The notes under the pieces: model-generated
The model's database searches: none
Told to the model about the DNA's origin: nothing
What the model saw: the letters and a program-made list of their open reading frames with translations, nothing else
Program-made: the position numbers and the translations under genes
Assembly (NCBI GenBank): GCA_021555105.2
Contig: CP134604.1
Location: 806,001 to 870,000 of the forward strand
From: Thalassospiraceae bacterium LMO-JJ14
GTDB taxonomy: Bacteria; Pseudomonadota; Alphaproteobacteria; Rhodospirillales; Casp-alpha2
Direction of reading: 5' to 3'
Length of the DNA: 64,000 nucleotides
In this document: one piece after another, positions 1-64,000 of the stretch
Numbering within the stretch: the first letter of the stretch is position 1
How the letters are laid out: the number at the start of each line of letters is the position of its first letter

Positions 1-1
1 C

Positions 2-295
2 CTTGGCGAACTGGCGACGCTTCGCGACATGAAACTTGCGGTGGTCATTGTCGTCTTTGTCGACGAAAGCCTGGGGCTGATCGAATTGAAACAGCGTGCC
101 AACAAACAGGATAATCTCGGCGTCGATTTCGGCGGTACGGATTTCGCCGCATTGGCGCGCGTCATGGGCGGCATCGGCGTCACGGCGAGCGACCGCGCAA
201 CACTGGAAACGGCCATCGCGGACGGGATGAATGCGGATACCTTTACCCTGATCGCCTGCCCGATCGGCAGAAAAGCCTATGACGGCCGCTTCTGA
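2..295 (+). CDS. TPP-dependent enzyme (acetolactate synthase-like), C-terminal fragment
   Basis: This is the last 97 codons of a gene that begins before the window; the frame is open from base 2. The residues resemble the C-terminal pyrophosphate-binding domain of thiamine diphosphate enzymes of the acetolactate synthase / benzoylformate decarboxylase family: the segment DESLGLIELKQ matches the usual 'N-x-x-x-G-x-I-x-x-x-Q' stretch after the cofactor motif, followed by a D-F/LA-R-GG block and a conserved tail (DTFTLIACPIGRKAYDGRF). The substrate cannot be judged because the N-terminal and middle domains lie outside. The ATG at 29 is internal to the family domain and is not a start. It is followed by msrB on the same strand after an 89-bp gap. 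Confidence 0.8.
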   Translation, partial: LGELATLRDMKLAVVIVVFVDESLGLIELKQRANKQDNLGVDFGGTDFAALARVMGGIGVTASDRATLETAIADGMNADTFTLIACPIGRKAYDGRF

Positions 296-384
296 GGCGG
301 ATTTCACATTTGCGTGCGTTCGGCGGAAAACGCTGGAAGTCTTTTCCGTCCCGGATTACTTCGTGGTGTGAACCGGAGGACAGA

Positions 385-783
385 ATGACGGACAAAGTTA
401 GCAAATCCGAACAGGAATGGATGGACCAGCTCGGTTTCGAAGCGTTCAAGGTGCTGCGTATGAAAAGTACCGAACGTGCCGGCACCAGCCCGCTCAACCA
501 CGAAAAGCGCAAGGGGGTCTTCGTTTGCGCCGGGTGTGGCGAGCCGCTTTTCACGTCAGAAAGCAAATTCGAGTCCGGCACCGGCTGGCCCAGCTTTTAT
601 CAGCCGGTCAGCGACGAAGCCATTGGCGAGGAAATAGACAAGGGTTTCTTCATGACCCGGACCGAAGTGCATTGTGCGAAATGCGACGGGCATCTCGGCC
701 ATGTGTTCCCGGACGGCCCGCAGCCGACCGGCCAGCGTTTCTGCATCAATGGTGTGTCGTTGAAATTCAGGCCGGAAGATTAA
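385..783 (+). CDS. msrB: Peptide-methionine (R)-S-oxide reductase MsrB
   Basis: This 132-aa cytoplasmic enzyme reduces methionine-R-sulfoxide in proteins using thioredoxin. It spans the complete SelR domain. Two zinc-binding CxxC pairs are visible (Cys48/Cys51 in CAGC and Cys97/Cys100 in CAKC), as is the catalytic cysteine, Cys120 in RFCINGVSLKF, with the GTGWPSF and GHLGHVFPDGP blocks that shape the active site. The ATG at 385 is chosen because GGAGGA sits at 375-380; the frame is open further upstream but without family similarity. The stop overlaps by 4 bp the stop of the convergent glutathione transferase gene. Confidence 0.95.
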   Translation: MTDKVSKSEQEWMDQLGFEAFKVLRMKSTERAGTSPLNHEKRKGVFVCAGCGEPLFTSESKFESGTGWPSFYQPVSDEAIGEEIDKGFFMTRTEVHCAKCDGHLGHVFPDGPQPTGQRFCINGVSLKFRPED

Positions 784-1388
784 TCCGGCATCGTCATCGG
801 CACATAACCCGCCAGCCCCTTGATCCGCGCGATCCATTTTTCCACGGCCGGATATCCGGACAGATCGAAGCCGCCCTCATCGGCGACATGGGTATAGGCG
901 AACAGCGCGATGTCGGCGATGCTCGGGGCGTCGGCGACGAGCCAGTCATGCGTCGACAAATGATCATTCATCAACTTCAGTGCAGCAATGCCGTTGGCGT
1001 GTTTGCCCGGGATCTGAGCCTTTTGTGCGGCCTCGAGCTCGGGCAGGTGGTTCCAGAACCTGAGCGTTGCGATATTGGGTTCGTGTGAATACTGCTCGAA
1101 GAACATCCATTGCAGCACCTGTGCGTGGTGCAGCCGGTCGGTGGGCAGAAATGCCGAGCCGGCGGCCAGATAGTTCAGAATGGCGTTGGATTCCGCCAAA
1201 GGGGTACCGTCTTCGAGGATCAGCAGCGGTATCTTACCGTTCGGGTTGAGCTTCAGGAAATCCGCTGTGCGGGTCTCCGATTTCAAGATGTCATAGGCCT
1301 TGTATTCATAGGGTGTGCCGAGGAAAGCCAATAAAAGGCGCACCTTGTAGCCGTTACCGGAAATCGGATCGTCCAGAAGTTTCAGCAT
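780..1388 (-). CDS. Glutathione S-transferase family protein
   Basis: A 202-aa soluble protein with an N-terminal thioredoxin-like domain and a helical C-terminal domain, as in bacterial GSTs. The start of the domain ([17 protein letters not shown]) carries Ser10 and Asn12 at the place of the residue that activates glutathione, and [16 protein letters not shown] is the glutathione-binding cis-Pro and E-S region. The start is set at 1388 because AAGGAGAAC lies just upstream; a longer frame to 1448 has no site and no family match. The gene converges on msrB, so both neighbours deal with redox or electrophile stress, although they are on opposite strands. The substrate cannot be predicted. Confidence 0.9.
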
Positions 1389-1504
1389 CAAGTTCTCCTT
1401 GCCGCCCAGTGGATACTTGCCAATATCCTTTGATAGGACGCATTGCATGCCGGTTCAAAGCACGTTTTGTAATGCGGAAACGAGAGAATCTAATGGGGGA
1501 CGTC

Positions 1505-2260
1505 ATGGGAGATACATCGAAAATAGCCATTGTCACAGGCGCCGGGTCCGGTGTCGGGCGGGCCACCACACATGCCCTGCTTGATGACGGCTGGACCGTC
1601 GGGCTGGCTGGGCGGCGCGCCGATGCACTGGAAGAAACAATCTCACTCAGCTCCCAGCCGGCAAGGGCGCTTGCCGTGCCGACCGATGTCTCGGATCCGG
1701 ATCAGGTCGCGGCCCTGTTCAAGAAGGTCGTCGATACGTATGGCAGGCTCGATCTGTTGTTCAACAATGCCGGTGCCAACGCGCCGGGCATCTTGCTGGA
1801 GGATCTCACGTTTGAACAATGGAAGACCGTTGTCGATGTGAATCTCACCGGGTCGTTTCTGTGCCTGCAGGCGGCGTTCCGCGTCATGAAGGACCAGGAC
1901 CCGCAGGGCGGGCGCATCATCAACAACGGCTCGATTTCGGCACATGCGCCCAGACCCGACTCAATCCCCTACACGGCGACCAAACACGCCGTCACCGGCC
2001 TGACGAAGACGGCCTCTCTGGACGGGCGCAAATACAATATTGCCGTCGGCCAGATCGATATCGGCAATGCCGCATCGCCGATGGCCAACCGCATGGCCAA
2101 GGGCGTCAAGCAGGCCAACGGCGAAATCAAGCCCGAGCCCATGATGGACGTGAACGATGTCGGTCGCGCCGTTGTCCATATGGCGGGTTATCCGCCGGAA
2201 ACGAACGTTTTTTCGATGACCGTAATGGCGACGCAAATGCCGTTTGCCGGTCGCGGGTGA
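1505..2260 (+). CDS. SDR family oxidoreductase
   Basis: A 251-aa classical short-chain dehydrogenase/reductase, cytosolic and NAD(P)-dependent. Visible motifs are the cofactor-binding TGAGSGVG at residues 11-18, the structural NNAG, the catalytic Ser in NNGSISA and the Tyr-x-x-x-Lys in PYTATKHAV. The acidic/basic selectivity region ([10 protein letters not shown]) contains Arg residues that would favour NADP, which is inference. The start at 1505 follows GGGGGA at 1495-1500; an in-frame ATG at 1493 is possible. The gene points away from the GST gene and no substrate is implied by its neighbours. Confidence 0.9.
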
Positions 2261-2375
2261 TTTTATGCGCTCTACTCGAAAATTGAGACAGGGCATGCTG
2301 GGGTATACGCATGACTTGCCCACATTTCCGATCAATACGTAAAAAGGCGTTGAAAAGTAAAATTGATACGCTCAC

Positions 2376-2403
2376 TTGTCAGAATGAAGAACGCTGATAC
2401 AAT
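2376..2403 (+). promoter_or_regulatory. Candidate sigma70-type promoter of the liv-type operon
   Basis: TTGTCA at 2376-2381 and TACAAT at 2398-2403 are separated by 16 bases, close to the vegetative consensus. The expected start of transcription near 2410 would give a leader of about 100 bases before the binding-protein gene. The -10 box is part of a GATACA (2396-2401) ... TGTATC (2420-2425) inverted repeat that could be an operator. This is a prediction by eye. Confidence 0.45.
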
Positions 2404-2512
2404 CCGCTGACGAAGAGACTGTATCGGTGGCATAAGCCGGTAACGGTAAAAGCAAAATCCACCGCGAATATTGCGTTCGCGTTGAAAATTGAAGTCTGGG
2501 AGGGCTCACACA

Positions 2513-3754
2513 ATGAAAGCACGTCTGACGACGGCGGTACTGGCTTCGGCCTTTGCTTTGGGGGTTACGCTGGCAACGCCGGCGAGCGCCAAGGTTGAGG
2601 GTGACACGATTGTCCTCGGTTCCGCCATTTCATTCACAGGTAAGTATTCAACCAACGGGATCCACGCCAAAAACGGCTATGAGCTCGGGGTCAAAAAAGT
2701 CAACGAAATGGGTGGCGTCAAGGTTGGCGGCAAGACCTACAAGTTGAGAGTCGAATATTACGATGATGAATCGACGCCATTGCGTACAGCGCAACTGCTT
2801 GAGCGTTTGATCAGTCAGGATGGCGTAAAATACTTCCTCGGTCCGTATTCGTCGGCAACGACGACGGCCGCAGCGCCGATCGTCGAAAAGTACAAAGTGC
2901 CGATGGTCGAAGCCGAAGGCGCTTCGCGTTCGCTGTTCAACAAGGGCTACAAGTACCTGTTCGCGGTGCTGTCAACCTCTGAGCAGTATCTCGCAAGCTC
3001 GATCGCGCTGGCTGCTGAAATCGCTGAAAAGAACGGCAAGAAAGCATCCGACGTCAAGGTTGCAATGGCTTTCGAAAACGATCCGTTCTCGCTCGATGTT
3101 CGTGCCGGTGTGCTCGAAGACATGAAAAAATTCGGCATGAAAGCCGTCATCGACGACAAGATGCCGCGCGACCTCAACGACATTTCCGCGACCCTGACCA
3201 AGGTCAAGGCCCTGAAGCCGGATCTGCTTTTGCTGTCCGGTCACTCCAAGGGTGCCGCGACCGGTGCACGTCAGATCAAGGAATTGCGGGTCGATGTGCC
3301 GATGATTGCCATGACGCACTGTGAAGCAGCGAAAGTCACCACCAACTTCGGCGACGCGGTCAACGACTTCCTGTGCCCGACGCAGTGGGCTGAAACGCTG
3401 TCCTACAAGGACAAGTGGTTCGGCTCCGCCGCTGACTACGACAAGCTCTTCAAGGCCACATACGAAGGTTACAAAAACGTTCCGTATCAGTCGGCACAGG
3501 CAACTGCCGCCGTACTCGTCTGGGCGGATGCGTTTTCGCGTGCCAGCAGCCTGGACCCGGAAAAAGTCCGTGACGCCATTGCCGCAACGGATATGCAGAC
3601 CTTCTACGGCGGCGTGAAGTTCTCCGAAGCCGGCAACAACATCGCCAAGCCGATGGTGCTGCGCCAAATTCAGAACGGTAGCTACAACGTGGTTGCGCCG
3701 TCGAAATGGGCATCGCATCCGGTCAATTGGCCGCGTAAAGCACCGATGAACTGA
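2513..3754 (+). CDS. Branched-chain amino acid type ABC transporter, substrate-binding protein
   Basis: A 413-aa periplasmic binding protein of the LivJ/LivK (Peripla_BP_6) family that captures the ligand for the permease encoded downstream. It has a Sec signal peptide (MKARLTTAVLASAFALGVTL, cleavage after TPASA) and then IVLGSAISFTGKYS, which is the typical first strand of the family. The ATG at 2513 is preceded by GGGAGGG and matches the signal peptide; an upstream in-frame ATG at 2489 would spoil the signal. The ligand may be an amino acid, an amide or another small acid; members of this family at such loci are diverse, so 'leucine' is not claimed. It is first in a six-gene run and is followed by a hairpin that may keep its message more stable than that of the permease genes. 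Confidence 0.92.
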   Translation: MKARLTTAVLASAFALGVTLATPASAKVEGDTIVLGSAISFTGKYSTNGIHAKNGYELGVKKVNEMGGVKVGGKTYKLRVEYYDDESTPLRTAQLLERLISQDGVKYFLGPYSSATTTAAAPIVEKYKVPMVEAEGASRSLFNKGYKYLFAVLSTSEQYLASSIALAAEIAEKNGKKASDVKVAMAFENDPFSLDVRAGVLEDMKKFGMKAVIDDKMPRDLNDISATLTKVKALKPDLLLLSGHSKGAATGARQIKELRVDVPMIAMTHCEAAKVTTNFGDAVNDFLCPTQWAETLSYKDKWFGSAADYDKLFKATYEGYKNVPYQSAQATAAVLVWADAFSRASSLDPEKVRDAIAATDMQTFYGGVKFSEAGNNIAKPMVLRQIQNGSYNVVAPSKWASHPVNWPRKAPMN

Positions 3755-3783
3755 GTTTCGAGGTGATCGGTTAATAAAGGCAC

Positions 3784-3811
3784 GCCCGTCCCGGATAGCG
3801 CTGGGGCGGGC
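3784..3811 (+). other. Intercistronic hairpin after the binding-protein gene
   Basis: GCCCGTCCC (3784-3792) pairs with GGGGCGGGC (3803-3811), 9 bp including one G-U pair, around a 10-base loop. No T-run follows, so it is more likely a message-stabilising or attenuating stem than a full terminator. Such stems are common between the gene for an abundant binding protein and the permease genes. Confidence 0.5.
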
Positions 3812-3876
3812 ATGTCGGCTTTACTTGGTTAAATAATAACGTTCATAAAAAAAACTGAACAAGGGACGACGTCGCC

Positions 3877-4779
3877 ATGTGGGACAACATTATGGTGCTG
3901 GTAGCGGCACCTGTATTTTCCGTGCAACTCGTACTGGATGGGCTTTTCATCGGCGCCACTTTTGCGTTGGCAGCTTACGGACTGGCTCTGGTTTGGGGCG
4001 TGATGAACGTCAAGAACCTGGCGCAGGGTGATTTTGTCATTGCCGGGGGATACATCGCCTGGTGGCTCGGCAAGCAGGGCATCCATCCGTTATGGGGACT
4101 GCCGGCGGCGATCATCATCATGTTCGCGTTCGGCTGGTTCATTTATGTGACGATTATCCGCCGGGTTATCGATAAGGATCTGTTTACGTCGCTTTTGGCG
4201 ACCTTTGGTCTGGCAATTGTCATGGCACAGGGTCTGAACCTGATGTTCGGACCGGAAGTGCAGACTGCGGAAAGCGATTTCGCCATCCGTTCCATGTGGG
4301 ACAACAACCTGACGATCGCCGAGATCAAGGTGCTGGCCTTCGTATTGTGCGGCATCCTCGCCGTGATGGTTGTGCTGTTCATGAAACGCAGCCGCATGGG
4401 GCAGGCCATTCGCGCCACCGCCCAGGACGCACGCGCGGCCCGCGTCATGGGGATCGATACTGATAAGGTTTACGCCTTTACGTATTCCCTCAATGCCGCG
4501 ATCTGCGGGGCTGCCGGTGCCATGATCTCGATGATCTGGGTGATCCAGCCGTTTTACGGCATTTCGCATTCGATCCGCTCCTTCGTGATCGTGACGGCAG
4601 CCGGGTTCGGCAATCTGCCGGGCGTCATCATGGCGGGCCTTGGTCTCGGGGTGGTGGAAAACCTTGGCGGTTTCGTCTTCGGGGCTGAATTCCAACAGGC
4701 CATTGTCGTCGGCTTGTTGCTGGTGGTGCTTGTCTGGCGCCAAATTCAGCAGCGCAAGCTTCGCCAAGTCGTCAGCTGA
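3877..4779 (+). CDS. livH: Branched-chain amino acid type ABC transporter permease (LivH)
   Basis: A 300-aa inner-membrane permease with about eight hydrophobic segments. The opening VLDGLFIGATFALAAYGLAL and the following NLAQGDFVIAGGY are characteristic of LivH; the EAA-like cytoplasmic loop for the ATPase is the R-A-T-A-Q-D-ARAARVMG region around residue 175-190. It forms a heterodimer with the LivM-like protein encoded next. The start at 3877 is preceded by AAGGGA. Gap to livM is 15 bp. Confidence 0.92.
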   Translation: MWDNIMVLVAAPVFSVQLVLDGLFIGATFALAAYGLALVWGVMNVKNLAQGDFVIAGGYIAWWLGKQGIHPLWGLPAAIIIMFAFGWFIYVTIIRRVIDKDLFTSLLATFGLAIVMAQGLNLMFGPEVQTAESDFAIRSMWDNNLTIAEIKVLAFVLCGILAVMVVLFMKRSRMGQAIRATAQDARAARVMGIDTDKVYAFTYSLNAAICGAAGAMISMIWVIQPFYGISHSIRSFVIVTAAGFGNLPGVIMAGLGLGVVENLGGFVFGAEFQQAIVVGLLLVVLVWRQIQQRKLRQVVS

Positions 4780-4794
4780 TCCTGGGAAATAAAA

Positions 4795-5829
4795 ATGAAT
4801 AGCAACTTTTCTTTGAAAATCCACCTGCCGCTCCTCGTGTTCGGCCTGGCGGCGCCGTTCGTGTTCCCGGGTCTGCAGTACCAGATTGCGACGCTTTGGG
4901 TCATGGTCCTGTTTGCCCTGACGTGGGACGTCATGGGCGGGCAGATGGGCTATAACTCACTCGGCAACATCTTCTTCTTCGGCGTCGGTATGTATGCCTC
5001 AGCGGTTATTCAGATCGCCCAATTCGCCGATGTCGGTGCCTTTACCGCGGCGCGTGGTGCCATCGTCGTCGAATATACGGATGCCCAGTACTACCAGGGC
5101 CTCGTGCTTGGGATTCTGGCGTCCGGGTTTGTTGCTGCGGCGACGGCATTCGCGCTTGGCTGGACCGTGTTCGGTCTGCGCGGCCCGTACTTTGCCATCG
5201 GCACGCTTGGCATGGCCCTGGCGGCGGGTGAGCTGATGGGAACGTGGGAATGGGTCGGCGGCGGCGGTGGCATCGGCATGCCGGTGTTCCCGGGATCGGC
5301 CCAAGCCAAGGGACTGACGTTCTACTTTCTTACGTTTGCTGCCGCGATCCTGACCTTCGTGACGCTGCAGTGGGTTTACAAAACGCGCTTTGGGCTGGCC
5401 ATTAACGCCATCCGCGATGACGAAGAAAAAGCCGAAGCCATGGGCATCCATACCTTGCGCTACAAAAGCGTGGCATGGGCGATCTCGGCGTTTTTCCTTG
5501 GTATTTCCGGTGCGCTGTTCGGCAATATCGTCGGTTTCGTCGAGCCGCTCGAAGTGGCTTTCCCGACAGTTACCTTCGGCATCTTCATGGTCGCCATGAC
5601 GCTGCTCGGCGGCAAGGGAACGCTGTGGGGCCCGGTCCTCGGCGCGATATTGTTCCACGTCATCAAGGAAGCCACATGGACTTATTTCCTGGGCTGGCAG
5701 TGGGTTGCGCTCGGCATGCTGATCATCATCAACGTGGTGTTCTTCCAGCAGGGGATCATGGGCTGGCTAATGGAAAAATATCCGGAGAAATTCGGCATCA
5801 TTGTTGAGGACAAGGGAGGCTCGAAATGA
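4795..5829 (+). CDS. livM: Branched-chain amino acid type ABC transporter permease (LivM)
   Basis: A 344-aa polytopic membrane protein, the second permease subunit. LTWDVMGGQMGYNSLGNIFFFGVGMY is near the N-terminus as in LivM proteins (seen in two blocks here), and AINAIRDDEEKAEAMGI is the conserved cytoplasmic loop that contacts the ATPases. A short glycine-rich loop (GGGGGIG) follows the central segments. Its TGA overlaps the ATG of livG by 4 bp (ATGA), so the two are translationally coupled. Confidence 0.92.
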   Translation: MNSNFSLKIHLPLLVFGLAAPFVFPGLQYQIATLWVMVLFALTWDVMGGQMGYNSLGNIFFFGVGMYASAVIQIAQFADVGAFTAARGAIVVEYTDAQYYQGLVLGILASGFVAAATAFALGWTVFGLRGPYFAIGTLGMALAAGELMGTWEWVGGGGGIGMPVFPGSAQAKGLTFYFLTFAAAILTFVTLQWVYKTRFGLAINAIRDDEEKAEAMGIHTLRYKSVAWAISAFFLGISGALFGNIVGFVEPLEVAFPTVTFGIFMVAMTLLGGKGTLWGPVLGAILFHVIKEATWTYFLGWQWVALGMLIIINVVFFQQGIMGWLMEKYPEKFGIIVEDKGGSK

Positions 5830-6575
5830 CCAATTACGTGATTGAGGTCGAGGGCGTCTCGAAGTCCTATGGCGGTGTGATCGCCAACAAAAGCGTCTCG
5901 ATGAAGGTGCCGGACGGGAAGATCACCGGTTTGATCGGACCCAACGGATCAGGCAAGACGACGCTGTTCAATTCCATCGTCGGCTACCACCCGATCGACG
6001 AAGGCTCGATCAAGTTCAAGGGCAAGGAAATCTCTGACCTTCGAGTGCCGCAGATCGCACGGCTCGGATTGTTGAGGACCTTCCAGCAGACCCGTATTTA
6101 CGGCAATATGAATTGCATCGACAACATGCTGATCTCGGTGCCCCACCGTAAAATGGGTTTCGCCGATATGTTCGGAGAGCGCGAGGCAAAGGAAACGATG
6201 GAAGAGGTCGAGCGCCTGCTCGATTTCGTCGGTCTCTACGAAAAGCGTAAGCTGCGTTCAGGCGATCTTTCGTTCGGTCAGCAAAAGCTGCTCGAATTCG
6301 CCATGGCACTGATGAACAAGCCGGAAGTGCTGTTACTTGACGAACCGACGGCGGGCATCAACCCGACCCTGATCAACGGGCTGATCGACCGCCTGCGCCG
6401 TGCCAACGAGGAATTCGGCATTACTTTGTTCGTGATCGAGCATAACATGCGCGTCATCATGAACATGGCCGAGAGTATCTATTGCCTGGCACACGGTGAA
6501 ATGCTGGCGCACGGCTCGCCGGATGAAATCCAAAATGACCAGCGCGTGATCGACGCATATCTGGGAGCGCACTAA
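5826..6575 (+). CDS. livG: Branched-chain amino acid type ABC transporter ATP-binding protein (LivG)
   Basis: A 249-aa cytoplasmic ATPase of the transporter. Walker A is GPNGSGKTT at residues 38-46, the Q-loop is in LLRTFQQTR, the signature is LSFGQQK, Walker B is VLLLDEPTAGINP and the switch His is in VIEHNM. The C-terminal AHGEMLAHGSPDEIQND is typical of LivG. It overlaps livM by 4 bp and touches livF through TAATG. Confidence 0.95.
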   Translation: MTNYVIEVEGVSKSYGGVIANKSVSMKVPDGKITGLIGPNGSGKTTLFNSIVGYHPIDEGSIKFKGKEISDLRVPQIARLGLLRTFQQTRIYGNMNCIDNMLISVPHRKMGFADMFGEREAKETMEEVERLLDFVGLYEKRKLRSGDLSFGQQKLLEFAMALMNKPEVLLLDEPTAGINPTLINGLIDRLRRANEEFGITLFVIEHNMRVIMNMAESIYCLAHGEMLAHGSPDEIQNDQRVIDAYLGAH

Positions 6576-7465
6576 TGAGCGAGGAAACAACACAAACCGA
6601 CACGGAAAAGCGCAAAGCGTCGGGCTACCATATGGGTAGCGTCGAATCGGTGATTTCCGTCGAGCAGGTCGTCGCGCAAACCCGTGCGATGGCCGAGGAT
6701 GTGCCGCTCGAAAAGTTGGCGAAACTGGCCAACAACGACCCGTTCGTCGAGATCAAGGACCTGAAGGCAGGTTACGGCAAGATGGAGATCCTGCACGATT
6801 TGAACCTGCAGGTCGCCAAGGGACAATCGCTTTGCCTGATCGGCCCGAACGGTGCGGGTAAATCGACGATCCTGCATTCAATCTACGGCTTCACCAACAT
6901 ATTTTCGGGATCGATTGAGATCGGTGATCCCGGCAAAAAGCAGAACGTCACCGATCTGTCGCCGAACGAAAAGCTGAAGAAAGCGGGGATTGCCTACATC
7001 CTGCAGGACAAATCGATTTTCCCCGACATGACGGTCGAGGAAAATCTGTGGATGGGCGGGTTCCTGATGGATACGCCGGCGATGGCCCATGAAGCGGCGG
7101 AACGCGTTTTCGCGAAGTACGACCGCCTGGCACAGCGCCGTACGCACAAGGCCAAGGTTCTGTCCGGCGGTGAGCGGCGCCTCCTGGAAATCTCGCGCGC
7201 CCTGGTCATGGATCCGGAAGTGCTTTTGGTCGACGAGCCGTCGATCGGTCTTGAGCCGCGGTTCATCGACATGGTGTTCGATATCCTCGACGATCTGCAG
7301 CACGGTGAAGGTAAAACCATCATCATGGTCGAGCAGAACGCCAAGAAAGGTCTTGAATTCGCGGATATCGGTTATGTGTTGGTTTCCGGCGAACTGGCGA
7401 TTGCCGGCACGGGTGACGAACTCCTCGCCAACCCGGAAGTCGGCCGTTTGTTCCTAGGTGGTTGA
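6575..7465 (+). CDS. livF: Branched-chain amino acid type ABC transporter ATP-binding protein (LivF) with N-terminal extension
   Basis: A 296-aa ATPase, the second nucleotide-binding subunit. The ABC domain begins near residue 57 (FVEIKDLKAGYGKMEIL), with Walker A GPNGAGKST at 90-98, the Q-loop YILQDKSIFPDMTVEENL, signature LSGGERR, Walker B VLLVDEPSIGLEP and a His-to-Gln switch (VEQNA) that is normal for LivF. LivF proteins usually have about 235-240 residues; here about 56 charged, probably helical residues precede the domain. The start is fixed by TAATG overlap with livG, and no internal start with a good site was seen, so the extension is probably real. An insert (IGDPGKKQNVTDLSPN) also lengthens the first half. 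Confidence 0.92.
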   Translation: MSEETTQTDTEKRKASGYHMGSVESVISVEQVVAQTRAMAEDVPLEKLAKLANNDPFVEIKDLKAGYGKMEILHDLNLQVAKGQSLCLIGPNGAGKSTILHSIYGFTNIFSGSIEIGDPGKKQNVTDLSPNEKLKKAGIAYILQDKSIFPDMTVEENLWMGGFLMDTPAMAHEAAERVFAKYDRLAQRRTHKAKVLSGGERRLLEISRALVMDPEVLLVDEPSIGLEPRFIDMVFDILDDLQHGEGKTIIMVEQNAKKGLEFADIGYVLVSGELAIAGTGDELLANPEVGRLFLGG

Positions 7466-7518
7466 GCAACGAATATACCTCCAAGGTTGCATGCCGTTGT
7501 TGATTTGGAGGGACTCTG

Positions 7519-8229
7519 TTGTTTGATGCTGAATTGAACCTGTATGTGGTTTTCGGGTTCATCGGTGTCGCTTTGTATCTGGGGTCTTACGCGGCACTTC
7601 AACTCGGCTATGTGAACGGGCAGGGCGGGCTCTATGCGCTGCTGAATCTGACCGCTGCGAGCAGTGTGCTGATCAGCCTCATTCAAGCATTCAACCTGTC
7701 ATCAGCATTGATCCAGGTGTTCTGGATTTTTATCAGCATCATTGGCTTGATCCGGATGTATCTGCTGACCCGTCACATCCGGTTCAGCGACGAGGAACGT
7801 GCGTTTATCGACCAAGCCATGCGGAATCTGTCGAAGCGCAAGGCGCGGAAATTTCTGGATGCGGGATACTGGATCGACGGCGAATCCGGTGCCGTGCTGA
7901 CACGCGAGGGCGAGCCCGTCGAGCACCTGATTTACCTGCTTGAGGGCGAGGCCGAGATCATCAGCAGCGGCAGGGCGATAGCCGTTTGTGAAGCGCATTC
8001 CTTCATCGGCGAACTGACGGCGATGTCCGGGGAACCGGCGACCGCGACTGTGCGTCTAGACCGCCCGTCACGGTATTTCTGTATTGGCGTCCAGGTGCTG
8101 CGGCAACGACTGATGAAGGATCTCGAAATACGCGCCAACCTTGAAAGCTGCGTCAGCCAGCAGATGCTGCACAAGCTGAAACGCTCCAATCAAGCTCTTG
8201 CGGGGAACGGTCTCGTCGTCAACAGGTGA
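7519..8229 (+). CDS. Membrane protein with CBU_0592-like region and degenerate cyclic nucleotide-binding-like domain
   Basis: A 236-aa protein with three hydrophobic segments (about residues 8-28, 38-58 and 62-84) followed by a cytoplasmic domain (about 105-215) that looks like a cyclic-nucleotide-binding beta roll: HLIYLLEGEAEI is the early strand pair and SFIGELTAMSGEPATATVRL is the phosphate-binding cassette. In that cassette the Arg that binds the cyclic phosphate in CRP-type domains is replaced (PATATV instead of P-R-A-x-x-V), so nucleotide binding is doubtful. The start is TTG at 7519, with GGAGGGA at 7507-7513. It lies 53 bp behind livF on the same strand and may be the last gene of the transporter operon, but no direct role in transport is known. 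Confidence 0.72.
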   Translation: MFDAELNLYVVFGFIGVALYLGSYAALQLGYVNGQGGLYALLNLTAASSVLISLIQAFNLSSALIQVFWIFISIIGLIRMYLLTRHIRFSDEERAFIDQAMRNLSKRKARKFLDAGYWIDGESGAVLTREGEPVEHLIYLLEGEAEIISSGRAIAVCEAHSFIGELTAMSGEPATATVRLDRPSRYFCIGVQVLRQRLMKDLEIRANLESCVSQQMLHKLKRSNQALAGNGLVVNR

Positions 8230-8258
8230 GCTTTGTCTGTTCGCCTGTCCGCTATCGA

Positions 8259-10286
8259 TCAGTCCGCTGCCTGGGCGTGGCTTTCAACGACCTTTTCGGC
8301 ATCCTTGCCGGTCAGTTCCTGCAAGTGATCGAAGGCGGTGACGAACGTGCCTGCGCCTTGCGTTGACGAGCGAATCTCGACGATCAGGTTCTGCATTTCG
8401 GCTGCCGGCATCTGACACGATACCTCATCCCAGCCGTCCCAGCCGGGTTTGGCATCGTAACCAAGGATCTGCCCCCGGTGCGAGGTGATGATCCGCTGGA
8501 TGCGCGCCGTATAGCTGTTCGGCACCGAGATCGTCACGCTGTTAACCGGTTCCAGAAGAACCGGGCCCGCCTCCGGCAAAGCGTCACGAAGCGCCTGTGC
8601 GCCTGCCTTGCGGAAGGCCATTTCCGACGAGTCGACGGCGTGGAATTGCCCATCCGTCAACGTTACCGCTACATCGACCACGGGAAAACCGAGCGGCCCC
8701 GTCATCAGGGCCTCTTTTGCACCGGCCTCGACGGCGGGAATATATTGCTTCGGCACCGCGCCGCCATGGATCGTGTCGGAGAAACTGAAACCGTCACCGC
8801 GCCCCTGCGGTTTGAGGTCGACATGCACATCGGCAAATTCACCGTGTCCGCCGGATTGTTTCTTGTGGCGCGCATGTTTGCTGACCGGTTTGCGGATGGT
8901 CTCGCGATACGCGATGCGGGGCGGCGTTGCGATCACGTTCAAGCTACTTCGATTGGCAAGTTTTTCCAGCGCCAGCTTGAGGTGCATCTCCCCCTGGCCA
9001 AGCAGTACATATTCCCCGGTGGTATCGTCGTGCTGTGTCGACAGCGAGGGGTCTTCGTCGATAATCTTCTGTAGGTTGGCCGGTAGCTTGACGTCGTCGG
9101 AGCGGCTTTCGGCGCGGATCGCCAATCCGTAAAGCGGCCTCAGGCTGGTTTGCGAATTCGCCCGTTGAATGATCTTGTCGGGACCCGCCACATCGCCGGT
9201 GCTGATGTCCTCCATTTTGCCAAAACCGATAACGTCGCCGGCTTCGGCTTTGGTGACGCGGTCCAGGTTCGATCCGGAGGAACGGTTGAGTCCCGCCGGG
9301 CGCGCGCCCGCCAGGCTGTCGCCGTCGGCAACCTGGCCACGCATGACCCGCCCGTACGACAGTTTCCCTGCGTGACCGGCATGGACGGTTTTGAAGATGC
9401 AGACCCGGGCTTCCCCGGTTTCGTCGATGCCGAGCCTGGCTGCCGTCTCCGTAACGTCGGGGGCTTCGTGACGAAGTGCCTTCATCAGCCGTCGGACGCC
9501 GTTGCCGTGCGTCACCGAGCCGAAGAACACAGGCACAATAAGGTTTTCCGCAAGATCGCGGGTCAGATTGGCATAAACCTCATCGGTTGACGGGACCGCG
9601 TCTTCTAGCAGTTTTTCCAGCAGCGTGTCATCGAAATCGGCGAGGCTTTCGAGCATCTCCGTGCGTGCCTCGGCTTCGCGGCCCTGCATGGTCTCGGGCA
9701 GGGAGATCAGCTTAGACGGCTGCCCTTCCTGCCAGCTGAAGGCGCGTTCGGAAACCAGATCGACATGACCTTTTATGCTCTCACCTTCACGGATCGGAAT
9801 CTCGCGCAGCACCAACGGCCGTGTCGATGCCGCCTGCAGCGCTTCCAGGGTTTCGCGGACACTGGCGCGCACCTGATCCATTTTGTTGATGAACACGATG
9901 TGCGGCAGTCCGGCCTTGTCCATGGCGCGCAGCATCGGCGCCAGGGCAATAGCCTTTTCCGGTTCCGGTTCGCAGACCACGATGGCGATATCGGCGATAT
10001 CCATGGCGCTCTGCATTTCCTGATGCAACTCGACGGAACCGGGGACATCGATAAAGGTCCAGCGTTCGTCGAGATACTCGGCCGTGACGATATTCATTTC
10101 CGTCGACATGGCATGCGCCCGGGCTTCTGCCGAGCCGTCGCCAAGCGATGTGCCGTCGGTGACGGTGCCGCGCCGGTTCAAGGCCCCGGCCTCTACGAGC
10201 AGCGCTTCAAGCAATGAAGTCTTGCCCGATGAATAGGGGCCTGCGATCAAGGCCGCGCGCGGCGATACTGGGTGATTCCTGGTCAT
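8259..10286 (-). CDS. Elongation factor G-like GTPase paralogue
   Basis: A 675-aa cytoplasmic protein with the full EF-G domain order: GTPase domain (to about 270), domain II, then domains III-V (residues about 380-670, with the SGGHGEFADVHV block of domain IV). Walker A is GPYSSGKTS (16-24) and G4 is NKMD (134-137). Two canonical elements are altered: the G3 motif is DVPGS (80-84), with Ser where translational GTPases have the catalytic His of D-x-P-G-H, and the switch I RGIT block is replaced by HAMSTEMNI. This resembles the EF-G-like proteins found as second copies beside fusA in alphaproteobacteria, whose function is not settled. It stands alone, divergent from the GMC gene, and is not near ribosomal protein genes, so it is not the housekeeping EF-G. 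Confidence 0.88.
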   Translation of the reverse strand: MTRNHPVSPRAALIAGPYSSGKTSLLEALLVEAGALNRRGTVTDGTSLGDGSAEARAHAMSTEMNIVTAEYLDERWTFIDVPGSVELHQEMQSAMDIADIAIVVCEPEPEKAIALAPMLRAMDKAGLPHIVFINKMDQVRASVRETLEALQAASTRPLVLREIPIREGESIKGHVDLVSERAFSWQEGQPSKLISLPETMQGREAEARTEMLESLADFDDTLLEKLLEDAVPSTDEVYANLTRDLAENLIVPVFFGSVTHGNGVRRLMKALRHEAPDVTETAARLGIDETGEARVCIFKTVHAGHAGKLSYGRVMRGQVADGDSLAGARPAGLNRSSGSNLDRVTKAEAGDVIGFGKMEDISTGDVAGPDKIIQRANSQTSLRPLYGLAIRAESRSDDVKLPANLQKIIDEDPSLSTQHDDTTGEYVLLGQGEMHLKLALEKLANRSSLNVIATPPRIAYRETIRKPVSKHARHKKQSGGHGEFADVHVDLKPQGRGDGFSFSDTIHGGAVPKQYIPAVEAGAKEALMTGPLGFPVVDVAVTLTDGQFHAVDSSEMAFRKAGAQALRDALPEAGPVLLEPVNSVTISVPNSYTARIQRIITSHRGQILGYDAKPGWDGWDEVSCQMPAAEMQNLIVEIRSSTQGAGTFVTAFDHLQELTGKDAEKVVESHAQAAD

Positions 10287-10542
10287 ATACGGTTCCTCCC
10301 CGGATGTTCCATCCAGGCCCGAGAGGGACCGCTTTTTTACCGGTCGTCTTTTTTCGAATGGTGCGGCCCTGCGGGCACTTCATTCATTATTATGCGAATA
10401 GCCTAGCCCCAATTAGGGATTGAATCCAAGAGGCAAGCGCCATTTCACCTCCTGTTGATTATACGTAGTTCCGGGAATTGCCTGTTTTCCCTGTCTGTGG
10501 GACGCTGTGCTCAGGATTTTGAGGCGGGGGAGCACGCAACCG

Positions 10543-12153
10543 ATGAAGAAACTGGGATCGTTCGATTATGTGGTCGTCGGCGCCGGCAGCGCCGGGTGTG
10601 TTCTTGCCAATCGCCTGTCCGAAGACCCGAATGTCACGGTGGCGCTTCTGGAAGCCGGCGGCAAAGATGATTACATCTGGATTCATATCCCTGTCGGGTA
10701 TTTGTACTGTATGGGGAACCCGCGCACCGACTGGGGGTTTCAGACGGAGCCGGACAAGGGCTTGAATGGCCGGGCACTGAACTATCCGCGTGGCCGTGTG
10801 CTCGGTGGCTGCTCGTCGATCAACGGCATGATCTACATGCGCGGCCAGGCCCGCGACTATGACCAATGGCGTCAGTTCGGCAACACCGGCTGGGGCTGGG
10901 ACGATGTCTTGCACTATTTCAAGAAATCCGAAGACCAGCTGGCAATGCCTGCGGATGAATTTCACGGCGAAGGCGGCGAATGGCGTGTCGAAAAGCAGCG
11001 GTTGCGCTGGGATATTCTGGATGCCTTCCGCGATGCCGCTGCGCAGGCCGGACTGCCGCTGACCGACGATTTCAATCGCGGGAATAACGAAGGTGTCGGG
11101 TATTTTCAGGTCAATCAACGTGCCGGTTGGCGCTGGAGCACGGCCAAGGGATTCTTGAAGCCGGCCCGGGGCCGCGCCAATCTGACCGTCTTTACGCATG
11201 CTCAGGTCAAGAAGCTGAATTTGACGGAAGGCCGGGTCACGGGTGCCGAGCTTAAGCACGGCGACGCAGACGCGACGATCGACGCGGAGGGAGAGATGAT
11301 CCTCTGCGCCGGCTCCGTCGGTTCGCCGCAGATCATGGAGGTGTCGGGTATCGGACGACCCGACGTGCTTGGCAAGTACGGGATCGAGGTCAAGCACGCC
11401 CTGCAGGGCGTCGGCGAGAACCTGCAGGACCATCTGCAGATCCGCTGTATCTACAAGGTCTCCGGCGTCGAAACCCTGAACGAGCAATATGCGTCGTTAC
11501 TCGGCAAGGCGAAGATCGGCCTGCAATATGCGCTGTTCCGCAAGGGGCCGATGACGATGGCGCCATCGCAATTGGGCGCGTTCACAAAAAGCAGCGGCGA
11601 ATACGAGACGCCGAATATCCAGTATCATGTGCAGCCGTTGTCTCTGGACAAGTTCGGCGAACCCCTGCATCCGTTCCCGGCCTTCACTGCAAGCGTCTGC
11701 AATCTGCGCCCCGAAAGCCGCGGTTCGATCCATATCAAGTCCGCCGATCCCATGGCGAAACCGGCGATCAATCTGAACTATCTGACGGCACAGGCGGACA
11801 GGAAGGTTGCCGCCGACAGCATCCGCATGACACGTAAAATCATCGCCCAGCCGGCGTTGCAGAAATTCTCACCGGAAGAGTTCAAGCCCGGCCCGGATTA
11901 CATGGAAGACGAGGCGCTGGCGTCCGCCGCCGGCGACATCGGAACGACGATCTTCCATCCCGTCGGGACCTGCAAGATGGGGAACGACAACATGGCCGTT
12001 GTCGATGAACGTTTGCAGGTGCGGGGGGTCAGGGGACTTCGGGTTATTGATGCGTCGGTCATGCCGACGATCACCAGCGGCAACACCAACTCACCGACGA
12101 TCATGATCGCTGAAAAAGGTGCCGATATGATCCGCGAAGATGCACGGCCCTAA
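10543..12153 (+). CDS. GMC family oxidoreductase (choline dehydrogenase-like)
   Basis: A 536-aa FAD enzyme of the glucose-methanol-choline family. The N-terminal dinucleotide-binding fold is [16 protein letters not shown]; signature 1 is [18 protein letters not shown]; signature 2 is [15 protein letters not shown]; the catalytic region shows HPVGTCKMG and [16 protein letters not shown] near the C-terminus. Proteins of this size oxidise primary alcohols and pass electrons to a membrane acceptor; choline cannot be claimed because betB, betI and a betaine transporter are absent. The ATG at 10543 is used because the FAD fold begins ten residues later and GGGGGAG lies upstream; the frame is open to 10507. 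It converges on the cysteine-repeat gene with a 4-bp gap. Confidence 0.92.
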
Positions 12154-12157
12154 AGGC

Positions 12158-12829
12158 TTAGGGCTTGCCGCAACCGTCATTTGTTTGCTGATACGGCTGA
12201 CTGCATTCCCAGCCGTTGCCGGAATAATCGATGTGCGCGTTCTTCGGCAGCTTGATGGCAACGCACGTATCGCCCTGGGCTTTATAGCCGCGCTCGCAGA
12301 CCCAACCGGTGCTACGCCCGGCATCGTCGAGATAAGCATGCGCCGGCACCTTGATCTGCACACAGGTTTTGCCTTCGGCGAAGTACCCGCGATTGCAGCT
12401 CCAGCCGCTGCCATAGTCGGAATCCGACAAATAGCCGTTTTCCGGTACACTGATGGCGACGCAAGTATTGTTGGCAGACCGGTATCCGCGCTCGCAAACC
12501 CAGCCGTCAGTATACGACGAATCGGATAAGTAAGCGTGTTCAGGCACTTGAATGACGCTGCAGGTATCGCCCGTTTTGACGAACCCGCGGTTGCATTGCC
12601 AGCGCTCACCCGATGCCCTGAGATGCGCGTTCGCCGGCATGTCGATGCGCTGGCAGGTGTCGCCGGATTCGATATAGCCACGCATGCATTTCCAGTTCTT
12701 ACCGTATCCGGCCGTACTGGCGAAGGCGTTGTCGGGAATATTCCCGGCCATGGTTTGATCGACCGAAAGCAGGGTTGCGAAAATGGCGGCGGACGCAAGC
12801 AGGGTCATAAGCAAACGGCGAAGTCTCAC
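12158..12829 (-). CDS. Secreted cysteine-repeat protein, six tandem units
   Basis: A 223-aa protein with a signal peptide (about residues 1-28, ending TMAG). The rest is six head-to-tail units of 31-34 residues with the pattern 'P-x-N/H-A-[YHF]-L ... G-W-x-C-x-R-G-Y ... G-x-T-C-x-x-I', two cysteines per unit, twelve in all; unit boundaries fall at the VP or LP before each NAHL/HAYL. The last unit is degenerate (SQPY, DGCGKP). The spacing suggests one disulfide per unit and a periplasmic or extracellular location. I recognise the repeat as a recurring motif in marine proteobacterial proteins of unknown role but know no function. It converges on the GMC gene and is followed on the same strand side by two small genes upstream (12858-13448). 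Confidence 0.75.
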   Translation of the reverse strand: MRLRRLLMTLLASAAIFATLLSVDQTMAGNIPDNAFASTAGYGKNWKCMRGYIESGDTCQRIDMPANAHLRASGERWQCNRGFVKTGDTCSVIQVPEHAYLSDSSYTDGWVCERGYRSANNTCVAISVPENGYLSDSDYGSGWSCNRGYFAEGKTCVQIKVPAHAYLDDAGRSTGWVCERGYKAQGDTCVAIKLPKNAHIDYSGNGWECSQPYQQTNDGCGKP

Positions 12830-12857
12830 GCGTGGATATCCTTATTCTGCAGCCGGA

Positions 12858-13070
12858 TCAGGATGTGGTTTTGCGTTTCCGGGGTTTCGGCGCTGCCGCT
12901 TCGGCGGCTTTCTTGTCGGCTGCGACTTTTAGCAAGCGGCGTGCACGCAGGGTCGAAATCTGCTGTGCACGCGCTTCTTCAGCCAGTTCTTTTTCCTCAA
13001 GCACCTTTTCGGCTTTCTTTTGTGTCGCCTTGAATTGTTCTTCGGCGGTCATTTTTGAAGATTTTCGCAT
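12858..13070 (-). CDS. Small highly charged coiled-coil protein
   Basis: A 70-aa hypothetical protein rich in Lys, Glu and Ala that is predicted by eye to be one long helix (about residues 8-55), with a basic tail RKRKTTS. There is no signal peptide or membrane segment. AAGGA sits upstream of the ATG at 13070. Short proteins of this look are widespread in alphaproteobacteria without a known role; the basic tail could bind nucleic acid, which is only a guess. It is on the same strand as its two neighbours with gaps of 28 and 30 bp, so the three may be cotranscribed. Confidence 0.6.
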   Translation of the reverse strand: MRKSSKMTAEEQFKATQKKAEKVLEEKELAEEARAQQISTLRARRLLKVAADKKAAEAAAPKPRKRKTTS

Positions 13071-13100
13071 GGAAGGTCCTTGTGGAAACGGGAGTTGAAT

Positions 13101-13448
13101 TCAGGAGCGGGATTTGTTGAGCATACGCGCACAGGCATCGACGACGCTTGAATCGACGGCATCATTGCCCATCAACGGCGTTGTGTACGAGCGCGCCAAT
13201 TCCTGACGTTTTTCGTTGGCTTCAGCCTGATAGCCTTCGAGGTTCACGGTGCTGTTGCTTTCATTGAGGAAGTCCTCGGCGCGTGCGGCACAAATGGATG
13301 CCTGAACGGAGACGGTCATTTCCTCGATTTTTGCGTCGACTTTCGACGTCGGCATGACCCAGCCGTTGGCAAGACTGATAATACTGATGGCGACCACGCC
13401 AATGGCGGCGCCGATGGCGACCGGGATCGAATTGTTGGGGAGTTGCAT
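13101..13448 (-). CDS. Small membrane-anchored hypothetical protein
   Basis: A 115-aa protein with one hydrophobic segment at about residues 7-28 (IPVAIGAAIGVVAISIISLA), then a soluble part containing two cysteines (Cys in QASICAAR and VDACARML). It could be a bitopic protein facing the periplasm. The ATG at 13448 is preceded by AGGAAG; an upstream in-frame ATG at 13538 would put the hydrophobic segment in the middle and has no site. I do not recognise the family. Confidence 0.6.
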   Translation of the reverse strand: MQLPNNSIPVAIGAAIGVVAISIISLANGWVMPTSKVDAKIEEMTVSVQASICAARAEDFLNESNSTVNLEGYQAEANEKRQELARSYTTPLMGNDAVDSSVVDACARMLNKSRS

Positions 13449-13753
13449 AAAGCTTCCTGTCATATGATGTGCGCATTGGGTGGAGTGATGCCTGGCGCGC
13501 ACGGTTGCCAAAAAACATCGGCAGCACGTTGCAGCCACCTGTTCCGGCAGCTGAAAAATTAAGGGATCTGAAGTAAAAAACAGCGCAATTTAATATAATA
13601 CAGCGCGCAAACAGATAGATAATTTTCAGTATAATAGGTACAGGGATTTCGGTTATTTAACAAGTTAAATAAAATATGACTTCTTTTATTATATGAATTC
13701 CATGATGTTATGAGCGCTGTAAGTGCGCGCTTGCAGGTCGCCGAAGGACAACA
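13449..13753. other. AT-rich gap without a supported gene
   Basis: About 300 bases between the small membrane protein gene and the tRNA block. From about 13555 to 13710 the sequence is strongly AT-rich compared with the rest of the window and holds several TATAAT-like hexamers on both strands. Open frames here have no site and no recognisable product. It may hold promoters for the minus-strand small genes. Confidence 0.5.
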
Positions 13754-13778
13754 AAAGGCCCGCACGAAGCGGGCCTTT
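13754..13778 (-). terminator. Rho-independent terminator of tRNA-Gln(CTG)
   Basis: AAAGGCCCGC (13754-13763) and GCGGGCCTTT (13769-13778) form a perfect 10-bp stem with a 5-base loop. Read on the minus strand it ends in TTTT and lies 23 bases behind the tRNA. Confidence 0.8.
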
Positions 13779-13801
13779 CGGGTATCGTTAACTTGCCGTT
13801 T

Positions 13802-13878
13802 TGGCTGGGGCGCTAGGATTCGAACCTAGGAGTGCCGGAATCAGAATCCGGTGCGTTAGACCACTTCGCCACGCCCCA
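13802..13878 (-). tRNA. tRNA-Gln (anticodon CTG)
   Basis: On the minus strand the 77-nt cloverleaf is complete. The acceptor arm TGGGGCG/CGCCCCA has the T1-A72 pair typical of tRNA-Gln, with discriminator G and an encoded CCA (13802-13804). The anticodon arm is CCGGA-TTCTGAT-TCCGG, giving CTG, which reads CAG. The T arm is CCTAG-GTTCGAA-CCTAG like. A promoter was not identified. Confidence 0.93.
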
Positions 13879-13974
13879 ATAGTGTTGCGCACGCTGGCGC
13901 GGGTCCGTAAATAGTCGATGCGCGGCTTTGAGGCAAGTCTGGGATTGTTCTGCCGTGAAAAATGGAGGCACAAC

Positions 13975-14001
13975 AAAAAAAGACCCGCCGATGGCGGGCC
14001 T
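13975..14001 (-). terminator. Rho-independent terminator of tRNA-Gln(TTG)
   Basis: On the minus strand AGGCCCGCC-ATC-GGCGGGTCT forms a 9-bp stem with one G-T pair and is followed by a run of seven T. It lies directly after the CCA end of the tRNA, separating it from the second tRNA-Gln gene. Confidence 0.85.
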
Positions 14002-14007
14002 TTTATA

Positions 14008-14084
14008 TGGCTGGGGTGCTAGGATTCGAACCTAGGAGTGCCGGTACCAAAAACCGGTGCGTTAGACCTCTTCGCCACACCCCA
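14008..14084 (-). tRNA. tRNA-Gln (anticodon TTG)
   Basis: On the minus strand a 77-nt cloverleaf is complete, with acceptor TGGGGTG/CACCCCA, discriminator G and an encoded CCA (14008-14010). The anticodon arm is CCGGT-TTTTGGT-ACCGG, giving TTG, which reads CAA. The D and T arms are nearly identical to those of the neighbouring tRNA-Gln(CTG), so the two arose by duplication. Confidence 0.93.
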
Positions 14085-14221
14085 GTAATGCCGCGCCAAT
14101 ATGGGCGGGCGAGGCAGAAAATAGTGCAACCGCCCGGATGGGGCAAGCCCGCGTATGACACTTTCAGGTCATTCGCCAGAAAGGCACAGGGACGGTCCCA
14201 GAGACGGTTTGTGGGACATTC

Positions 14222-15094
14222 TCAGGAACCATAAACCGATGCCGCCTGAACCCACCAGTCCGGGTACAGGGCGCTGATTTCATGCGCTGCCGCATGGGCC
14301 GTTTCTTCGCTCTCGAAGATGCCGAAGCATGTCGCGCCACTGCCGGACATGCGTTGGAGCCGGATGCCGCTTTGTTTGCCAAGCACCTCCAGCGCAACGC
14401 CGATCGCAGGTTCTTGGGTAATGGCCGGGGCCTGCAGATCGTTGCCGGTCTGCGCAAGTGCATCGAAAACGCCAGCCGGGTCCCGGGCGTCACCCGGCCA
14501 ATCGAAAGCGGTGGAAAAGTTGCCCGTGCGTGCCTTGAAGACGGCAGGTGTTGAGACGGCGGTTCCCGGATTGACCAGAAGCACCGGCAACTCAGGAAAT
14601 GATGTCAGCAATTGCAGATCTTCACCGATGCCACGCATGACGGCGGGCCGCGTCATCAGACAAACCGGCACATCGGCGCCCAGTGACAGCGCAAGCTTGC
14701 CGATGCGCCCGTCTTCCGGGTCAAGCTGCCATAGCCGGATCAGGGCGCGCAGCGCCGCCGCTGCATCTGCCGAGCCGCCACCGATTCCGCTGGCGACTGG
14801 CAGGTTTTTGAAAAGAGTCAGGTGTGCGCCCCGGGAAATACCGAAAAGCCGGGCCAGTTCCCGGGCGGCGCGCATAACGAGGTTGGATTCGGGTTCCGGC
14901 AGATCGTCTGCGAACGGGCCTAAGTAATCAAGCGTCAGGGTATCGGCACTTGCCGCTTCGATACGGTCCCCGGTATTGGCAAACACGACAAGGCTGTCGA
15001 GCAGATGATAGCCGTCCGGACGCTTCCCCGTGATATGCAGATACAGGTTGATTTTCGCCGGCGCGGGCTCGCGGAACGGAGTTTCAGCCGCCAT
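14222..15094 (-). CDS. ispE: 4-diphosphocytidyl-2-C-methyl-D-erythritol kinase IspE
   Basis: A 290-aa GHMP kinase that phosphorylates CDP-ME in the MEP pathway to isoprenoid precursors. Seen are the PAKINLYLHI start with catalytic Lys14, the glycine-rich ATP loop LPVASGIGGGSADAAA (98-113), the catalytic Asp141 in LGADVPVCL and the third motif MSGSGATCFGIFE near the C-terminus. Its ATG lies inside the end of the TPR gene (11-bp overlap), so it is coupled to it; this TPR-ispE order is common in alphaproteobacteria. Confidence 0.95.
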   Translation of the reverse strand: MAAETPFREPAPAKINLYLHITGKRPDGYHLLDSLVVFANTGDRIEAASADTLTLDYLGPFADDLPEPESNLVMRAARELARLFGISRGAHLTLFKNLPVASGIGGGSADAAAALRALIRLWQLDPEDGRIGKLALSLGADVPVCLMTRPAVMRGIGEDLQLLTSFPELPVLLVNPGTAVSTPAVFKARTGNFSTAFDWPGDARDPAGVFDALAQTGNDLQAPAITQEPAIGVALEVLGKQSGIRLQRMSGSGATCFGIFESEETAHAAAHEISALYPDWWVQAASVYGS

Positions 15095-16826
15095 TCGTCT
15101 TGGTCTTGATCACGGCGTCGGCATCCTCGAACAAACCGTCCTTGAGTTTTTTCTCGATCTTTGCTTTCAACTCTTCGTCGGCGCCCAGCACGATGGCGTG
15201 ATTCCACTGGAAGGTCGCTTCCAGGCGGCGTCCGACCTGCCAATAGGCATCACCCAGATGTTCGTTGATCACCGGATCCTCGGGGCGCAGTTCAACGGCG
15301 CGTTCAAGTTCCGGCACGGCCTCGTCATAGCGGCCGAACTGGTAATAGACCCAGCCCAGGCTATCGGTGATGTAACCGTCGTGCGGCCGCTTGGCGACGG
15401 CGGTCTTGATCATTTCCAGCGCCCGGTCGAGGTTCTTGCGCTGTTCGACCCAGGAATACCCGAGGTAGTTCAGTACCAGCGGCTGATCAGGTTCGAATTC
15501 AAGCGCCCTCAAAAAGTCCGCTTCGGCGCGGTCCCATTCCTTTGCCCGTTCAAGCACGATGCCGCGTGAATACAAAAGCTGCCAGTGACGGGCTTCGAGC
15601 GTGCCGATCCGTTCAACCGCGCCGTCATAGGCTTTGACGGCATTGTTCCAGTCTTCATGGCGGCGATAAGTGTCGCCCAGTGAAACCAGTGGCCGGGGAT
15701 CGTCAGCGTATTGCTTGGCGGTTTTCTTCAATATTGCCACGGCACCGTCAAAATCGTCGATCCGGTCCAGATTGCGGGCGATCCGCAGCTTTGCGGCGCG
15801 GCTGAAGGGTGTACCGTCCGGCAGCTTTTTATAGACGTCGATGGAATCTTCGTAGCGTTCCAGCCCTTCCAGAATGCCGCCCGCCATATACCGCATAACC
15901 GGGAAATCGGGTCTCAAGTGCAGTGCCAGACGAGCCAGGACCATTGCCGTTTCACTGCCGCCCTGCTGGTTCAGCGACGAAGATATGCCGAACAGGGCTT
16001 CGGCAATGCCGTCCTTGGCATTGCGCACAAGGATCGGCGCATCCTTGGTGTCTGCGTCGCCAAGCCGTTCCATGTCCAAATCGATAAACGAGGTGCCGGG
16101 TTGCGATTTCAGGTACAGATCGAAGGTCGCCTTGGCTTCGGCAACCTTGCCTTGGCGCTCATACAAGGTGCCGAGAATGCGTGACGCGCGCAGCGAAGAG
16201 CCTTCATCCTGTTCGGCGACCGACAGGTAATAAGTTTCGGCTGCGGCCAACTCGCCGGCAAGCTCGTGCATCAGGCCGGCATGCAGATCATGCAGGACGC
16301 GGGTGCCGCCCAGGTCGCGAAGCGGCTTCAGGGCTTCCAGTGCCGCCTTCAGATCGCCGGTTCCGAACGTTGCCCATGCCTTCAGCATCGGTGCCGTGAA
16401 ACCGTTGAGGCCGGTCGCATCCAGTGCCGACATGCGCTCGATGACGGCCTTCCAGTTTTCCTTGCGCGCATCCTCGATCGCCAGGGTCATGTTGGCAATC
16501 GGGGCCTTGGCTTCATCCTTGATGTACTCGTTGGCGAGTTCCAGAGCATCGTTGATGCGGCCATCCATAACCGAGAACAGGAACGTCCGGCGCAATACGT
16601 CGGGTTGCATTTTATCCTGATCGAGCGCGCGGCTGAAAAAGCGGATGGCGGCGGGCAGGTCACTGCGTTTCTGCGCGACATGGCCAGCCAGAAAATTCCC
16701 CGACAATGAAGTCTCCTCGTCCTGCGCCACGGCAAAAGACGTGGTCGAAGCGGCTATGCATGCCGTCATAAACATGGTGCAGAGGTAGCGGGCGACAGGG
16801 TGGGACAGACGCGAACTTGGGGGCAT
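15084..16826 (-). CDS. Periplasmic tetratricopeptide repeat protein
   Basis: A 580-aa protein with a signal peptide (hydrophobic segment ending FAVAQ, about residues 18-35) followed by TPR-like helical pairs over nearly the whole length, for example LPAAIRFFSRALDQD, WDRAEADFLRALEFEPDQP and YDEAVPELERAVELRPEDP. TPRs bind partner proteins, so it is probably a periplasmic scaffold; no enzymatic domain is visible. GGAGAG precedes the ATG. It overlaps ispE by 11 bp and the same pairing occurs widely in alphaproteobacteria, but a functional link to isoprenoid synthesis is unproven. Confidence 0.85.
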   Translation of the reverse strand: MPPSSRLSHPVARYLCTMFMTACIAASTTSFAVAQDEETSLSGNFLAGHVAQKRSDLPAAIRFFSRALDQDKMQPDVLRRTFLFSVMDGRINDALELANEYIKDEAKAPIANMTLAIEDARKENWKAVIERMSALDATGLNGFTAPMLKAWATFGTGDLKAALEALKPLRDLGGTRVLHDLHAGLMHELAGELAAAETYYLSVAEQDEGSSLRASRILGTLYERQGKVAEAKATFDLYLKSQPGTSFIDLDMERLGDADTKDAPILVRNAKDGIAEALFGISSSLNQQGGSETAMVLARLALHLRPDFPVMRYMAGGILEGLERYEDSIDVYKKLPDGTPFSRAAKLRIARNLDRIDDFDGAVAILKKTAKQYADDPRPLVSLGDTYRRHEDWNNAVKAYDGAVERIGTLEARHWQLLYSRGIVLERAKEWDRAEADFLRALEFEPDQPLVLNYLGYSWVEQRKNLDRALEMIKTAVAKRPHDGYITDSLGWVYYQFGRYDEAVPELERAVELRPEDPVINEHLGDAYWQVGRRLEATFQWNHAIVLGADEELKAKIEKKLKDGLFEDADAVIKTKTNGG

Positions 16827-16949
16827 TCAGTGCTCTCCGATAACATGAGCCGCTGTATTCCGGCTTGTTTGAGTTTAGTGTCCCGGCTCGCCCATGGCCA
16901 GCCCGCGCGTGGCCCGGGTTCGAAGAATTTCGCGGCGGATTGTTAATCG

Positions 16950-18179
16950 TCAGGCGGTGCGGGGCTGGCGCTGGCCCAGCAACAACCAGAGCGCAATCCC
17001 CATGTTCAAAAGGTTCCACGCGATACCGTTCAGAAATGCTGCCTGATACGATCCCGTCAGGTCATAAATCTCACCGGACATCCAGCCGCCGATGGCCATG
17101 CCGATGACGGTCGTCATCAGGACAAGACTGACTCGTGCGCCGGCTTCGCGGGCCGGAAAGAATTGCCGTACGATCATCGCATAACTCGGAACGATCCCGC
17201 CTTGGGACAGGCCGAACAGCGCGGAAACAACATAAAGCGAGACCAGGCCATCGAAAGGAATGTAGAAGAACAGGGCTGCGCACTGCAGTGCCGAGCCCAG
17301 CAGCAAGGTACCGAGACCGCCGATCTTGTCGGCGATAAAACCCGACGTGATACGGCTGACGACCCCCAGGCCGAGCATGATCGACAGCATCTCCGCGCCG
17401 CGGGCAACGCCGTAACCGAGATCGCCGCAGTAAGCCACGATGTGGACCTGCGGCATGGACATGGCGATACAGCAGGCCAGCCCGGCGACGATCAGCAGAA
17501 TTTGCACGGTTCGGCTCGACATGCCGTCAGGTCTGAGCCCGCGCGCAGTCCCAAGGATGCTCGGGCGTTCCGAGGTGTCGGCGCGGCGCCGCAGCAGGAA
17601 TGCCAGCGGCAGCATGATGACGATACAGGCAACGGCGATCCACAGATGCGCCTCGCGCCAGCCGACGGTCTGGATGGCATACGACAGGATTGGCGGCCAG
17701 ATGGTGCCGGACAGGTAGTTGCCGCTGGCGACGATGCCGACGGCAATGCCGCGCCGCTTTTCGAACCACAATGAAACGTCGGCAACCAGTGGACCGAATG
17801 TCGCGGCGCTGCCCATCATGCCGATCAAAAGTGTCTGCGCCAGCGTAAAGGCCAGAACGCTTTCCGCCTGTGACGCGACGACATAACCGATTGCCAGCAT
17901 AAAGGTGCCGACGAGCAGGGGGACAAAAATACCGAAGCGGTCGGCGAGGCGCCCCATAACGATACCGCCGACGGCAAAACCGATCATCGTCGCGGTATAG
18001 GGCAAAGAAGCGCCGCCCCGGTCGAGACCGAATTCCGCCTCGATCGCCGGCAGGGTGACGACAACCGACCACAGACCGATGCCGCCGACCGTGCTGAGAG
18101 CCAGCGAAATCGCCAGCCGCGTCCATGCGTACTTGCCGTCAATGTCGCTTGAGGCACTTTGTGTCGACGGGTTGTTCAT
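16950..18179 (-). CDS. MFS transporter
   Basis: A 409-aa inner-membrane carrier with twelve hydrophobic segments and the family loop GRLADRFGIFVPLL between segments 2 and 3. It resembles the oxalate/formate antiporter-like and monocarboxylate-like group (segment order, VTLPAIEAEFGLDRGGASLPY near the start). The substrate is unknown. It stands alone, 123 bp from the TPR gene, and is divergent from the RND pump. Confidence 0.88.
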   Translation of the reverse strand: MNNPSTQSASSDIDGKYAWTRLAISLALSTVGGIGLWSVVVTLPAIEAEFGLDRGGASLPYTATMIGFAVGGIVMGRLADRFGIFVPLLVGTFMLAIGYVVASQAESVLAFTLAQTLLIGMMGSAATFGPLVADVSLWFEKRRGIAVGIVASGNYLSGTIWPPILSYAIQTVGWREAHLWIAVACIVIMLPLAFLLRRRADTSERPSILGTARGLRPDGMSSRTVQILLIVAGLACCIAMSMPQVHIVAYCGDLGYGVARGAEMLSIMLGLGVVSRITSGFIADKIGGLGTLLLGSALQCAALFFYIPFDGLVSLYVVSALFGLSQGGIVPSYAMIVRQFFPAREAGARVSLVLMTTVIGMAIGGWMSGEIYDLTGSYQAAFLNGIAWNLLNMGIALWLLLGQRQPRTA

Positions 18180-18514
18180 GGCGTCTCGAAAATAGCGTGG
18201 ATCATGAAATCACGTAACGCCGCATATCGTCGCTGTCAAAGGATGTCTGGGCGACGCCGGATAAACCGGGCGCCGTTTTATGCCGACCTGGGGCCATGTT
18301 CGGTGGGCTTTTGCCGTCTTGATAACGCTTTGGATTTCCCCAAATAACATGTAACAATATTGGGTTGAATGGTGATCGGCCATCTGACCGTTTGGCCTGC
18401 GGGCTATAGTCGGCAAGAACAGGCCTATCGAAATTCCCTGTACAGTTTGGCATGGGGCCGACGCCCCTGAACGAAGGTTTGTATCATGGGGCCGATGGAT
18501 TCCGAGTGGAGTAA
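18180..18514. other. Gap between MFS and RND genes, no gene seen
   Basis: 335 bases between divergent genes. I see no gene with a credible start and no strong hairpin or promoter match. It must hold the promoters of both divergent units. Confidence 0.4.
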
Positions 18515-18589
18515 ATGAGAGTGGATGACACGAAGGACATGATGTCGCATGAGGTTCTCTTGCCGGTAAAGCGGGGGCGCCGCCAGTGA
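18515..18589 (+). CDS. Possible 24-codon leader ORF coupled to the RND adaptor gene
   Basis: The ATG at 18515 is preceded by GGAG (18508-18511) and opens a 24-codon frame rich in Met, Asp and Lys/Arg (it begins MRVDDTKDMMSH). Its TGA overlaps the GTG start of the adaptor gene in the sequence GTGA (18586-18589). Such an arrangement lets ribosomes that finish the short frame reinitiate on the next gene, and could make expression respond to translation of the leader. No similarity to known leader peptides is claimed. Confidence 0.4.
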   Translation: MRVDDTKDMMSHEVLLPVKRGRRQ

Positions 18590-19692
18590 AACGGGAACAC
18601 CGGATAAGGTGGATTGCCGTCGCAGCGCTGGCGCTCGTCGTGCTGTGGGGAACCCACGATCAGTGGGGGCCTTTGTTCGCAAATGCCACAATCAGTCCGA
18701 AAATGGCAGCCGATAAAAGCGCCGCCAAGAAAAAATCCGCCGCCAAGGGCGTTCCCGTAATCGTGGAAGCGGTCGGCGAGACCCGTGACAGTGTTCTTAT
18801 TGAAGCCATCGGCACGGCGCGTGCGCGGCTTTCGGTAACGATGTTCCCGGCGGCGGCCGGCGAAATCGTGGAGTTTCCGGTCGAAAGCGGCCAGGAAGTC
18901 AAGAAGAACGCCGTCATCATGCGCCTTGATGCCCGCGACGCCGGGCTGCAGGTCCGTGTTGCCGATACCCGCGTCAAGGAAGCTGAAAACACGCTCCAAC
19001 GGGCGCGCCGCCTGCGTGACAACAATGTCCGCTCGAAAGCGAATGTCGAGGACGCCGACGTGATCCTCGAGCGTGCGAAACTGGAACTGGGGCAGGCGCG
19101 CGAGGCACTTGCAGATCGCACCATGCGCGCGCCATTCGACGGAATCGTCGGTATCCCCAAGGTTGAAATCGGTGATCGTGTGACGACGGGAAGCGAGATC
19201 ATCACCATCGACGATCGTTCGACGCTTCTGGTCGAATTCGAAATAGCGGAGCGGAATCTGTCTCGGCTCAGCCTCGGCATGCCGGTAACGGCGCGGACAC
19301 CGAGTTTCCGTGACCGTGATATCGAAGGACACATCAACAAGATCGATAGTCGCGTCGACCCGGTCTCGAGAACCGTCCGGGTGCGCGCCGAATTCGCCAA
19401 CACGGATGATTCGTTGCGCCCCGGCATGTCGTTTTTCGTCAACCTTGATCTGCCCGGTGAAATGCTCACCAGCGTGCCGGAACTGGCGTTGCAATGGCAG
19501 AACGGAGAAAGTTTCATATGGCGCATTAGCGACGGCAAGGCGGAGCGCGTTCCGGTCGTCTCGAAACGTCGGCTCAACAACAAGGTCCTTGTCGAAGGCG
19601 ATGTGAAACCCGGAGACGTGGTTGTCGTCGAGGGTGTGCAGCGTCTCAGGAACGGCCGCGAGGTCGAGATATCGCAAAGCGAAGGTAGCTGA
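18586..19692 (+). CDS. RND efflux periplasmic adaptor subunit
   Basis: A 368-aa membrane fusion protein that joins the RND pump to an outer-membrane channel. It has an N-terminal membrane anchor (IAVAALALVVLWG), a lipoyl-like half (VEFPVESGQEVKKN ... RAPFDGIVGIPKVEIGDRV), a coiled-coil hairpin between them (residues about 115-165) and a beta-barrel domain. The start is GTG, overlapping the stop of the short leader ORF, with a G-rich site upstream. It lies 2 bp before the pump gene. An outer-membrane TolC-like gene is not in the window. Confidence 0.9.
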   Translation: MKREHRIRWIAVAALALVVLWGTHDQWGPLFANATISPKMAADKSAAKKKSAAKGVPVIVEAVGETRDSVLIEAIGTARARLSVTMFPAAAGEIVEFPVESGQEVKKNAVIMRLDARDAGLQVRVADTRVKEAENTLQRARRLRDNNVRSKANVEDADVILERAKLELGQAREALADRTMRAPFDGIVGIPKVEIGDRVTTGSEIITIDDRSTLLVEFEIAERNLSRLSLGMPVTARTPSFRDRDIEGHINKIDSRVDPVSRTVRVRAEFANTDDSLRPGMSFFVNLDLPGEMLTSVPELALQWQNGESFIWRISDGKAERVPVVSKRRLNNKVLVEGDVKPGDVVVVEGVQRLRNGREVEISQSEGS

Positions 19693-19694
19693 AA

Positions 19695-22600
19695 ATGGCG
19701 GAACGCCTGGATACGTCAAGCGCGGTCAACGACCTGCCGACGATGAGCGTGCGCCGCCCGTATCTGGCGGTGGTTCTCAATCTTCTGATTATGATTGCCG
19801 GTTTCGGGGCGCTGTTGGGCGTTGAAGTCCGCGAGTTGCCCGATGTCGACCGTCCGATCGTGACCGTGCGCGGCGATTATCCCGGGGCGTCGCCGGAAAC
19901 CATGGATGCGGAAGTCACCAGTATCGTTGAAGCGGCGGTCGCCCGGGTCAATGGCGTCAAGGAAGTCCGCGCGTCGTCCGAGGAAAACAATTTCCGTCTC
20001 CGGGCTGTTTTCAATCCCAACGTTAATCTGATCGACGCCGCCAACGACGTCCGCGAAGCGGTCAGCCGCGTCGAACGGCAACTGCCGGATCGGGTCGAAA
20101 ACCTTACCGTGATCAAGGCCGATGCGGATGCGACGTCGATCGTCACACTCGCGGTCTATAGCGAAAGCCTGCAGATTGATGACCTGACCCGGGTTGTCGA
20201 GGACCAGGTCATTCCCGAATTGACCTCGGTCGAAGGTGTCGCAGACGTGAACGTGTTTGGCGATCAGGAGCGCGTGCTGCGTGTGCTGCTCGACCCCATG
20301 CGGCTGGCCAGCTATGGCCTGTCGGTCGCGGATGTCGCCAAGGTTATGCGTAATGCGCGTTACGATGTGCCGGCCGGCAGCTTCCAGTCGCGTGAGCAGG
20401 AAGTGCTGGTGCGGGCCAATGCATCGGTCATCGATCCGAAAAAGATCGAGGACCTGTTTATCCGTGAGCCGGTTCGTATCGGCGATGTGGCGAGTGTCTT
20501 CTTCGGTCCCGCCGAAGCGGAGAGCTGGGTGCGCCTGAACGGGCGCACCGTGCTTTCGCTCGGCATCGTGCGTCAGGCCAGTTCAAACACCATCGCCATT
20601 GCCGAAGGGGTGGCCGGGGTGGTCAAGCGGTTGAAAGCGCAAATACCTGCCATCACCATCGAAACCATTTCCGACGACAGCCTGTTCATCAAGGGCTCAA
20701 TCGGTGAATTGCTGGTGACGCTCGGCTACACGATCATGATCGTGGTATTTGTGCTGTTTGTCTTCACCGGACAATTCCGCGCCTCGCTGATCCCGACGGT
20801 GGCAATCCCGGTGGCACTGGTCGGCTCTCTGGCCGCGGTCTGGCTGCTCGGCTTCTCGATCAATCTGATCACGTTGTTGGCGATGGTGCTGGCGGCGGGG
20901 GTCGTTGTCGACGATGCCATTGTCGTGCTTGAAAACATCCAGCGCATGCGTGCACAGGGTATAAAGACCCGTGCTGCCGCCGTGCTCGGCACACGTCAGG
21001 TATTCTTTGCCGTGCTGGCGACCACGGCGACATTGGTTTCCGTGTTCGTACCGATTTCCTTCCTTCCGTCGACGGCGGGTCGGCTGTTTCAGGAATTCGG
21101 TTTCGTGCTCGCCGTGACGGTGATGATTTCATCTTTCGTGGCACTGTCTCTGGTGCCGATGCTGTCGTCGAAATTGCCGAACCGTGCACCTGGCGGGCCG
21201 GCCAAGGGTGTCGCTGCGATCCTGCATGGTCTCGGCAGGGCGGGACTCAAGGCTTATACGGTACCGCTGGATATGGTGCTGAAGGCGCCGATACTGGTAT
21301 TCATCCTGTGCGCTGCGGTCATCGCCACCGCCTATGTCGCATATCAAGACCTGGGCGAGGAACTGGTGCCTGAGGAAGATCGCGGCAAGATCACGGTACG
21401 CCTGACCGGGCCGGACGGGGTTGGGCTGCCGTATACCGACCGACAGGTTGAACAGGTCGAAAAAATCCTCGCACCTTATGTCGCCAGTGGCGTGGTCGAA
21501 AAACTGTTCACCATCACCGGCCGCTACGATCTCAACCGCGGCCAGATCGATGCGCCGCTTATCCCCTGGGAAGAACGGACCATCAGCGAAGGTGACATCG
21601 CCAAGGACGTAAACAGGAAGCTCGCCAAGATCCCCGGCGCCCAGGCGCGGGTCCGACGCGGAAACAGCCTGAACCTGCGCAATGCCGACGGCGGCCTGGA
21701 AATCGCGCTGATCGGCGCGGATTACGATCACATCTTCGTCGAGACCAACAAGTTCGTCCGTCAGATAGAGAACAATCTGCCGTGGATCAGTAACATGCGC
21801 GTTGAATTCCGCGCCACACAGCCTGAGCTTTCGATCGACATCGACCGTCGCCGCGCCACCGATCTGGGTGTCGACATCGAGGATCTGGCGACGACGATCC
21901 AGGTGCTTGTCGACGAGTTCGAGGTCGCCGAGCTGACCGTCAACGACAAGGCCGTGCCGATCATGCTGCAGGCATCGGAAGCGGCGGTCAACGAGCCGTC
22001 GGACATCGCCAATCTATATGTGACGGCGGCTGGCGGGCGGCTGGTGCCGCTGTCGCAGCTGATCTCGTTTTCGGAAAGTTCCGTCCCGGCCGAGCTGGAC
22101 CGTCATGCCCAGCGCCGGGCCATTGAAATCGATGCGGATATCGCCCCCGGACGCACCTTGCGTGAAGCCATCGAAGCGGTGCAAGCGCTGGCTGCGGAGA
22201 CCCTGATCGGCGATGTCGGTTTGATCTTCCTCGGCGAGGCGAAAACCCTGAACGAGACCTCGCACGATTTGCTGGTGACCTATCTGATCGCCTTTGTCGT
22301 CGTGTTCCTGGTGCTGGTTGCACAGTTCGAAAGCATCACCAGCGCCGTCGTCGTCATGCTGACGGTGCCGTTCGGAATCTGTGCGGCGATCTTCGCGCTC
22401 TATATTACCGGCACGTCCATCAACATTTATTCGCAAATCGGGGTGCTGATGCTGACCGGCATCATGGCCAAGAACGCGATCTTGATGGTCGAGTTTGCCG
22501 ACCAGCTCAGGGAACAGGGGCTGAGCCCGCGCGATGCGGCCCGTGAAGCCTCGCTGGTCCGGTTCCGACCGATCATGATGACCATGGTCTCGACGGTGTT

Positions 22601-22826
22601 CGGCGGCCTGCCGCTCATTCTCGGCGTCGGCCCAGGTGCCGAGGCACGGGTTGCGATCGGCTGGGTGATCTTCGGTGGACTCGGTATGGCGGCGGCAATC
22701 ACGCTGTTGCTGACGCCGGTGCTATATGCGCTGATCGCCGGGCTGTCGAAACCGCGTTCGCAAAGCGGTGAGGAACTGACCGGTGAATTACGCGCGGTCG
22801 ATAAATCACACGCCCCTGCGGAATAA
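19695..22826 (+). CDS. RND efflux transporter permease (AcrB/MexF superfamily)
   Basis: A 1043-aa inner-membrane proton-driven exporter. The frame shows the usual plan: a first segment near residue 30, a large periplasmic porter domain, six segments around 330-540, a second periplasmic domain and a last block of segments (850-1010). The GVVVDDAIVVLENI stretch in segment 4 carries the Asp-Asp proton relay, and the Gly-rich end GIMAKNAILMVEFADQL is the repeat of it in segment 10. It belongs with the heavy-substrate/multidrug group; the compound is unknown. It converges with a short hypothetical gene with a 2-bp gap. Confidence 0.93.
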   Translation: MAERLDTSSAVNDLPTMSVRRPYLAVVLNLLIMIAGFGALLGVEVRELPDVDRPIVTVRGDYPGASPETMDAEVTSIVEAAVARVNGVKEVRASSEENNFRLRAVFNPNVNLIDAANDVREAVSRVERQLPDRVENLTVIKADADATSIVTLAVYSESLQIDDLTRVVEDQVIPELTSVEGVADVNVFGDQERVLRVLLDPMRLASYGLSVADVAKVMRNARYDVPAGSFQSREQEVLVRANASVIDPKKIEDLFIREPVRIGDVASVFFGPAEAESWVRLNGRTVLSLGIVRQASSNTIAIAEGVAGVVKRLKAQIPAITIETISDDSLFIKGSIGELLVTLGYTIMIVVFVLFVFTGQFRASLIPTVAIPVALVGSLAAVWLLGFSINLITLLAMVLAAGVVVDDAIVVLENIQRMRAQGIKTRAAAVLGTRQVFFAVLATTATLVSVFVPISFLPSTAGRLFQEFGFVLAVTVMISSFVALSLVPMLSSKLPNRAPGGPAKGVAAILHGLGRAGLKAYTVPLDMVLKAPILVFILCAAVIATAYVAYQDLGEELVPEEDRGKITVRLTGPDGVGLPYTDRQVEQVEKILAPYVASGVVEKLFTITGRYDLNRGQIDAPLIPWEERTISEGDIAKDVNRKLAKIPGAQARVRRGNSLNLRNADGGLEIALIGADYDHIFVETNKFVRQIENNLPWISNMRVEFRATQPELSIDIDRRRATDLGVDIEDLATTIQVLVDEFEVAELTVNDKAVPIMLQASEAAVNEPSDIANLYVTAAGGRLVPLSQLISFSESSVPAELDRHAQRRAIEIDADIAPGRTLREAIEAVQALAAETLIGDVGLIFLGEAKTLNETSHDLLVTYLIAFVVVFLVLVAQFESITSAVVVMLTVPFGICAAIFALYITGTSINIYSQIGVLMLTGIMAKNAILMVEFADQLREQGLSPRDAAREASLVRFRPIMMTMVSTVFGGLPLILGVGPGAEARVAIGWVIFGGLGMAAAITLLLTPVLYALIAGLSKPRSQSGEELTGELRAVDKSHAPAE

Positions 22827-22828
22827 AC

Positions 22829-23152
22829 TCAGTCTTCCGGGCTGTCAGCACCGATGGCAGCTTCACCGGCTTCATCGAGCCCCAGTACGGCACCGGATCG
22901 TTGCGGCTCTATCGGCTGCAGTTCGTCCTTGGCGTCGGTCGTCCACTCGGCGATCTGGATCACCTCGGCGTGCGTGCCATCCAACTCTTCGGCGTCGACA
23001 GGTTCCAGCACATGCAGGCCGCTCTGATCGGCATAGAAAGTATGCTCGCCGAAAACTTCCGTCAGCGCCTCGCTGGCGGGGTTGTCGTCGGGGATGGGTA
23101 TGGCGCCGGTCTGACGCTCAATGGCGCCGACCTGATCGGTCGTCAGTTTCAT
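22829..23152 (-). CDS. Conserved hypothetical acidic protein
   Basis: A 107-aa protein, strongly acidic, with no signal or membrane segment. It begins MKLTTDQVGAIERQTGAIPI and contains HTFYADQSGLHVLEPV, which resembles small alphaproteobacterial proteins of unknown role. A clear ribosome binding site was not seen. It is convergent with the RND pump gene and 210 bp from the ETF-QO gene on the same strand. Confidence 0.6.
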   Translation of the reverse strand: MKLTTDQVGAIERQTGAIPIPDDNPASEALTEVFGEHTFYADQSGLHVLEPVDAEELDGTHAEVIQIAEWTTDAKDELQPIEPQRSGAVLGLDEAGEAAIGADSPED

Positions 23153-23307
23153 GGGATTGCCTAACTATCGTCGTTCGGACCGGGAAACGCCGCTCGCGGC
23201 TTTGTCCTTGGATATGGGTTCTCTGACGCGTCCCTGATGCAGCCTCGCAAATTGAGCTATGCGGTGCAAGGGGCCCCTCTGGAAGAGAATGCAGGTCATG
23301 CGTGAGT

Positions 23308-23344
23308 CCCTTCTCCCTTGGGGAAAGGGCAGGATGAGGGGGGG
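23308..23344. repeat. GC-rich palindromic intergenic repeat (degenerate copy)
   Basis: CCCTTCTCCCTTGGGGAAAG and the following GGGCAGGATGAGGG form an imperfect palindrome in the gap between two minus-strand genes. Similar pieces occur at 42642, 48126 and 49106. Confidence 0.5.
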
Positions 23345-23361
23345 TAAAAGAAACGAAGCCG

Positions 23362-25071
23362 TCACATATTAGGATAGTTCGGGCCGCCGCCGCCTTCCGG
23401 TACTACCCAGTTGATGTTCTGGGTCGGGTCCTTGATGTCGCAGGTTTTGCAGTGCACGCAGTTCTGCGCGTTGATCTGCAGTTTCATGGCGTCTGCGCCC
23501 TTGTCCTCGTCGGCGACGTATTCATAGACGCCCGCGGGGCAGAAGCGTGCTTCCGGTCCGTCATAGACGCCGAGGTTCGTCGCGACCGGCACGCTATCGT
23601 CCTTCAGCGTCAGGTGAACCGGCTGATCTTCCTCGTGGTTGGTCGCCGAGAACGAAACGTTGGTCAGCTTGTCGAATGTGATCACGCCGTCGGGCTTCGG
23701 ATAGTCGATCTTTGGCATGTCCTTGGCCGCCTTCAGGCGGTCGTGGTCGGTGTGGTTGGCAAGCGTCCACGGCAGCAGGAAGCCAAGGCCGATATTGTTC
23801 AGCCACATGTCGAAACCGGCATAGATGGTGCCCAGCGTGAGGCCGAACTTCGACAGCGCCGGGCGGGCATTGCGGACCTTGTGCAGGTCTTTGTAGACCC
23901 ATGATTTACGGAATGCCGGTTCATAGTCGGCCAACTCGTCATGGCTGCGACCGGCCTTCAAGGCGGCGAAGGCGCTTTCGGCGGCAAGCATGCCGGTCTT
24001 CATGGCGTTGTGCGATCCCTTGATGCGCGGCACGTTGACGAAGCCCGCCGCGCAGCCGGTCATACAGCCGCCCGGGAAAGCCAGCTTGGGCACGCTCTGC
24101 AGGCCGCCCTCGTTGATGGCGCGCGCGCCATAGGCAACGCGGCGGCCGCCTTCGAGCATTCTCTTGATATCCGGGTGCGTCTTGAAGCGCTGCATTTCGT
24201 CATAAGGCGACAGGTACGGGTTTTCGTAATCCAGCGTGACGACGAAACCGATGGCGATCTGCCCGGCTTCCTGGTGATAGACGAAGCCGCCGCCGGCACA
24301 CTCGGAAAGCGGCCAGCCCTGAGTATGGATGACGGTGCCTTCCTTATGGTTTTCGGCCGGCACGTCCCACAATTCCTTGATGCCGATGCCGTAAGTCTGC
24401 GGCTCGCGGCCTTCGCGCAGATTGAATTTTTCCATTAACTGCTTCGACAGATGTCCGCGGCAGCCCTCGGCGAAGAAGGTATATTTGGCGTGCAGTTCCA
24501 TGCCCGGCTCAAAGTTCGGCCCTGGTTGCCCATCCTTGCCCCGGCCCATATCGCCGGTGGCAATGCCCTTCACCGAACCGTCGTCGTTAAACAGCACTTC
24601 GGCGGCGGCAAAGCCCGGATAAACCTCGACGCCCATGGCCTCGGCCTGCTCGCCCAGCCAGCGCGTCAGGTTACCGAGCGACAGCGTATAGCAGCCGTGG
24701 TTCGACATCAGCGGCGGCATCAGAATGTGCGGCAGCGATGCGCTGCCGTGTTCCGACAGAACCCAGTGCTGGTTATCGGTGACGGGCACGCCCATCGGCG
24801 CGCCTTTGTCTTTCCAGTCGGGGATCAACTCGTTCAGCGCGATCGGATCGACGACGGCGCCGGACAGAATGTGCGCACCCACTTCGGAGCCTTTTTCGAC
24901 GACGCAGACGGTGATCTCGTGTTTGCGTTCCTGTGACAGCTGCATCAGCCGGATCGCCGCCGATAGACCGGACGGGCCGGCACCGACGATAACCACGTCG
25001 AATTCCATGCTTTCGCGTTCAATGGCTTCTGCTTGTTGTGCGTCGTCGTTCATGTTCGCCCCATTACTCAT
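23362..25071 (-). CDS. etfD: Electron transfer flavoprotein-ubiquinone oxidoreductase
   Basis: A 569-aa membrane-associated flavoprotein that passes electrons from ETF to ubiquinone during fatty acid, amino acid and one-carbon oxidation. It starts with the FAD fold [17 protein letters not shown] and has the [19 protein letters not shown] block, and ends with a 4Fe-4S ferredoxin-like domain ([12 protein letters not shown] plus an earlier cysteine in [11 protein letters not shown]). The length is that of the bacterial enzyme. An alternative start at 25053 is preceded by GGGGCG. The etfAB genes are not in the window. Confidence 0.95.
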
Positions 25072-25222
25072 ATATTAAGTCCAGCCCCCACGAGCTTCGG
25101 CGTTATATCATGCTGTTTTCGGCGATTCACGGAACAATTCCGAAGCGAAGTCGCCTGAAAGCGTCATTTACAACCCTTATTCGGGCGCTGTTCAGGCCGC
25201 GACAGCGTGATATGATCCGTTC

Positions 25223-26062
25223 ATGGAGCAGACTCAGGATATTTCCGCCGTACTGCAATGGCATATCGATGCCGGTTGCGATGAATGTGTCGCTGACGAG
25301 CCGGTCGACAGGTTCGCCGTGTCTGCCGTTGCCCCGGCGCCAGAACAAGGGCCGGCACCTACGGCTTCAGCATCCGCGGCGTCCCGCACACCTGCGCAAA
25401 ACGCACCCGCCATCAGCCGTGGCGCCAAGATCGACCCGCGCGAGGTGGATAACAACAGGCAGGTGAAGTCGGCCATGGAACTGGCCGCCGCTGCACAGAA
25501 CATCGATGATCTGAGAGAGGCGCTGACCGGCTTCGACGGTTGCCCGCTGAAGAAAACCGCAACCAATCTTGTGTTGTCCGACGGTCCCGCCGATGCCCGG
25601 CTGATGTTCGTCGGCGAGGCCCCGGGGGCGGACGAGGATCGCCAGGGCGTGCCGTTCGTCGGCCCCAGCGGCAAGCTTTTGAATGCCATACTGGAAAGTG
25701 CCGGGCTGAAACGCGAAGACGTGCTGATCTCCAACACCGTATTCTGGCGCCCGCCCGGCAACCGTACGCCGACGACGCAGGAATCCGCCGTTTGCCATCC
25801 GTTCATCGAACGGCTGGTGGAAATCGTCGATCCGGCGGTGCTGGTCTGTGTGGGGGCGCCGGCGGCGCATACGATGCTTGGCCAGACCCAGGGCATCAGC
25901 CGCCTGCGCGGCAAGTGGTTCTCGTTTCAGACACCGAAGCTGTCGCATCCGATCAACGCCACGGCGATGTTCCACCCGGCATACCTGCTGCGCACGCCGA
26001 TCAAGAAGCGCGATGCCTGGGCGGATATCCGCATGATCCGGAAAAAACTCGACGACGCCTAA
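25223..26062 (+). CDS. Family 4-type uracil-DNA glycosylase
   Basis: A 279-aa DNA repair enzyme that removes uracil from DNA. The catalytic motif A region is [18 protein letters not shown], followed by [14 protein letters not shown] and motif B region HPAYLLR. One iron-sulfur ligand is seen in [10 protein letters not shown] and others are around VCHPFIERL. About the first 70 residues are an Ala/Pro-rich linker beyond the core, which is common in alphaproteobacterial members. The start at 25223 has no strong Shine-Dalgarno. A hairpin-like CCTCAC/GTGAGG (26099-26117) follows. Confidence 0.88.
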
Positions 26063-26210
26063 AGGCTTATTGTCGGCGATTGTCCGAACCTCGCGCGCGC
26101 CTCACGCCCAAGTGAGGGGACTTGATTTCTCCCCTTCTGCAAACGGTGGCATACGAAAGACGTGCCGCATGGGACGGCGCATGATCCATCGCTTTCAGGA
26201 GAAGACACAG

Positions 26211-26504
26211 ATGAAACGAACCTTTACCGCTGCCGCCGTAGTTGCCGGCGCCCTTGCCACCGCTGGTGCCGCCACGCTTTCGGCCCCGGTCTCCGCCGCC
26301 GAGAACGTCAAATGCTATGGCGTATCCAAAGCCGGCCAGAACGATTGTGCCGCCGGTCCGGGCACGACCTGCGCAGGGACGTCCAAGGTCGATTATCAGG
26401 GTAATGCCTGGAAACTGGTGCCCAAAGGTACCTGCACGACGATGAAACTGCCGGGCGGCCGCATGGGATCGCTCGAACCGCTGAAGCGCGACAACCCCGC
26501 TTAA
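26211..26504 (+). CDS. bufA: Bufferin precursor, DUF2282 family (BufA1/GigA)
   Basis: A 97-aa exported peptide precursor. The signal peptide covers residues 1-30 (cleavage near VSAA|EN). The core has four cysteines, Cys35 ([10 protein letters not shown]), Cys46 (QNDCAAG), Cys54 (TTCAGTS) and Cys75 ([12 protein letters not shown]), the layout of DUF2282 proteins. Family knowledge: members are modified on cysteine by a DUF692 (MNIO) enzyme with a DUF2063 partner and then bind copper or other soft metals. AGGAGA at 26197-26202 supports this start. It heads a four-gene unit with bufB, bufC and a doxX gene, the order of the gold/copper-induced cluster of Caulobacter. Confidence 0.92.
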
Positions 26505-26539
26505 GGTTTTGTGCTGATCGAGATGAGCGGCGGGGGCCG

Positions 26540-27409
26540 ATGACATATCAGGGTATAGATTTGCTGCGTGCCGGTGCTGGCTTTAAGGCCCGCCATTTCG
26601 GCTCGGTGCTGGAAACCCGGCCCTGTACCGGGTTCTTCGAAGTCCATGCGGAAAACTACATGGGCGCCGGCGGCCCCCCTCATGCCCAACTCGAAAAAAT
26701 TCGTGCCGACTATCCGCTTTCCGTGCACGGGGTCGGAATGTCGATCGGTGGTCCGCTGCCGCTTGATACCAATCATCTCGAACGTCTGAAGCGGGTCGTG
26801 GATCGCTATCAGCCGGCGCTGGTATCGGAACACCTGGCCTGGTCGACGCATCAGGGCGGGTATCTGAACGATCTACTGGCCTTGCCTTACAACGATGAGA
26901 CCCTGGTCCTTGTTTCGGATCATATCGATCAGGTGCAGACGCATCTGGGCCGGCAAATCCTGCTGGAAAATCCGTCGAGTTATGTGACGTTTGCGGCGAG
27001 CACCTGGGACGAGGTCGATTTCATCGCCGCCGTTCAGCGCCGTAGCGGATGCGGTCTGTTGCTCGACGTCAACAACGTGCATGTCTCGGCGGTCAATCAC
27101 GGCTGGGACGGGCAGGAATATATCCGGCGGTTCCCGCTGGATCATGTCCACGAAATCCATCTGGCCGGGCATGCCGTGGCCATTGACGACGATGGCCGGG
27201 AATTTTTGATCGATGCCCATGATCGGGCGGTCTCGGCCGAGGTAATGGCGCTCTACAGGCAGGTTCTGCAACGCACAGGCCCGCTTGCGACGCTGATCGA
27301 ATGGGATAACGACGTGCCGGACTGGATGGTCTTGATGGCAGAGATCGGCAAGGTTTCAGCGGTTCTCGGCGGCTCTGCCGGGACAAGCGAGGCGCGCCAT
27401 GTGGCTTGA
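26540..27409 (+). CDS. bufB: MNIO family enzyme DUF692 (BufB)
   Basis: A 289-aa TIM-barrel enzyme of the multinuclear non-heme iron oxidase family that oxidises cysteines of the precursor into a thiooxazole-type ring, as established for relatives. The iron-binding residues of the family are visible in FFEVHAENYM (34-41), SVHGVGMSIGGP (61-72), SEHLAW (96-101), the DVNNVHVSAVNHG block and the C-terminal HDRAV and EWDNDVP blocks. The start at 26540 is preceded by GGCGGGGG. It is 35 bp behind bufA and overlaps bufC by 11 bp. Confidence 0.93.
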   Translation: MTYQGIDLLRAGAGFKARHFGSVLETRPCTGFFEVHAENYMGAGGPPHAQLEKIRADYPLSVHGVGMSIGGPLPLDTNHLERLKRVVDRYQPALVSEHLAWSTHQGGYLNDLLALPYNDETLVLVSDHIDQVQTHLGRQILLENPSSYVTFAASTWDEVDFIAAVQRRSGCGLLLDVNNVHVSAVNHGWDGQEYIRRFPLDHVHEIHLAGHAVAIDDDGREFLIDAHDRAVSAEVMALYRQVLQRTGPLATLIEWDNDVPDWMVLMAEIGKVSAVLGGSAGTSEARHVA

Positions 27410-28181
27410 GAGCGCTCAAAAATTCAGTGCCGCCCTGGCCAAGCCGGACATGCCGGTGCCGCCGGGGATCGAAAGCGGCAAAGCGCGTTTCGACGTTTAC
27501 CGCAACAACGTCGCCGTCAGCCTGTCGGAAGCGCTGGCGGAAACATTTCCTGTCGTGAAACGTCTGGTCGGCGATGAATTCTTTACCGCCATGGCGCAGA
27601 TCTACGTTCAAAAAAATCAACCGGCTTCGCCGGTTCTCTTTGAGTATGGTCAAACGTTCTCAACCTTCATCGACACATTCGAGCCTGCAGGAAATATCCC
27701 CTATCTTGGCGATATCGCCCGGCTCGAACGCCTGTGGCTTGACGCCTATCATGCCAAAGATGCGCTACCTATCGGCATTGATAAGCTGGCACAAGTTCCC
27801 GGGTCCACTCTGGATAGTCTCAAAATCGGCCTTCATCCAAGTGCCGGTCTGATCCGCAGTGCTTATCCCGTCATTTCAATCTGGCAGGCACATCAGAACA
27901 CGGAAATAGCCGATCTCTCGACCATTCAATGGCAGGGTGAACAGGGGTTGATTATTCGCCCCGCGTTGGAGGTTTCCGTCATCCCGTTCAATGTGCCGGC
28001 CGTTGATTTTATGACCGGCCTGATGGCCGGCCGTACCTTGGGTGATATCTGCGACGCCCTTTTACATGACCAGGAACAAGACCGGGATTTCGATCCGTCC
28101 CAGCATCTCGCCGATATCTTCAACACAGGGGCCGTTGTCGCCCTCGATCATTCACCCACACGGGGGAGCAGCCGATCATGA
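27399..28181 (+). CDS. bufC: DUF2063 family partner of the MNIO enzyme (BufC)
   Basis: A 260-aa protein with an N-terminal DUF2063 domain (about residues 25-115: RFDVYRNNVAVSLSEALAETF and DEFFTAMAQIYV). It is the usual binding partner that presents the precursor peptide to the DUF692 enzyme. The second half is less conserved and ends in a Ser/Arg-rich tail. It overlaps both neighbours (11 bp with bufB, 4 bp with the doxX gene), which indicates one transcript and coupled translation. Confidence 0.92.
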   Translation: MWLESAQKFSAALAKPDMPVPPGIESGKARFDVYRNNVAVSLSEALAETFPVVKRLVGDEFFTAMAQIYVQKNQPASPVLFEYGQTFSTFIDTFEPAGNIPYLGDIARLERLWLDAYHAKDALPIGIDKLAQVPGSTLDSLKIGLHPSAGLIRSAYPVISIWQAHQNTEIADLSTIQWQGEQGLIIRPALEVSVIPFNVPAVDFMTGLMAGRTLGDICDALLHDQEQDRDFDPSQHLADIFNTGAVVALDHSPTRGSSRS

Positions 28182-28738
28182 GCATCGTAAATCTGGTGAA
28201 AAAACTGCACGACAAGGTCTTCGGCATTCTTGAAGGACTGGCCGGAGACTGGTTTCTCGGTCTCGCCGCCCGGCTGGTGTTCTCGTCGGTGCTTTTGGCG
28301 TTCTTCGTCAATTCGGCGATGACCAAACTCGGCAGCGGCTTCCCGGACATGCTCATTCCCGCCGTTGGTGCTTATGCGCAGATTCTGCCGTCCATCGCCG
28401 AGGCCGCAGGATACGATCCGAACAAGATCGCATTGTTTCCGTGGAAGCTGATCGTGCTGGCCGGCACCTATGCGGAACTGCTTATCCCCATCATGCTTTT
28501 CGTTGGATTGTTCACGCGCTTCGCCGCGTTGAGCCTGATCGGCTTTATCGGCGTGATGAGTTTCGTCGATGTGGCGTTTCATGGCCTCGATGCGAAAAGT
28601 ATCGGCATGATGTTCGATCGTGTGCAGGACGGCATTATCGCCGACCAGCGGCTTTTGTGGATATTCCCGTTGATCTATCTGGTGGTGAAGGGCGGCGGAC
28701 CGGTATCCGTGGACGGGCTGCTTAACCGAGCGCGATAA
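28178..28738 (+). CDS. DoxX family membrane protein of the bufferin cassette (GigD-like)
   Basis: A 186-aa protein with about four hydrophobic segments (residues 22-44, 85-105, 110-130 and 150-170) and the DoxX pattern LAARLVFSSVLLAFFVNS ... LVVLAGTYAEL-like. It overlaps bufC by ATGA. DoxX proteins close many bufferin clusters; a redox or membrane role is assumed but not established. It ends inside the 3' end of the convergent DMT transporter gene (17-bp overlap). Confidence 0.88.
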   Translation: MSIVNLVKKLHDKVFGILEGLAGDWFLGLAARLVFSSVLLAFFVNSAMTKLGSGFPDMLIPAVGAYAQILPSIAEAAGYDPNKIALFPWKLIVLAGTYAELLIPIMLFVGLFTRFAALSLIGFIGVMSFVDVAFHGLDAKSIGMMFDRVQDGIIADQRLLWIFPLIYLVVKGGGPVSVDGLLNRAR

Positions 28739-29600
28739 GCACCACCGAGGGGACGACCATCAGCACCGCCGCAATAATCCTGAGGCTCAGGTACTCGCGG
28801 CGGAACACGATAATACTGAGCAGCATGGAAAAAATCGGCGAGGCGGCGACGATCGGCACCACGGTGACGATGGAGCCGTTCAGCAAAGCGGTATTGAGCG
28901 ACAGGATCGCCGAGCCGAACAAAAGACCAGCGGCCAGGAACCAGTAGGGCGCGCGGGTGGTGAAAGGGACACGGGTGCGGCCGCCCTTTGCCAGATGCAG
29001 ACTCGAGGTCAGCAAAAATGAGACCGTAAACCCGACCAGACTGGCGAAGTAGGGATCGGGGATGTATTCCATGCCGATCTTTGAAAACCCGTGCCCGAAC
29101 GAACGTATCATCGCCGCGGCCACCGGCAGCGCCAGCGCCCACAAGGGCCAGGTTGCCGGGACCTTTTTATTGCGCCGGGTCAGCAACAGCACCGCACTCA
29201 GGATACCCAGAGTCCCGAGCGCGATCTGCCACGTCAGCATTTCGTCGAGGATGAGGATGCCGAAAGCGGCCCCGAACAGCGGCGAGGTTGCGGCCAGCGT
29301 CGTCGTCAGGGTTGGGCCGATGTAACGGATCGCTGCCACCGACAGGTTTGCCGACAGGGCCGGGCGCACGAAGCCGAGTGCAACGAAGATCAGTGCGGCC
29401 GGGTGCAGAAAATATTCCGGATGCAGCAGGAACGGCGCCGCGAGCCAGTAACAGGCGGCACTGGCGCCGATGGTCAGCATGGTGCCCGCGCGCGGTTCCA
29501 TCGCTTGCACGCCGATATTCTGGAACTGTCCGCCGAGGGCGAAAAGAAACGCCGAGATCAGAGCCAGGCCGTAAGGCGGGATACCGATATCTGTGAACAA
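28722..29600 (-). CDS. EamA/DMT family transporter
   Basis: A 292-aa inner-membrane protein with ten hydrophobic segments in two EamA repeats. A TTG at 29600 is proposed as start because AGGAGA lies six bases before it and the hydrophobic region begins ten residues later (LALISAFLFALGGQFQNIGV); an ATG at 29684 would add 28 unlike residues and lacks a site. It may export a metabolite; the substrate is unknown. Convergent with the bufferin unit and divergent from the SDR gene. Confidence 0.85.
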   Translation of the reverse strand: MFTDIGIPPYGLALISAFLFALGGQFQNIGVQAMEPRAGTMLTIGASAACYWLAAPFLLHPEYFLHPAALIFVALGFVRPALSANLSVAAIRYIGPTLTTTLAATSPLFGAAFGILILDEMLTWQIALGTLGILSAVLLLTRRNKKVPATWPLWALALPVAAAMIRSFGHGFSKIGMEYIPDPYFASLVGFTVSFLLTSSLHLAKGGRTRVPFTTRAPYWFLAAGLLFGSAILSLNTALLNGSIVTVVPIVAASPIFSMLLSIIVFRREYLSLRIIAAVLMVVPSVVLIALG

Positions 29601-29710
29601 ATAAATCTCCTGTCCGGAACCGGACGGATGAAGGTGCCCGCTTGGCGATTTTGCACGGATCGGGCATGCTCCGTAAAGCAGCACCGCTATGGGATGTAAG
29701 GAGTTTCGAA

Positions 29711-30394
29711 ATGAATGACAACCGTTTTGCGTTGATCGTCGGCGCCGGCAAGGGGCTTAGCGCATCGCTGGCCCGAAAGGCCCGTGCCGAGGGTATGACC
29801 CCGCTGCTGGCGGCCCGCGATACGGCAAAGCTCGAAGGACTGGTGGGCGAGGTTTCCGGCCATGCCCATGCCTGTGACGGCTCGGACCCGGCCTCGGTGG
29901 CGGCGCTGTTCGATTGGGTTGCGGCGGACTTCGGTGTGCCGGAGCTGGTGATTTACAACCCGTCGGCCCGGGCGCGCGGACCGATCGCCGAACTTGATCC
30001 CGAAGCGGTGCGAAACGTCCTGATGGTAACCGCATTCGGTGGATTTCTCGTCGGTCAAGCCGCGGCGCGCGCAATGTTGCCGCGCGGGTCCGGCTCGATC
30101 CTGTTCACCGGTGCATCGGCCAGCGTCAAGGGCTACGCAAACTCGTCGAGTTTCGCGATGGGGAAATTCGGCTTGCGCGGCCTTGCGCAGAGCATGGCGC
30201 GTGAACTGGCACCGAAGGGTATTCATGTCGGACATTTTGTGATTGATGGCGGCATCGGTGAAAGCGACGACGCGGCGACCCCCAACAAGCTGCATCCGGA
30301 CCACATCGCCGACAACTATTTCCATCTGCACAAGCAGCCGCGCTCGGCATGGACGTGGGAGATGGAACTGCGTCCGTTCGTGGAAAACTTCTGA
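29711..30394 (+). CDS. SDR family protein with Phe in place of the catalytic Tyr
   Basis: A 227-aa short-chain dehydrogenase-like protein. The cofactor loop is GAGKGLSASLA. The catalytic Ser is in FTGASAS and the Lys in FAMGKFGLRGLA, but the position four residues before the Lys, normally Tyr, is Phe. The C-terminal HFVIDGGI and HLHKQPRSAWTWEMELRPF are shared by a recognisable SDR subgroup. Without the Tyr the classical proton relay is missing, so the reaction, if any, is different. AAGGAG at 29697-29702 supports the start. It converges on the PrpD-like gene with a 2-bp gap. Confidence 0.85.
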   Translation: MNDNRFALIVGAGKGLSASLARKARAEGMTPLLAARDTAKLEGLVGEVSGHAHACDGSDPASVAALFDWVAADFGVPELVIYNPSARARGPIAELDPEAVRNVLMVTAFGGFLVGQAAARAMLPRGSGSILFTGASASVKGYANSSSFAMGKFGLRGLAQSMARELAPKGIHVGHFVIDGGIGESDDAATPNKLHPDHIADNYFHLHKQPRSAWTWEMELRPFVENF

Positions 30395-30396
30395 GA

Positions 30397-31788
30397 TCAG
30401 CTCCCGGCGATCGCGCCGGTCAGGCTTTCCACCTCGTCCGCAGTGTCCAGCGCGAAGACAAGTTCGCGGACGCGTTCGGCGTCATCTCTTGTAAAAATGC
30501 CCTCCGTCAGTGCTTCGAACTTGGCTTCAACCTCGGCCCCGCTCAGCGGATTTTCCGGGCTGCCCTTGCGGTGCGTGACGACCTCTTCGAAGCTTCGCCC
30601 GTCGACGGTCTTGACCGTAACCCGCGCCATGTGGCGGAAGGCAGGGCCTTTGCCTTCGATTTCGGGATCGATCCCGGCGCTGATTTTATCGATGAAGGCA
30701 AGGGTGTCGGGGTTGCGGATCGCATCCTCGGTGAACTGGCCGACGAAAGCGCGGCCGTTGAGCGCGATCATGGCGAGGCCGTAATAGATGTTCATCTGCG
30801 CCGCCGTAATGCCTTGCGCCGCATAGGGCCAGGCGCAATGTACGTGTGTCGGTTTGCTGACCCCGGCGTGTATTTCCGCAATGTCGTCGGCGGTGATTCC
30901 GTTTGCGTCCATGATGAGCTTGAGGGCATCCAGCGCGGCATGGATCGAGGTTACGGTGGCATGCGGCTTGAAGCCGGTTGCGGCGGTTTCCCAAATCTCG
31001 CCCAGGCCGTTTGTAACGCGGTCCAACTCGATCCGGCCTGAGAACGCAGCAAGAAAGCCGCCGTATTCGGCCTCGACAATATCGGAAATGCCGGTGAAGC
31101 CGTCTCTGGCCAGCAGCGCGCCGCGGACCCCGGCTTCGGCGGCATGCCCCGAATGCAGCCGCTTGACCATGGCGCCTTCTTGCGCCGCCATCAGCCCCGA
31201 ACCCAGCGAGCCGGCGATGCCGAGTGCATTCAGGGTCTGCCCGGCATCGAGCCGCATCAGCTTCGCCGCCGTGGCGGCCGCGCAGAACGGACCGATCACG
31301 CCTTGCGGGTGAAAGCCGCGCAGCAGTAATTCGGTGCCTGCGGCCGCGCCGATACGGTTGCCGGTTTCATACCCGGCGACGATAGCCGTCAGGATATCCG
31401 GTCCGCTGGCGCCGCCCATATGCTCGGCGACGTTCAGGGCCACCGGCACGGCAATCGAATTGGGATGCAGGATCGCGTCGCGGTGAATGTCGTCCAACTC
31501 GAAGGCATGGCCGGCGGTTGAATTGATCAGGACGGCCCCCGTCAGCGGCGCCGTGCGTCCCATGCCGAAGACGGTCGCCGCCGGCACGCCGCCTTCCGCC
31601 GCGACCATGTCGGCGACCATAAGGGTCCACGGCAGGCGGGCGCCGACGAGGCAGCAGGCAATGCCGTCGAGAATGTTGAGTTTCAGCTTGCCGGTAACGT
31701 CTGCGGGGATGGTGTTGAACGTCAGATCGGCGATGTAAGCGGCCAGTGTCGCCGAGGCGCCCCGGCTTTGTGCGTTTGAATTTGTCAT
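30397..31788 (-). CDS. MmgE/PrpD family protein
   Basis: A 463-aa cytoplasmic protein with the all-helical PrpD fold of 2-methylcitrate dehydratases and iminodisuccinate epimerase-like enzymes. The start (TLAAYIADLTFNTIPADV), the GHAFELDDIHRDAILHPNSI block and the IHAGVSKPTHVHCAWPY block fit the family. The genes for propionate breakdown (prpB, prpC) are absent, so the substrate is not known. The catalytic region of true methylcitrate dehydratase cannot be judged without an alignment. Confidence 0.88.
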   Translation of the reverse strand: MTNSNAQSRGASATLAAYIADLTFNTIPADVTGKLKLNILDGIACCLVGARLPWTLMVADMVAAEGGVPAATVFGMGRTAPLTGAVLINSTAGHAFELDDIHRDAILHPNSIAVPVALNVAEHMGGASGPDILTAIVAGYETGNRIGAAAGTELLLRGFHPQGVIGPFCAAATAAKLMRLDAGQTLNALGIAGSLGSGLMAAQEGAMVKRLHSGHAAEAGVRGALLARDGFTGISDIVEAEYGGFLAAFSGRIELDRVTNGLGEIWETAATGFKPHATVTSIHAALDALKLIMDANGITADDIAEIHAGVSKPTHVHCAWPYAAQGITAAQMNIYYGLAMIALNGRAFVGQFTEDAIRNPDTLAFIDKISAGIDPEIEGKGPAFRHMARVTVKTVDGRSFEEVVTHRKGSPENPLSGAEVEAKFEALTEGIFTRDDAERVRELVFALDTADEVESLTGAIAGS

Positions 31789-31929
31789 GCCCGCAGTTTA
31801 GCCGCCGCCGCCGTCTTTCCAAGGGGTGTTGAGGACCCGATTTACGCCTCTAACCCCTCCGCTTGCGGCGATTCCCGTGATCGGGTAGAAATATTGCGAC
31901 TAGGGATTGAGGGGTTTCGTCCATTGACG

Positions 31930-33750
31930 ATGACGAAGGTGTCTTTTCGGCTGGCGCATCTGATTGCGGCGGCGGCTATCGGGATTCTGATGGCCGTTTC
32001 GGTTGACGTGCCGTCGGCCTCGGCACAACCGCGCATGCCCGGAAACGAGGCGCTGTCGGCCTCGGCACTGCCGCAAATCCTTGGTGACGAGGATATCCGC
32101 CTTTATCAGCGTATCTTCGAGTTGCAGGAGGACGGCAACTGGAAAACCGCCGATCAATTGATCAAGCGGCTTTCCGATCCGATCCTCATGGGACATGTGC
32201 TTTACCAGCGCTACATGCATCCGACGAAATACCGTTCCAAATACAAAGAACTCAAGGATTGGATGGCCGACTATGCCGACCATCCGTCGGCCGGGATTAT
32301 TTACAAGCTGGCGCTCCGGCGCCGACCGTCGAACTGGCGTATGCCGGTGCCGCCTAAGGTCATGGCCGATGCCGGGGTTTTGCTTGTGCGACCGTCGTTC
32401 CAGCGCATTCATGTTCCGGGCAAGACCCGCTCCGTCGCAGAAAGGCGCCAGGCACGGTCGCTTCGCAATCAGATCAAGCGTGTCCTGCGCCGGGGGCAGA
32501 CCCTGACCGCCAAACGGTTGATCCTTGCCCCCGGAACAAAGCGGCTGTTGTCCGCGGCGGAATATGACGAAGCCCGGGTTGGGCTCGCCAAGGGATATTT
32601 CATCGACGGCCGGGACGAATGGGGCCTTGAATGGGTGTTGCCGGCTCTTGAACGTTCCGGGAAGTACCTGCCCGAAGGCCACTGGACGGCGGGTCTGCTT
32701 TTATGGCGGGCCGAAAAATATGCCGATGCGGCGGCGCATTTCGAGGCGGCGGCGCGGAATACCAAAGTCTCCGACTGGATGGCGTCGGCGTCAGCTTTCT
32801 GGGCGGCGCGGTCACACATGGCGGCGCACAAACCGGCACAGGTGGTTGGCCTTCTTGAACAGGCGGCCGAGCATCCGCGCACTTTCTACGGCCTGCTGGC
32901 GATCCGGCTTTTGGGCCGCGATCTGCCGTTCAACTGGGCACCGCCGGCGTTCAAGGGCGATTCCCTGCACAGGCTTTCTGAAAATCCACGCGGCCGCCGT
33001 GCCATCGCCTTGATGCAGATCGGCGACGATCTGCGTGCCGAAAGCGAGCTCAAGGACTTTATTCGTGGGGCCGACCGGCCGATGCTCGAAGGCATTCACG
33101 CCCTGGCGGCACGCGGCAACATGGCGTCGATTGCGGTCCGCCTCGATACGCTGTTGTACCCGGATGGCGGCGGCTACGACGGCGTCGCCTACCCGATCCC
33201 CGATTATATTCCCGTTGACGGGTTCAGCGTCGACCGGGCGTTGGTCTATGCCCTGATCCGTCAGGAAAGCCGCTTCAATCCCAAGGCCAAAAGCTGGGCC
33301 GGGGCGCGCGGGCTGATGCAGTTGATGCCGAGAACCGCCCGGTTTGTGGCGCGCTCGACCGGCATGCGGCTGCGTGAACGCTCAAAACTGTACACGCCGG
33401 AAACGAATCTGGAACTGGGCCAGCGCTATATCGCGATGCTGCTTGATGAAAACGATGTTTCCATGGACCTGTTCAAGCTGGCGGTGGCGTGGAACGGCGG
33501 ACCGGGCAATCTGCGCAAGTGGGAGCGCCGTACCAAGCACCTCGACGATCCGATCTTTTTTATCGAGAGCATACCCTCTTTCGAGACACGGACCTTCGTT
33601 GAAAGGGTGTTGACCAACTTCTGGATTTACCGCCATCGTCTGGGTCAGGATACGCCGTCGCTCGATGCCGTCGCGCGTGGCGAATGGCCGACCTATCAGG
33701 CCATGGGACCCGGAGATTCGGAGATTGCCGCCAATGCCCCTCGCAACTGA
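31930..33750 (+). CDS. Soluble lytic murein transglycosylase (Slt type)
   Basis: A 606-aa periplasmic enzyme that cleaves peptidoglycan glycan strands to form 1,6-anhydro ends. A signal peptide covers the first 35 residues ([20 protein letters not shown], cleavage after ASAQ). The long middle region is a helical superhelix rich in short helix repeats. The lysozyme-like domain is C-terminal: [14 protein letters not shown] holds the catalytic Glu446, followed by [14 protein letters not shown] and [14 protein letters not shown]. The ATG at 31930 fits the signal peptide; a TTG at 31924 with GAGGGG upstream is possible. The 3' end overlaps moaB by 17 bp. Confidence 0.92.
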
Positions 33751-34267
33751 TCGCGAATTCAAGCCAGTCAACATTGCTGTCCTTACCGTATCCGATACGC
33801 GGACGCTTGAAGACGACCGCTCCGGCGACACGCTGGTACAGCGCCTGAGCGACGCCGGGCATTTTCTTGCCGACCGCGTTATCTGCAAGGATGATGCCGA
33901 TGTTATCGCCGAGCAGTTTCGTGAATGGATCGCCGATCCGGGCATCGACGTGGTTATTTCGACGGGCGGGACCGGGGTCACAGGTCGTGACGTAACGCCG
34001 GAGGCCCTGAAGCAGGTCACCGACAAGGAAATCCCCGGCTTCGGCGAACTGTTCCGCTGGCTCAGCTATCAGAAGATCGCCACCTCGACGGTGCAGTCCC
34101 GTGCCACGGCGGCGGTTGCCGATGGCACCTATATTTTCGTGCTGCCGGGATCGACCGGTGCCTGCAAGGATGCCTGGGACGATATCCTCGTCCATCAGCT
34201 CGACTACCGGCACATGCCGTGCAACTTCGTCGAACTGATGCCGCGCCTCAACGAACATAAGAGCTGA
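33734..34267 (+). CDS. moaB: Molybdenum cofactor biosynthesis protein B
   Basis: A 177-aa protein of the MogA/MoaB family that handles molybdopterin adenylation. The [15 protein letters not shown] motif (residues about 76-92) and [22 protein letters not shown] are diagnostic. The ATG at 33734 gives a 17-bp overlap with the transglycosylase gene, so translation is coupled. Other Moco genes are not in the window. The downstream HAD gene is 2 bp away on the same strand. Confidence 0.92.
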
Positions 34268-34269
34268 GT

Positions 34270-34881
34270 GTGAGCGATATCCGCGCCGTCCTGTTCGATA
34301 TGGACGGGGTTCTGTATTCGTATGATTTCGCGAACCGGCTGAACCTGCTGTCCGATGCGCTAGGCGTGCCCGCAGCCGACATCGAGGAAAAGATTTTCAA
34401 ATCCGGGTTTGAGGACCTGTCCGACAACGGCGACTTGACGCTCGATGACTACATCGCCGGGATCGGGGAACGTCTCGGGGTCGAGGTACGGCTGGGGCAG
34501 TGGGTGGCTGCGCGCAAGTGGGCCATGGCGCCGGAACCGATGATGCTCGATCTGGCGCGGCAGTTATCGGCAACGCTTGACGTTGCGCTGCTGACCAATA
34601 ACGGTGAATTTCTGCACCGGCATATCGATGAACTGGCGCCCGAGTTGTCCCCTCTGTTCGGGGACCGGCTGTTCGTTTCGGGTGTACACGGTTTCAACAA
34701 GGAACGCGCCTCGGGCTTTACCGGCATCCTCGAGCATCTGGGATGGGATGGGGAAACGACGTTGTTCATCGACGACAGCCCGCGCTACATCGCCGCCGCC
34801 GATGAAGCCGGACTGGTCACGCACCTGTTTGATGGGATCGAGGGTTTAAAGGCCCGCCTGTCAGGAGTTGGGTTGATTTGA
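34270..34881 (+). CDS. HAD-superfamily phosphatase-like hydrolase
   Basis: A 203-aa cytoplasmic protein of the HAD-IA type. The nucleophile Asp10 and acid Asp12 sit in FDMDGVLYSYD, motif II is LLTNNG and motif IV is IDDSPRYI. The substrate is unknown. The start is GTG, 2 bp after moaB. It ends inside the A-run of the terminator that belongs to the convergent acdS. Confidence 0.85.
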   Translation: MSDIRAVLFDMDGVLYSYDFANRLNLLSDALGVPAADIEEKIFKSGFEDLSDNGDLTLDDYIAGIGERLGVEVRLGQWVAARKWAMAPEPMMLDLARQLSATLDVALLTNNGEFLHRHIDELAPELSPLFGDRLFVSGVHGFNKERASGFTGILEHLGWDGETTLFIDDSPRYIAAADEAGLVTHLFDGIEGLKARLSGVGLI

Positions 34882-34930
34882 AAAAAAAAGAACGCCACCC
34901 CGGAACGGCCCGAAGGCTGGCCGGGATGGC
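34881..34930 (-). terminator. Strong rho-independent terminator of acdS
   Basis: On the minus strand GCCATCCCGG (34921-34930) pairs with CCGGGGTGGC (34894-34903) with one T-G pair, enclosing an inner stem with a TTCG loop, and is followed by nine T. It ends the acdS transcript and faces the HAD gene. Confidence 0.75.
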
Positions 34931-34981
34931 TTGGGTAGTGCAACAGAGAGATCGTCGTTGCTGTAATGCGCTGTTTCGGCG

Positions 34982-35995
34982 TTACCCGTTCCGATATGTA
35001 TAGCTGTAACCGTTGATCGCCGGGACGCCGCCGAGGTGCGCATAAAGGATTTTCGATCCCGCCGGGAAGTAGTCCTTGCCGACCAGATCGATCAGGCCCT
35101 GCATGGATTTACCTTCATAAACCGGATCGGTCATCATGCCTTCCAGCCGAGCACAAAGCCGGATTGCTTCGTTGGTTTCCTCTGAGGGAATGCCATAGGC
35201 GGGGTAGGCGTAGTCATTGACCAGCACCAGATCGTCGTCAGTGATGTCGCGGCCGAGTTCAACCAGGTCCGCCGTCTGCTTTGCGATCTGCATGACCTGG
35301 GCGCGGGTCTGGTCCGGGGTGAACGAGGCATCGATCCCGATGACCTTGTTGGCACGGCCGTCCTTGGCAAAGCCGACCAGCATGCCGGCATGGGTCGATC
35401 CGGTCACCGTGCAGACGATGATGTAATCGAAGGTAATGCCCATTTCCGCTTCCTGCGCACGGACCTCCTCGGCAAAACCGACGAAGCCGAGCCCGCCGAA
35501 TTTATGCACCGAAGCACCGGCCGGAATCGGATACGGCTTGCCGCCTTTCGCTTTCACGTCTTCCAGCGCATTTTCCCAGCTCTCGCGGATACCGATGTCG
35601 AAGCCTTCGTCGACCAGCTCGATCTCGGCGCCTAGGACGCGGCTCAGCAGAATGTTACCGACGCGATCATAAACGGCGTCATGAAACGGCACCCAGCTTT
35701 CCTGTACCAGCCGGCACTTCATGCCGATCTTGGCGGCAACGGCAGCGACCTGACGGGTGTGGTTGGACTGGACGCCGCCGATGGTAACCAGCGTGTCGGC
35801 GTTCGACGCCAGCGCATCCGGCACGATGTATTCGAGCTTTCTCACCTTGTTGCCCCCGAAGGCGAGACCGGAATTGCAGTCTTCGCGTTTGGCGTAAATC
35901 TCGACCTTGCCGCCCAGATGCTCGGACAGCCGGTTCAGCTTTTCGATGGGGGTCGGGCCGAAGGTGAGGGGATAGCGTTCGAATTTTTCAAGCAT
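34982..35995 (-). CDS. acdS: 1-aminocyclopropane-1-carboxylate deaminase
   Basis: A 337-aa PLP enzyme that opens ACC, the plant ethylene precursor, to 2-oxobutanoate and ammonia. Lys50 in [10 protein letters not shown] binds PLP, Ser77 is in QSNHTR, and the diagnostic residues that separate ACC deaminase from D-cysteine desulfhydrase, Tyr293-Glu294 in PVYEGKS and Leu321 in AHLGGVPA, are all present (one position before those of the Pseudomonas enzyme). It is divergently paired with an Lrp-type gene, the known acdR-acdS arrangement. Confidence 0.95.
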
Positions 35996-36014
35996 GATGA
36001 TGGATTCCTTGTTA

Positions 36015-36031
36015 ACTGTTGATCGAACAGT
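36015..36031. promoter_or_regulatory. Candidate operator for the Lrp-type regulator
   Basis: The palindrome ACTGTT-GATCG-AACAGT lies between acdS and acdR, 20 bases before the acdS start. The rest of the gap (36036-36130) is AT-rich, as expected for Lrp binding and for divergent promoters. Confidence 0.4.
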
Positions 36032-36135
36032 AACCGAAACCCGGGAAAAGGTGCTCTCATATTTAAAGCGAATATTTCTCTATTATTCAGCAAAATAGAA
36101 TTATAAGAATGAATAGATACATAATATTATAGAAA

Positions 36136-36615
36136 ATGAGAGAAATGACCGATCTATCGCAACTCGACCGCACCGACCTCAGGATTCTTCGCGCCCTGCA
36201 GGCGGATGCCAGGATTTCCAACGCGGATCTGGCAAAAAAGATCAATGCCAGCGCGGCGACCTGTCACCGCCGTACCCAGCGCCTGTTTGACGACGGCTAT
36301 ATCACCGGCACCCGGGCCGCCATCGCGCCGGAAGGTGTCGGGCTGGGCGCGCTGGCCATCGTTGGTGTGGTGCTGGACCGTTCAACGCCGGAAAGCTTTG
36401 CGGCGTTCGAAAGCGCGGCGCAGGAAATGCCGTTCATCATCGACTGCCATCTGGTGGCCGGTGACTTCGACTATTTTCTGAAAATCCGTGTCCGCGATAT
36501 GAACGATTTCAGCCGACTGCATGGGGCGCAGTTGCTGACCCTGCCCGGTGTCCGTCAAACCCGGACGTTTTTCGTCATGAAGGAAGTTATCGATCAGGCC
36601 CCGTTGGACTTTTGA
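36136..36615 (+). CDS. acdR: Lrp/AsnC family regulator (AcdR-like)
   Basis: A 159-aa DNA-binding protein: N-terminal winged helix-turn-helix (residues 9-60, LDRTDLRILRALQADARISNAD in two parts and SAATCHRRTQRL) and a C-terminal RAM domain (about 70-150). In Lrp-type AcdR proteins the regulator senses ACC and drives acdS transcription; the assignment here rests on its position next to acdS. An alternative in-frame ATG at 36145 has GAGAG upstream. Confidence 0.85.
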   Translation: MREMTDLSQLDRTDLRILRALQADARISNADLAKKINASAATCHRRTQRLFDDGYITGTRAAIAPEGVGLGALAIVGVVLDRSTPESFAAFESAAQEMPFIIDCHLVAGDFDYFLKIRVRDMNDFSRLHGAQLLTLPGVRQTRTFFVMKEVIDQAPLDF

Positions 36616-36637
36616 TCCGGTGAAACATTCCCGTCGC

Positions 36638-36719
36638 CCTGAACTTGATTCGGGGCCCATGCGATCTCGTCCCGACCTCTTGTTGTAAGTATCGATCCTG
36701 AATCAAGTTCAGGATGACG
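36638..36719. repeat. REP-like inverted repeat pair
   Basis: CCTGAACTTGATTC (36638-36651) and GAATCAAGTTCAGG (36700-36713) are perfect inverted copies. The second copy is itself a hairpin (CCTGAA...TTCAGG), followed by ATGACG. It lies between convergent genes and could serve as a two-way terminator; its sequence supplies the stop of the aminotransferase gene. A degenerate copy is near 37680. Confidence 0.7.
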
Positions 36720-37626
36720 CAGTATCAAGCGTAGGGATCTCGCTGACCGCCGTCGACCACGCGGGGTCGGCGTGCTTGGCCCAGTAAAGTTCTGTCAGGC
36801 GGCGGGTCGTCGGCCCGGCTGTGCCGTCACCAATCGCGACCCCGTCAATGGTCGTTACCGCCATGAGGCCACCGGCGGTTGATGTCGCAAACACTTCGTC
36901 CGCCCCGCGAAGCGCATCGCCCGGCAGGGGGCAGGCCTCAACAGGGATTTGCAGTTCGCGTGCAAGCTCAATGGCGGTTTGCCGGGTGATCCCTTCGAGC
37001 ACGCCGCTGTCCGGTGTCCGGACTTTACCGTCCTTGATGACGAAGACATTGAACCCCGGGCCTTCGGTGACAAAGCCGTCCTGATCCAGCAAGATTACGT
37101 TGTCCGCATCCCGCTCGTAGGCGCCATAAAGCGCCATCACGAAATCCAGCCAGTGATAGTTCTTTACGCGCGGATCGACGGCGGCGGGTGGAATGCGGGT
37201 AATGTCGGAGATCGCCACATTCATCCCGGCGTTGCGGTTTTCCGGCTTCACGATCCAGCCGAACGGAATGGCGAAGCAGATCAGGTTGTTCACGGCGTCG
37301 CGGGGATCGCGGGAAAATGTCGGCGACACACCCCGGGTCAGGATCATCTCGACATAGGCGTCTTCATGTCCTGAGCGGCGGACGCATTCGGCCAGAATGC
37401 CTTCAAGTTCGGCCCGGTTCACCGGCAGCGTCATATGCAGCCGGTCGATCGAGGTCAGGAATCGCTCAATATGCTTGTCCAGACGGAAAAACCGGTTTTG
37501 CCAGACGTGCACCACGTCATAGGTGGCATCCGAGCGCAGAAAACCCCAGTCGAGGACGGAGATTCTCGCGTCGGCCATCGGTGCAAAGTTCCCATTGATA
37601 TAGGCAATGCCGGGTGGCGTGGTCAT
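36709..37626 (-). CDS. Fold-type IV PLP aminotransferase, (R)-amine transaminase-like
   Basis: A 305-aa enzyme of aminotransferase class IV, the branched-chain / D-amino acid / aminodeoxychorismate lyase fold. The PLP Lys is in RVKNYHWLDF. Features that I associate with (R)-selective amine transaminases are seen: WGFLRSDATYDVVHVW near residue 27-42, the MILTRGVSPTFSRDPR block, AISDITRIPP and DGFVTEGPGFNVFVI. A branched-chain acid role cannot be excluded. The last codons and the stop lie in the REP-like repeat. The gene converges on acdR and is alone on its strand. Confidence 0.8.
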   Translation of the reverse strand: MTTPPGIAYINGNFAPMADARISVLDWGFLRSDATYDVVHVWQNRFFRLDKHIERFLTSIDRLHMTLPVNRAELEGILAECVRRSGHEDAYVEMILTRGVSPTFSRDPRDAVNNLICFAIPFGWIVKPENRNAGMNVAISDITRIPPAAVDPRVKNYHWLDFVMALYGAYERDADNVILLDQDGFVTEGPGFNVFVIKDGKVRTPDSGVLEGITRQTAIELARELQIPVEACPLPGDALRGADEVFATSTAGGLMAVTTIDGVAIGDGTAGPTTRRLTELYWAKHADPAWSTAVSEIPTLDTASS

Positions 37627-37689
37627 GTGGGCTCCTGTCCGTTGGTGTGAATGGAGCCTACATTAACCCGTCGTTGCCCTGAACCTTAA

Positions 37690-38574
37690 TCAGCCGCGGC
37701 CCTCCAGAAAGTCGATTTCGGCGGCAAGGGATGTTGCCATGAAATCCATGAACGCGCGCACCCGTCCTGTATGGCGCAGGTCTTCATGTGTCAGCAACCA
37801 GAGCGCACTGCCGGCCGCATCTATGGGCGGCGCGAGACGTGTCAGCTTGGGGCGCCGGTCGGTCATGAAACAGGCAAGCAGGGCTGCTCCCATGCCCGCT
37901 TCGCAGGCATGCAGCAAACCGAGCAGACTGTTGGAGCGCAAGGCAATATGGGCATCGGGGAATTGCCGGCGGAACCATTTGTCGGAGCTCAGGTGCGCGA
38001 GGCTCTCGTCGACGCGGAGCCAGTCCATGTCGGCAAGTACACCGGCGTGTTTCTTCGCATAGGACTTTGCCGCATAGGGCGCGAAGGCGAGACCGCAAAG
38101 GCGGCGGCCGACCAGGGTTTCCGGTGGGGTGATGGTTGGGCGCACGGCGACGTCGGCCTGGCGTTTCGACAGATTGACGTGCTGGTTGTCGAGCACCAGT
38201 TCCAGCCGGATGCCGGGATACGCCTTGTTGAATGCCGCCAGATGCGGGCCCAGCAGGTTTTCCGCAAGGGTGTCCGTGGTAGTAACGACGAGCGAGCCTT
38301 CGAGCTTTAGGTCCTGGCCGCTGATCCGGAGATCGACGCGCTCGATCTCGTGCTCGACCCGAAGTGCCGACGCCCGCATTTCCTCGCCCGCCAGCGTCAG
38401 CACATAGCCGCTTTGCAGACGTTCGAACAACCGTACGCCAAGCCCGTCCTCGAACGCATTGATGCGCCGGAACACGGTCGAATGATTGACGCCGAGCGCC
38501 TTCGCCGCACCGCTCAAAGATCCACTGCGGGCGATCTCCAGAAAGACGCGCAGATCATCCCAGGCAAAGCTCAT
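37690..38574 (-). CDS. LysR family transcriptional regulator
   Basis: A 294-aa regulator: winged helix-turn-helix at residues 1-60 (MSFAWDDLRVFLEIARSGS ... AKALGVNHSTVFRRINAFE) and a co-inducer-binding domain after about residue 90. The ATG at 38574 follows GAGGG; a longer frame to 38652 overlaps the regulatory gap and has no site. It is divergent from a doxX and a dioxygenase gene that it probably controls, as in the same arrangement in other proteobacteria. Confidence 0.9.
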   Translation of the reverse strand: MSFAWDDLRVFLEIARSGSLSGAAKALGVNHSTVFRRINAFEDGLGVRLFERLQSGYVLTLAGEEMRASALRVEHEIERVDLRISGQDLKLEGSLVVTTTDTLAENLLGPHLAAFNKAYPGIRLELVLDNQHVNLSKRQADVAVRPTITPPETLVGRRLCGLAFAPYAAKSYAKKHAGVLADMDWLRVDESLAHLSSDKWFRRQFPDAHIALRSNSLLGLLHACEAGMGAALLACFMTDRRPKLTRLAPPIDAAGSALWLLTHEDLRHTGRVRAFMDFMATSLAAEIDFLEGRG

Positions 38575-38598
38575 CGGGCCCTCATATGGATTTGCAAA

Positions 38599-38621
38599 AA
38601 TGCAATATAATAATGCAATAT
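38599..38621. promoter_or_regulatory. Putative LysR operator: direct repeats between divergent genes
   Basis: AATGCAATAT occurs twice, at 38599-38608 and 38612-38621, thirteen bases apart start to start, with further TTGCAA/TTTGC pieces from 38591 to 38640. The AT-rich gap lies directly in front of the LysR gene and 97 bases before the doxX gene. Confidence 0.45.
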
Positions 38622-38717
38622 TTGCCAATGTCTTTGCAATACGGAAAGGCATAAGGTCTGTCTCAACGCGTCTGGCGAGGTGCCGGGCGCATCCAGAATA
38701 AAGATGAGGACGGAGCT

Positions 38718-39176
38718 ATGTCGGACAACAATATCAATACGCAGACCGCGCCTTACGGCGCTTTTATTCTCCGGGTATCGCTGGGCGTGATGTTCATCGC
38801 GCACGGGCTGATCCTTAAATACTTCACCTTCACACTGGCCGGGACGGCGCAGTATTTTGAAAGCATCGGCTATCCGGCGTTCTTGGCGTATGTCGTTTTT
38901 GCCGCTGAAACTCTGGGCGGGATTGCCCTTGTGCTCGGCTTCCAGACGCGGCTCGTGGCCTTCGCGCTGATGCCGATCCTGGTCGGTGCAACGCTGCAGC
39001 ATGTGCCGAACGGCTGGGTCTTTTCGACCCAGGGAGGCGGCTGGGAATACCCGGTGTTCCTGATCGTGGCCTCGGCGGTGCAGGGCCTGCTGGGCGGCGG
39101 TGCGTTCGCGCTCAGCAAGCGTGAATTCCCTCTGCCGGTGCTTTCCCCCGGCAACCGCGCTGTGGCGTCGAACTGA
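38718..39176 (+). CDS. DoxX family protein
   Basis: A 152-aa membrane protein with four hydrophobic segments and the DoxX pattern RVSLGVMFIAHGLILKYF ... FAAETLGGIALVLGF. It lies 73 bp ahead of a class III dioxygenase gene and opposite a LysR gene; this trio recurs in proteobacteria. Its role is unknown. GAGGACGGAGC precedes the start. Confidence 0.9.
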   Translation: MSDNNINTQTAPYGAFILRVSLGVMFIAHGLILKYFTFTLAGTAQYFESIGYPAFLAYVVFAAETLGGIALVLGFQTRLVAFALMPILVGATLQHVPNGWVFSTQGGGWEYPVFLIVASAVQGLLGGGAFALSKREFPLPVLSPGNRAVASN

Positions 39177-39249
39177 GGCCACGCTTAACATAGGGCGGCG
39201 GGTGTCTCCTGTGCCTGCCGCCCTTCGCTTATGAACGAGGACAAGAAAA

Positions 39250-40029
39250 ATGCCGATCCCCGCTCTCTTTGTATCGCACGGCGCGCCGACGGTGATCCTC
39301 GATGAAAGCCCGGTCCGGACCTTCCTGACGAAGCTTGCCGAGACCGTTGAGACGCCCGATGCGATCCTTGCCGTCTCGGCGCACTGGGAAACCGAAACAC
39401 CGATGCTCAGCGACGCCGCGAACCCCGAAACCATCTATGATTTTTATGGTTTTCCGGGGGCGATGTATCAGCTCAGCTATCCCGCGCCGGGCGCACCCGA
39501 ACTCGCGGAGAAAACGCGGAAACTGTTGGTGGATAACGATCTCGGCCCGGTCGACATGGCTGAACGCGGGCTCGATCACGGGGCCTGGGTGCCGCTGATG
39601 CTGGGCTGGCCCAAGGCCGACATTCCGGTGACGCAACTGTCCATCCAGCCGCACAAAGATCCGTCCTGGCACTACCGGATGGGTGAGGCGTTACGGCCGC
39701 TCAGGGACGACAATGTGCTGATCCTGGCGTCCGGGAATCTGACCCACAACCTGCAGGAATTCAGGGGCCATACCCTTGATTCCGAACCGGAACCCTGGGC
39801 CCGCGCGTTCGATGAGTGGGCCGGTTGGGCGATTTGCGAAGGGCGCACGGAGGACCTGCTGGATTACCGCCGCCTGGCGCCGGAAGCGGTCCGTAACCAC
39901 CCGACCGACGAGCACCTGTTGCCGCTGTTCGTGGCCATGGGCGCAGGATCGCCGGGGCAGTCCGGACGGCATCTGCACAAGAGCTACACCTATGGCGTGC
40001 TGGCCATGGATGCCTTTGCATTTTCCTGA
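39250..40029 (+). CDS. Extradiol ring-cleavage dioxygenase, class III (4,5-DOPA dioxygenase family)
   Basis: A 259-aa LigB-fold enzyme that cleaves catechols next to the ring hydroxyls with Fe(II) or Zn. Metal and catalytic His are seen in FVSHGAPTVIL (His10), VSAHWETE and GLDHGAWVPL. It resembles YgiD/DODA-type proteins. ACGAGGAC lies upstream of the start. It follows doxX and stops one base before the next, convergent, gene. The true substrate is unknown. Confidence 0.9.
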   Translation: MPIPALFVSHGAPTVILDESPVRTFLTKLAETVETPDAILAVSAHWETETPMLSDAANPETIYDFYGFPGAMYQLSYPAPGAPELAEKTRKLLVDNDLGPVDMAERGLDHGAWVPLMLGWPKADIPVTQLSIQPHKDPSWHYRMGEALRPLRDDNVLILASGNLTHNLQEFRGHTLDSEPEPWARAFDEWAGWAICEGRTEDLLDYRRLAPEAVRNHPTDEHLLPLFVAMGAGSPGQSGRHLHKSYTYGVLAMDAFAFS

Positions 40030-40644
40030 TTAAAGCTGCTTGGTTTCCGAAAATCGCCGGAAGTCTTTACCATTATCAACGTCGTTTAGCGTTTTTAAGG
40101 CCGTATAAGACGCATTTTGGAGATTGCTCACCGTGTCGGCCAGCGCGTGCGGTCCGGACCACCGCACACCGGCGAAGATCTGCCGTGTCACCGGGCGGCG
40201 TTTCAGCCCGACCAGCCAGTATCCACCATCCCCGGCGGGACCGAAAACCGCGTCCCGGCGGCCGAGCGCGCGAAAGGCGTCGGCGATGTCAGCGGGACGG
40301 ATTTCGGGAATGTCGGCGCCGATGATCACCACCGGCCCCGGCGGCAAGGCATCGAAGACGCGCTGCATCCGCTCACCCAGATTGCCCCGGCCCTGGGCAA
40401 TGCGCGCCACGCCCCGGGGCCAGACCCCGTTATCGAAAAGCGCCGTATCCGGTGCGCAGGCGATCAGCGTTTCGAAGCGCGGATCGCGGCCCATCCTTCG
40501 CGCCAGAGAGAACAGCATGACACGATAGAACCGCCACGCCTGAACGTGACCGATGTCGCGCGCAAGCCGCGTCTTGACCCGCCCGAGACGCGGTGCCTTG
40601 GCGAAGATCACAAGGCGCGGGCGAAACGCCGGGTCCGCCCTCAC
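40030..40644 (-). CDS. TIGR04282 family glycosyltransferase-like protein (DUF2064)
   Basis: A 204-aa protein of the GT-A fold (family also known as rSAM/selenodomain-associated transferase 1, or arsenosugar biosynthesis glycosyltransferase). Seen are RPRLVIFAKAPRLGRVKTRLA at the N-terminus (in pieces), IGADIPEIRPADIADAFRAL and GPAGDGGYWLVGLKR. The start is GTG at 40644, which overlaps the stop of the upstream gene in GTGA, so translation is coupled. The frame remains open upstream but this is antisense-like shadow. Donor and acceptor are unknown, and no arsM gene is nearby. Confidence 0.85.
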   Translation of the reverse strand: MRADPAFRPRLVIFAKAPRLGRVKTRLARDIGHVQAWRFYRVMLFSLARRMGRDPRFETLIACAPDTALFDNGVWPRGVARIAQGRGNLGERMQRVFDALPPGPVVIIGADIPEIRPADIADAFRALGRRDAVFGPAGDGGYWLVGLKRRPVTRQIFAGVRWSGPHALADTVSNLQNASYTALKTLNDVDNGKDFRRFSETKQL

Positions 40645-41342
40645 CGGTAAAATTTCCAGATCATGGCCGGCGGCACGCCGAAGAAATACAAAATCAGGCA
40701 GGCAAGGTTCCGGAGCGGGCGAAGCACCCAGCCGTCGCGCCGGTAGCGTTTCGCCGAGGTCACCGCGGCGCTGGCAAGCGGATGCAGCCGGGGCTGGCCG
40801 ATGCGCCGCACCAGATCCACGTCCTCCATGATCGGGATCGCCTTGAAGCCGCCCAGGTGGTCGTAATAGTCCCTCGAAATCAGCAGCCCCTGATCGCCGT
40901 ACGGCAGGCCGAAGGTCCTGGCGCGCCAGTTGGCGAGGTTCTCGACGCGCCGCGCTTCGGGGGCGGGGTCGTTGAGGACGAGTGTGAAATACGCGGCATG
41001 AAAGTTGTGACCGGGCGTGCGCATGAAGTGCTCGACGATCGCCACCCAGCCCGGCTGCGGCTGCGTGTCCGAATGCCAGAACAGAAACCACGGACCGCGC
41101 GCCACGCTGGCCCCCGCCGCCAGTTGCCGGCCGCGCCCTCTGGGACCGGAAAGCACGCGCACGCCTGCCAGCTCGGCGGCCTCGCGGGTGCCGTCGACGG
41201 ACCCGCCGTCGCTGACGACGATCTCCCACGCCTCGGGGCGCATCGCCAGCGCGTCCAGCGTGCGCAGCAGATCGTCGCGGCAGTTGAGGGTCGGGATGAT
41301 GATGCTGAGCACGCGCGCGTCTGCCGTCAGTTCCGGAAGCAT
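40641..41342 (-). CDS. TIGR04283 family glycosyltransferase, GT2 fold
   Basis: A 233-aa family 2 glycosyltransferase. Seen are LSIIIPTLNC, VVSDGGSVDGT and the acidic FWHSDTQPQPG (D-x-D-like), then LPYGDQGLLISRDYY and IPIMEDVDLVRRI. One hydrophobic segment is at the C-terminus (LACLILYFFGVPPAMIW). It is the usual partner of TIGR04282 proteins. The two genes overlap by 4 bp. A strong terminator (41355-41386) separates it from the small gene upstream. Confidence 0.87.
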   Translation of the reverse strand: MLPELTADARVLSIIIPTLNCRDDLLRTLDALAMRPEAWEIVVSDGGSVDGTREAAELAGVRVLSGPRGRGRQLAAGASVARGPWFLFWHSDTQPQPGWVAIVEHFMRTPGHNFHAAYFTLVLNDPAPEARRVENLANWRARTFGLPYGDQGLLISRDYYDHLGGFKAIPIMEDVDLVRRIGQPRLHPLASAAVTSAKRYRRDGWVLRPLRNLACLILYFFGVPPAMIWKFYR

Positions 41343-41354
41343 AAATTTTCGCGC

Positions 41355-41386
41355 AAAAAAAAGACGGACACAACGGCCCGTCTTTT
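41355..41386 (-). terminator. Rho-independent terminator of the 43-aa protein gene
   Basis: On the minus strand AAAAGACGG pairs with CCGTCTTTT around a 10-base loop, followed by a T-run of eight. It lies 38 bases behind the small protein gene and ends its transcript before the glycosyltransferases. Confidence 0.75.
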
Positions 41387-41423
41387 AAAGTTCCGGAAGG
41401 GATGGTTCCGGGTGGTTCGTCCT

Positions 41424-41555
41424 TCAGATGGCGCGGATCGAACGCTCGATCGCAACCACCAGTTTGTAAACGCCGCTCGAGATAAGATCGGAAATGCTCA
41501 GGCCCAGGTTCTGGCCGGCGACTTCATAGGCGTTCATGTGCTGCATCGTGTTCAT
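41424..41555 (-). CDS. Small 43-aa protein, unrecognised
   Basis: A short frame with GGAGAA eight bases before the ATG at 41555. The product begins MNTMQHMNAYEVAGQNLGL, then has an amphipathic/hydrophobic stretch (LISSGVYKLVVAIERSI). It has its own terminator and is divergent from a GcvA-like regulator gene, both signs of a real gene. It may be a short membrane-active or regulatory peptide; no family is recognised. Its length is below the usual cut-off for gene callers. Confidence 0.6.
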   Translation of the reverse strand: MNTMQHMNAYEVAGQNLGLSISDLISSGVYKLVVAIERSIRAI

Positions 41556-41680
41556 GTCAATTCTCCAAAATTTGTGTGAAGCATCATCGCTTCGTTGAAC
41601 AAAGAATTACGCCGAAACCGCGTTGCCGGCAAACGACTAATTTTCATATACAGATGAGAAAAACTAAACTATAAAAAGTC

Positions 41681-42598
41681 ATGGAACGGCTCCCGCCCCT
41701 GAATGGTCTGCGCGCTTTCGAAGCCGCCGCCCGGCATCTGAGCTTCAGCCGCGCGGCCGAGGAGCTGTTCGTTACGCCTGCCGCAATTAGCCATCAAATC
41801 AAGGGGTTAGAGGATTATCTCGGGGTCACGCTGTTCCGCCGCATGCCGCGCGCGGTGATGCTGACGGACGATGCGCAATTGATCCTGCCGCTGGTATCCG
41901 AGGGCTTCGACAAACTGGCGCAGGCGGCAACGTTGTTGAAGGAATCTGAGTCTTCCGGGGTGCTGACGGTGTCTTCCGCGCCGACCTTTGCGCAAAAGTG
42001 GCTGCTCGAGCATCTGGAAGATTTTACCGACGCCTATCCCGACATCAACGTGCGCCTCGACGCGCGTCTCGATACCGTCGATTTCGACCGCGACGGCGTC
42101 GACGTGGCGATCCGCCTCGGCGCCGGCAAGTATCCGGGCATGCGTGTGCACCAGCTTTTCGACGAGCAGGTGACGCCGGTCTGCCACCCGAAGTACCTGG
42201 ACGGGCCGCACGCCCTGAAGTCACCCGAAGACCTCAGGCATCACACGCTTTTGCACGTTGACTGGGGCAACATCAACGCGCCGTTCCCGGATTGGCAGAT
42301 GTGGCTGGCGTCGGTCGGCGTCGAGGATGTGGACTACACGCGGGGCCCGGTGTTCACGGTCGAGGGCATGGCCATCGACGCCGCCGCGCGCGGCACCGGC
42401 GTGGCGTTGGCATCGACCTATGCGGTGGCCGACGACATCAAGGCGGGCCGACTTATGGCGCCGTTCGACCGCCGCCTGACATCTGAGATTTCCTACTGGG
42501 TGGTGGCGCCCGAGCGCAGCGCCGACCAGCCCAAGGTCAAGGCGTTTCGCGAGTGGATTGTCAGGCGGGCGAAGGAAACCGGCCTGACGGGCGGGTAG
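41681..42598 (+). CDS. LysR family regulator, GcvA-like
   Basis: A 305-aa regulator that starts PPLNGLRAFEAAARHLSFSRAA, the typical GcvA-type N-terminus, with the winged helix to residue 65 and the ligand domain after 90. A CTAAT box, the core of GcvA sites, is at 41637-41641 in the gap before the gene, beside TTTTCAT...ATGAGAAAA. It is divergent from the 43-aa protein gene, which is the likeliest target along with itself. Confidence 0.9.
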   Translation: MERLPPLNGLRAFEAAARHLSFSRAAEELFVTPAAISHQIKGLEDYLGVTLFRRMPRAVMLTDDAQLILPLVSEGFDKLAQAATLLKESESSGVLTVSSAPTFAQKWLLEHLEDFTDAYPDINVRLDARLDTVDFDRDGVDVAIRLGAGKYPGMRVHQLFDEQVTPVCHPKYLDGPHALKSPEDLRHHTLLHVDWGNINAPFPDWQMWLASVGVEDVDYTRGPVFTVEGMAIDAAARGTGVALASTYAVADDIKAGRLMAPFDRRLTSEISYWVVAPERSADQPKVKAFREWIVRRAKETGLTGG

Positions 42599-42641
42599 GG
42601 CGGAGCGCCCCTCTCCCTCCCACGTGCTGCGCCCGCGGCCC

Positions 42642-42663
42642 CTCCCTCTCCCGGGAGAGGGAG
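42642..42663. repeat. Perfect GC-rich palindrome, 22 bp
   Basis: The sequence CTCCCTCTCCC and its inverted copy GGGAGAGGGAG join without a spacer between the convergent gcvA-like and sbtA-like genes. Related GC-rich inverted repeats are found at 23308, 48126 and 49106. Confidence 0.6.
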
Positions 42664-42705
42664 CCGCCCATAGCTATCGGCAGCTTCTGCGCCGCACCAG
42701 CCGAC

Positions 42706-43668
42706 TTATCCCGCCAGCACCGCTTGCGCGCACCAGATATACAGCGGGATGCCGACGATCAGGTTGAACGGGAACGTCACGCCCAGCGACAGCGAGGTGT
42801 AGATCGACGGATTGACCTCGGGCATGGCGATCCGCATCGCCGCCGGTACGGCGATATATGACGCCGACGCTGCCAGCGTCATCAGCAGCACGGCGTTGCC
42901 GGGCATGAGCCCGAGCACAAAGGCACTTCCCAGGCCCAGCGATGCGCCGATTGCCGGCATGAGGATACCGAAGGCGAGCGATCCCGCAGACAGGACGCGC
43001 CGGTCGCGCCGAAGTCCGTCGCCGGTCTTCAGCCCCATGTCCAAAAGGAACAGGCACAGCACGCCGTGCAGCGGATCGAAGAAGAACGGCTTGATCTTGG
43101 CACCGCCGTCGGCGCCGATGATGATGCCGATGACCAGCGCACCGATGATCAGGTAGATGCTCTCGTTCCAGAGCACGGTTCTCAGAATCTCGCCGACAGG
43201 TGGCCGTTTCATGTTGCCCTGCCCGGCGAGGGCCAGCCCGGTGGCGATGGCGGGGGCTTCCATCAGCGCCGCGACGGCAACCATGCCGGCGGCGAAGCCG
43301 ATACCTGCCTCGCCCAGGACCGTGCCGGCGGCGATGAAGGTAACGATGCTGATCGAGCCGTAGTGCGCGGCGATGGCGCCGGCCTCGCGGCGGTCGAAAC
43401 CGGTCATGGCTCTGAGCATCGCGAAAGCGATGAGCGGCATGGCGAAGCTCAGCGCGATACCCGTAACCGACGCGCCGATGATCCCGCCAAGTCCCTCGGT
43501 CGAGATCGCCACGCCGCCTTTAAGACCGATGGCGGCAAGCAGATACAGCGCGATTGCTTTTGAGAAGTTCTCTGAAATGCGGACGTCGACGGCGGCCAGT
43601 GCACCGGCAAGGCCGAGTGCGAAGAAAAGCACAGGTGCGGACAGCAGTGTCGATGCGAGAAGATCCAT
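42706..43668 (-). CDS. Sodium-dependent bicarbonate transporter SbtA family
   Basis: A 320-aa protein with ten hydrophobic segments and the glycine-rich core of the family (IGLKGGVAISTEG, AHYGSISIVTF, MEAPAIATGLAL). SbtA in cyanobacteria imports bicarbonate with sodium; in a heterotroph the substrate may differ. AAGGGGGAC precedes the start. It lies 58 bp behind nhaA on the same strand, so the sodium-proton antiporter may supply the sodium gradient for it. Confidence 0.85.
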   Translation of the reverse strand: MDLLASTLLSAPVLFFALGLAGALAAVDVRISENFSKAIALYLLAAIGLKGGVAISTEGLGGIIGASVTGIALSFAMPLIAFAMLRAMTGFDRREAGAIAAHYGSISIVTFIAAGTVLGEAGIGFAAGMVAVAALMEAPAIATGLALAGQGNMKRPPVGEILRTVLWNESIYLIIGALVIGIIIGADGGAKIKPFFFDPLHGVLCLFLLDMGLKTGDGLRRDRRVLSAGSLAFGILMPAIGASLGLGSAFVLGLMPGNAVLLMTLAASASYIAVPAAMRIAMPEVNPSIYTSLSLGVTFPFNLIVGIPLYIWCAQAVLAG

Positions 43669-43726
43669 TTTAGTCCCCCTTGTTAGTCCCCTTGGTCAAA
43701 GCGCCGGCAGCACCGGCGCGCGAATT

Positions 43727-44932
43727 TCAGGCGGGCGACGACGACGGCGCCGCCATCACGGAAGTGCGCCGCGATGCCAGGCGCAACACCGTGTAACCGA
43801 GCACCGCCGACAGGCACGAACCGCCCAGGACGCCGAAGCGCACCTGCGCCGCCAGCGCCGGTTCGGCGAAAGCCAGCCCGCCGATGAACAGGCTCATGGT
43901 GAAGCCGATCCCGGTCAGCAGTGAGATGCCGTAGATATGCAGCCAGGTTGCATCCTCGGGCAGTGCACACAGGCGCAGACGCACGGCGGCGAAGCAGAAC
44001 CCCATGACCCCGATCTGCTTGCCCACGAACAGCCCGAGCGCGATGCCGAGCGGGACCGGCTGCAAAAGGTCGCCGGGCTGAAATCCGGCAAGCGGAATGC
44101 CCGAGTTGGCGAAGGCGAAGACCGGCATGACAAGAAACGCGACCCACGGATGCAGCGCATGTTCGATATCGTGATAGCGGGTCGGGCGCGGATCGTTGGC
44201 GGTCGGCCGCAACGGCAGGGTCAGCGCGATCAGCACACCGGCCAGCGTGGCATGTACACCGGACTTGAGCACCATTACCCAGAGCACGATGCCGACCAGG
44301 AGGTAAGGTGTCAGCGCGCGGATGCCGAGGCGGTTAAAGAGGACAAGGATGGACGCGGCGCCCAAAGACACCGTCAGTGCATAAAGCGACAGGTCCTCGG
44401 TATAGAAAAAGGCGATGATCAGGATCGCGCCCAGGTCATCGATGATCGCTATCGCCAGCAGGAACACCTTCAGCGACACCGGCACCCGGTTGCCGAGCAG
44501 CGAAAGTACGCCGAGGGCGAAGGCGATATCCGTCGCCGAGGGGATCGCCCAACCGCTGGCGGCGGCGGCGTCACCGGATGTAATCGCGAGATAAATCAGC
44601 GCCGGTGCGGCCATACCGCCGATGGCGGCGAGCGCCGGCAAACTCGCCTGATCGAAACTCGACAGGCGGCCGGTCAGCACCTCGCGCTTGATTTCGAGGC
44701 CCACCATGAAAAAGAAAACGGCCATCAGGCCGTCGTTGATCCAGAGCAGCAGGGGTTTGTCGATGACCAGACCCCCAACCCCGACGACGACGGGAAGGCC
44801 GAGCAGGCTGTCGTAGAGCCAGGCCAATGGCGAATTTTCCATGGCCATCGCCAGTGCGGCGGCGATGACGAGCAGGACTCCGGGGGCCGCTTCGTGATGC
44901 AGGAGCTGGTTTAAAGATTGCTTATCAGACAT
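43727..44932 (-). CDS. nhaA: Na+/H+ antiporter NhaA
   Basis: A 401-aa inner-membrane antiporter that exports sodium in exchange for protons. The substrate motif PSATDIAFALGVLSLLG has the two-Asp core (Asp in ATDIAFA and in IIDDLGAI), and GLEIKREVLTGRL is the usual N-terminal signature. The length agrees with NhaA. AAGGTG precedes the ATG. It appears to start an nhaA-sbtA operon. Confidence 0.95.
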   Translation of the reverse strand: MSDKQSLNQLLHHEAAPGVLLVIAAALAMAMENSPLAWLYDSLLGLPVVVGVGGLVIDKPLLLWINDGLMAVFFFMVGLEIKREVLTGRLSSFDQASLPALAAIGGMAAPALIYLAITSGDAAAASGWAIPSATDIAFALGVLSLLGNRVPVSLKVFLLAIAIIDDLGAILIIAFFYTEDLSLYALTVSLGAASILVLFNRLGIRALTPYLLVGIVLWVMVLKSGVHATLAGVLIALTLPLRPTANDPRPTRYHDIEHALHPWVAFLVMPVFAFANSGIPLAGFQPGDLLQPVPLGIALGLFVGKQIGVMGFCFAAVRLRLCALPEDATWLHIYGISLLTGIGFTMSLFIGGLAFAEPALAAQVRFGVLGGSCLSAVLGYTVLRLASRRTSVMAAPSSSPA

Positions 44933-44941
44933 AAAACACCT

Positions 44942-45024
44942 TAAACATACTAAAACATATATAAACAGCGTGTAACTTAGTCAGAAATTTATAAACATCA
45001 ATACTTGGATATCTAAAATTTCTG
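44942..45024. promoter_or_regulatory. AT-rich divergent promoter gap with inverted repeat
   Basis: CAGAAATTT (44982-44990) and AAATTTCTG (45016-45024) form a perfect 9-bp inverted repeat spaced by 25 bases, and TAAACAT/TAAACA appears several times (44942 onward). It separates nhaA from the small HTH gene and may be the binding region of that protein. Confidence 0.4.
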
Positions 45025-45066
45025 TCATATAAGAAACTTTTCTGAGACATGGTGGAGGAGAGATTC

Positions 45067-45297
45067 ATGCTCTCGAAACCGTTGCTGACGATCCATGAAG
45101 TCGCCGCGCTCTTGAAAATGCGCGAAAGCACCGTGCGCGCCTGGATTAACGACGGCCAGCTTAGGGCCATCAAGTTCGGCCGCGACTGGCGTGTCGCGCA
45201 GCGTGACCTCGAGGCCTATCTCGATGCCCACGCCAACCGCCAGCCGGAACCGGGCGAGACGCCGCAGCCGGACACGGGCGATATATCGGAAGTGTGA
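45067..45297 (+). CDS. Excisionase-type helix-turn-helix protein
   Basis: A 76-aa MerR/HTH_17-like DNA-binding protein: LLTIHEVAALLKMRESTVRAW is the helix-turn-helix and KFGRDWRVAQRDLEAYL is the wing. GGAGGAGAG lies upstream of the ATG at 45067; an earlier ATG at 45049 lacks a site. Proteins like this also serve in phage excision, but no integrase is near, so a plain regulator is more likely. It is 65 bp before the dienelactone hydrolase gene. Confidence 0.85.
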   Translation: MLSKPLLTIHEVAALLKMRESTVRAWINDGQLRAIKFGRDWRVAQRDLEAYLDAHANRQPEPGETPQPDTGDISEV

Positions 45298-45362
45298 CGA
45301 CTTCCGGGATGACGAAGCCGGTTCGAGCCACTAACCTCTCGGCGCAACAAGGAGAGGACTTC

Positions 45363-46100
45363 ATGCCTGAACAGATCATCGATATCGAAACCGCCGACGG
45401 CATCATGCCGACGTTCACCTGCTGGCCGGACAAGAATGATGCCGGCGACGGCCCGTTCCCGGCTATCGTCTTTTACATGGATGCGCCGGCAATCCGCGAG
45501 GAGCTTTACACCATGGCCCGGCGGATGGCGGAAGGCGGGTACTTCGTCATTCTGCCCGATCTGTTCTATCGCTTCGGCACCATCCGCTTTCCGTTCCGCA
45601 GCCCGAAGACGGCCATCGTCTGGAAGGAAATCATGCGCAACCTTTCGAACGCGGACATCGTCAGCGATACCCGCGCCCTGCTCGACTACATGAACGGCGA
45701 GGCGATCGTCAAAAAAGGCGCGAAGGCGAGCATCGGCTATTGCATGAGCGGGCGCTTCGTGACCGCCGTGGCCAGCGCATACCCGGACGATTTCGCCGCC
45801 AACGCCTCGCTCTACGGGGTCGGCATCGTCACCGCGCAGGACGACTCCTCGCACTTCGGCATCAAGGACATCAAGGGCGAGATGTATTACGGGTTCGCTG
45901 AAACCGACGGCACCGTGCCGGCCTATGTGCTGCCGACGCTGACGGCGGAGCTGGACAAGCACGGCACCGATTACGTGCTGGAAGTCCACCCCGGCACCAG
46001 TCACGGCTTCTGCTTCAAGTCGCGCGACGATTACGACGAGGCGGCGGCGGAAAAGGTGCACGCGCACTTCATGGACATGTGCCGGCGCAAGCTGGGCTAG
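45363..46100 (+). CDS. Dienelactone hydrolase family protein
   Basis: A 245-aa alpha/beta hydrolase. The nucleophile is Cys127 in GYCMSGR, and the catalytic His is in SHGFCFKSRDDYDE; an Asp is in FAETDGTVP. This is the DLH layout, and the chemistry is hydrolysis of a lactone or ester. AAGGAGAGG precedes the ATG at 45363. It could be in one transcript with the HTH gene. Confidence 0.88.
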   Translation: MPEQIIDIETADGIMPTFTCWPDKNDAGDGPFPAIVFYMDAPAIREELYTMARRMAEGGYFVILPDLFYRFGTIRFPFRSPKTAIVWKEIMRNLSNADIVSDTRALLDYMNGEAIVKKGAKASIGYCMSGRFVTAVASAYPDDFAANASLYGVGIVTAQDDSSHFGIKDIKGEMYYGFAETDGTVPAYVLPTLTAELDKHGTDYVLEVHPGTSHGFCFKSRDDYDEAAAEKVHAHFMDMCRRKLG

Positions 46101-46103
46101 GGC

Positions 46104-46889
46104 TTATTTCAAAAGCGCATCGATCGCGGCGTAGAATTCATCGGTGCCGGTGACGCCGTTATGGCTGGCGCCCGGCGAATCGACGAAGCTGGCGTCGATG
46201 CCGCGCTTTTTCAGGCTTTCGATGTAGTCGCTTGCGATAACCGGAAAGGTGTTGCTGTCGTGTGACCCGGTCACGGCGATGACGCGCGCCGTTTGCGGCA
46301 CATTATCGGCGAACTCGTGCGGCGACTGGCTGAGCGTCCAGTTGTTCCGGCCGCGCCGCATGACACGCCAGTCGGGGACATGACAGGGGCAGGCGGCGAG
46401 CACGGCGGCATCGGCGAGACCGGGAAAGCGGCCGAGGATGATGCCGGAAATCGCCGCGCCGCCGGAATGCCCGACGAGGACAACGCGCGATACGCCGTGA
46501 AACGCCTTCAGTGCTTCAACCGCGCCGGCGACCGCGGCGACGATTTTCGGCCGGTAGCCGTCGCCCTCGCGGCGATAGCTGGTGCCGGTCGATTTGTTGC
46601 TGTAGCTGTCGAAATAACCGGGCCGGATGAGGTTTACGGCAACGGCGCCGTCCTTGCCGTAGCGGTAGGCGGTTTTGGCCAGATAATCAGACGGGCCGCC
46701 GCGGGACCCGTCGCCGTGAATGAAGACGATCATGGTTTTCGCCCCGGCGTCGGCGCCGTAGGTCGCGATGACCAGGCATTCATCCGCGACCCTGACGCGG
46801 GTCAGATTGTCGGCATCGCAGTCAGCGGCGTGGGCGGGGCGAGCAAACAACACCAGCACGGCACAAAAAATCACGATGATGCGGGTCAT
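46104..46889 (-). CDS. Exported alpha/beta hydrolase
   Basis: A 261-aa protein with a signal peptide (MTRIIVIFCAVLVLFARPAH, cleavage after AHAA). The oxyanion loop is FIHGDGSRGG, the nucleophile elbow is VGHSGG and a His is near the end (ASHNGVTGTDEF). The ATG at 46889 is preceded by AAGGAG. Two cysteine pairs suggest a periplasmic disulfide. The substrate is unknown. Confidence 0.85.
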   Translation of the reverse strand: MTRIIVIFCAVLVLFARPAHAADCDADNLTRVRVADECLVIATYGADAGAKTMIVFIHGDGSRGGPSDYLAKTAYRYGKDGAVAVNLIRPGYFDSYSNKSTGTSYRREGDGYRPKIVAAVAGAVEALKAFHGVSRVVLVGHSGGAAISGIILGRFPGLADAAVLAACPCHVPDWRVMRRGRNNWTLSQSPHEFADNVPQTARVIAVTGSHDSNTFPVIASDYIESLKKRGIDASFVDSPGASHNGVTGTDEFYAAIDALLK

Positions 46890-47027
46890 GAGCGGGCTCC
46901 TTACCATTCATGGTTGTCTATCTATAGGCGGATGGGATGGAAAAAACCAGTGCCGTGGGTATGGGCCGGTTCGCCTGCCGGCATATAATGTTCTTTATTT
47001 GTTCTCATGATGCGGTTAGTCTTCCGC

Positions 47028-48122
47028 ATGGTCGATATTATCCAGGATCAGGCAAAAAAGGGACGCGGCGCGGTCTCCAACCGCTCCGGCCGGTTCGAGC
47101 CGACGACGGCGGTCCGCATCGACGACGGCTGGTCGACGCCCGAAGAACTGGCGCGCGAGAAACTGCGCACAACCGTCACCGACGAGCATCCGAAAACGAT
47201 CATCGCCACAAACGCGTCCCCGGACATTCCGTTTGAGCGCTCGATCAATCCGTACCGGGGCTGCGAGCACGGCTGCGTTTATTGTTACGCGCGGCCGACG
47301 CACACCTATCACGGCCTGTCGGCGGGTCTGGATTTCGAAACAAAGCTGTTCGCCAAGCCGGACGCGGCCCGGCTTCTGGAGGACGCGTTCCGCAAACCGG
47401 GATACACGCCGAAGACGGTCCAGCTCGGCGCCAATACAGATCCGTATCAGCCGATTGAGCGCCAGCGGCGGATCACGCGGGGCGTGATCGAGGTCATGGC
47501 GCGCTACCGGCATCCGCTCGGCATCACCACGAAATCCGATCTGGTGGTGCGCGATATCGATCTGCTGGCGCCGATGGCCGCCGATGGGCTGGCGGCGGTC
47601 GCGGTGTCGCTGACGACGCTCGACGCCCGGCTGGCGCGGACCATGGAGCCGCGCTGCCCGCGCCCGGAAAAACGCCTCGATGCGATCCGCCGCCTCAGTG
47701 CCGCCGGCGTGCCGGTGGCGGTGATGACGGCGCCGCTGATACCCGGGCTGAACGATCACGAGATCGAGGATCTGCTGGCCGCCGCGAAGGACGCCGGTGC
47801 CGTTGCCGCGGAATACATCATGCTGCGCCTGCCGCTGGAAATTCACGAATTGTTCGAGGAATGGCTGGCGGCGCATGTGCCGGACCGCGCCGCCAAGGTG
47901 ATGTCCCTGGTGCGCGGCACGCGGGGCGGCAAGGTCTATGACGCGACCTGGGCTGAGCGCATGCGCGGCACCGGGGTCTATGCCGACATGATCTCGTCGC
48001 GCTTCAGGCAGGCTCGCAAGCGTTTCGGCTTCACGCACAACGCGGCGAGCGGTTTCAGACAGCGCACCGATTTGTTCATCCGCCCGCTCGGCACACTGGC
48101 ACAGCCGTCGCTGTTCGACTGA
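47028..48122 (+). CDS. PA0069 family radical SAM protein
   Basis: A 364-aa enzyme with the iron-sulfur motif CEHGCVYCYARPTHTYHG (Cys79, Cys83, Cys86, spacing CxxxCxxC) that resembles spore photoproduct lyase-type radical SAM proteins. The N-terminal KGRGAVSNRSGRFE is the family label. Its substrate is unknown. The start at 47028 fits the family length; an ATG at 47007 is also in frame, and TATAAT at 46984-46989 could be a -10 box. Confidence 0.9.
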   Translation: MVDIIQDQAKKGRGAVSNRSGRFEPTTAVRIDDGWSTPEELAREKLRTTVTDEHPKTIIATNASPDIPFERSINPYRGCEHGCVYCYARPTHTYHGLSAGLDFETKLFAKPDAARLLEDAFRKPGYTPKTVQLGANTDPYQPIERQRRITRGVIEVMARYRHPLGITTKSDLVVRDIDLLAPMAADGLAAVAVSLTTLDARLARTMEPRCPRPEKRLDAIRRLSAAGVPVAVMTAPLIPGLNDHEIEDLLAAAKDAGAVAAEYIMLRLPLEIHELFEEWLAAHVPDRAAKVMSLVRGTRGGKVYDATWAERMRGTGVYADMISSRFRQARKRFGFTHNAASGFRQRTDLFIRPLGTLAQPSLFD

Positions 48123-48125
48123 TTT

Positions 48126-48147
48126 CCCCTCACCCTGGGGAGAGGGG
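48126..48147. repeat. GC-rich palindromic intergenic repeat (copy)
   Basis: CCCCTCACCC-TGGGG-AGAGGGG sits directly after the radical SAM gene. It is a shorter relative of the repeat at 49106-49213. Confidence 0.5.
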
Positions 48148-48214
48148 CCGCTATTGAAGTGTCGGCATAAGTGTCTCATGCTTTGCCTCCCGCCGATCCG
48201 TCAGGAGCCCGCCG

Positions 48215-49081
48215 TTGACCTTGCTCGTCGCCGCCATGGTTATCGCCAGCGCGTGCATTCACCCGTTCTGGAATCTGCTGATCAAGGGCGACCAGGACCG
48301 CGCCGCATCTTGGTGGCTGTTCACCATCATGCTGTCGGCGATCGGCGGCGTCGTCTGCCTGCTGCGCGGCGCCGACGTCATGAGCATCACCGCCGTGCTG
48401 CCGTTGCTGGCGATATCGATCTTCGGTCAGTATTTCTATGGCCTGACGCTGATCCGCATTTACCGGCACGGCGATCTGTCGGCGTATTATCCGATCGTCC
48501 GCGCCTCGCCGGTCGGCGTGGTGATCCTCGGCTTCATGTTTCAGGGAAACAGTTACGGCGTGCTGGTGCTGGCCGGGGTCGCGCTCAGCGTTATCGGCGG
48601 GTTCTGGCTGCAGAAACAACCCGGGCGGCGGCTGCTCGACGATCCGCTGACGCTGTTGCTCGCGGTGACGTGCATGATGTCGACGGCAGTCTATTCCATC
48701 GTCGATTCCCAGGCCGTCAAGATCGTCGCCCCGGAAGTGCTGTTCTTCTGGGTCGAGACGAGCATGGTGCTCGGTTATCTGCCGGCGTTCTGGTTGCTGG
48801 GCGAGAAGGGGCTGGTGGTGCGGGCGGCCGGGCTGATGCGCGCCAGACCTTTCCGCCATCTGGCGGCGGGCGGTCTCGCCTATGCGTCCTACATGCTCAT
48901 TCTCGTCGCCTACAGCTACGGCGGCGATGTCGCGGCGGTAACGACGGTGCGCCAGCTTTCGATACCGGTGTCGGTGCTGCTGGGCGGCATGGTGCTCAAG
49001 GAAGTTCTGCTGGGCCGCCGCCTCGCCGCCTCGCTTCTGCTCGTCTGCGGCATCGTGCTGGTGGTCCTGGGCAGCGCCTGA
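48215..49081 (+). CDS. EamA/DMT family transporter
   Basis: A 288-aa membrane protein with about ten hydrophobic segments in two EamA repeats. The start is TTG at 48215, with AGGAG at 48203-48207; no ATG is near. The second repeat ends with RQLSIPVSVLLGGMVLKE, typical of the group. The substrate is unknown. Confidence 0.85.
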   Translation: MTLLVAAMVIASACIHPFWNLLIKGDQDRAASWWLFTIMLSAIGGVVCLLRGADVMSITAVLPLLAISIFGQYFYGLTLIRIYRHGDLSAYYPIVRASPVGVVILGFMFQGNSYGVLVLAGVALSVIGGFWLQKQPGRRLLDDPLTLLLAVTCMMSTAVYSIVDSQAVKIVAPEVLFFWVETSMVLGYLPAFWLLGEKGLVVRAAGLMRARPFRHLAAGGLAYASYMLILVAYSYGGDVAAVTTVRQLSIPVSVLLGGMVLKEVLLGRRLAASLLLVCGIVLVVLGSA

Positions 49082-49105
49082 ACGGTGCCATCACTTTCTT
49101 AATGG

Positions 49106-49213
49106 CCCCCTCACCTAACCTCTCCCCCCGAGAGGGGGAGAGGGATTGGAGGACTGTGTGTTTCGACAGGGTCTCTCTCCCCTGCGAAGTGGGGGAGAGG
49201 ACAGGTGAGGGGG
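49106..49213. repeat. Long inverted repeat
   Basis: Left arm CCCCCTCACCT (49106-49116) plus CCTCTCCCCC (49119-49128); right arm GGGGGAGAGG (49191-49200) plus AGGTGAGGGGG (49203-49213). The 11- and 10-bp parts are perfect inverted copies, interrupted by two unlike bases. It could fold into a 23-bp stem and lies in an intergenic gap. Confidence 0.7.
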
Positions 49214-49258
49214 ATATCGCCACTGCCCCGCGTTCTTGTGATCGGATATACTTCGCCG

Positions 49259-49771
49259 ATGATGCGATTCGCCTTCCTGCCCATGCTTATGTTCGCGCTA
49301 TTGCCCGCCGATGCGCGCGCGCAGGCGACCAGTCTCGACGATGTGCCGATTGCCTGGGGCGAGGCGGACGAGCGCCACACCACCGTCTGCGCCAAACGCT
49401 GGCACGCGATCCGCATCCGCGACATCCGCACCCGCGCCGTGGAGATGGGGCTCGGCGCCGAAGCGCAGATCGAACAGGAAAGCCGCGCCATCTTCAACGG
49501 CGGCGCGGACTGCTTCACCGGGCAACTGGTCTATCGCCCGGTGCAGCACGCCGACGTCATTCTTGGTGCCCGCACATGGGTGCAGGTGATCGAGCGCGAT
49601 GGCCCGGTCGCATGCTTCGACGGGCTCAAGTGCCGCTGGGACATTCAGGTGCAGAACTTCGTCGAGGCGAAGGTTGTCGTCGACGGCAAGGCGCATCCGG
49701 ATACCGTCTATGTGGCGACGCCGCGCCCGGTGCAGCCGGCGCGGATCGTGACGCCCGCAAAGGAGCAATAA
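49259..49771 (+). CDS. Secreted hypothetical protein
   Basis: A 170-aa protein with a signal peptide (MMRFAFLPMLMFALLP, cleavage after ARAQA) and a domain with five cysteines (KRW..., ADCFTGQ, ACFDGLKC). The family is not recognised. There is no clear ribosome binding site. It converges on an MFS gene with a 3-bp gap. Confidence 0.6.
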   Translation: MMRFAFLPMLMFALLPADARAQATSLDDVPIAWGEADERHTTVCAKRWHAIRIRDIRTRAVEMGLGAEAQIEQESRAIFNGGADCFTGQLVYRPVQHADVILGARTWVQVIERDGPVACFDGLKCRWDIQVQNFVEAKVVVDGKAHPDTVYVATPRPVQPARIVTPAKEQ

Positions 49772-49774
49772 GTC

Positions 49775-50977
49775 TCAGGCTGAGGTATGGCGGACGTTCG
49801 GCAGTCGCATGGCGTTGAACAGCGCCAGCAGCGAGGCGACGCTGGCGATCTCCAGCGAGACCCGGTAATCGCCGGTCAGGTCGAAAAACCAGCCGCCGGC
49901 AATCGGCCCGATCAGGCCCGCGGTGCCCCACGCCGTCAGCAGCACGGCGAAGTTTCGGCCGTAGCTTTCGGGGCCGAGAAAAATCGAAACGGCCGACGGA
50001 TAAATCCCTGCCGTCATGCCATAGGCGACGCCGGCCATGGCCATGGCGATGACCGCGCCGTCGCCGTTCGGGTTGGCCAGCACGACGACGAAACCGAGGA
50101 GCCCGGTCAGGTGCGAGATACCGGCGACCGAGCGTACGGCGACATGATCGCTGAGCCAGCCCGACGCCAGCCGCCCGGAGGCATTGCCGACGCTGAGCAG
50201 GGTGACGCCGAGCACGGCGGCCTCGGCCATGCCGCCGAAGTGCGTGATGATCGTCGCCGCGTGGCCGATCGACATGGTGCCGGCCAGCGCGCCGAGAAAA
50301 AATCCAGGCCAGCAGATGCCCATGATGTTGCTGTCGGCGGGGCCTTTCGAGTTCATGCGCTGGCGCGGCAGATGCACACCGCTGAGCGCCAGCAGGGCCA
50401 TCGCGACGATACCGGTCGCGGCGACGCAAAGCGCCAAAAGCCAGAAGCTGGCGCTGACACCGAGCGCGCTGACGCTTATCTCCAGCAGGTAGGCGGCGAC
50501 GACGCCGCCGGCGGCGAACGATGAGATGACAAGCCCGTTGGCGAGGCCTGCACGGCCCGGCATCGCCGCCAGCCCGGCCTGTAGCACGACGTTGTAGCTG
50601 AGCCCGCAGCCGAGGCCGAACAGCAGGCCGTAACCGATGACCACCGACAGATAACCACCGCCCATGGCGGCCAGCGCCAGACCGCCGGCGCCGCACGCCA
50701 GCCCGAACAGCGGCAGCAGCGCCGTCTTCATGCGGCCAAAAGCGAACGGCACGATGTAGTTGCCGGCGGTGAAGCTGACGATGGCCAGCGCGAAGACGAT
50801 GCTGACGTCGGTCCGAAGAATGCCGAGATCGCGTTCCAGTCCGGCGATGAAGACGCTCCACGCATACAGCGAGCCGAACACCATGTTCAGCATCACGGCG
50901 GCGGCGAGGGCGAGAAGACGGCGTTTCCCGGTTGCGGAGGCGACAGGGGCCAGCGTGGTATTCGGGGTGTCGGTCAT
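49775..50977 (-). CDS. MFS transporter, OFA-like
   Basis: A 400-aa carrier with twelve hydrophobic segments that resembles oxalate/formate antiporters (VFGSLYAWSVFIAGLERDLGI is the usual start; GLGCGLSYN and SVGNASGRLASGWLSDH are family blocks). The substrate is unknown. The start at 50977 is preferred over 51013, which would add twelve basic residues. Confidence 0.88.
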   Translation of the reverse strand: MTDTPNTTLAPVASATGKRRLLALAAAVMLNMVFGSLYAWSVFIAGLERDLGILRTDVSIVFALAIVSFTAGNYIVPFAFGRMKTALLPLFGLACGAGGLALAAMGGGYLSVVIGYGLLFGLGCGLSYNVVLQAGLAAMPGRAGLANGLVISSFAAGGVVAAYLLEISVSALGVSASFWLLALCVAATGIVAMALLALSGVHLPRQRMNSKGPADSNIMGICWPGFFLGALAGTMSIGHAATIITHFGGMAEAAVLGVTLLSVGNASGRLASGWLSDHVAVRSVAGISHLTGLLGFVVVLANPNGDGAVIAMAMAGVAYGMTAGIYPSAVSIFLGPESYGRNFAVLLTAWGTAGLIGPIAGGWFFDLTGDYRVSLEIASVASLLALFNAMRLPNVRHTSA

Positions 50978-51115
50978 GTGCTGCGTTTTAAAGGTCCGGC
51001 GCCGAAGTGACACGTGAAAATTTATCGAAACGGTGAGAGCCGATGGCGACGCAGCGGACTTCCGTCACTATAATGTGCCGTTGTAGCGATTTTGAAACGG
51101 AACAGGGAGGCGATC

Positions 51116-51598
51116 ATGCTTCTTAACGGATCGTGCGCCTGCGGCGCCGTTACCTTCACGGTCGAAACGCCGGCCCCGCTGCCGTACAGCCGCTGCTACT
51201 GTCCGGACTGCCGGAAAACATCGGGCGGCGGCGGCTTCACCGTTTGGATGGTGGCTTTGGCGGAGACGCTCGAGGTCGAGGGCGAGGAAAACCTCGCCGT
51301 GTATGCGCACGAATGTCCGGACGGCAGAGCCTCCGTCGAGGGTGGGGGCCGGCGGTTTTGCAAACACTGCGGCGCGCACCTCTGGTTTTTCGACCCGCGC
51401 TGGTCCCGCGACATGCACCCGTTTGCGTCCGCCATCGATACGCCGTTGCCGGTCCCGGCGAAGACCGTCGAAAACAACACCGCGTACAAGGCGTCATGGG
51501 TGCCGCTGCCCGAGGGCGAGGCGCATGAAATCTACGAACAGGCCTGTAGCGTCGGCATGATCGATTGGCACAAACGGAACGGCTTTTACGAGGCATGA
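51116..51598 (+). CDS. GFA family zinc-binding protein
   Basis: A 160-aa protein with the zinc-binding fold of glutathione-dependent formaldehyde-activating enzyme. Cysteines are seen in GSCACGAV, CYCPDCRKTSG and RFCKHCGAHLWFF. GGGAGG precedes the ATG at 51116. Most members do not act on formaldehyde, and the substrate is unknown. Confidence 0.88.
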   Translation: MLLNGSCACGAVTFTVETPAPLPYSRCYCPDCRKTSGGGGFTVWMVALAETLEVEGEENLAVYAHECPDGRASVEGGGRRFCKHCGAHLWFFDPRWSRDMHPFASAIDTPLPVPAKTVENNTAYKASWVPLPEGEAHEIYEQACSVGMIDWHKRNGFYEA

Positions 51599-51695
51599 AA
51601 TAACCGCAGTCATTGCCGCCCCGTGCCGCAGCGTTTGCGGGCATGCGGTCTGAAATGTGGGGTGCGCGCACCGGGGCGTATGTTATGTTGGACGC

Positions 51696-53315
51696 ATGGA
51701 AGCTGCACATCATGTCGACCTGACCGGGATCGCGATTGTCGCACTTGGCGCGCTGGTGTTCGGTTTCGTTCTCGAACGCCTGCGCCAGCCCGCCATTGTC
51801 GGCTATATCGTCGCCGGGGTCGCGCTCGGCCCCGCCGGGTTCGGGCTCGTCAACGTCCGTGACGGCATCGAGGTGCTCGCCGAGATGGGCGTCCTCATGC
51901 TGTTGTTCATCATCGGTATGGAACTGTCGCTCAGGGCCTTCATGCGCATCTGGAAGATCGCCGTGTCGACGACGCTGTTCCAGATCACGGCTTCGACGGC
52001 GGTGACGCTGGGGCTGTCCAGGCTGGCCGGATTCCCGTGGGAACTGGCCGTCCTGCTGGGCTTTGTCGTCGCCATGTCGTCGACGGCGGTGGCGATCAAG
52101 ATCCTCGACGACATCGGCGAACTCAGGAGCAGTGTCGGGCAGATCACGGTCGGCGTGCTGATCGCCCAGGATATCGCCGTGGTGCCGATGATGCTGACCG
52201 TCGGCGCGCTCGGCGGCGACGGCTTCAAGTATTCGCAGATTCCGGTGATGATCGGCTCGGTGGCGTTCCTGATCGGACTGATCCTGTATGCGTCCCGGGG
52301 CCGCAAGATCCACCTGCCGTATGCCGACAAGATCGCCGAGAACAAGGAGCTGGCGCCGCTGGCGGGGCTCGCGTTCTGTTTCGGCTGGGCGGCGATTGCC
52401 GGTCTGATCGGCCTGTCGGCGGCGTATGGCGCGTTCATCGCCGGACTGATCATCGGCAATTCGCAGGCCCGTCACGCGATGCTGAACAGCGTGCTGCCGA
52501 TCCAAAGCGTCCTGATGATGGTGTTCTTCCTGTCGATCGGGCTGCTGATCGACCCGGCATATATGTGGAACAATGCCGGTGTGGTGGCGATGCTGTTCCT
52601 GATGGTGACGGTGTTCAAGACCATCATCAATGTCGGCTTCCTGCGGTTTCTCGGCCAGCCATGGTCGACGGCGTTTCTGGCCGGCATCAGCATGGCGCAG
52701 ATCGGCGAGTTCTCGTTCCTGCTCGCCGTCGTCGGGATCGCGTCCGGTGTGCTCGACGAGGAAGGGCGCCGGCTGATCGTCTCGGTGACGGTGCTTTCGC
52801 TGGCGCTTTCGCCGTTGTGGGTGTTCACGGCCCGGCGTCTGCATCTGCTGGCGAGCTATGGCGTGACCGAGGCACTGGACCTTTTGAAACTGGTCTATGG
52901 GCCGGAAACCGAGGCCGTGGCGCTGGCCGCCGAGAAGGCCAGCAGCAAAACCCAGCGCGGCTTGCGGATTGCTGCGCTGAAGGTACGCAAGTTGCGCCGC
53001 AAGCGGAAATCGACACGCACACCGGTGATCCGGGGCAAGACCGCGGCCCCGCCCGAAGCGGCGGCAGAAGTGCCCGAAGCGGCGGCAGAAGTGCCCGAAG
53101 CGGCGGCAGAAGTGCCCGAAGCGGCGGCAGAAGTGCCCGAAGCGGCAGGTGAAACGCCCGAAGCGGCGGCGGCATCTGAAAAATCCGCCCGAAAAAAACC
53201 TGCGGCCAAGAAAACCGCGGCCAAGAAAACCGCGGCCAAGAAGCCCGCCCAGAAGAAGCCCGCCCAGAAGAAGCCCGCCCAGAAGAAGCCTGTCACACCC
53301 AAGGGCGATGCCTGA
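51696..53315 (+). CDS. KefB-like cation:proton antiporter with Ala/Lys-rich C-terminal tail
   Basis: A 539-aa membrane protein. Residues 1-390 have about twelve hydrophobic segments of the CPA2 type ([71 protein letters not shown]). No TrkA-N domain follows. From about residue 452 the tail consists of near-perfect repeats of PEAAAEV and then of Lys-rich units ([10 protein letters not shown]), 60-85 residues in all. This is like the tails of histone H1-like proteins. The stop overlaps rnhB by 8 bp. Confidence 0.85.
53051..53170 (+). repeat. 21-bp tandem repeat in the antiporter tail
   Basis: Four perfect 21-bp units (53051-53134) each encode PEAAAEV, followed by two degenerate ones. The DNA identity of the units implies recent slippage or homogenisation. 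Confidence 0.9.
53208..53294 (+). repeat. 15-bp tandem repeat in the antiporter tail
   Basis: Two units of AAGAAAACCGCGGCC (53208-53237) and three of AAGAAGCCCGCCCAG (53238-53282) plus a partial unit encode Lys-Lys-Thr-Ala-Ala and Lys-Lys-Pro-Ala-Gln repeats. Confidence 0.9.
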
Positions 53316-53955
53316 AGCAGGTCCGGATCTGAGGTGCGAACAGGCGGCCTGGGGCGCCGGGCATGTCCGCGTCGCGGGCGTCGACGAGGCCGGGCGCGGC
53401 CCGCTGGCGGGCCCGGTGGTGGCGGCTGCGGTGGTCCTCGACCGTGCCGTGCTGGACGATCCGCTGTGGCGCGCGCTGGACGATTCAAAACGTATGCGCG
53501 CCGCCGCCCGGGACCGGCTTTTCGATGAAATCATGGCCACGGCGCAGGTCGGCGTCGGCATCTGTAATGTTGACGAGATCGATCTGCTGAACATCCTCGG
53601 TGCCACCATGAAGGCGATGGCCGATGCCGTGCGCGCTCTTGATCCGGCAGCGGATTATGCGCTGATCGACGGTAACCGGCTGCCGGTGCTGCCGCTCGAG
53701 GCGGCCTGTATCGTCAAGGGCGATCAGAAATCGCTCTCCATCGCCGCCGCGTCGGTGATCGCCAAGGTGACGCGCGACCGCATCATGGCCGATCTGGCCG
53801 TGCGCTATCCGGGCTACGGCTGGGAACGCAACGCCGGGTACGGCACGGCGGAACATCTGGCGGCACTGCAGAGCCTCGGCGCGACGCCCGCGCACCGCAG
53901 AAGCTTCGCGCCGGTCAGGGACGCATTGGCGGCGTCGCATCCGCCGCCGCGCTGA
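53308..53955 (+). CDS. rnhB: Ribonuclease HII
   Basis: A 215-aa enzyme that cuts the RNA strand of RNA-DNA hybrids at ribonucleotide sites. Catalytic Asp26 and Glu27 are in [13 protein letters not shown] and Asp121 in [28 protein letters not shown] is the second signature. The ATG at 53308 overlaps the antiporter stop. In many alphaproteobacteria rnhB is next to ccrM, and here two extra genes lie between them. Confidence 0.95.
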
Positions 53956-54153
53956 GATACGTCTCGTCCCGCGGAAAATAATATGAGCAGTGCCGGGTTT
54001 TGTTTTCCGTAAAACCCTCGCGAAAGCGAAGGTGCGATGCCTTGAGAAACCGCATCATCACCCGGATGACCGGTATTAACTTCCCTTTCCGCAGGTAATT
54101 TGTATAATCTCAATGATTGTATACGCACAGAGAAAATCGCCTTGGGGGCCGCC

Positions 54154-55119
54154 ATGTCGCTCGAAGCATTTGCTGACGCAACGCGCCGGAAATTCGGCAG
54201 TGACGACATTGCCCCGAAGCACCTTGTCGAGATGGCCCGATGGCTCTCCGAACTCCTTTTAAAGAACGAGAAAACGGAAATCCGGGGTTTGATGCTTGGA
54301 GTGGGGCTGCATTTGCCTTGGCCCTCCAGTTTCAGAGAATTATTTGCTTACGGGCTTGAAGTTCCACCTGAAGGTATCCGTCCTCTAAAGCTGACAGTAC
54401 TCGCCAGTCGCTCGGATGCCGGTATCGACTCCGACGAGATTGCACCAGTAGAAAGAGTCCCTTCGGTACGCGGTGCCCTCGACGCCCTGTTGGGCAAAGA
54501 GGCAGCGGAAGTGGCCGGGGAATTGAATGTGCTGCCCGTGTCCCTGGGCTTCCGTCATGCGAACCCGGGCGACAGGTTGATAAACGCGACAAGCGGACGC
54601 ATGGGGCCTCATGTGCAATGGGGATCGGGCCGGCAAGGTTTTTTGACGGCAGGACATGTGGCGCAATCCGTCGGGACGCAAGTTACGGACGATCAGGGCG
54701 GACCGCTTGGCACAGTGGTCTGGTCCAACGATCCGGCTCTAGTATTATCGGGGCAAGGTGACATCGACGCCGCATTGGTGGAGTTTCAATCGGGTTTCCG
54801 TGCGAGGACCGGCCGGACGTCCGTCGTTCCGGCGGCGCTTGATGTTCTGACAGTCGAGGGCAGTTATGCGCGCGCCGCGTTGTTCGGCAAGTTCGCGCAT
54901 GTTTCCCTGGGTAATGCCCTGGCCTGTTATGCCGATTGCTACGCGACCGAGAGGTTAATTACGCAACCCGGTGACTCTGGCAGTTTGGTAGAAGTTAACG
55001 GCGGAATCGCCGGCACGGTGATCGGTGGTTATATCCGCCGCGATATGACGCTGATCCAGGATATTGATTATCAGTTAGGTGTAATCGCGTCCCGGGCCGG
55101 ATTGTCGGTTTCACTGTAA
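54154..55119 (+). CDS. Cytoplasmic trypsin-like serine protease
   Basis: A 321-aa protein without signal peptide or membrane segment. Residues 150-300 have the trypsin triad: His168 in FLTAGHVAQ, Asp203/205 in GDIDAALVEF and Ser275 in TQPGDSGSLVEV. Residues 1-140 form a domain that I do not recognise: a helical start, MLGVGLHLPWPSSF and LKLTVLASRSDAG, possibly a sensor or substrate-binding part. The ATG at 54154 is preceded by GGGGG; an upstream TTG at 54100 is in frame but coincides with a TATAAT box at 54103. The gene is 26 bp ahead of the partner gene. This cassette interrupts the usual rnhB-ccrM pair. Confidence 0.85.
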   Translation: MSLEAFADATRRKFGSDDIAPKHLVEMARWLSELLLKNEKTEIRGLMLGVGLHLPWPSSFRELFAYGLEVPPEGIRPLKLTVLASRSDAGIDSDEIAPVERVPSVRGALDALLGKEAAEVAGELNVLPVSLGFRHANPGDRLINATSGRMGPHVQWGSGRQGFLTAGHVAQSVGTQVTDDQGGPLGTVVWSNDPALVLSGQGDIDAALVEFQSGFRARTGRTSVVPAALDVLTVEGSYARAALFGKFAHVSLGNALACYADCYATERLITQPGDSGSLVEVNGGIAGTVIGGYIRRDMTLIQDIDYQLGVIASRAGLSVSL

Positions 55120-55145
55120 ATCGGATCAGAACAAGGAGAGAGGTT

Positions 55146-55766
55146 ATGTATATCGCCGCCGACGGAATATCGAACGACCTGCCCCCCGATGTGCTGTCTT
55201 TGAAGACGTCTGCAGCCTTGATGGCCGCCGGACCCGATCGCGGCACAACGCATGGCGGTGAAATGTCAGCGATGGCTCAGGGGCCGTCCGTAAGCGAATC
55301 CGCGCTCGACCGATGGGACGTTCAATCCCATCAGTACACGACCAAGGCCGAGGTCGAGACCAGCATCCTCGGACGGCTTTTTTCCGGAAAGGGAGGGGGA
55401 TCGCATCACGGACTTGTGCAAGAAGCGAAACGCTTTTGCGTCATAGAGTCCGAGGAAGGCCGGAAGGTCGAGTACGGCACAGCCGTACGTTTGTCCGTGG
55501 CGGTGCTTGCCACTGAATTTGAAGCTTCGTTGACGCTGCCGAACATTGCCGCGACGACACAACTCACCGATGTGCGTGCACGTATCGCGCTGTCGGTCGC
55601 CGGATATTCCGGCCCGCTGGGGGAACTCTTGCCAGCGCCGGATAATCTCAATGTCGAAAACCTTGCGGTTTATACCACCGCATTCAAGGCGATACAGGCC
55701 AAGGTGTTCGGCGCCAGTGGGATCGACGGCATTTCTCCGACATTTCTGGGTTACTATGACCTCTAG
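55146..55766 (+). CDS. Unrecognised partner of the trypsin-like protease
   Basis: A 206-aa soluble protein with AGGAGAG upstream of its ATG. The first 60 residues look disordered (rich in Ala, Ser, Gly), then follows a likely beta-rich domain (FCVIESEEGRKVEYGTAVRL ... SLTLPNIAAT) with a C-terminal helix. There are no membrane segments. It may be a substrate, an inhibitor or an adaptor of the protease. I do not recognise the family. Confidence 0.7.
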   Translation: MYIAADGISNDLPPDVLSLKTSAALMAAGPDRGTTHGGEMSAMAQGPSVSESALDRWDVQSHQYTTKAEVETSILGRLFSGKGGGSHHGLVQEAKRFCVIESEEGRKVEYGTAVRLSVAVLATEFEASLTLPNIAATTQLTDVRARIALSVAGYSGPLGELLPAPDNLNVENLAVYTTAFKAIQAKVFGASGIDGISPTFLGYYDL

Positions 55767-55792
55767 GACCCGCCGTCAACTTAGCCGGTAAG

Positions 55793-57166
<1,374 letters not shown>

Positions 57167-57237
57167 TACGCCGTTGGTGCTGACGCATTTGACGGCGGGA
57201 TGTGGCCGCACCGCCGGGTGAGAGAGCGTTCCCCAGC

Positions 57238-58089
57238 TCAACTTTCTTTTACATCGCCGTCGTAAGAGGCTTCGTCGAACGAGCGTTCGTTGTCCCAGAC
57301 GTTTTTCGGCAACGGCAGGCCTTCGAAATCGGCATCGTCGAGCGGCCCGTCCGGTTCGATCCCCAGCTTCTCGCGCAGCATCAGCATGATCTGACGGGTA
57401 TGCTGGCCGGAATGCCAGCCGGTGCGTTCCAGAACCTCGTGCAGGCTGACCTCGCCGTAATAAACTTTGCCGGGTTGTTTGAAATCGGTGCCGGTGCCGT
57501 CACGTTCCCACCACTCGGCGAAACGCTGGCGGTTAGCCGCACCGTAATCGAGCAGGTCCTGTTTTGTCGCCATCTCGTCGGGCAGGACCGAAAGCAGCGC
57601 CTCGTAGGTGTAGGGCGTATCGTGTTCGACGCGGTCCAGGAACACTTTGGGGATGTCGAACACATGATAGACGAGCTGGCGGTACGAACGGGGCCGGCCG
57701 GGCAGGATCACGTCGAGCTTGTCGTCGGGGATTTGCTGCAGATAGCGGCCCGCGGCATCGAGGATCATCAGCACCTTGTCCTTCAACTGCTCGGGCGTGA
57801 GCATTTTGTGGCCGCCGTATTCGAAACCGGCGACCTTGGCAACGTCGCGAAATACCGCGCCGTTGGCCCACACCGGGCCGCGCGCGACGATCGGCACCAG
57901 ACGCACACCCAGCGCTTCGAGTTCCCGGAAACCCTGTTCGTCGTCAAGCACGTTGACGGACTGAAAGGGGACGCCGTGCTCAAGCAGAAATTCCTTGGTT
58001 TTCAGGCAACTGGAACAGCCCGGCTGCCAATAGACCTTGAGCGGCAGGGCGAGATTTTCCGGCGTACCGGCGGCGTCGAGCTGGCTCAT
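57238..58089 (-). CDS. Glutaredoxin-DinB-like fusion protein
   Basis: A 283-aa soluble protein: an N-terminal glutaredoxin-like domain with Cys25-x-x-Cys28 in PGCSSCLKTKEF, and from about residue 90 a DinB/YfiT-like four-helix domain with His residues in VYHVFDIP and HSGQHTRQI that could bind a metal. It probably catalyses or accepts thiol transfer, for instance using bacillithiol- or mycothiol-like compounds in other DinB families; here glutathione is likely. It faces ccrM. Confidence 0.8.
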   Translation of the reverse strand: MSQLDAAGTPENLALPLKVYWQPGCSSCLKTKEFLLEHGVPFQSVNVLDDEQGFRELEALGVRLVPIVARGPVWANGAVFRDVAKVAGFEYGGHKMLTPEQLKDKVLMILDAAGRYLQQIPDDKLDVILPGRPRSYRQLVYHVFDIPKVFLDRVEHDTPYTYEALLSVLPDEMATKQDLLDYGAANRQRFAEWWERDGTGTDFKQPGKVYYGEVSLHEVLERTGWHSGQHTRQIMLMLREKLGIEPDGPLDDADFEGLPLPKNVWDNERSFDEASYDGDVKES

Positions 58090-58166
58090 GGTGTGTCTCC
58101 CGTTATCTGTTGTTTTTATTTACTTAGGGTGGGCGAGACGCGATGTCATCACCTGAACATGGATTT

Positions 58167-59075
58167 TCAGGTGCGGCGTCGTTTGCCGACAAGCATGGCC
58201 GCGGCCCCGGCGATAAAACCGATCAGTGACAGGATCATGCTCGTCCTGAACCAGGCATCGGCGCGGTACTGTTCATGCAGGTTCGCCCTGGGATACCCGA
58301 CGACACGCCAGTACGACCCGGGAATGTCCACAGCCGCCTTGATGCGCGCTTGTTCGTCTTGCGTCAGATTGATGTCGCGGCGTGCGGATATCTTGTCGCG
58401 CGCGCCGAGGCTGTTGACCTCCAGCAGATACGGCCGCGCGGTGTTGATGATCGCCAGTTGGTGTCCGGCACCCTGATTCGCCTGCAAAATGCTGCGCAAC
58501 GCGGTTGGAAAGAAACTGACGAAAAACACGCCCTTCACGTCGTCGCCGTCCATCCACGGCGCCATGACATCGAAATGATAATTGTTGGCCTGCGGATGAA
58601 TGACGGTCCGGTAATCGGCGCCGGCGCCGGTTGGGCTGGTCAAATGGCCCACGTATTCGCGAATGCTGTCGACGCATGCCGTGCCGACGAAGCCTTCCAG
58701 ATCGTCGATCAGGTCATTGCCATCACGGTCGGCAATGGTGAACGTGAAGTATCCGGGGAACCGCTGGCGCAGGCTGGCGGCGATCCGATGCCGCAATTCT
58801 GCATCGTTGGGCGTGTCGGCAAGCGCGTTCAGGCGCGCCGGGTTCTCGTCAGCGAACTGCTGCACCAGTTTCTGGCGGTCGGCGAGATGGCGTTCGATCT
58901 CCTGCGCCGCGTCACGGACCTCTGCGGCCAGAATTTCATTATCCCGTTCAACGCTGGCGCGGATGTCCTGCAGCGTGCCATAGACCGTCAAGCCGCAGGC
59001 GATCAGAAACAGTGCCGCGATAACCGAGAGGTATAGCCGCAAACGCCCCTGCTTTGTGCTGCTCTCCGGAGTCAC
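58167..59075 (-). CDS. Cache-like sensor protein without output domain
   Basis: A 302-aa protein with a membrane segment at about 14-32 (LYLSVIAALFLIACGLTVYG), a long periplasmic domain (35-270) with the pattern of double-Cache sensors (YFTFTIADRDGNDLIDDLEGFVG ... DVMAPWMDGDDVKGVFFVSFF) and a second membrane segment (275-293). Only six residues follow. Sensors of this type usually continue into HAMP, GGDEF or kinase domains, so it is a stand-alone or truncated receptor. No downstream partner is evident. Confidence 0.75.
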   Translation of the reverse strand: MTPESSTKQGRLRLYLSVIAALFLIACGLTVYGTLQDIRASVERDNEILAAEVRDAAQEIERHLADRQKLVQQFADENPARLNALADTPNDAELRHRIAASLRQRFPGYFTFTIADRDGNDLIDDLEGFVGTACVDSIREYVGHLTSPTGAGADYRTVIHPQANNYHFDVMAPWMDGDDVKGVFFVSFFPTALRSILQANQGAGHQLAIINTARPYLLEVNSLGARDKISARRDINLTQDEQARIKAAVDIPGSYWRVVGYPRANLHEQYRADAWFRTSMILSLIGFIAGAAAMLVGKRRRT

Positions 59076-59179
59076 GGCCTGCCTGGAAATAATTTCTGCA
59101 TAAGCCGCTTATAGCGGCTGGCGGGGAACGGGTAAACGTGGCGCATATTGAATTACCGCATGGTCTCGTGTGCCCGGGA

Positions 59180-59227
59180 CTGAGATCGGCCCTGAGATCG
59201 GCCCTGATTTCAGCTCTGATTTCAGCT
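59180..59227. repeat. 12-bp tandem repeat at the end of the terB-like gene
   Basis: Two units of CTGAGATCGGCC (59180-59203) and two of CTGATTTCAGCT (59204-59227) follow one another. The stop of the terB-like gene lies in the last unit, so the repeat may have moved the end of the gene. Confidence 0.8.
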
Positions 59228-59680
59228 CTGGGGCTCGGCCCCGGCGATGATCCGCTTCGCATAACCGACGAGCATCGTATGATACTCGGCGCGCTGGCTG
59301 TCGAGGGGGTCTTCCTCGGCCCAGCTCAGCCGCTTTGCCCATTCGCGCATGGTGACGATCCAGGGATCGGTGAATTCCATCGCCTGACAGATCGCCAGGA
59401 CTTCGGCGATCTCGGCCTCGTGCACGTAATCGTCCGCATGGACCATGCGCATCAGTTCCAGCCCGGCGATGACGCGCGTGCTGTGGCTGTCGAAATGACT
59501 GACGTTGATGTCGGCGAGGATCGCTTTCATGTCGACGTCGAAGGCGATCTGCATTTCCAGACACAGTGCATCCAGCGCCGCGTGCTCGTCGGCGGAGTCC
59601 TCGCCGTCGGCCTGGGTGACCCGTTGCGCGAGGACCAGAAAGGCGCGCTTTTGATGCTCGTTCAACTGCTCGAGAAACAT
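59222..59680 (-). CDS. TerB-family (tellurite resistance-like) protein
   Basis: A 152-aa helical protein with the TerB-like pattern of acidic residues: TQADGEDSADEHAALDALC and DDYVHEAEIAEVLAIC, thought to bind metal. No other ter genes are near, so tellurite resistance is not implied. The stop is inside a 12-bp tandem repeat. Confidence 0.75.
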   Translation of the reverse strand: MFLEQLNEHQKRAFLVLAQRVTQADGEDSADEHAALDALCLEMQIAFDVDMKAILADINVSHFDSHSTRVIAGLELMRMVHADDYVHEAEIAEVLAICQAMEFTDPWIVTMREWAKRLSWAEEDPLDSQRAEYHTMLVGYAKRIIAGAEPQS

Positions 59681-59834
59681 GATGACCGTGTGCCCGTTTC
59701 ATCCTGCGGTTCGTGATGCGGGCCGCCTGACGCGACACGACGACATTCACCACCCCGCAGAATGTTAACCGCGGAGACGGCGCCGTTGAAGAAAAAATCC
59801 GCGGCTTGCCCCGGACACATACCGGGGCCGGATG

Positions 59835-60248
59835 CTATCGCACGATAAAGACCGACAAGTCCGTGTGCGTCGCCAGCGTGCCGGCATGCGAGGTAAAGAA
59901 AAAATCCATTATGCCGGGCTTGTGCGACGACATCACCACAAGATCGGCGCCGATCTCGCTGGCCGCTTCAACGAGCCTGTCTTCCAGATCGACCGCCGGG
60001 TCGTGCGAGACGACGGTTTTCGTCTGCACCCGGATGGCGTGCCGATCGGTCAGGCTGTCGGCGAACGTGTGCAGTTTTGCCGTCAGTTCCGCCGGGCTGT
60101 GCGCCGCGCGTCCCGGCGCGGCAGCGGTGACACCGACGAGGTGCATCGTCGCGTCGTAGTGGGCCGCCAGATCGCAGGCAACATCGACCCCGCGCTGAAC
60201 GAGGTCTTTGTGGGCGAGATCGACGGGCACCATGATCGTTTTGAACAT
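59835..60248 (-). CDS. Universal stress protein, UspA family
   Basis: A 137-aa protein with KTIMVPVDLAHK at the start and a degenerate ATP site (ADLVVMSSHKPGIMDFFF, lacking the full G-x2-G-x9-G). GGGAGAAGGAT precedes the ATG at 60248. It is divergent from an amino acid permease gene. Confidence 0.9.
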   Translation of the reverse strand: MFKTIMVPVDLAHKDLVQRGVDVACDLAAHYDATMHLVGVTAAAPGRAAHSPAELTAKLHTFADSLTDRHAIRVQTKTVVSHDPAVDLEDRLVEAASEIGADLVVMSSHKPGIMDFFFTSHAGTLATHTDLSVFIVR

Positions 60249-60393
60249 ATCCTTCTCCCTTCCATTCTTATGTCTGTTCAAAGGGGCAAGCATGATATCG
60301 GCTGTTTTTGCGCCGGACATTGATATACGTCACCCACAGATTCGCTGCGCAGGTTATAGTCGACGCCGATGCAAAAAATTCGTAGAAGTGCCG

Positions 60394-61602
60394 ATGGCCG
60401 AGCTTAACCGTTCTCTATCGCTGCCTCTGGTCGTACTTTACGGTCTGGGCGTCACCATCGGTGCCGGGATATATGTGCTGCTGGGGGCGGCCGCCGGGCG
60501 CGCCGGTATTCATGCGCCGGTGGCGTTCGTGCTGGCCTCCGTGGTCATGGCCTTCAGCGCGGCGTCGTTCGCCGAGCTTTCGGCGCGCTTCCCGGTCAGC
60601 GCCGGCGAGGCGGCCTATGTCCGCGCCGGATTCAATTCAGGCACACTGTCGGCGATCGTCGGGTTTCTGGTGATCCTGTCCGGCACCGTGTCGTCGTCGG
60701 CGATCACCGTCGGCAGCACCGGATACATCCGCGAGTTCATCGATGTGCCGGCGCCGCTGCTGGTCGTCGCGATCGTCCTCGCCCTGGGCGGCATCGCCGC
60801 CTGGGGAATCATGCAATCGGTGCTGTTCGCCAGCCTGTTCACGATTTTCGAGGCGGGCGCGCTGCTGGCGATCGTCTTCGTTGGCATTTATCAGGACCCG
60901 GCAATCCTGGCGGAACTGCCACGCGTATTCCCGCCGCTGGGCGACGCGGCGGCGTGGGCCGGTATCTCGAGCGCCGGGTTGCTGGCATTTTTCGCCTTCA
61001 TCGGCTTCGAGGACATCGTCAATCTGGCGGAGGAGGTGAAAAACCCCGAGCAGACGCTGCCGTGGGCGATTTTCCTGACGCTCGGGCTCGGTACGCTGAT
61101 CTATTTCATGGTCACGGCAGTGGCGATCCTGTCGGTGCCGCTGGATGAGCTGGCGGTATCGCCGGCGCCGCTGAGTTTCGTGTTCGGCCACATCACCGGG
61201 GCTTCGCCGGTGGTCATCACGCTAATTGCCATTGTCGCCACGCTGAACGGGGTCATCATCCAGATCATCATGGCGTCCCGGGTTCTTTACGGGCTCGGCA
61301 AGCAGGGCAGTGTCCCGGCGCTGTTCGCAAGGATCGATGCCCGCACACGGACACCGTTGATCGCAACGGCGGCGGTGACAGGTCTGGTGCTGGTGCTGGC
61401 GTTGACGACGCCGTTGGAAAATCTCGCGGAATGGACATCCGGCATTGTTCTGGTGATCTTCACGCTGGTGAACATGGCGTTGTTCATCATCAAGCGGCGC
61501 GGCACGCCCGCCCCGGAAGGCAGCTTCACGGTCTACATCTGGGTGCCGGTCATGGGGGTCGTGACGTGCCTGATCTTACTGGCCAGCGGCCTGTCCGGCT
61601 GA
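60394..61602 (+). CDS. APC family amino acid permease
   Basis: A 402-aa membrane protein with eleven to twelve hydrophobic segments. VTIGAGIYVLLGAAAGRAGIH (in pieces) and ISSAGLLAFFAFIGFEDIVN are typical. The substrate is unknown. GTAGAAG lies upstream of the ATG at 60394. It converges on the CBS gene. Confidence 0.88.
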   Translation: MAELNRSLSLPLVVLYGLGVTIGAGIYVLLGAAAGRAGIHAPVAFVLASVVMAFSAASFAELSARFPVSAGEAAYVRAGFNSGTLSAIVGFLVILSGTVSSSAITVGSTGYIREFIDVPAPLLVVAIVLALGGIAAWGIMQSVLFASLFTIFEAGALLAIVFVGIYQDPAILAELPRVFPPLGDAAAWAGISSAGLLAFFAFIGFEDIVNLAEEVKNPEQTLPWAIFLTLGLGTLIYFMVTAVAILSVPLDELAVSPAPLSFVFGHITGASPVVITLIAIVATLNGVIIQIIMASRVLYGLGKQGSVPALFARIDARTRTPLIATAAVTGLVLVLALTTPLENLAEWTSGIVLVIFTLVNMALFIIKRRGTPAPEGSFTVYIWVPVMGVVTCLILLASGLSG

Positions 61603-61616
61603 ACCGGTACGCTGCG

Positions 61617-62054
61617 TCAGATCGATTCCCACAGCTTTCTTTCGAACTCGAATTCCTTTTCGTAATCGCCGAGTTCCTCGTTCGGGAAATCACGGATCGA
61701 CACGACGCCGTAGCCTTCATCGCCATCCTTGACGACGACAATATGGCGGATGCCGTGCTCGCGCATGTGGCGCACCGCCTCGATACCCGTTTGTTCGCAA
61801 TGCAGGCAGATCGGATTTTCCGTCATCACCTCGGCGATGCAGGTTTCAAGCGGGTCCAGCTTCGGCTCCAGAACGTCGTTGAAAAGGTTCGAGCCCGTGA
61901 AAATGCCCTTCAGTTCGCCGTCGGCACCTAGAATGACCGCCGCGCCGACATGGTTGCGCTGCATGCGCTTGACGGTATCGGCGACACTGTCACTGATGGA
62001 CGCATGGACAAGTTCCTGACGTGCGACGATATCCTTCAGTTTTCGGTTTGGCAT
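61617..62054 (-). CDS. CBS domain-containing protein
   Basis: A 145-aa protein made of two CBS motifs (KLKDIVARQELVHASISDSV... and CIAEVMTENPICLHCEQTGIEA...), which bind adenosyl ligands. It has no catalytic partner domain and may regulate another protein by binding. AAGATACATGCC precedes the start without a strong site. Confidence 0.9.
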   Translation of the reverse strand: MPNRKLKDIVARQELVHASISDSVADTVKRMQRNHVGAAVILGADGELKGIFTGSNLFNDVLEPKLDPLETCIAEVMTENPICLHCEQTGIEAVRHMREHGIRHIVVVKDGDEGYGVVSIRDFPNEELGDYEKEFEFERKLWESI

Positions 62055-62145
62055 GTATCTTCACTCCGCTCCCCCGCCCGCGATCCGGGCGGTTTTGTCG
62101 TATGGTAATAGTATGACACGCAGGGGTTGCGATAAATGACCTGGA

Positions 62146-62607
62146 TCAATCCGCCGGTTTCAAGGGCAGTACCGTCGTGTACTTGATCTGTTCGATCGCG
62201 AACGTCGAGCTGACATCCTTGAGTTTCGCGGCCGCGATCAGCTTTTTGTAGAACGCGTCATAGGCATCGATATCCGGCACGACGACACGCAGCAGATAGT
62301 CGACCTGCCCGCTCATACGGTAAAATTCCACCACTTCGGGGAACCCGTTGACCGCGCTGTGGAACTGATCCAGCCATTCCGGGCTGTGTTCGGGGGTGGT
62401 GATGGCGACAAAGGCGGTCATGTTCACGCCGACCTTGCGCGGATCGAGAATCGCCACGCGGCGCTGAATGACGCCGTCATCCTCAAGCTGTTTTATACGA
62501 TCCGCGCAGGTTCTTTCATCGATGCCGGCCTGTTCCGCGACGTCATGTGCGGAAAGGGCAGCGTTGGTCTGCAGAATCTCCAGGATTTTCGTATCGGTAT
62601 TGTCCAT
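62146..62607 (-). CDS. Lrp/AsnC family transcriptional regulator
   Basis: A 153-aa regulator with winged helix (NTDTKILEILQTNAALSAHDVA, in pieces) and a RAM domain (VGVNMTAFVAITTPEHSPE). The target is unknown. It is divergent from the TIGR01244 gene. Confidence 0.92.
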   Translation of the reverse strand: MDNTDTKILEILQTNAALSAHDVAEQAGIDERTCADRIKQLEDDGVIQRRVAILDPRKVGVNMTAFVAITTPEHSPEWLDQFHSAVNGFPEVVEFYRMSGQVDYLLRVVVPDIDAYDAFYKKLIAAAKLKDVSSTFAIEQIKYTTVLPLKPAD

Positions 62608-62697
62608 TTTTCATGCATTCCTGTGTGACATGTGGCGCACAAGGCTGGAAAATCAAATCCAGTCTAGTGGTGTCGCCGCAAAGGTGAAACACATAAG

Positions 62698-63279
62698 ATG
62701 ACGGCGCAGCGGAAAGGCGGCGGCGTAAATAGAACAAGGAACCCGAGAAGCGTGCTCGAAAACGTCAGCATAACACCTGAATTCACGATCGGCCCGCAGG
62801 TGACGAGCGAGGATTTCGACGCCCTTCGCGCCGCAGGTTTCGCATCGGTGCTTAACCTGCGGCCCGACGATGAAATCGGCACTTATCTGCTTTCGCACGA
62901 TGCCGAACGGCTTGCGCACGCGAACGGTCTCGCATACGCACATAGCCCGACGGAAGGCCACGAGATTTTCGAGCCCGACGTCATCGACCGGTTCGAGCGC
63001 GCGGTTATCGATCTGCCGGCGCCGATTTTCGCGCACTGCAAGAGCGGCATGCGCGCAGCGATATTGTGGGCGCTCGCCGCAGCGCGACATCGCGACGTCG
63101 AGGACGTAATCGCCACATTGCAGGCGGCCGGTCAGGAGCTTGATTTTCTCGAGGACGAACTGCGCGAATCCGCCCGGGAAGTGAGCCGCTCGCCCTTCCG
63201 CCTGAAAGATGACGCGTTGCTGAGCCTTGGCCGTTCAAACCTGTTCGGCGGGCGCCGGGCCGGCGATGACAATCAATAA
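62698..63279 (+). CDS. TIGR01244 family phosphatase-like / sulfur transferase-like protein
   Basis: A 193-aa protein of the beta-lactamase hydrolase-like (BLH) group. The core is the C-x5-R loop HCKSGMRAA, as in dual-specificity phosphatases, and LNLRPDDEIGTYL and GLAYAHSPTEG are family blocks. A GTG at 62752, just before VSITPEFTIGPQV, gives a better match to the family N-terminus and may be the real start. The C-terminal 40 residues are extra. The beta-CASP nuclease gene lies convergent. Confidence 0.82.
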   Translation: MTAQRKGGGVNRTRNPRSVLENVSITPEFTIGPQVTSEDFDALRAAGFASVLNLRPDDEIGTYLLSHDAERLAHANGLAYAHSPTEGHEIFEPDVIDRFERAVIDLPAPIFAHCKSGMRAAILWALAAARHRDVEDVIATLQAAGQELDFLEDELRESAREVSRSPFRLKDDALLSLGRSNLFGGRRAGDDNQ

Positions 63280-63316
63280 CACCGGCTGATATAATCCTGC
63301 GGCCCGGAACTGCGGT

Positions 63317-64000
63317 TCAGCGGCCTTTTTCGAGCGCGCGGCGTAACCGGCGCAGAATAACGCCCCGCGATTTTTCGTCCGCGGCGGCATCGAGCGCCTC
63401 TCTGAGATCGAGCGAGAACTGCGCCAGGTCGTTGTGCCAGTCGGCACCGGCGAGGGCTGGCGACTGAATGCGCCGCAATTTCCGCTTGCTGGTTTTCGAC
63501 GTCAGCCCGCGCACCAGATCGAACTCTTCGTCGAACGCAGGAATATACACCGTCTTCGGGTCGATCCCCGCCTCACCGAGGCTTTTCTTGAGGCCGGCGA
63601 GCGCATGGTCCTCGCCGTGCGTCAGGATGATCTTGTGCTTGACCGGCAGGCGTTCGCGTACCCATTGCATCAGTCCGTCGCGGTCGGCGTGCCCGGAATA
63701 GAAGTCGACCTGGCGTATATGCGCGCGGACTTTTACGTCTTCGCCCTGAATGCGGACGGCTTTTGCACCTTGTTCCAAAAGATGGCCGAGGGTTCCCGGC
63801 GCCTGATAGCCGACCATCATGACGGTGTTTTCCGTGGACGGCAGATACTTTTTCAGGTGATGGCGGATACGCCCGGCGTCGCACATGCCGCTCGCCGCCA
63901 TGATGATGACGCCACCGCTGTATCGATGGATGGATTTGCTCTGCTCGACGGTTTCGGTGAAATGAACGGCGGGATCGTTGAGGAATTCGGCACCCGCACC
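63317..64000 (-). CDS. MBL-fold beta-CASP ribonuclease/nuclease, C-terminal part
   Basis: The 3' part of a gene that runs off the window on the right. The frame is open to base 64000. It shows the beta-CASP and RNA-specificity motifs IIMAASGMCDAGRIRHHL, VMMVGYQAPGTLGHLLEQGA and RQVDFYSGHADRDGLMQW (catalytic His), followed by a Lys/Arg-rich C-terminus. In family terms this is the metallo-beta-lactamase RNA-processing exonuclease type. The N-terminal metal site (HxHxDH) is outside the window. Confidence 0.9.
   Translation of the reverse strand, partial: GAGAEFLNDPAVHFTETVEQSKSIHRYSGGVIIMAASGMCDAGRIRHHLKKYLPSTENTVMMVGYQAPGTLGHLLEQGAKAVRIQGEDVKVRAHIRQVDFYSGHADRDGLMQWVRERLPVKHKIILTHGEDHALAGLKKSLGEAGIDPKTVYIPAFDEEFDLVRGLTSKTSKRKLRRIQSPALAGADWHNDLAQFSLDLREALDAAADEKSRGVILRRLRRALEKGR

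Follow-up and report, generated by a model that had tools for sequence, protein, structure and literature searches.

The stretch of DNA analyzed here (the window, 64 kb) belongs to an alphaproteobacterial genome of 3.89 Mb assembled as a single contig. Between rnhB (positions 53308 to 53955) and ccrM (56066 to 57166) lie, on the plus strand, a gene for a putative serine protease (54154 to 55119) and a gene for a partner protein (55146 to 55766). A previous sequence-only reading had described the two middle genes as a unit, and this description holds: both open reading frames are present, separated by a 26-bp gap that contains a strong Shine-Dalgarno sequence for the partner (AAGGAGAGAGG, plus strand, 55133 to 55143). 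The neighbors in the window (nhaA, MFS, kefB, rnhB, ccrM, glutaredoxin/DinB, and permease genes) encode ordinary transporters and enzymes. Defense genes, for which that reading had proposed a search near the pair, were not among them; none was recognized around the window locus. The end of the kefB-like gene (53060 to 53312) carries repeats (PEAAAEV, followed by a second, 12-residue type) that form a lysine/alanine-rich tail just 5' of rnhB.

The rnhB-ccrM neighborhood, thought from sequence alone to be conserved, is so in part. The two genes are adjacent in 4 of 7 congeners (G002, G004, G006, and G007) and are close neighbors in most family members examined, but the remaining three congeners have different genes 5' of ccrM, named by eye as sensor/GGDEF-like (G001), oxidoreductase (G005), and methyltransferase (G003) genes. 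Because of these three congeners, the site 5' of ccrM is regarded as variable and insertion prone. Within the genus, the conserved ccrM upstream region is preceded by rnhB, the GGDEF-like gene, the oxidoreductase gene, the methyltransferase gene, or the protease-partner pair. This upstream region, with GANTC sites (55958 to 56065, plus strand), forms the right limit of the insert; about 110 bp 5' of ccrM are conserved and intact beyond it (122 bp align with G002 and G005 at 82% identity), and the insert therefore sits just 5' of the ccrM control region. On the other side, the leader between rnhB and the protease gene (53956 to 54153, plus strand) is AT-richer (49.5% GC), is not alignable with congeners, and belongs to the inserted segment.

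The GC contents of the protease (57.5%) and partner (58.3%) genes are lower than those of rnhB (69.1%), kefB (64.2%), and ccrM (60.0%), as had been noticed before. Because the window averages 60.3%, this dip is mild, and the pair is mildly foreign rather than striking in composition (GC3 of 0.60 and 0.65 for the protease and partner, respectively, versus a mean of 0.70). Insertion by a mobile element was considered and rejected for the window locus, with no transposase, no nearby tRNA, and only short flanking repeats of chance length.

Features of the two proteins

The predicted protease (321 aa, plus strand) would comprise an N-terminal domain (approximately residues 1 to 120; 54154 to 54513) and a chymotrypsin-fold (S1) domain. 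Its ATG start at 54154 is backed by homologues (MSLEAFADAT and MTLDAFAMAT), the conserved start being M[ST]L[ED]AFA.AT. The catalytic triad proposed earlier was recovered: the motifs FLTAGHV (His168, predicted catalytic; codon at 54655 to 54657, plus strand), GDIDAALVEF (Asp203/Asp205), and PGDSGSLV (Ser275 of GDSGS, predicted catalytic; 54976 to 54978, plus strand) are present, and H168, D203/D205, and S275 are invariant, in the order His-Asp-Ser, across the proteases of the window and of two further genomes (G857 and G858; see below). Although both aspartates are invariant, Asp205 (GDIDAALV; 54766 to 54768, plus strand) is probably the triad residue rather than Asp203 (54760 to 54762), because it gave the best fit to the S1 pattern D-x-A-L-V. 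Hydropathy revealed no signal peptide or transmembrane stretch in the protease or the partner (maximum 19-residue Kyte-Doolittle values of 1.0 and 1.2, respectively, with no hydrophobic N terminus), in agreement with the cytoplasmic location suggested before. The protease is thus predicted to be a cytosolic, chymotrypsin-fold S1 enzyme.

Neither the protease nor the partner had a match in Pfam, NCBIfam, PADLOC, or PHROGs, whereas the flanking rnhB and ccrM genes were recognized at once by the same libraries. The 206-aa partner and the N-terminal domain of the protease (residues 1 to 120, no library match) therefore stay as unplaceable as they had first seemed; neither protein is known to any protein-family library used, and the partner is an undescribed family. 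AlphaFold models of the partner and the protease had mean pLDDT values of 35 and 32, respectively, too low for use. A profile built from the three proteases aligned weakly (E value of 0.06) with NAPase of Nocardiopsis (PDB 2oua) over 139 residues, across the His, Asp, and Ser positions, and weakly with trypsins, in register around the serine (E values of 0.6 to 0.8). In an hhalign comparison with a single HtrA-like sequence, the probability was 1.8%, with GDSGS aligned with GNSGG.

Among S1 proteases, the S1E type (NAPase) is nearest. The TAGH, D-x-A-L-V, and PGDSG motifs occur in the same order in the window protease, but it lacks a signal peptide, has Val in place of the disulfide Cys after His, carries the extra 120-residue N-terminal domain, and lacks the S1-pocket Asp of trypsin. 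The corresponding position, six residues before Ser275, is occupied by Ile; we take it to be the determinant of trypsin's Lys/Arg preference, and the protease is thus probably not a Lys/Arg cutter. Judging from family knowledge, "trypsin-like" would describe the fold of this protease and not its specificity.

The partner (206 aa, plus strand) has a conserved N-terminal motif (residues 1 to 16), a variable linker (approximately residues 23 to 53), and a conserved core (residues 54 to 206). Within the core, a C-terminal domain (residues 107 to 205; 55464 to 55760, plus strand) is common to lipoproteins of gamma- and betaproteobacteria. The other members are organized likewise, and those of the close subfamily have [FY]IAxDG...P.DV as the N-terminal motif; a 10-member alignment has 16 invariant columns, nearly all of which lie within the core. 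Partners of one genus (L044, L055, L056, and L057) have a short aromatic/basic start, MLGWIKAFFKR or a variant of it, with which they might bind membranes; in the one such start tested, the helical moment was unexceptional for the composition.

Recurrence of the pair and distribution of the partner

The pair is real and recurs in unrelated loci, and so is not peculiar to this strain. Two genomes from a different alphaproteobacterial order (G857 and G858) have a 44%-identical protease gene directly 5' of a 50%-identical partner gene. Order and strand match those of the window; the locus, which is unrelated, adjoins a nitroreductase-like gene. These protease homologues (positions 6392 to 7303 of locus L056 in G858 and 7731 to 8645 of locus L057 in G857) are 303 to 304 aa long, retain all triad residues, and surfaced only via the partner; first searches in 150 relatives, plasmids, viral contigs, and a pattern scan of genome contigs had found no protease homologues. 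The weak matches from the protease searches were unrelated proteins where inspected. In G858, the protease stop overlaps the partner start (TAATGATG), and in G857 the two frames abut. No mobile genes were found at the window or nitroreductase loci.

The partner family was traced stepwise from a 49%-identical solo gene (two MAG records) to G401 and then to ten genomes, G401 included, of the 341 in its order. No credible partner match was found among the 150 relatives of the window genome; searches likewise found no relatives of either protein in plasmids or viral contigs and none of the partner family in phages. Weak partner matches (L033 to L038) were dismissed as chance (e.g., L034 is a permease). 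Two MAGs filed as Citromicrobium and Henriciella (L039 and L040) share identical proteins across several kilobases, so that one bin or both must be mixed or misnamed.

Thirteen genome records contain the partner (G000, G150, G151, and the ten of the 341-genome order; G936, which has a lipoprotein relative, is not counted). In 10 of the 13, all covered by a protease profile search, no protease was detectable; two of these 10 (G150 and G151) are identical in sequence. The protease was always next to the partner (3 of 3: the window, G857, and G858), and none was found alone (n = 3). A protease never seen without its partner and a partner seen without the protease are what one would expect if the two were toxin and antidote, in which case the protease would be harmful, the partner would be an inhibitor or immunity protein, and solo partners would be leftover or protective inhibitors. 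We consider such a toxin-antitoxin-like pair quite unlikely, because solo partners are spread over several genera and share little identity with one another (more than orphan antidotes would give), the putative toxin gene comes first where the usual order is antidote first, and the partner's domain is found in exported lipoproteins.

Solo partners adjoin housekeeping genes, named by eye as ribosomal-protein genes (L059 and L063) and pgeF. The chromosomal setting beside such genes, the lack of mobile genes at the two paired loci, and the strong conservation of the partner core are compatible with a protein quality control or stress unit, in which the partner would serve as an adaptor or folding factor and the protease as a housekeeping hydrolase in the same process. 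The very patchy distribution, from 10 of 341 genomes in one order to no credible partner among the relatives of the window genome, argues against this idea, which we find improbable.

Loss of the protease and selection on the solo partner

Two congeners of G857 and G858 (G401 and G555) have the same locus, but the 900 bp holding the protease gene are missing, an almost exact removal of that gene; the flanks of the missing segment align (78% and 74%). Before the partner, an 11-codon scar with the original start is left (MTRDADLLART and then a stop in G401; MTRDADLLATT and then a stop in G555). Deletion of the protease gene appears more likely than a late insertion, because the window genome, which belongs to another order, has the same protease-partner order. 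Since the scar is common to G401 and G555, the loss predates their split, and selection acted without the protease. Their partner genes differ at 11 nucleotides, with 10 synonymous changes and 1 nonsynonymous change (1 amino acid). The resulting dN (0.0020), dS (0.062), and dN/dS (~0.03) come from one species pair, for which the probability of so few nonsynonymous changes is 8e-6 if neutrality is assumed. In this one pair, the partner is kept by purifying selection after loss of the protease.

If the partner worked only once this protease had cleaved it, the solo gene should decay; it is instead kept under selection, and the partner appears to have an independent function. Because the protease is undetectable in most partner records and was deleted while the partner stayed under selection, our results suggest that the partner is the core of the module. 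The protease-effector pair of a conflict system that the sequence-only reading had evoked is not supported as stated, given this deletion, the mostly solo partner, and the lack of recognized defense genes near the window locus. Its other elements hold, namely a cytosolic S1-fold protease paired with an unclassified protein, inserted at this site and recurring elsewhere, and a faint link to conflict systems is left (L061 and L087, described below).

Lipoprotein relatives, immune proteases, and the role of the partner

The C-terminal ~100 residues of the partner matched lipoproteins (first match, E value of 1.7e-6), and an hhalign check confirmed the link (probability of 96%, E value of 1e-9; unrelated control, 0.2%). 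The lipoprotein relatives are L065 in G936, WP_015060932.1 of Psychrobacter, and a broken gene on the Caballeronia plasmid pNK84. They share with the partner a ~100-residue domain with GVGLRL, IAA, G..G, and LPxPSELN-like positions; unlike the partner, they are exported, have unrelated N-terminal halves, and have no adjacent S1 protease. In pNK84 (L087, positions 4926 to 10976), the relative is split by an IS5 transposase gene and lies directly 5' of a cluster of genes for a caspase, an unknown protein, and an MBL protein, which resembles canu defense systems (PMC12799240). A second caspase neighborhood was found in G556 (L061, positions 4408 to 7272), where a divergent partner is convergent with a caspase-like gene on the opposite strand. 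The product of that gene matches NCBIfam NF047832 (E value of 2.8e-15, below the curated cutoff) and has a C-terminal transmembrane segment; a small membrane-protein gene is also present, and the opposite side is occupied by IS-type transposase genes. Through these two neighborhoods, each a single case, there is a faint link to conflict systems.

An immune role for the pair is possible. HamMAB, Avs1, caspase-nuclease systems, and protease-gasdermin pairs (PMC12799240) provide precedents for a partner that would be a silent pro-effector activated by protease cleavage on phage infection. A cytosolic S1 protease adjoining one partner gene with coupled translation, the patchy distribution, the insertion at a variable site, and the two caspase neighborhoods (that of L061 with IS elements, and that of the plasmid with a caspase-nuclease-like locus) all fit this scheme. 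We nevertheless rate it as unlikely, given that the partner stays conserved and under selection where the protease is missing, that no sensor or defense genes were recognized around the window locus, that solo partners sit beside housekeeping genes, and that both caspase neighborhoods are single cases, with the partner on the opposite strand in L061.

In Hachiman, AVAST, Lamassu, and canu, trypsin-like proteases are paired with pro-nucleases (PMC12799240). The window pair is similar in that a cytosolic trypsin-like protease is encoded beside a single dedicated partner gene; it differs in having a partner not recognizable as an MBL nuclease, a protease without fusion to a defense protein, the reverse gene order (protease first), and a partner that is retained where the protease is missing. 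The partner did not match MBL-fold nucleases of the HamM/Avs1/LmuA/CanC type in the same libraries that do recognize the L087 MBL protein. No infection-sensing protein was found fused to or beside the protease, which has no further recognized domain and ordinary neighbors. Trypco1 and Trypco2 are trypsin-co-occurring domains of VMAP conflict systems (PMC7159879). Like them, the partner is a small protein of no known family encoded beside a trypsin-like peptidase, but no VMAP, MoxR, or vWA genes are near the window pair. None of the scanned partner members matched Trypco1 or Trypco2 in Pfam up to E values of 1 to 10, and Pfam, we assume, holds models of both. CARD-NLR and gasdermin systems include LypABC of Caulobacter (PMC13236601). 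These share with the window pair an alphaproteobacterial trypsin-like peptidase that carries an N-terminal domain; the window pair has no ATPase domain, NLR-like gene, or recognizable gasdermin. The partner had no library match to gasdermins, although these diverge strongly.

The reading that we prefer, and to which we give about even credence, is a horizontally spread two-gene module in which the partner has its own function and an optional protease processes or regulates it. The first gene would supply a cytosolic serine protease that has the chymotrypsin fold and an additional N-terminal domain, and the second, co-translated or nearly so, would supply the partner with its conserved N-terminal motif, variable linker, and conserved core. 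The partner would carry the main function and the protease would be an add-on, which may contact and cut the partner, most simply in the linker between the N-terminal motif and the core; such a cut would change the partner's activity, location, or turnover. The N-terminal motif is also kept in protease-less members and thus need not be a cleavage feature. Our best guess is that the partner's role is membrane or envelope associated, perhaps responsive to stress or invaders, because its C-terminal domain has lipoproteins as relatives and the aromatic/basic start is found in several members.

A broader version of this module, which we hold to be unlikely, would make the partner a new family of protease-controlled proteins, standing alone and acting in the envelope or in stress, to which different proteases are added as switches. 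With similarly low confidence, these switches would be the S1 protease here and perhaps caspases elsewhere. It seems equally doubtful that bacterial immune proteolysis can recruit the partner as a target, one that is neither a nuclease nor a gasdermin nor a Trypco protein.

Pairs of a protease and a partner are described more and more often in bacterial immunity, and it is by such coupling that new partners are sought. The general kind found here, a cytosolic protease with a dedicated partner, is known; what is new is a pair absent from all libraries used. Its history also counsels caution, in that a gene adjoining a protease is not thereby a pro-toxin. Sister species in which the protease alone was lost and the partner stayed under selection constitute a natural experiment, and this natural deletion makes it testable whether the protease activates the partner, trims it, or is restrained by it.
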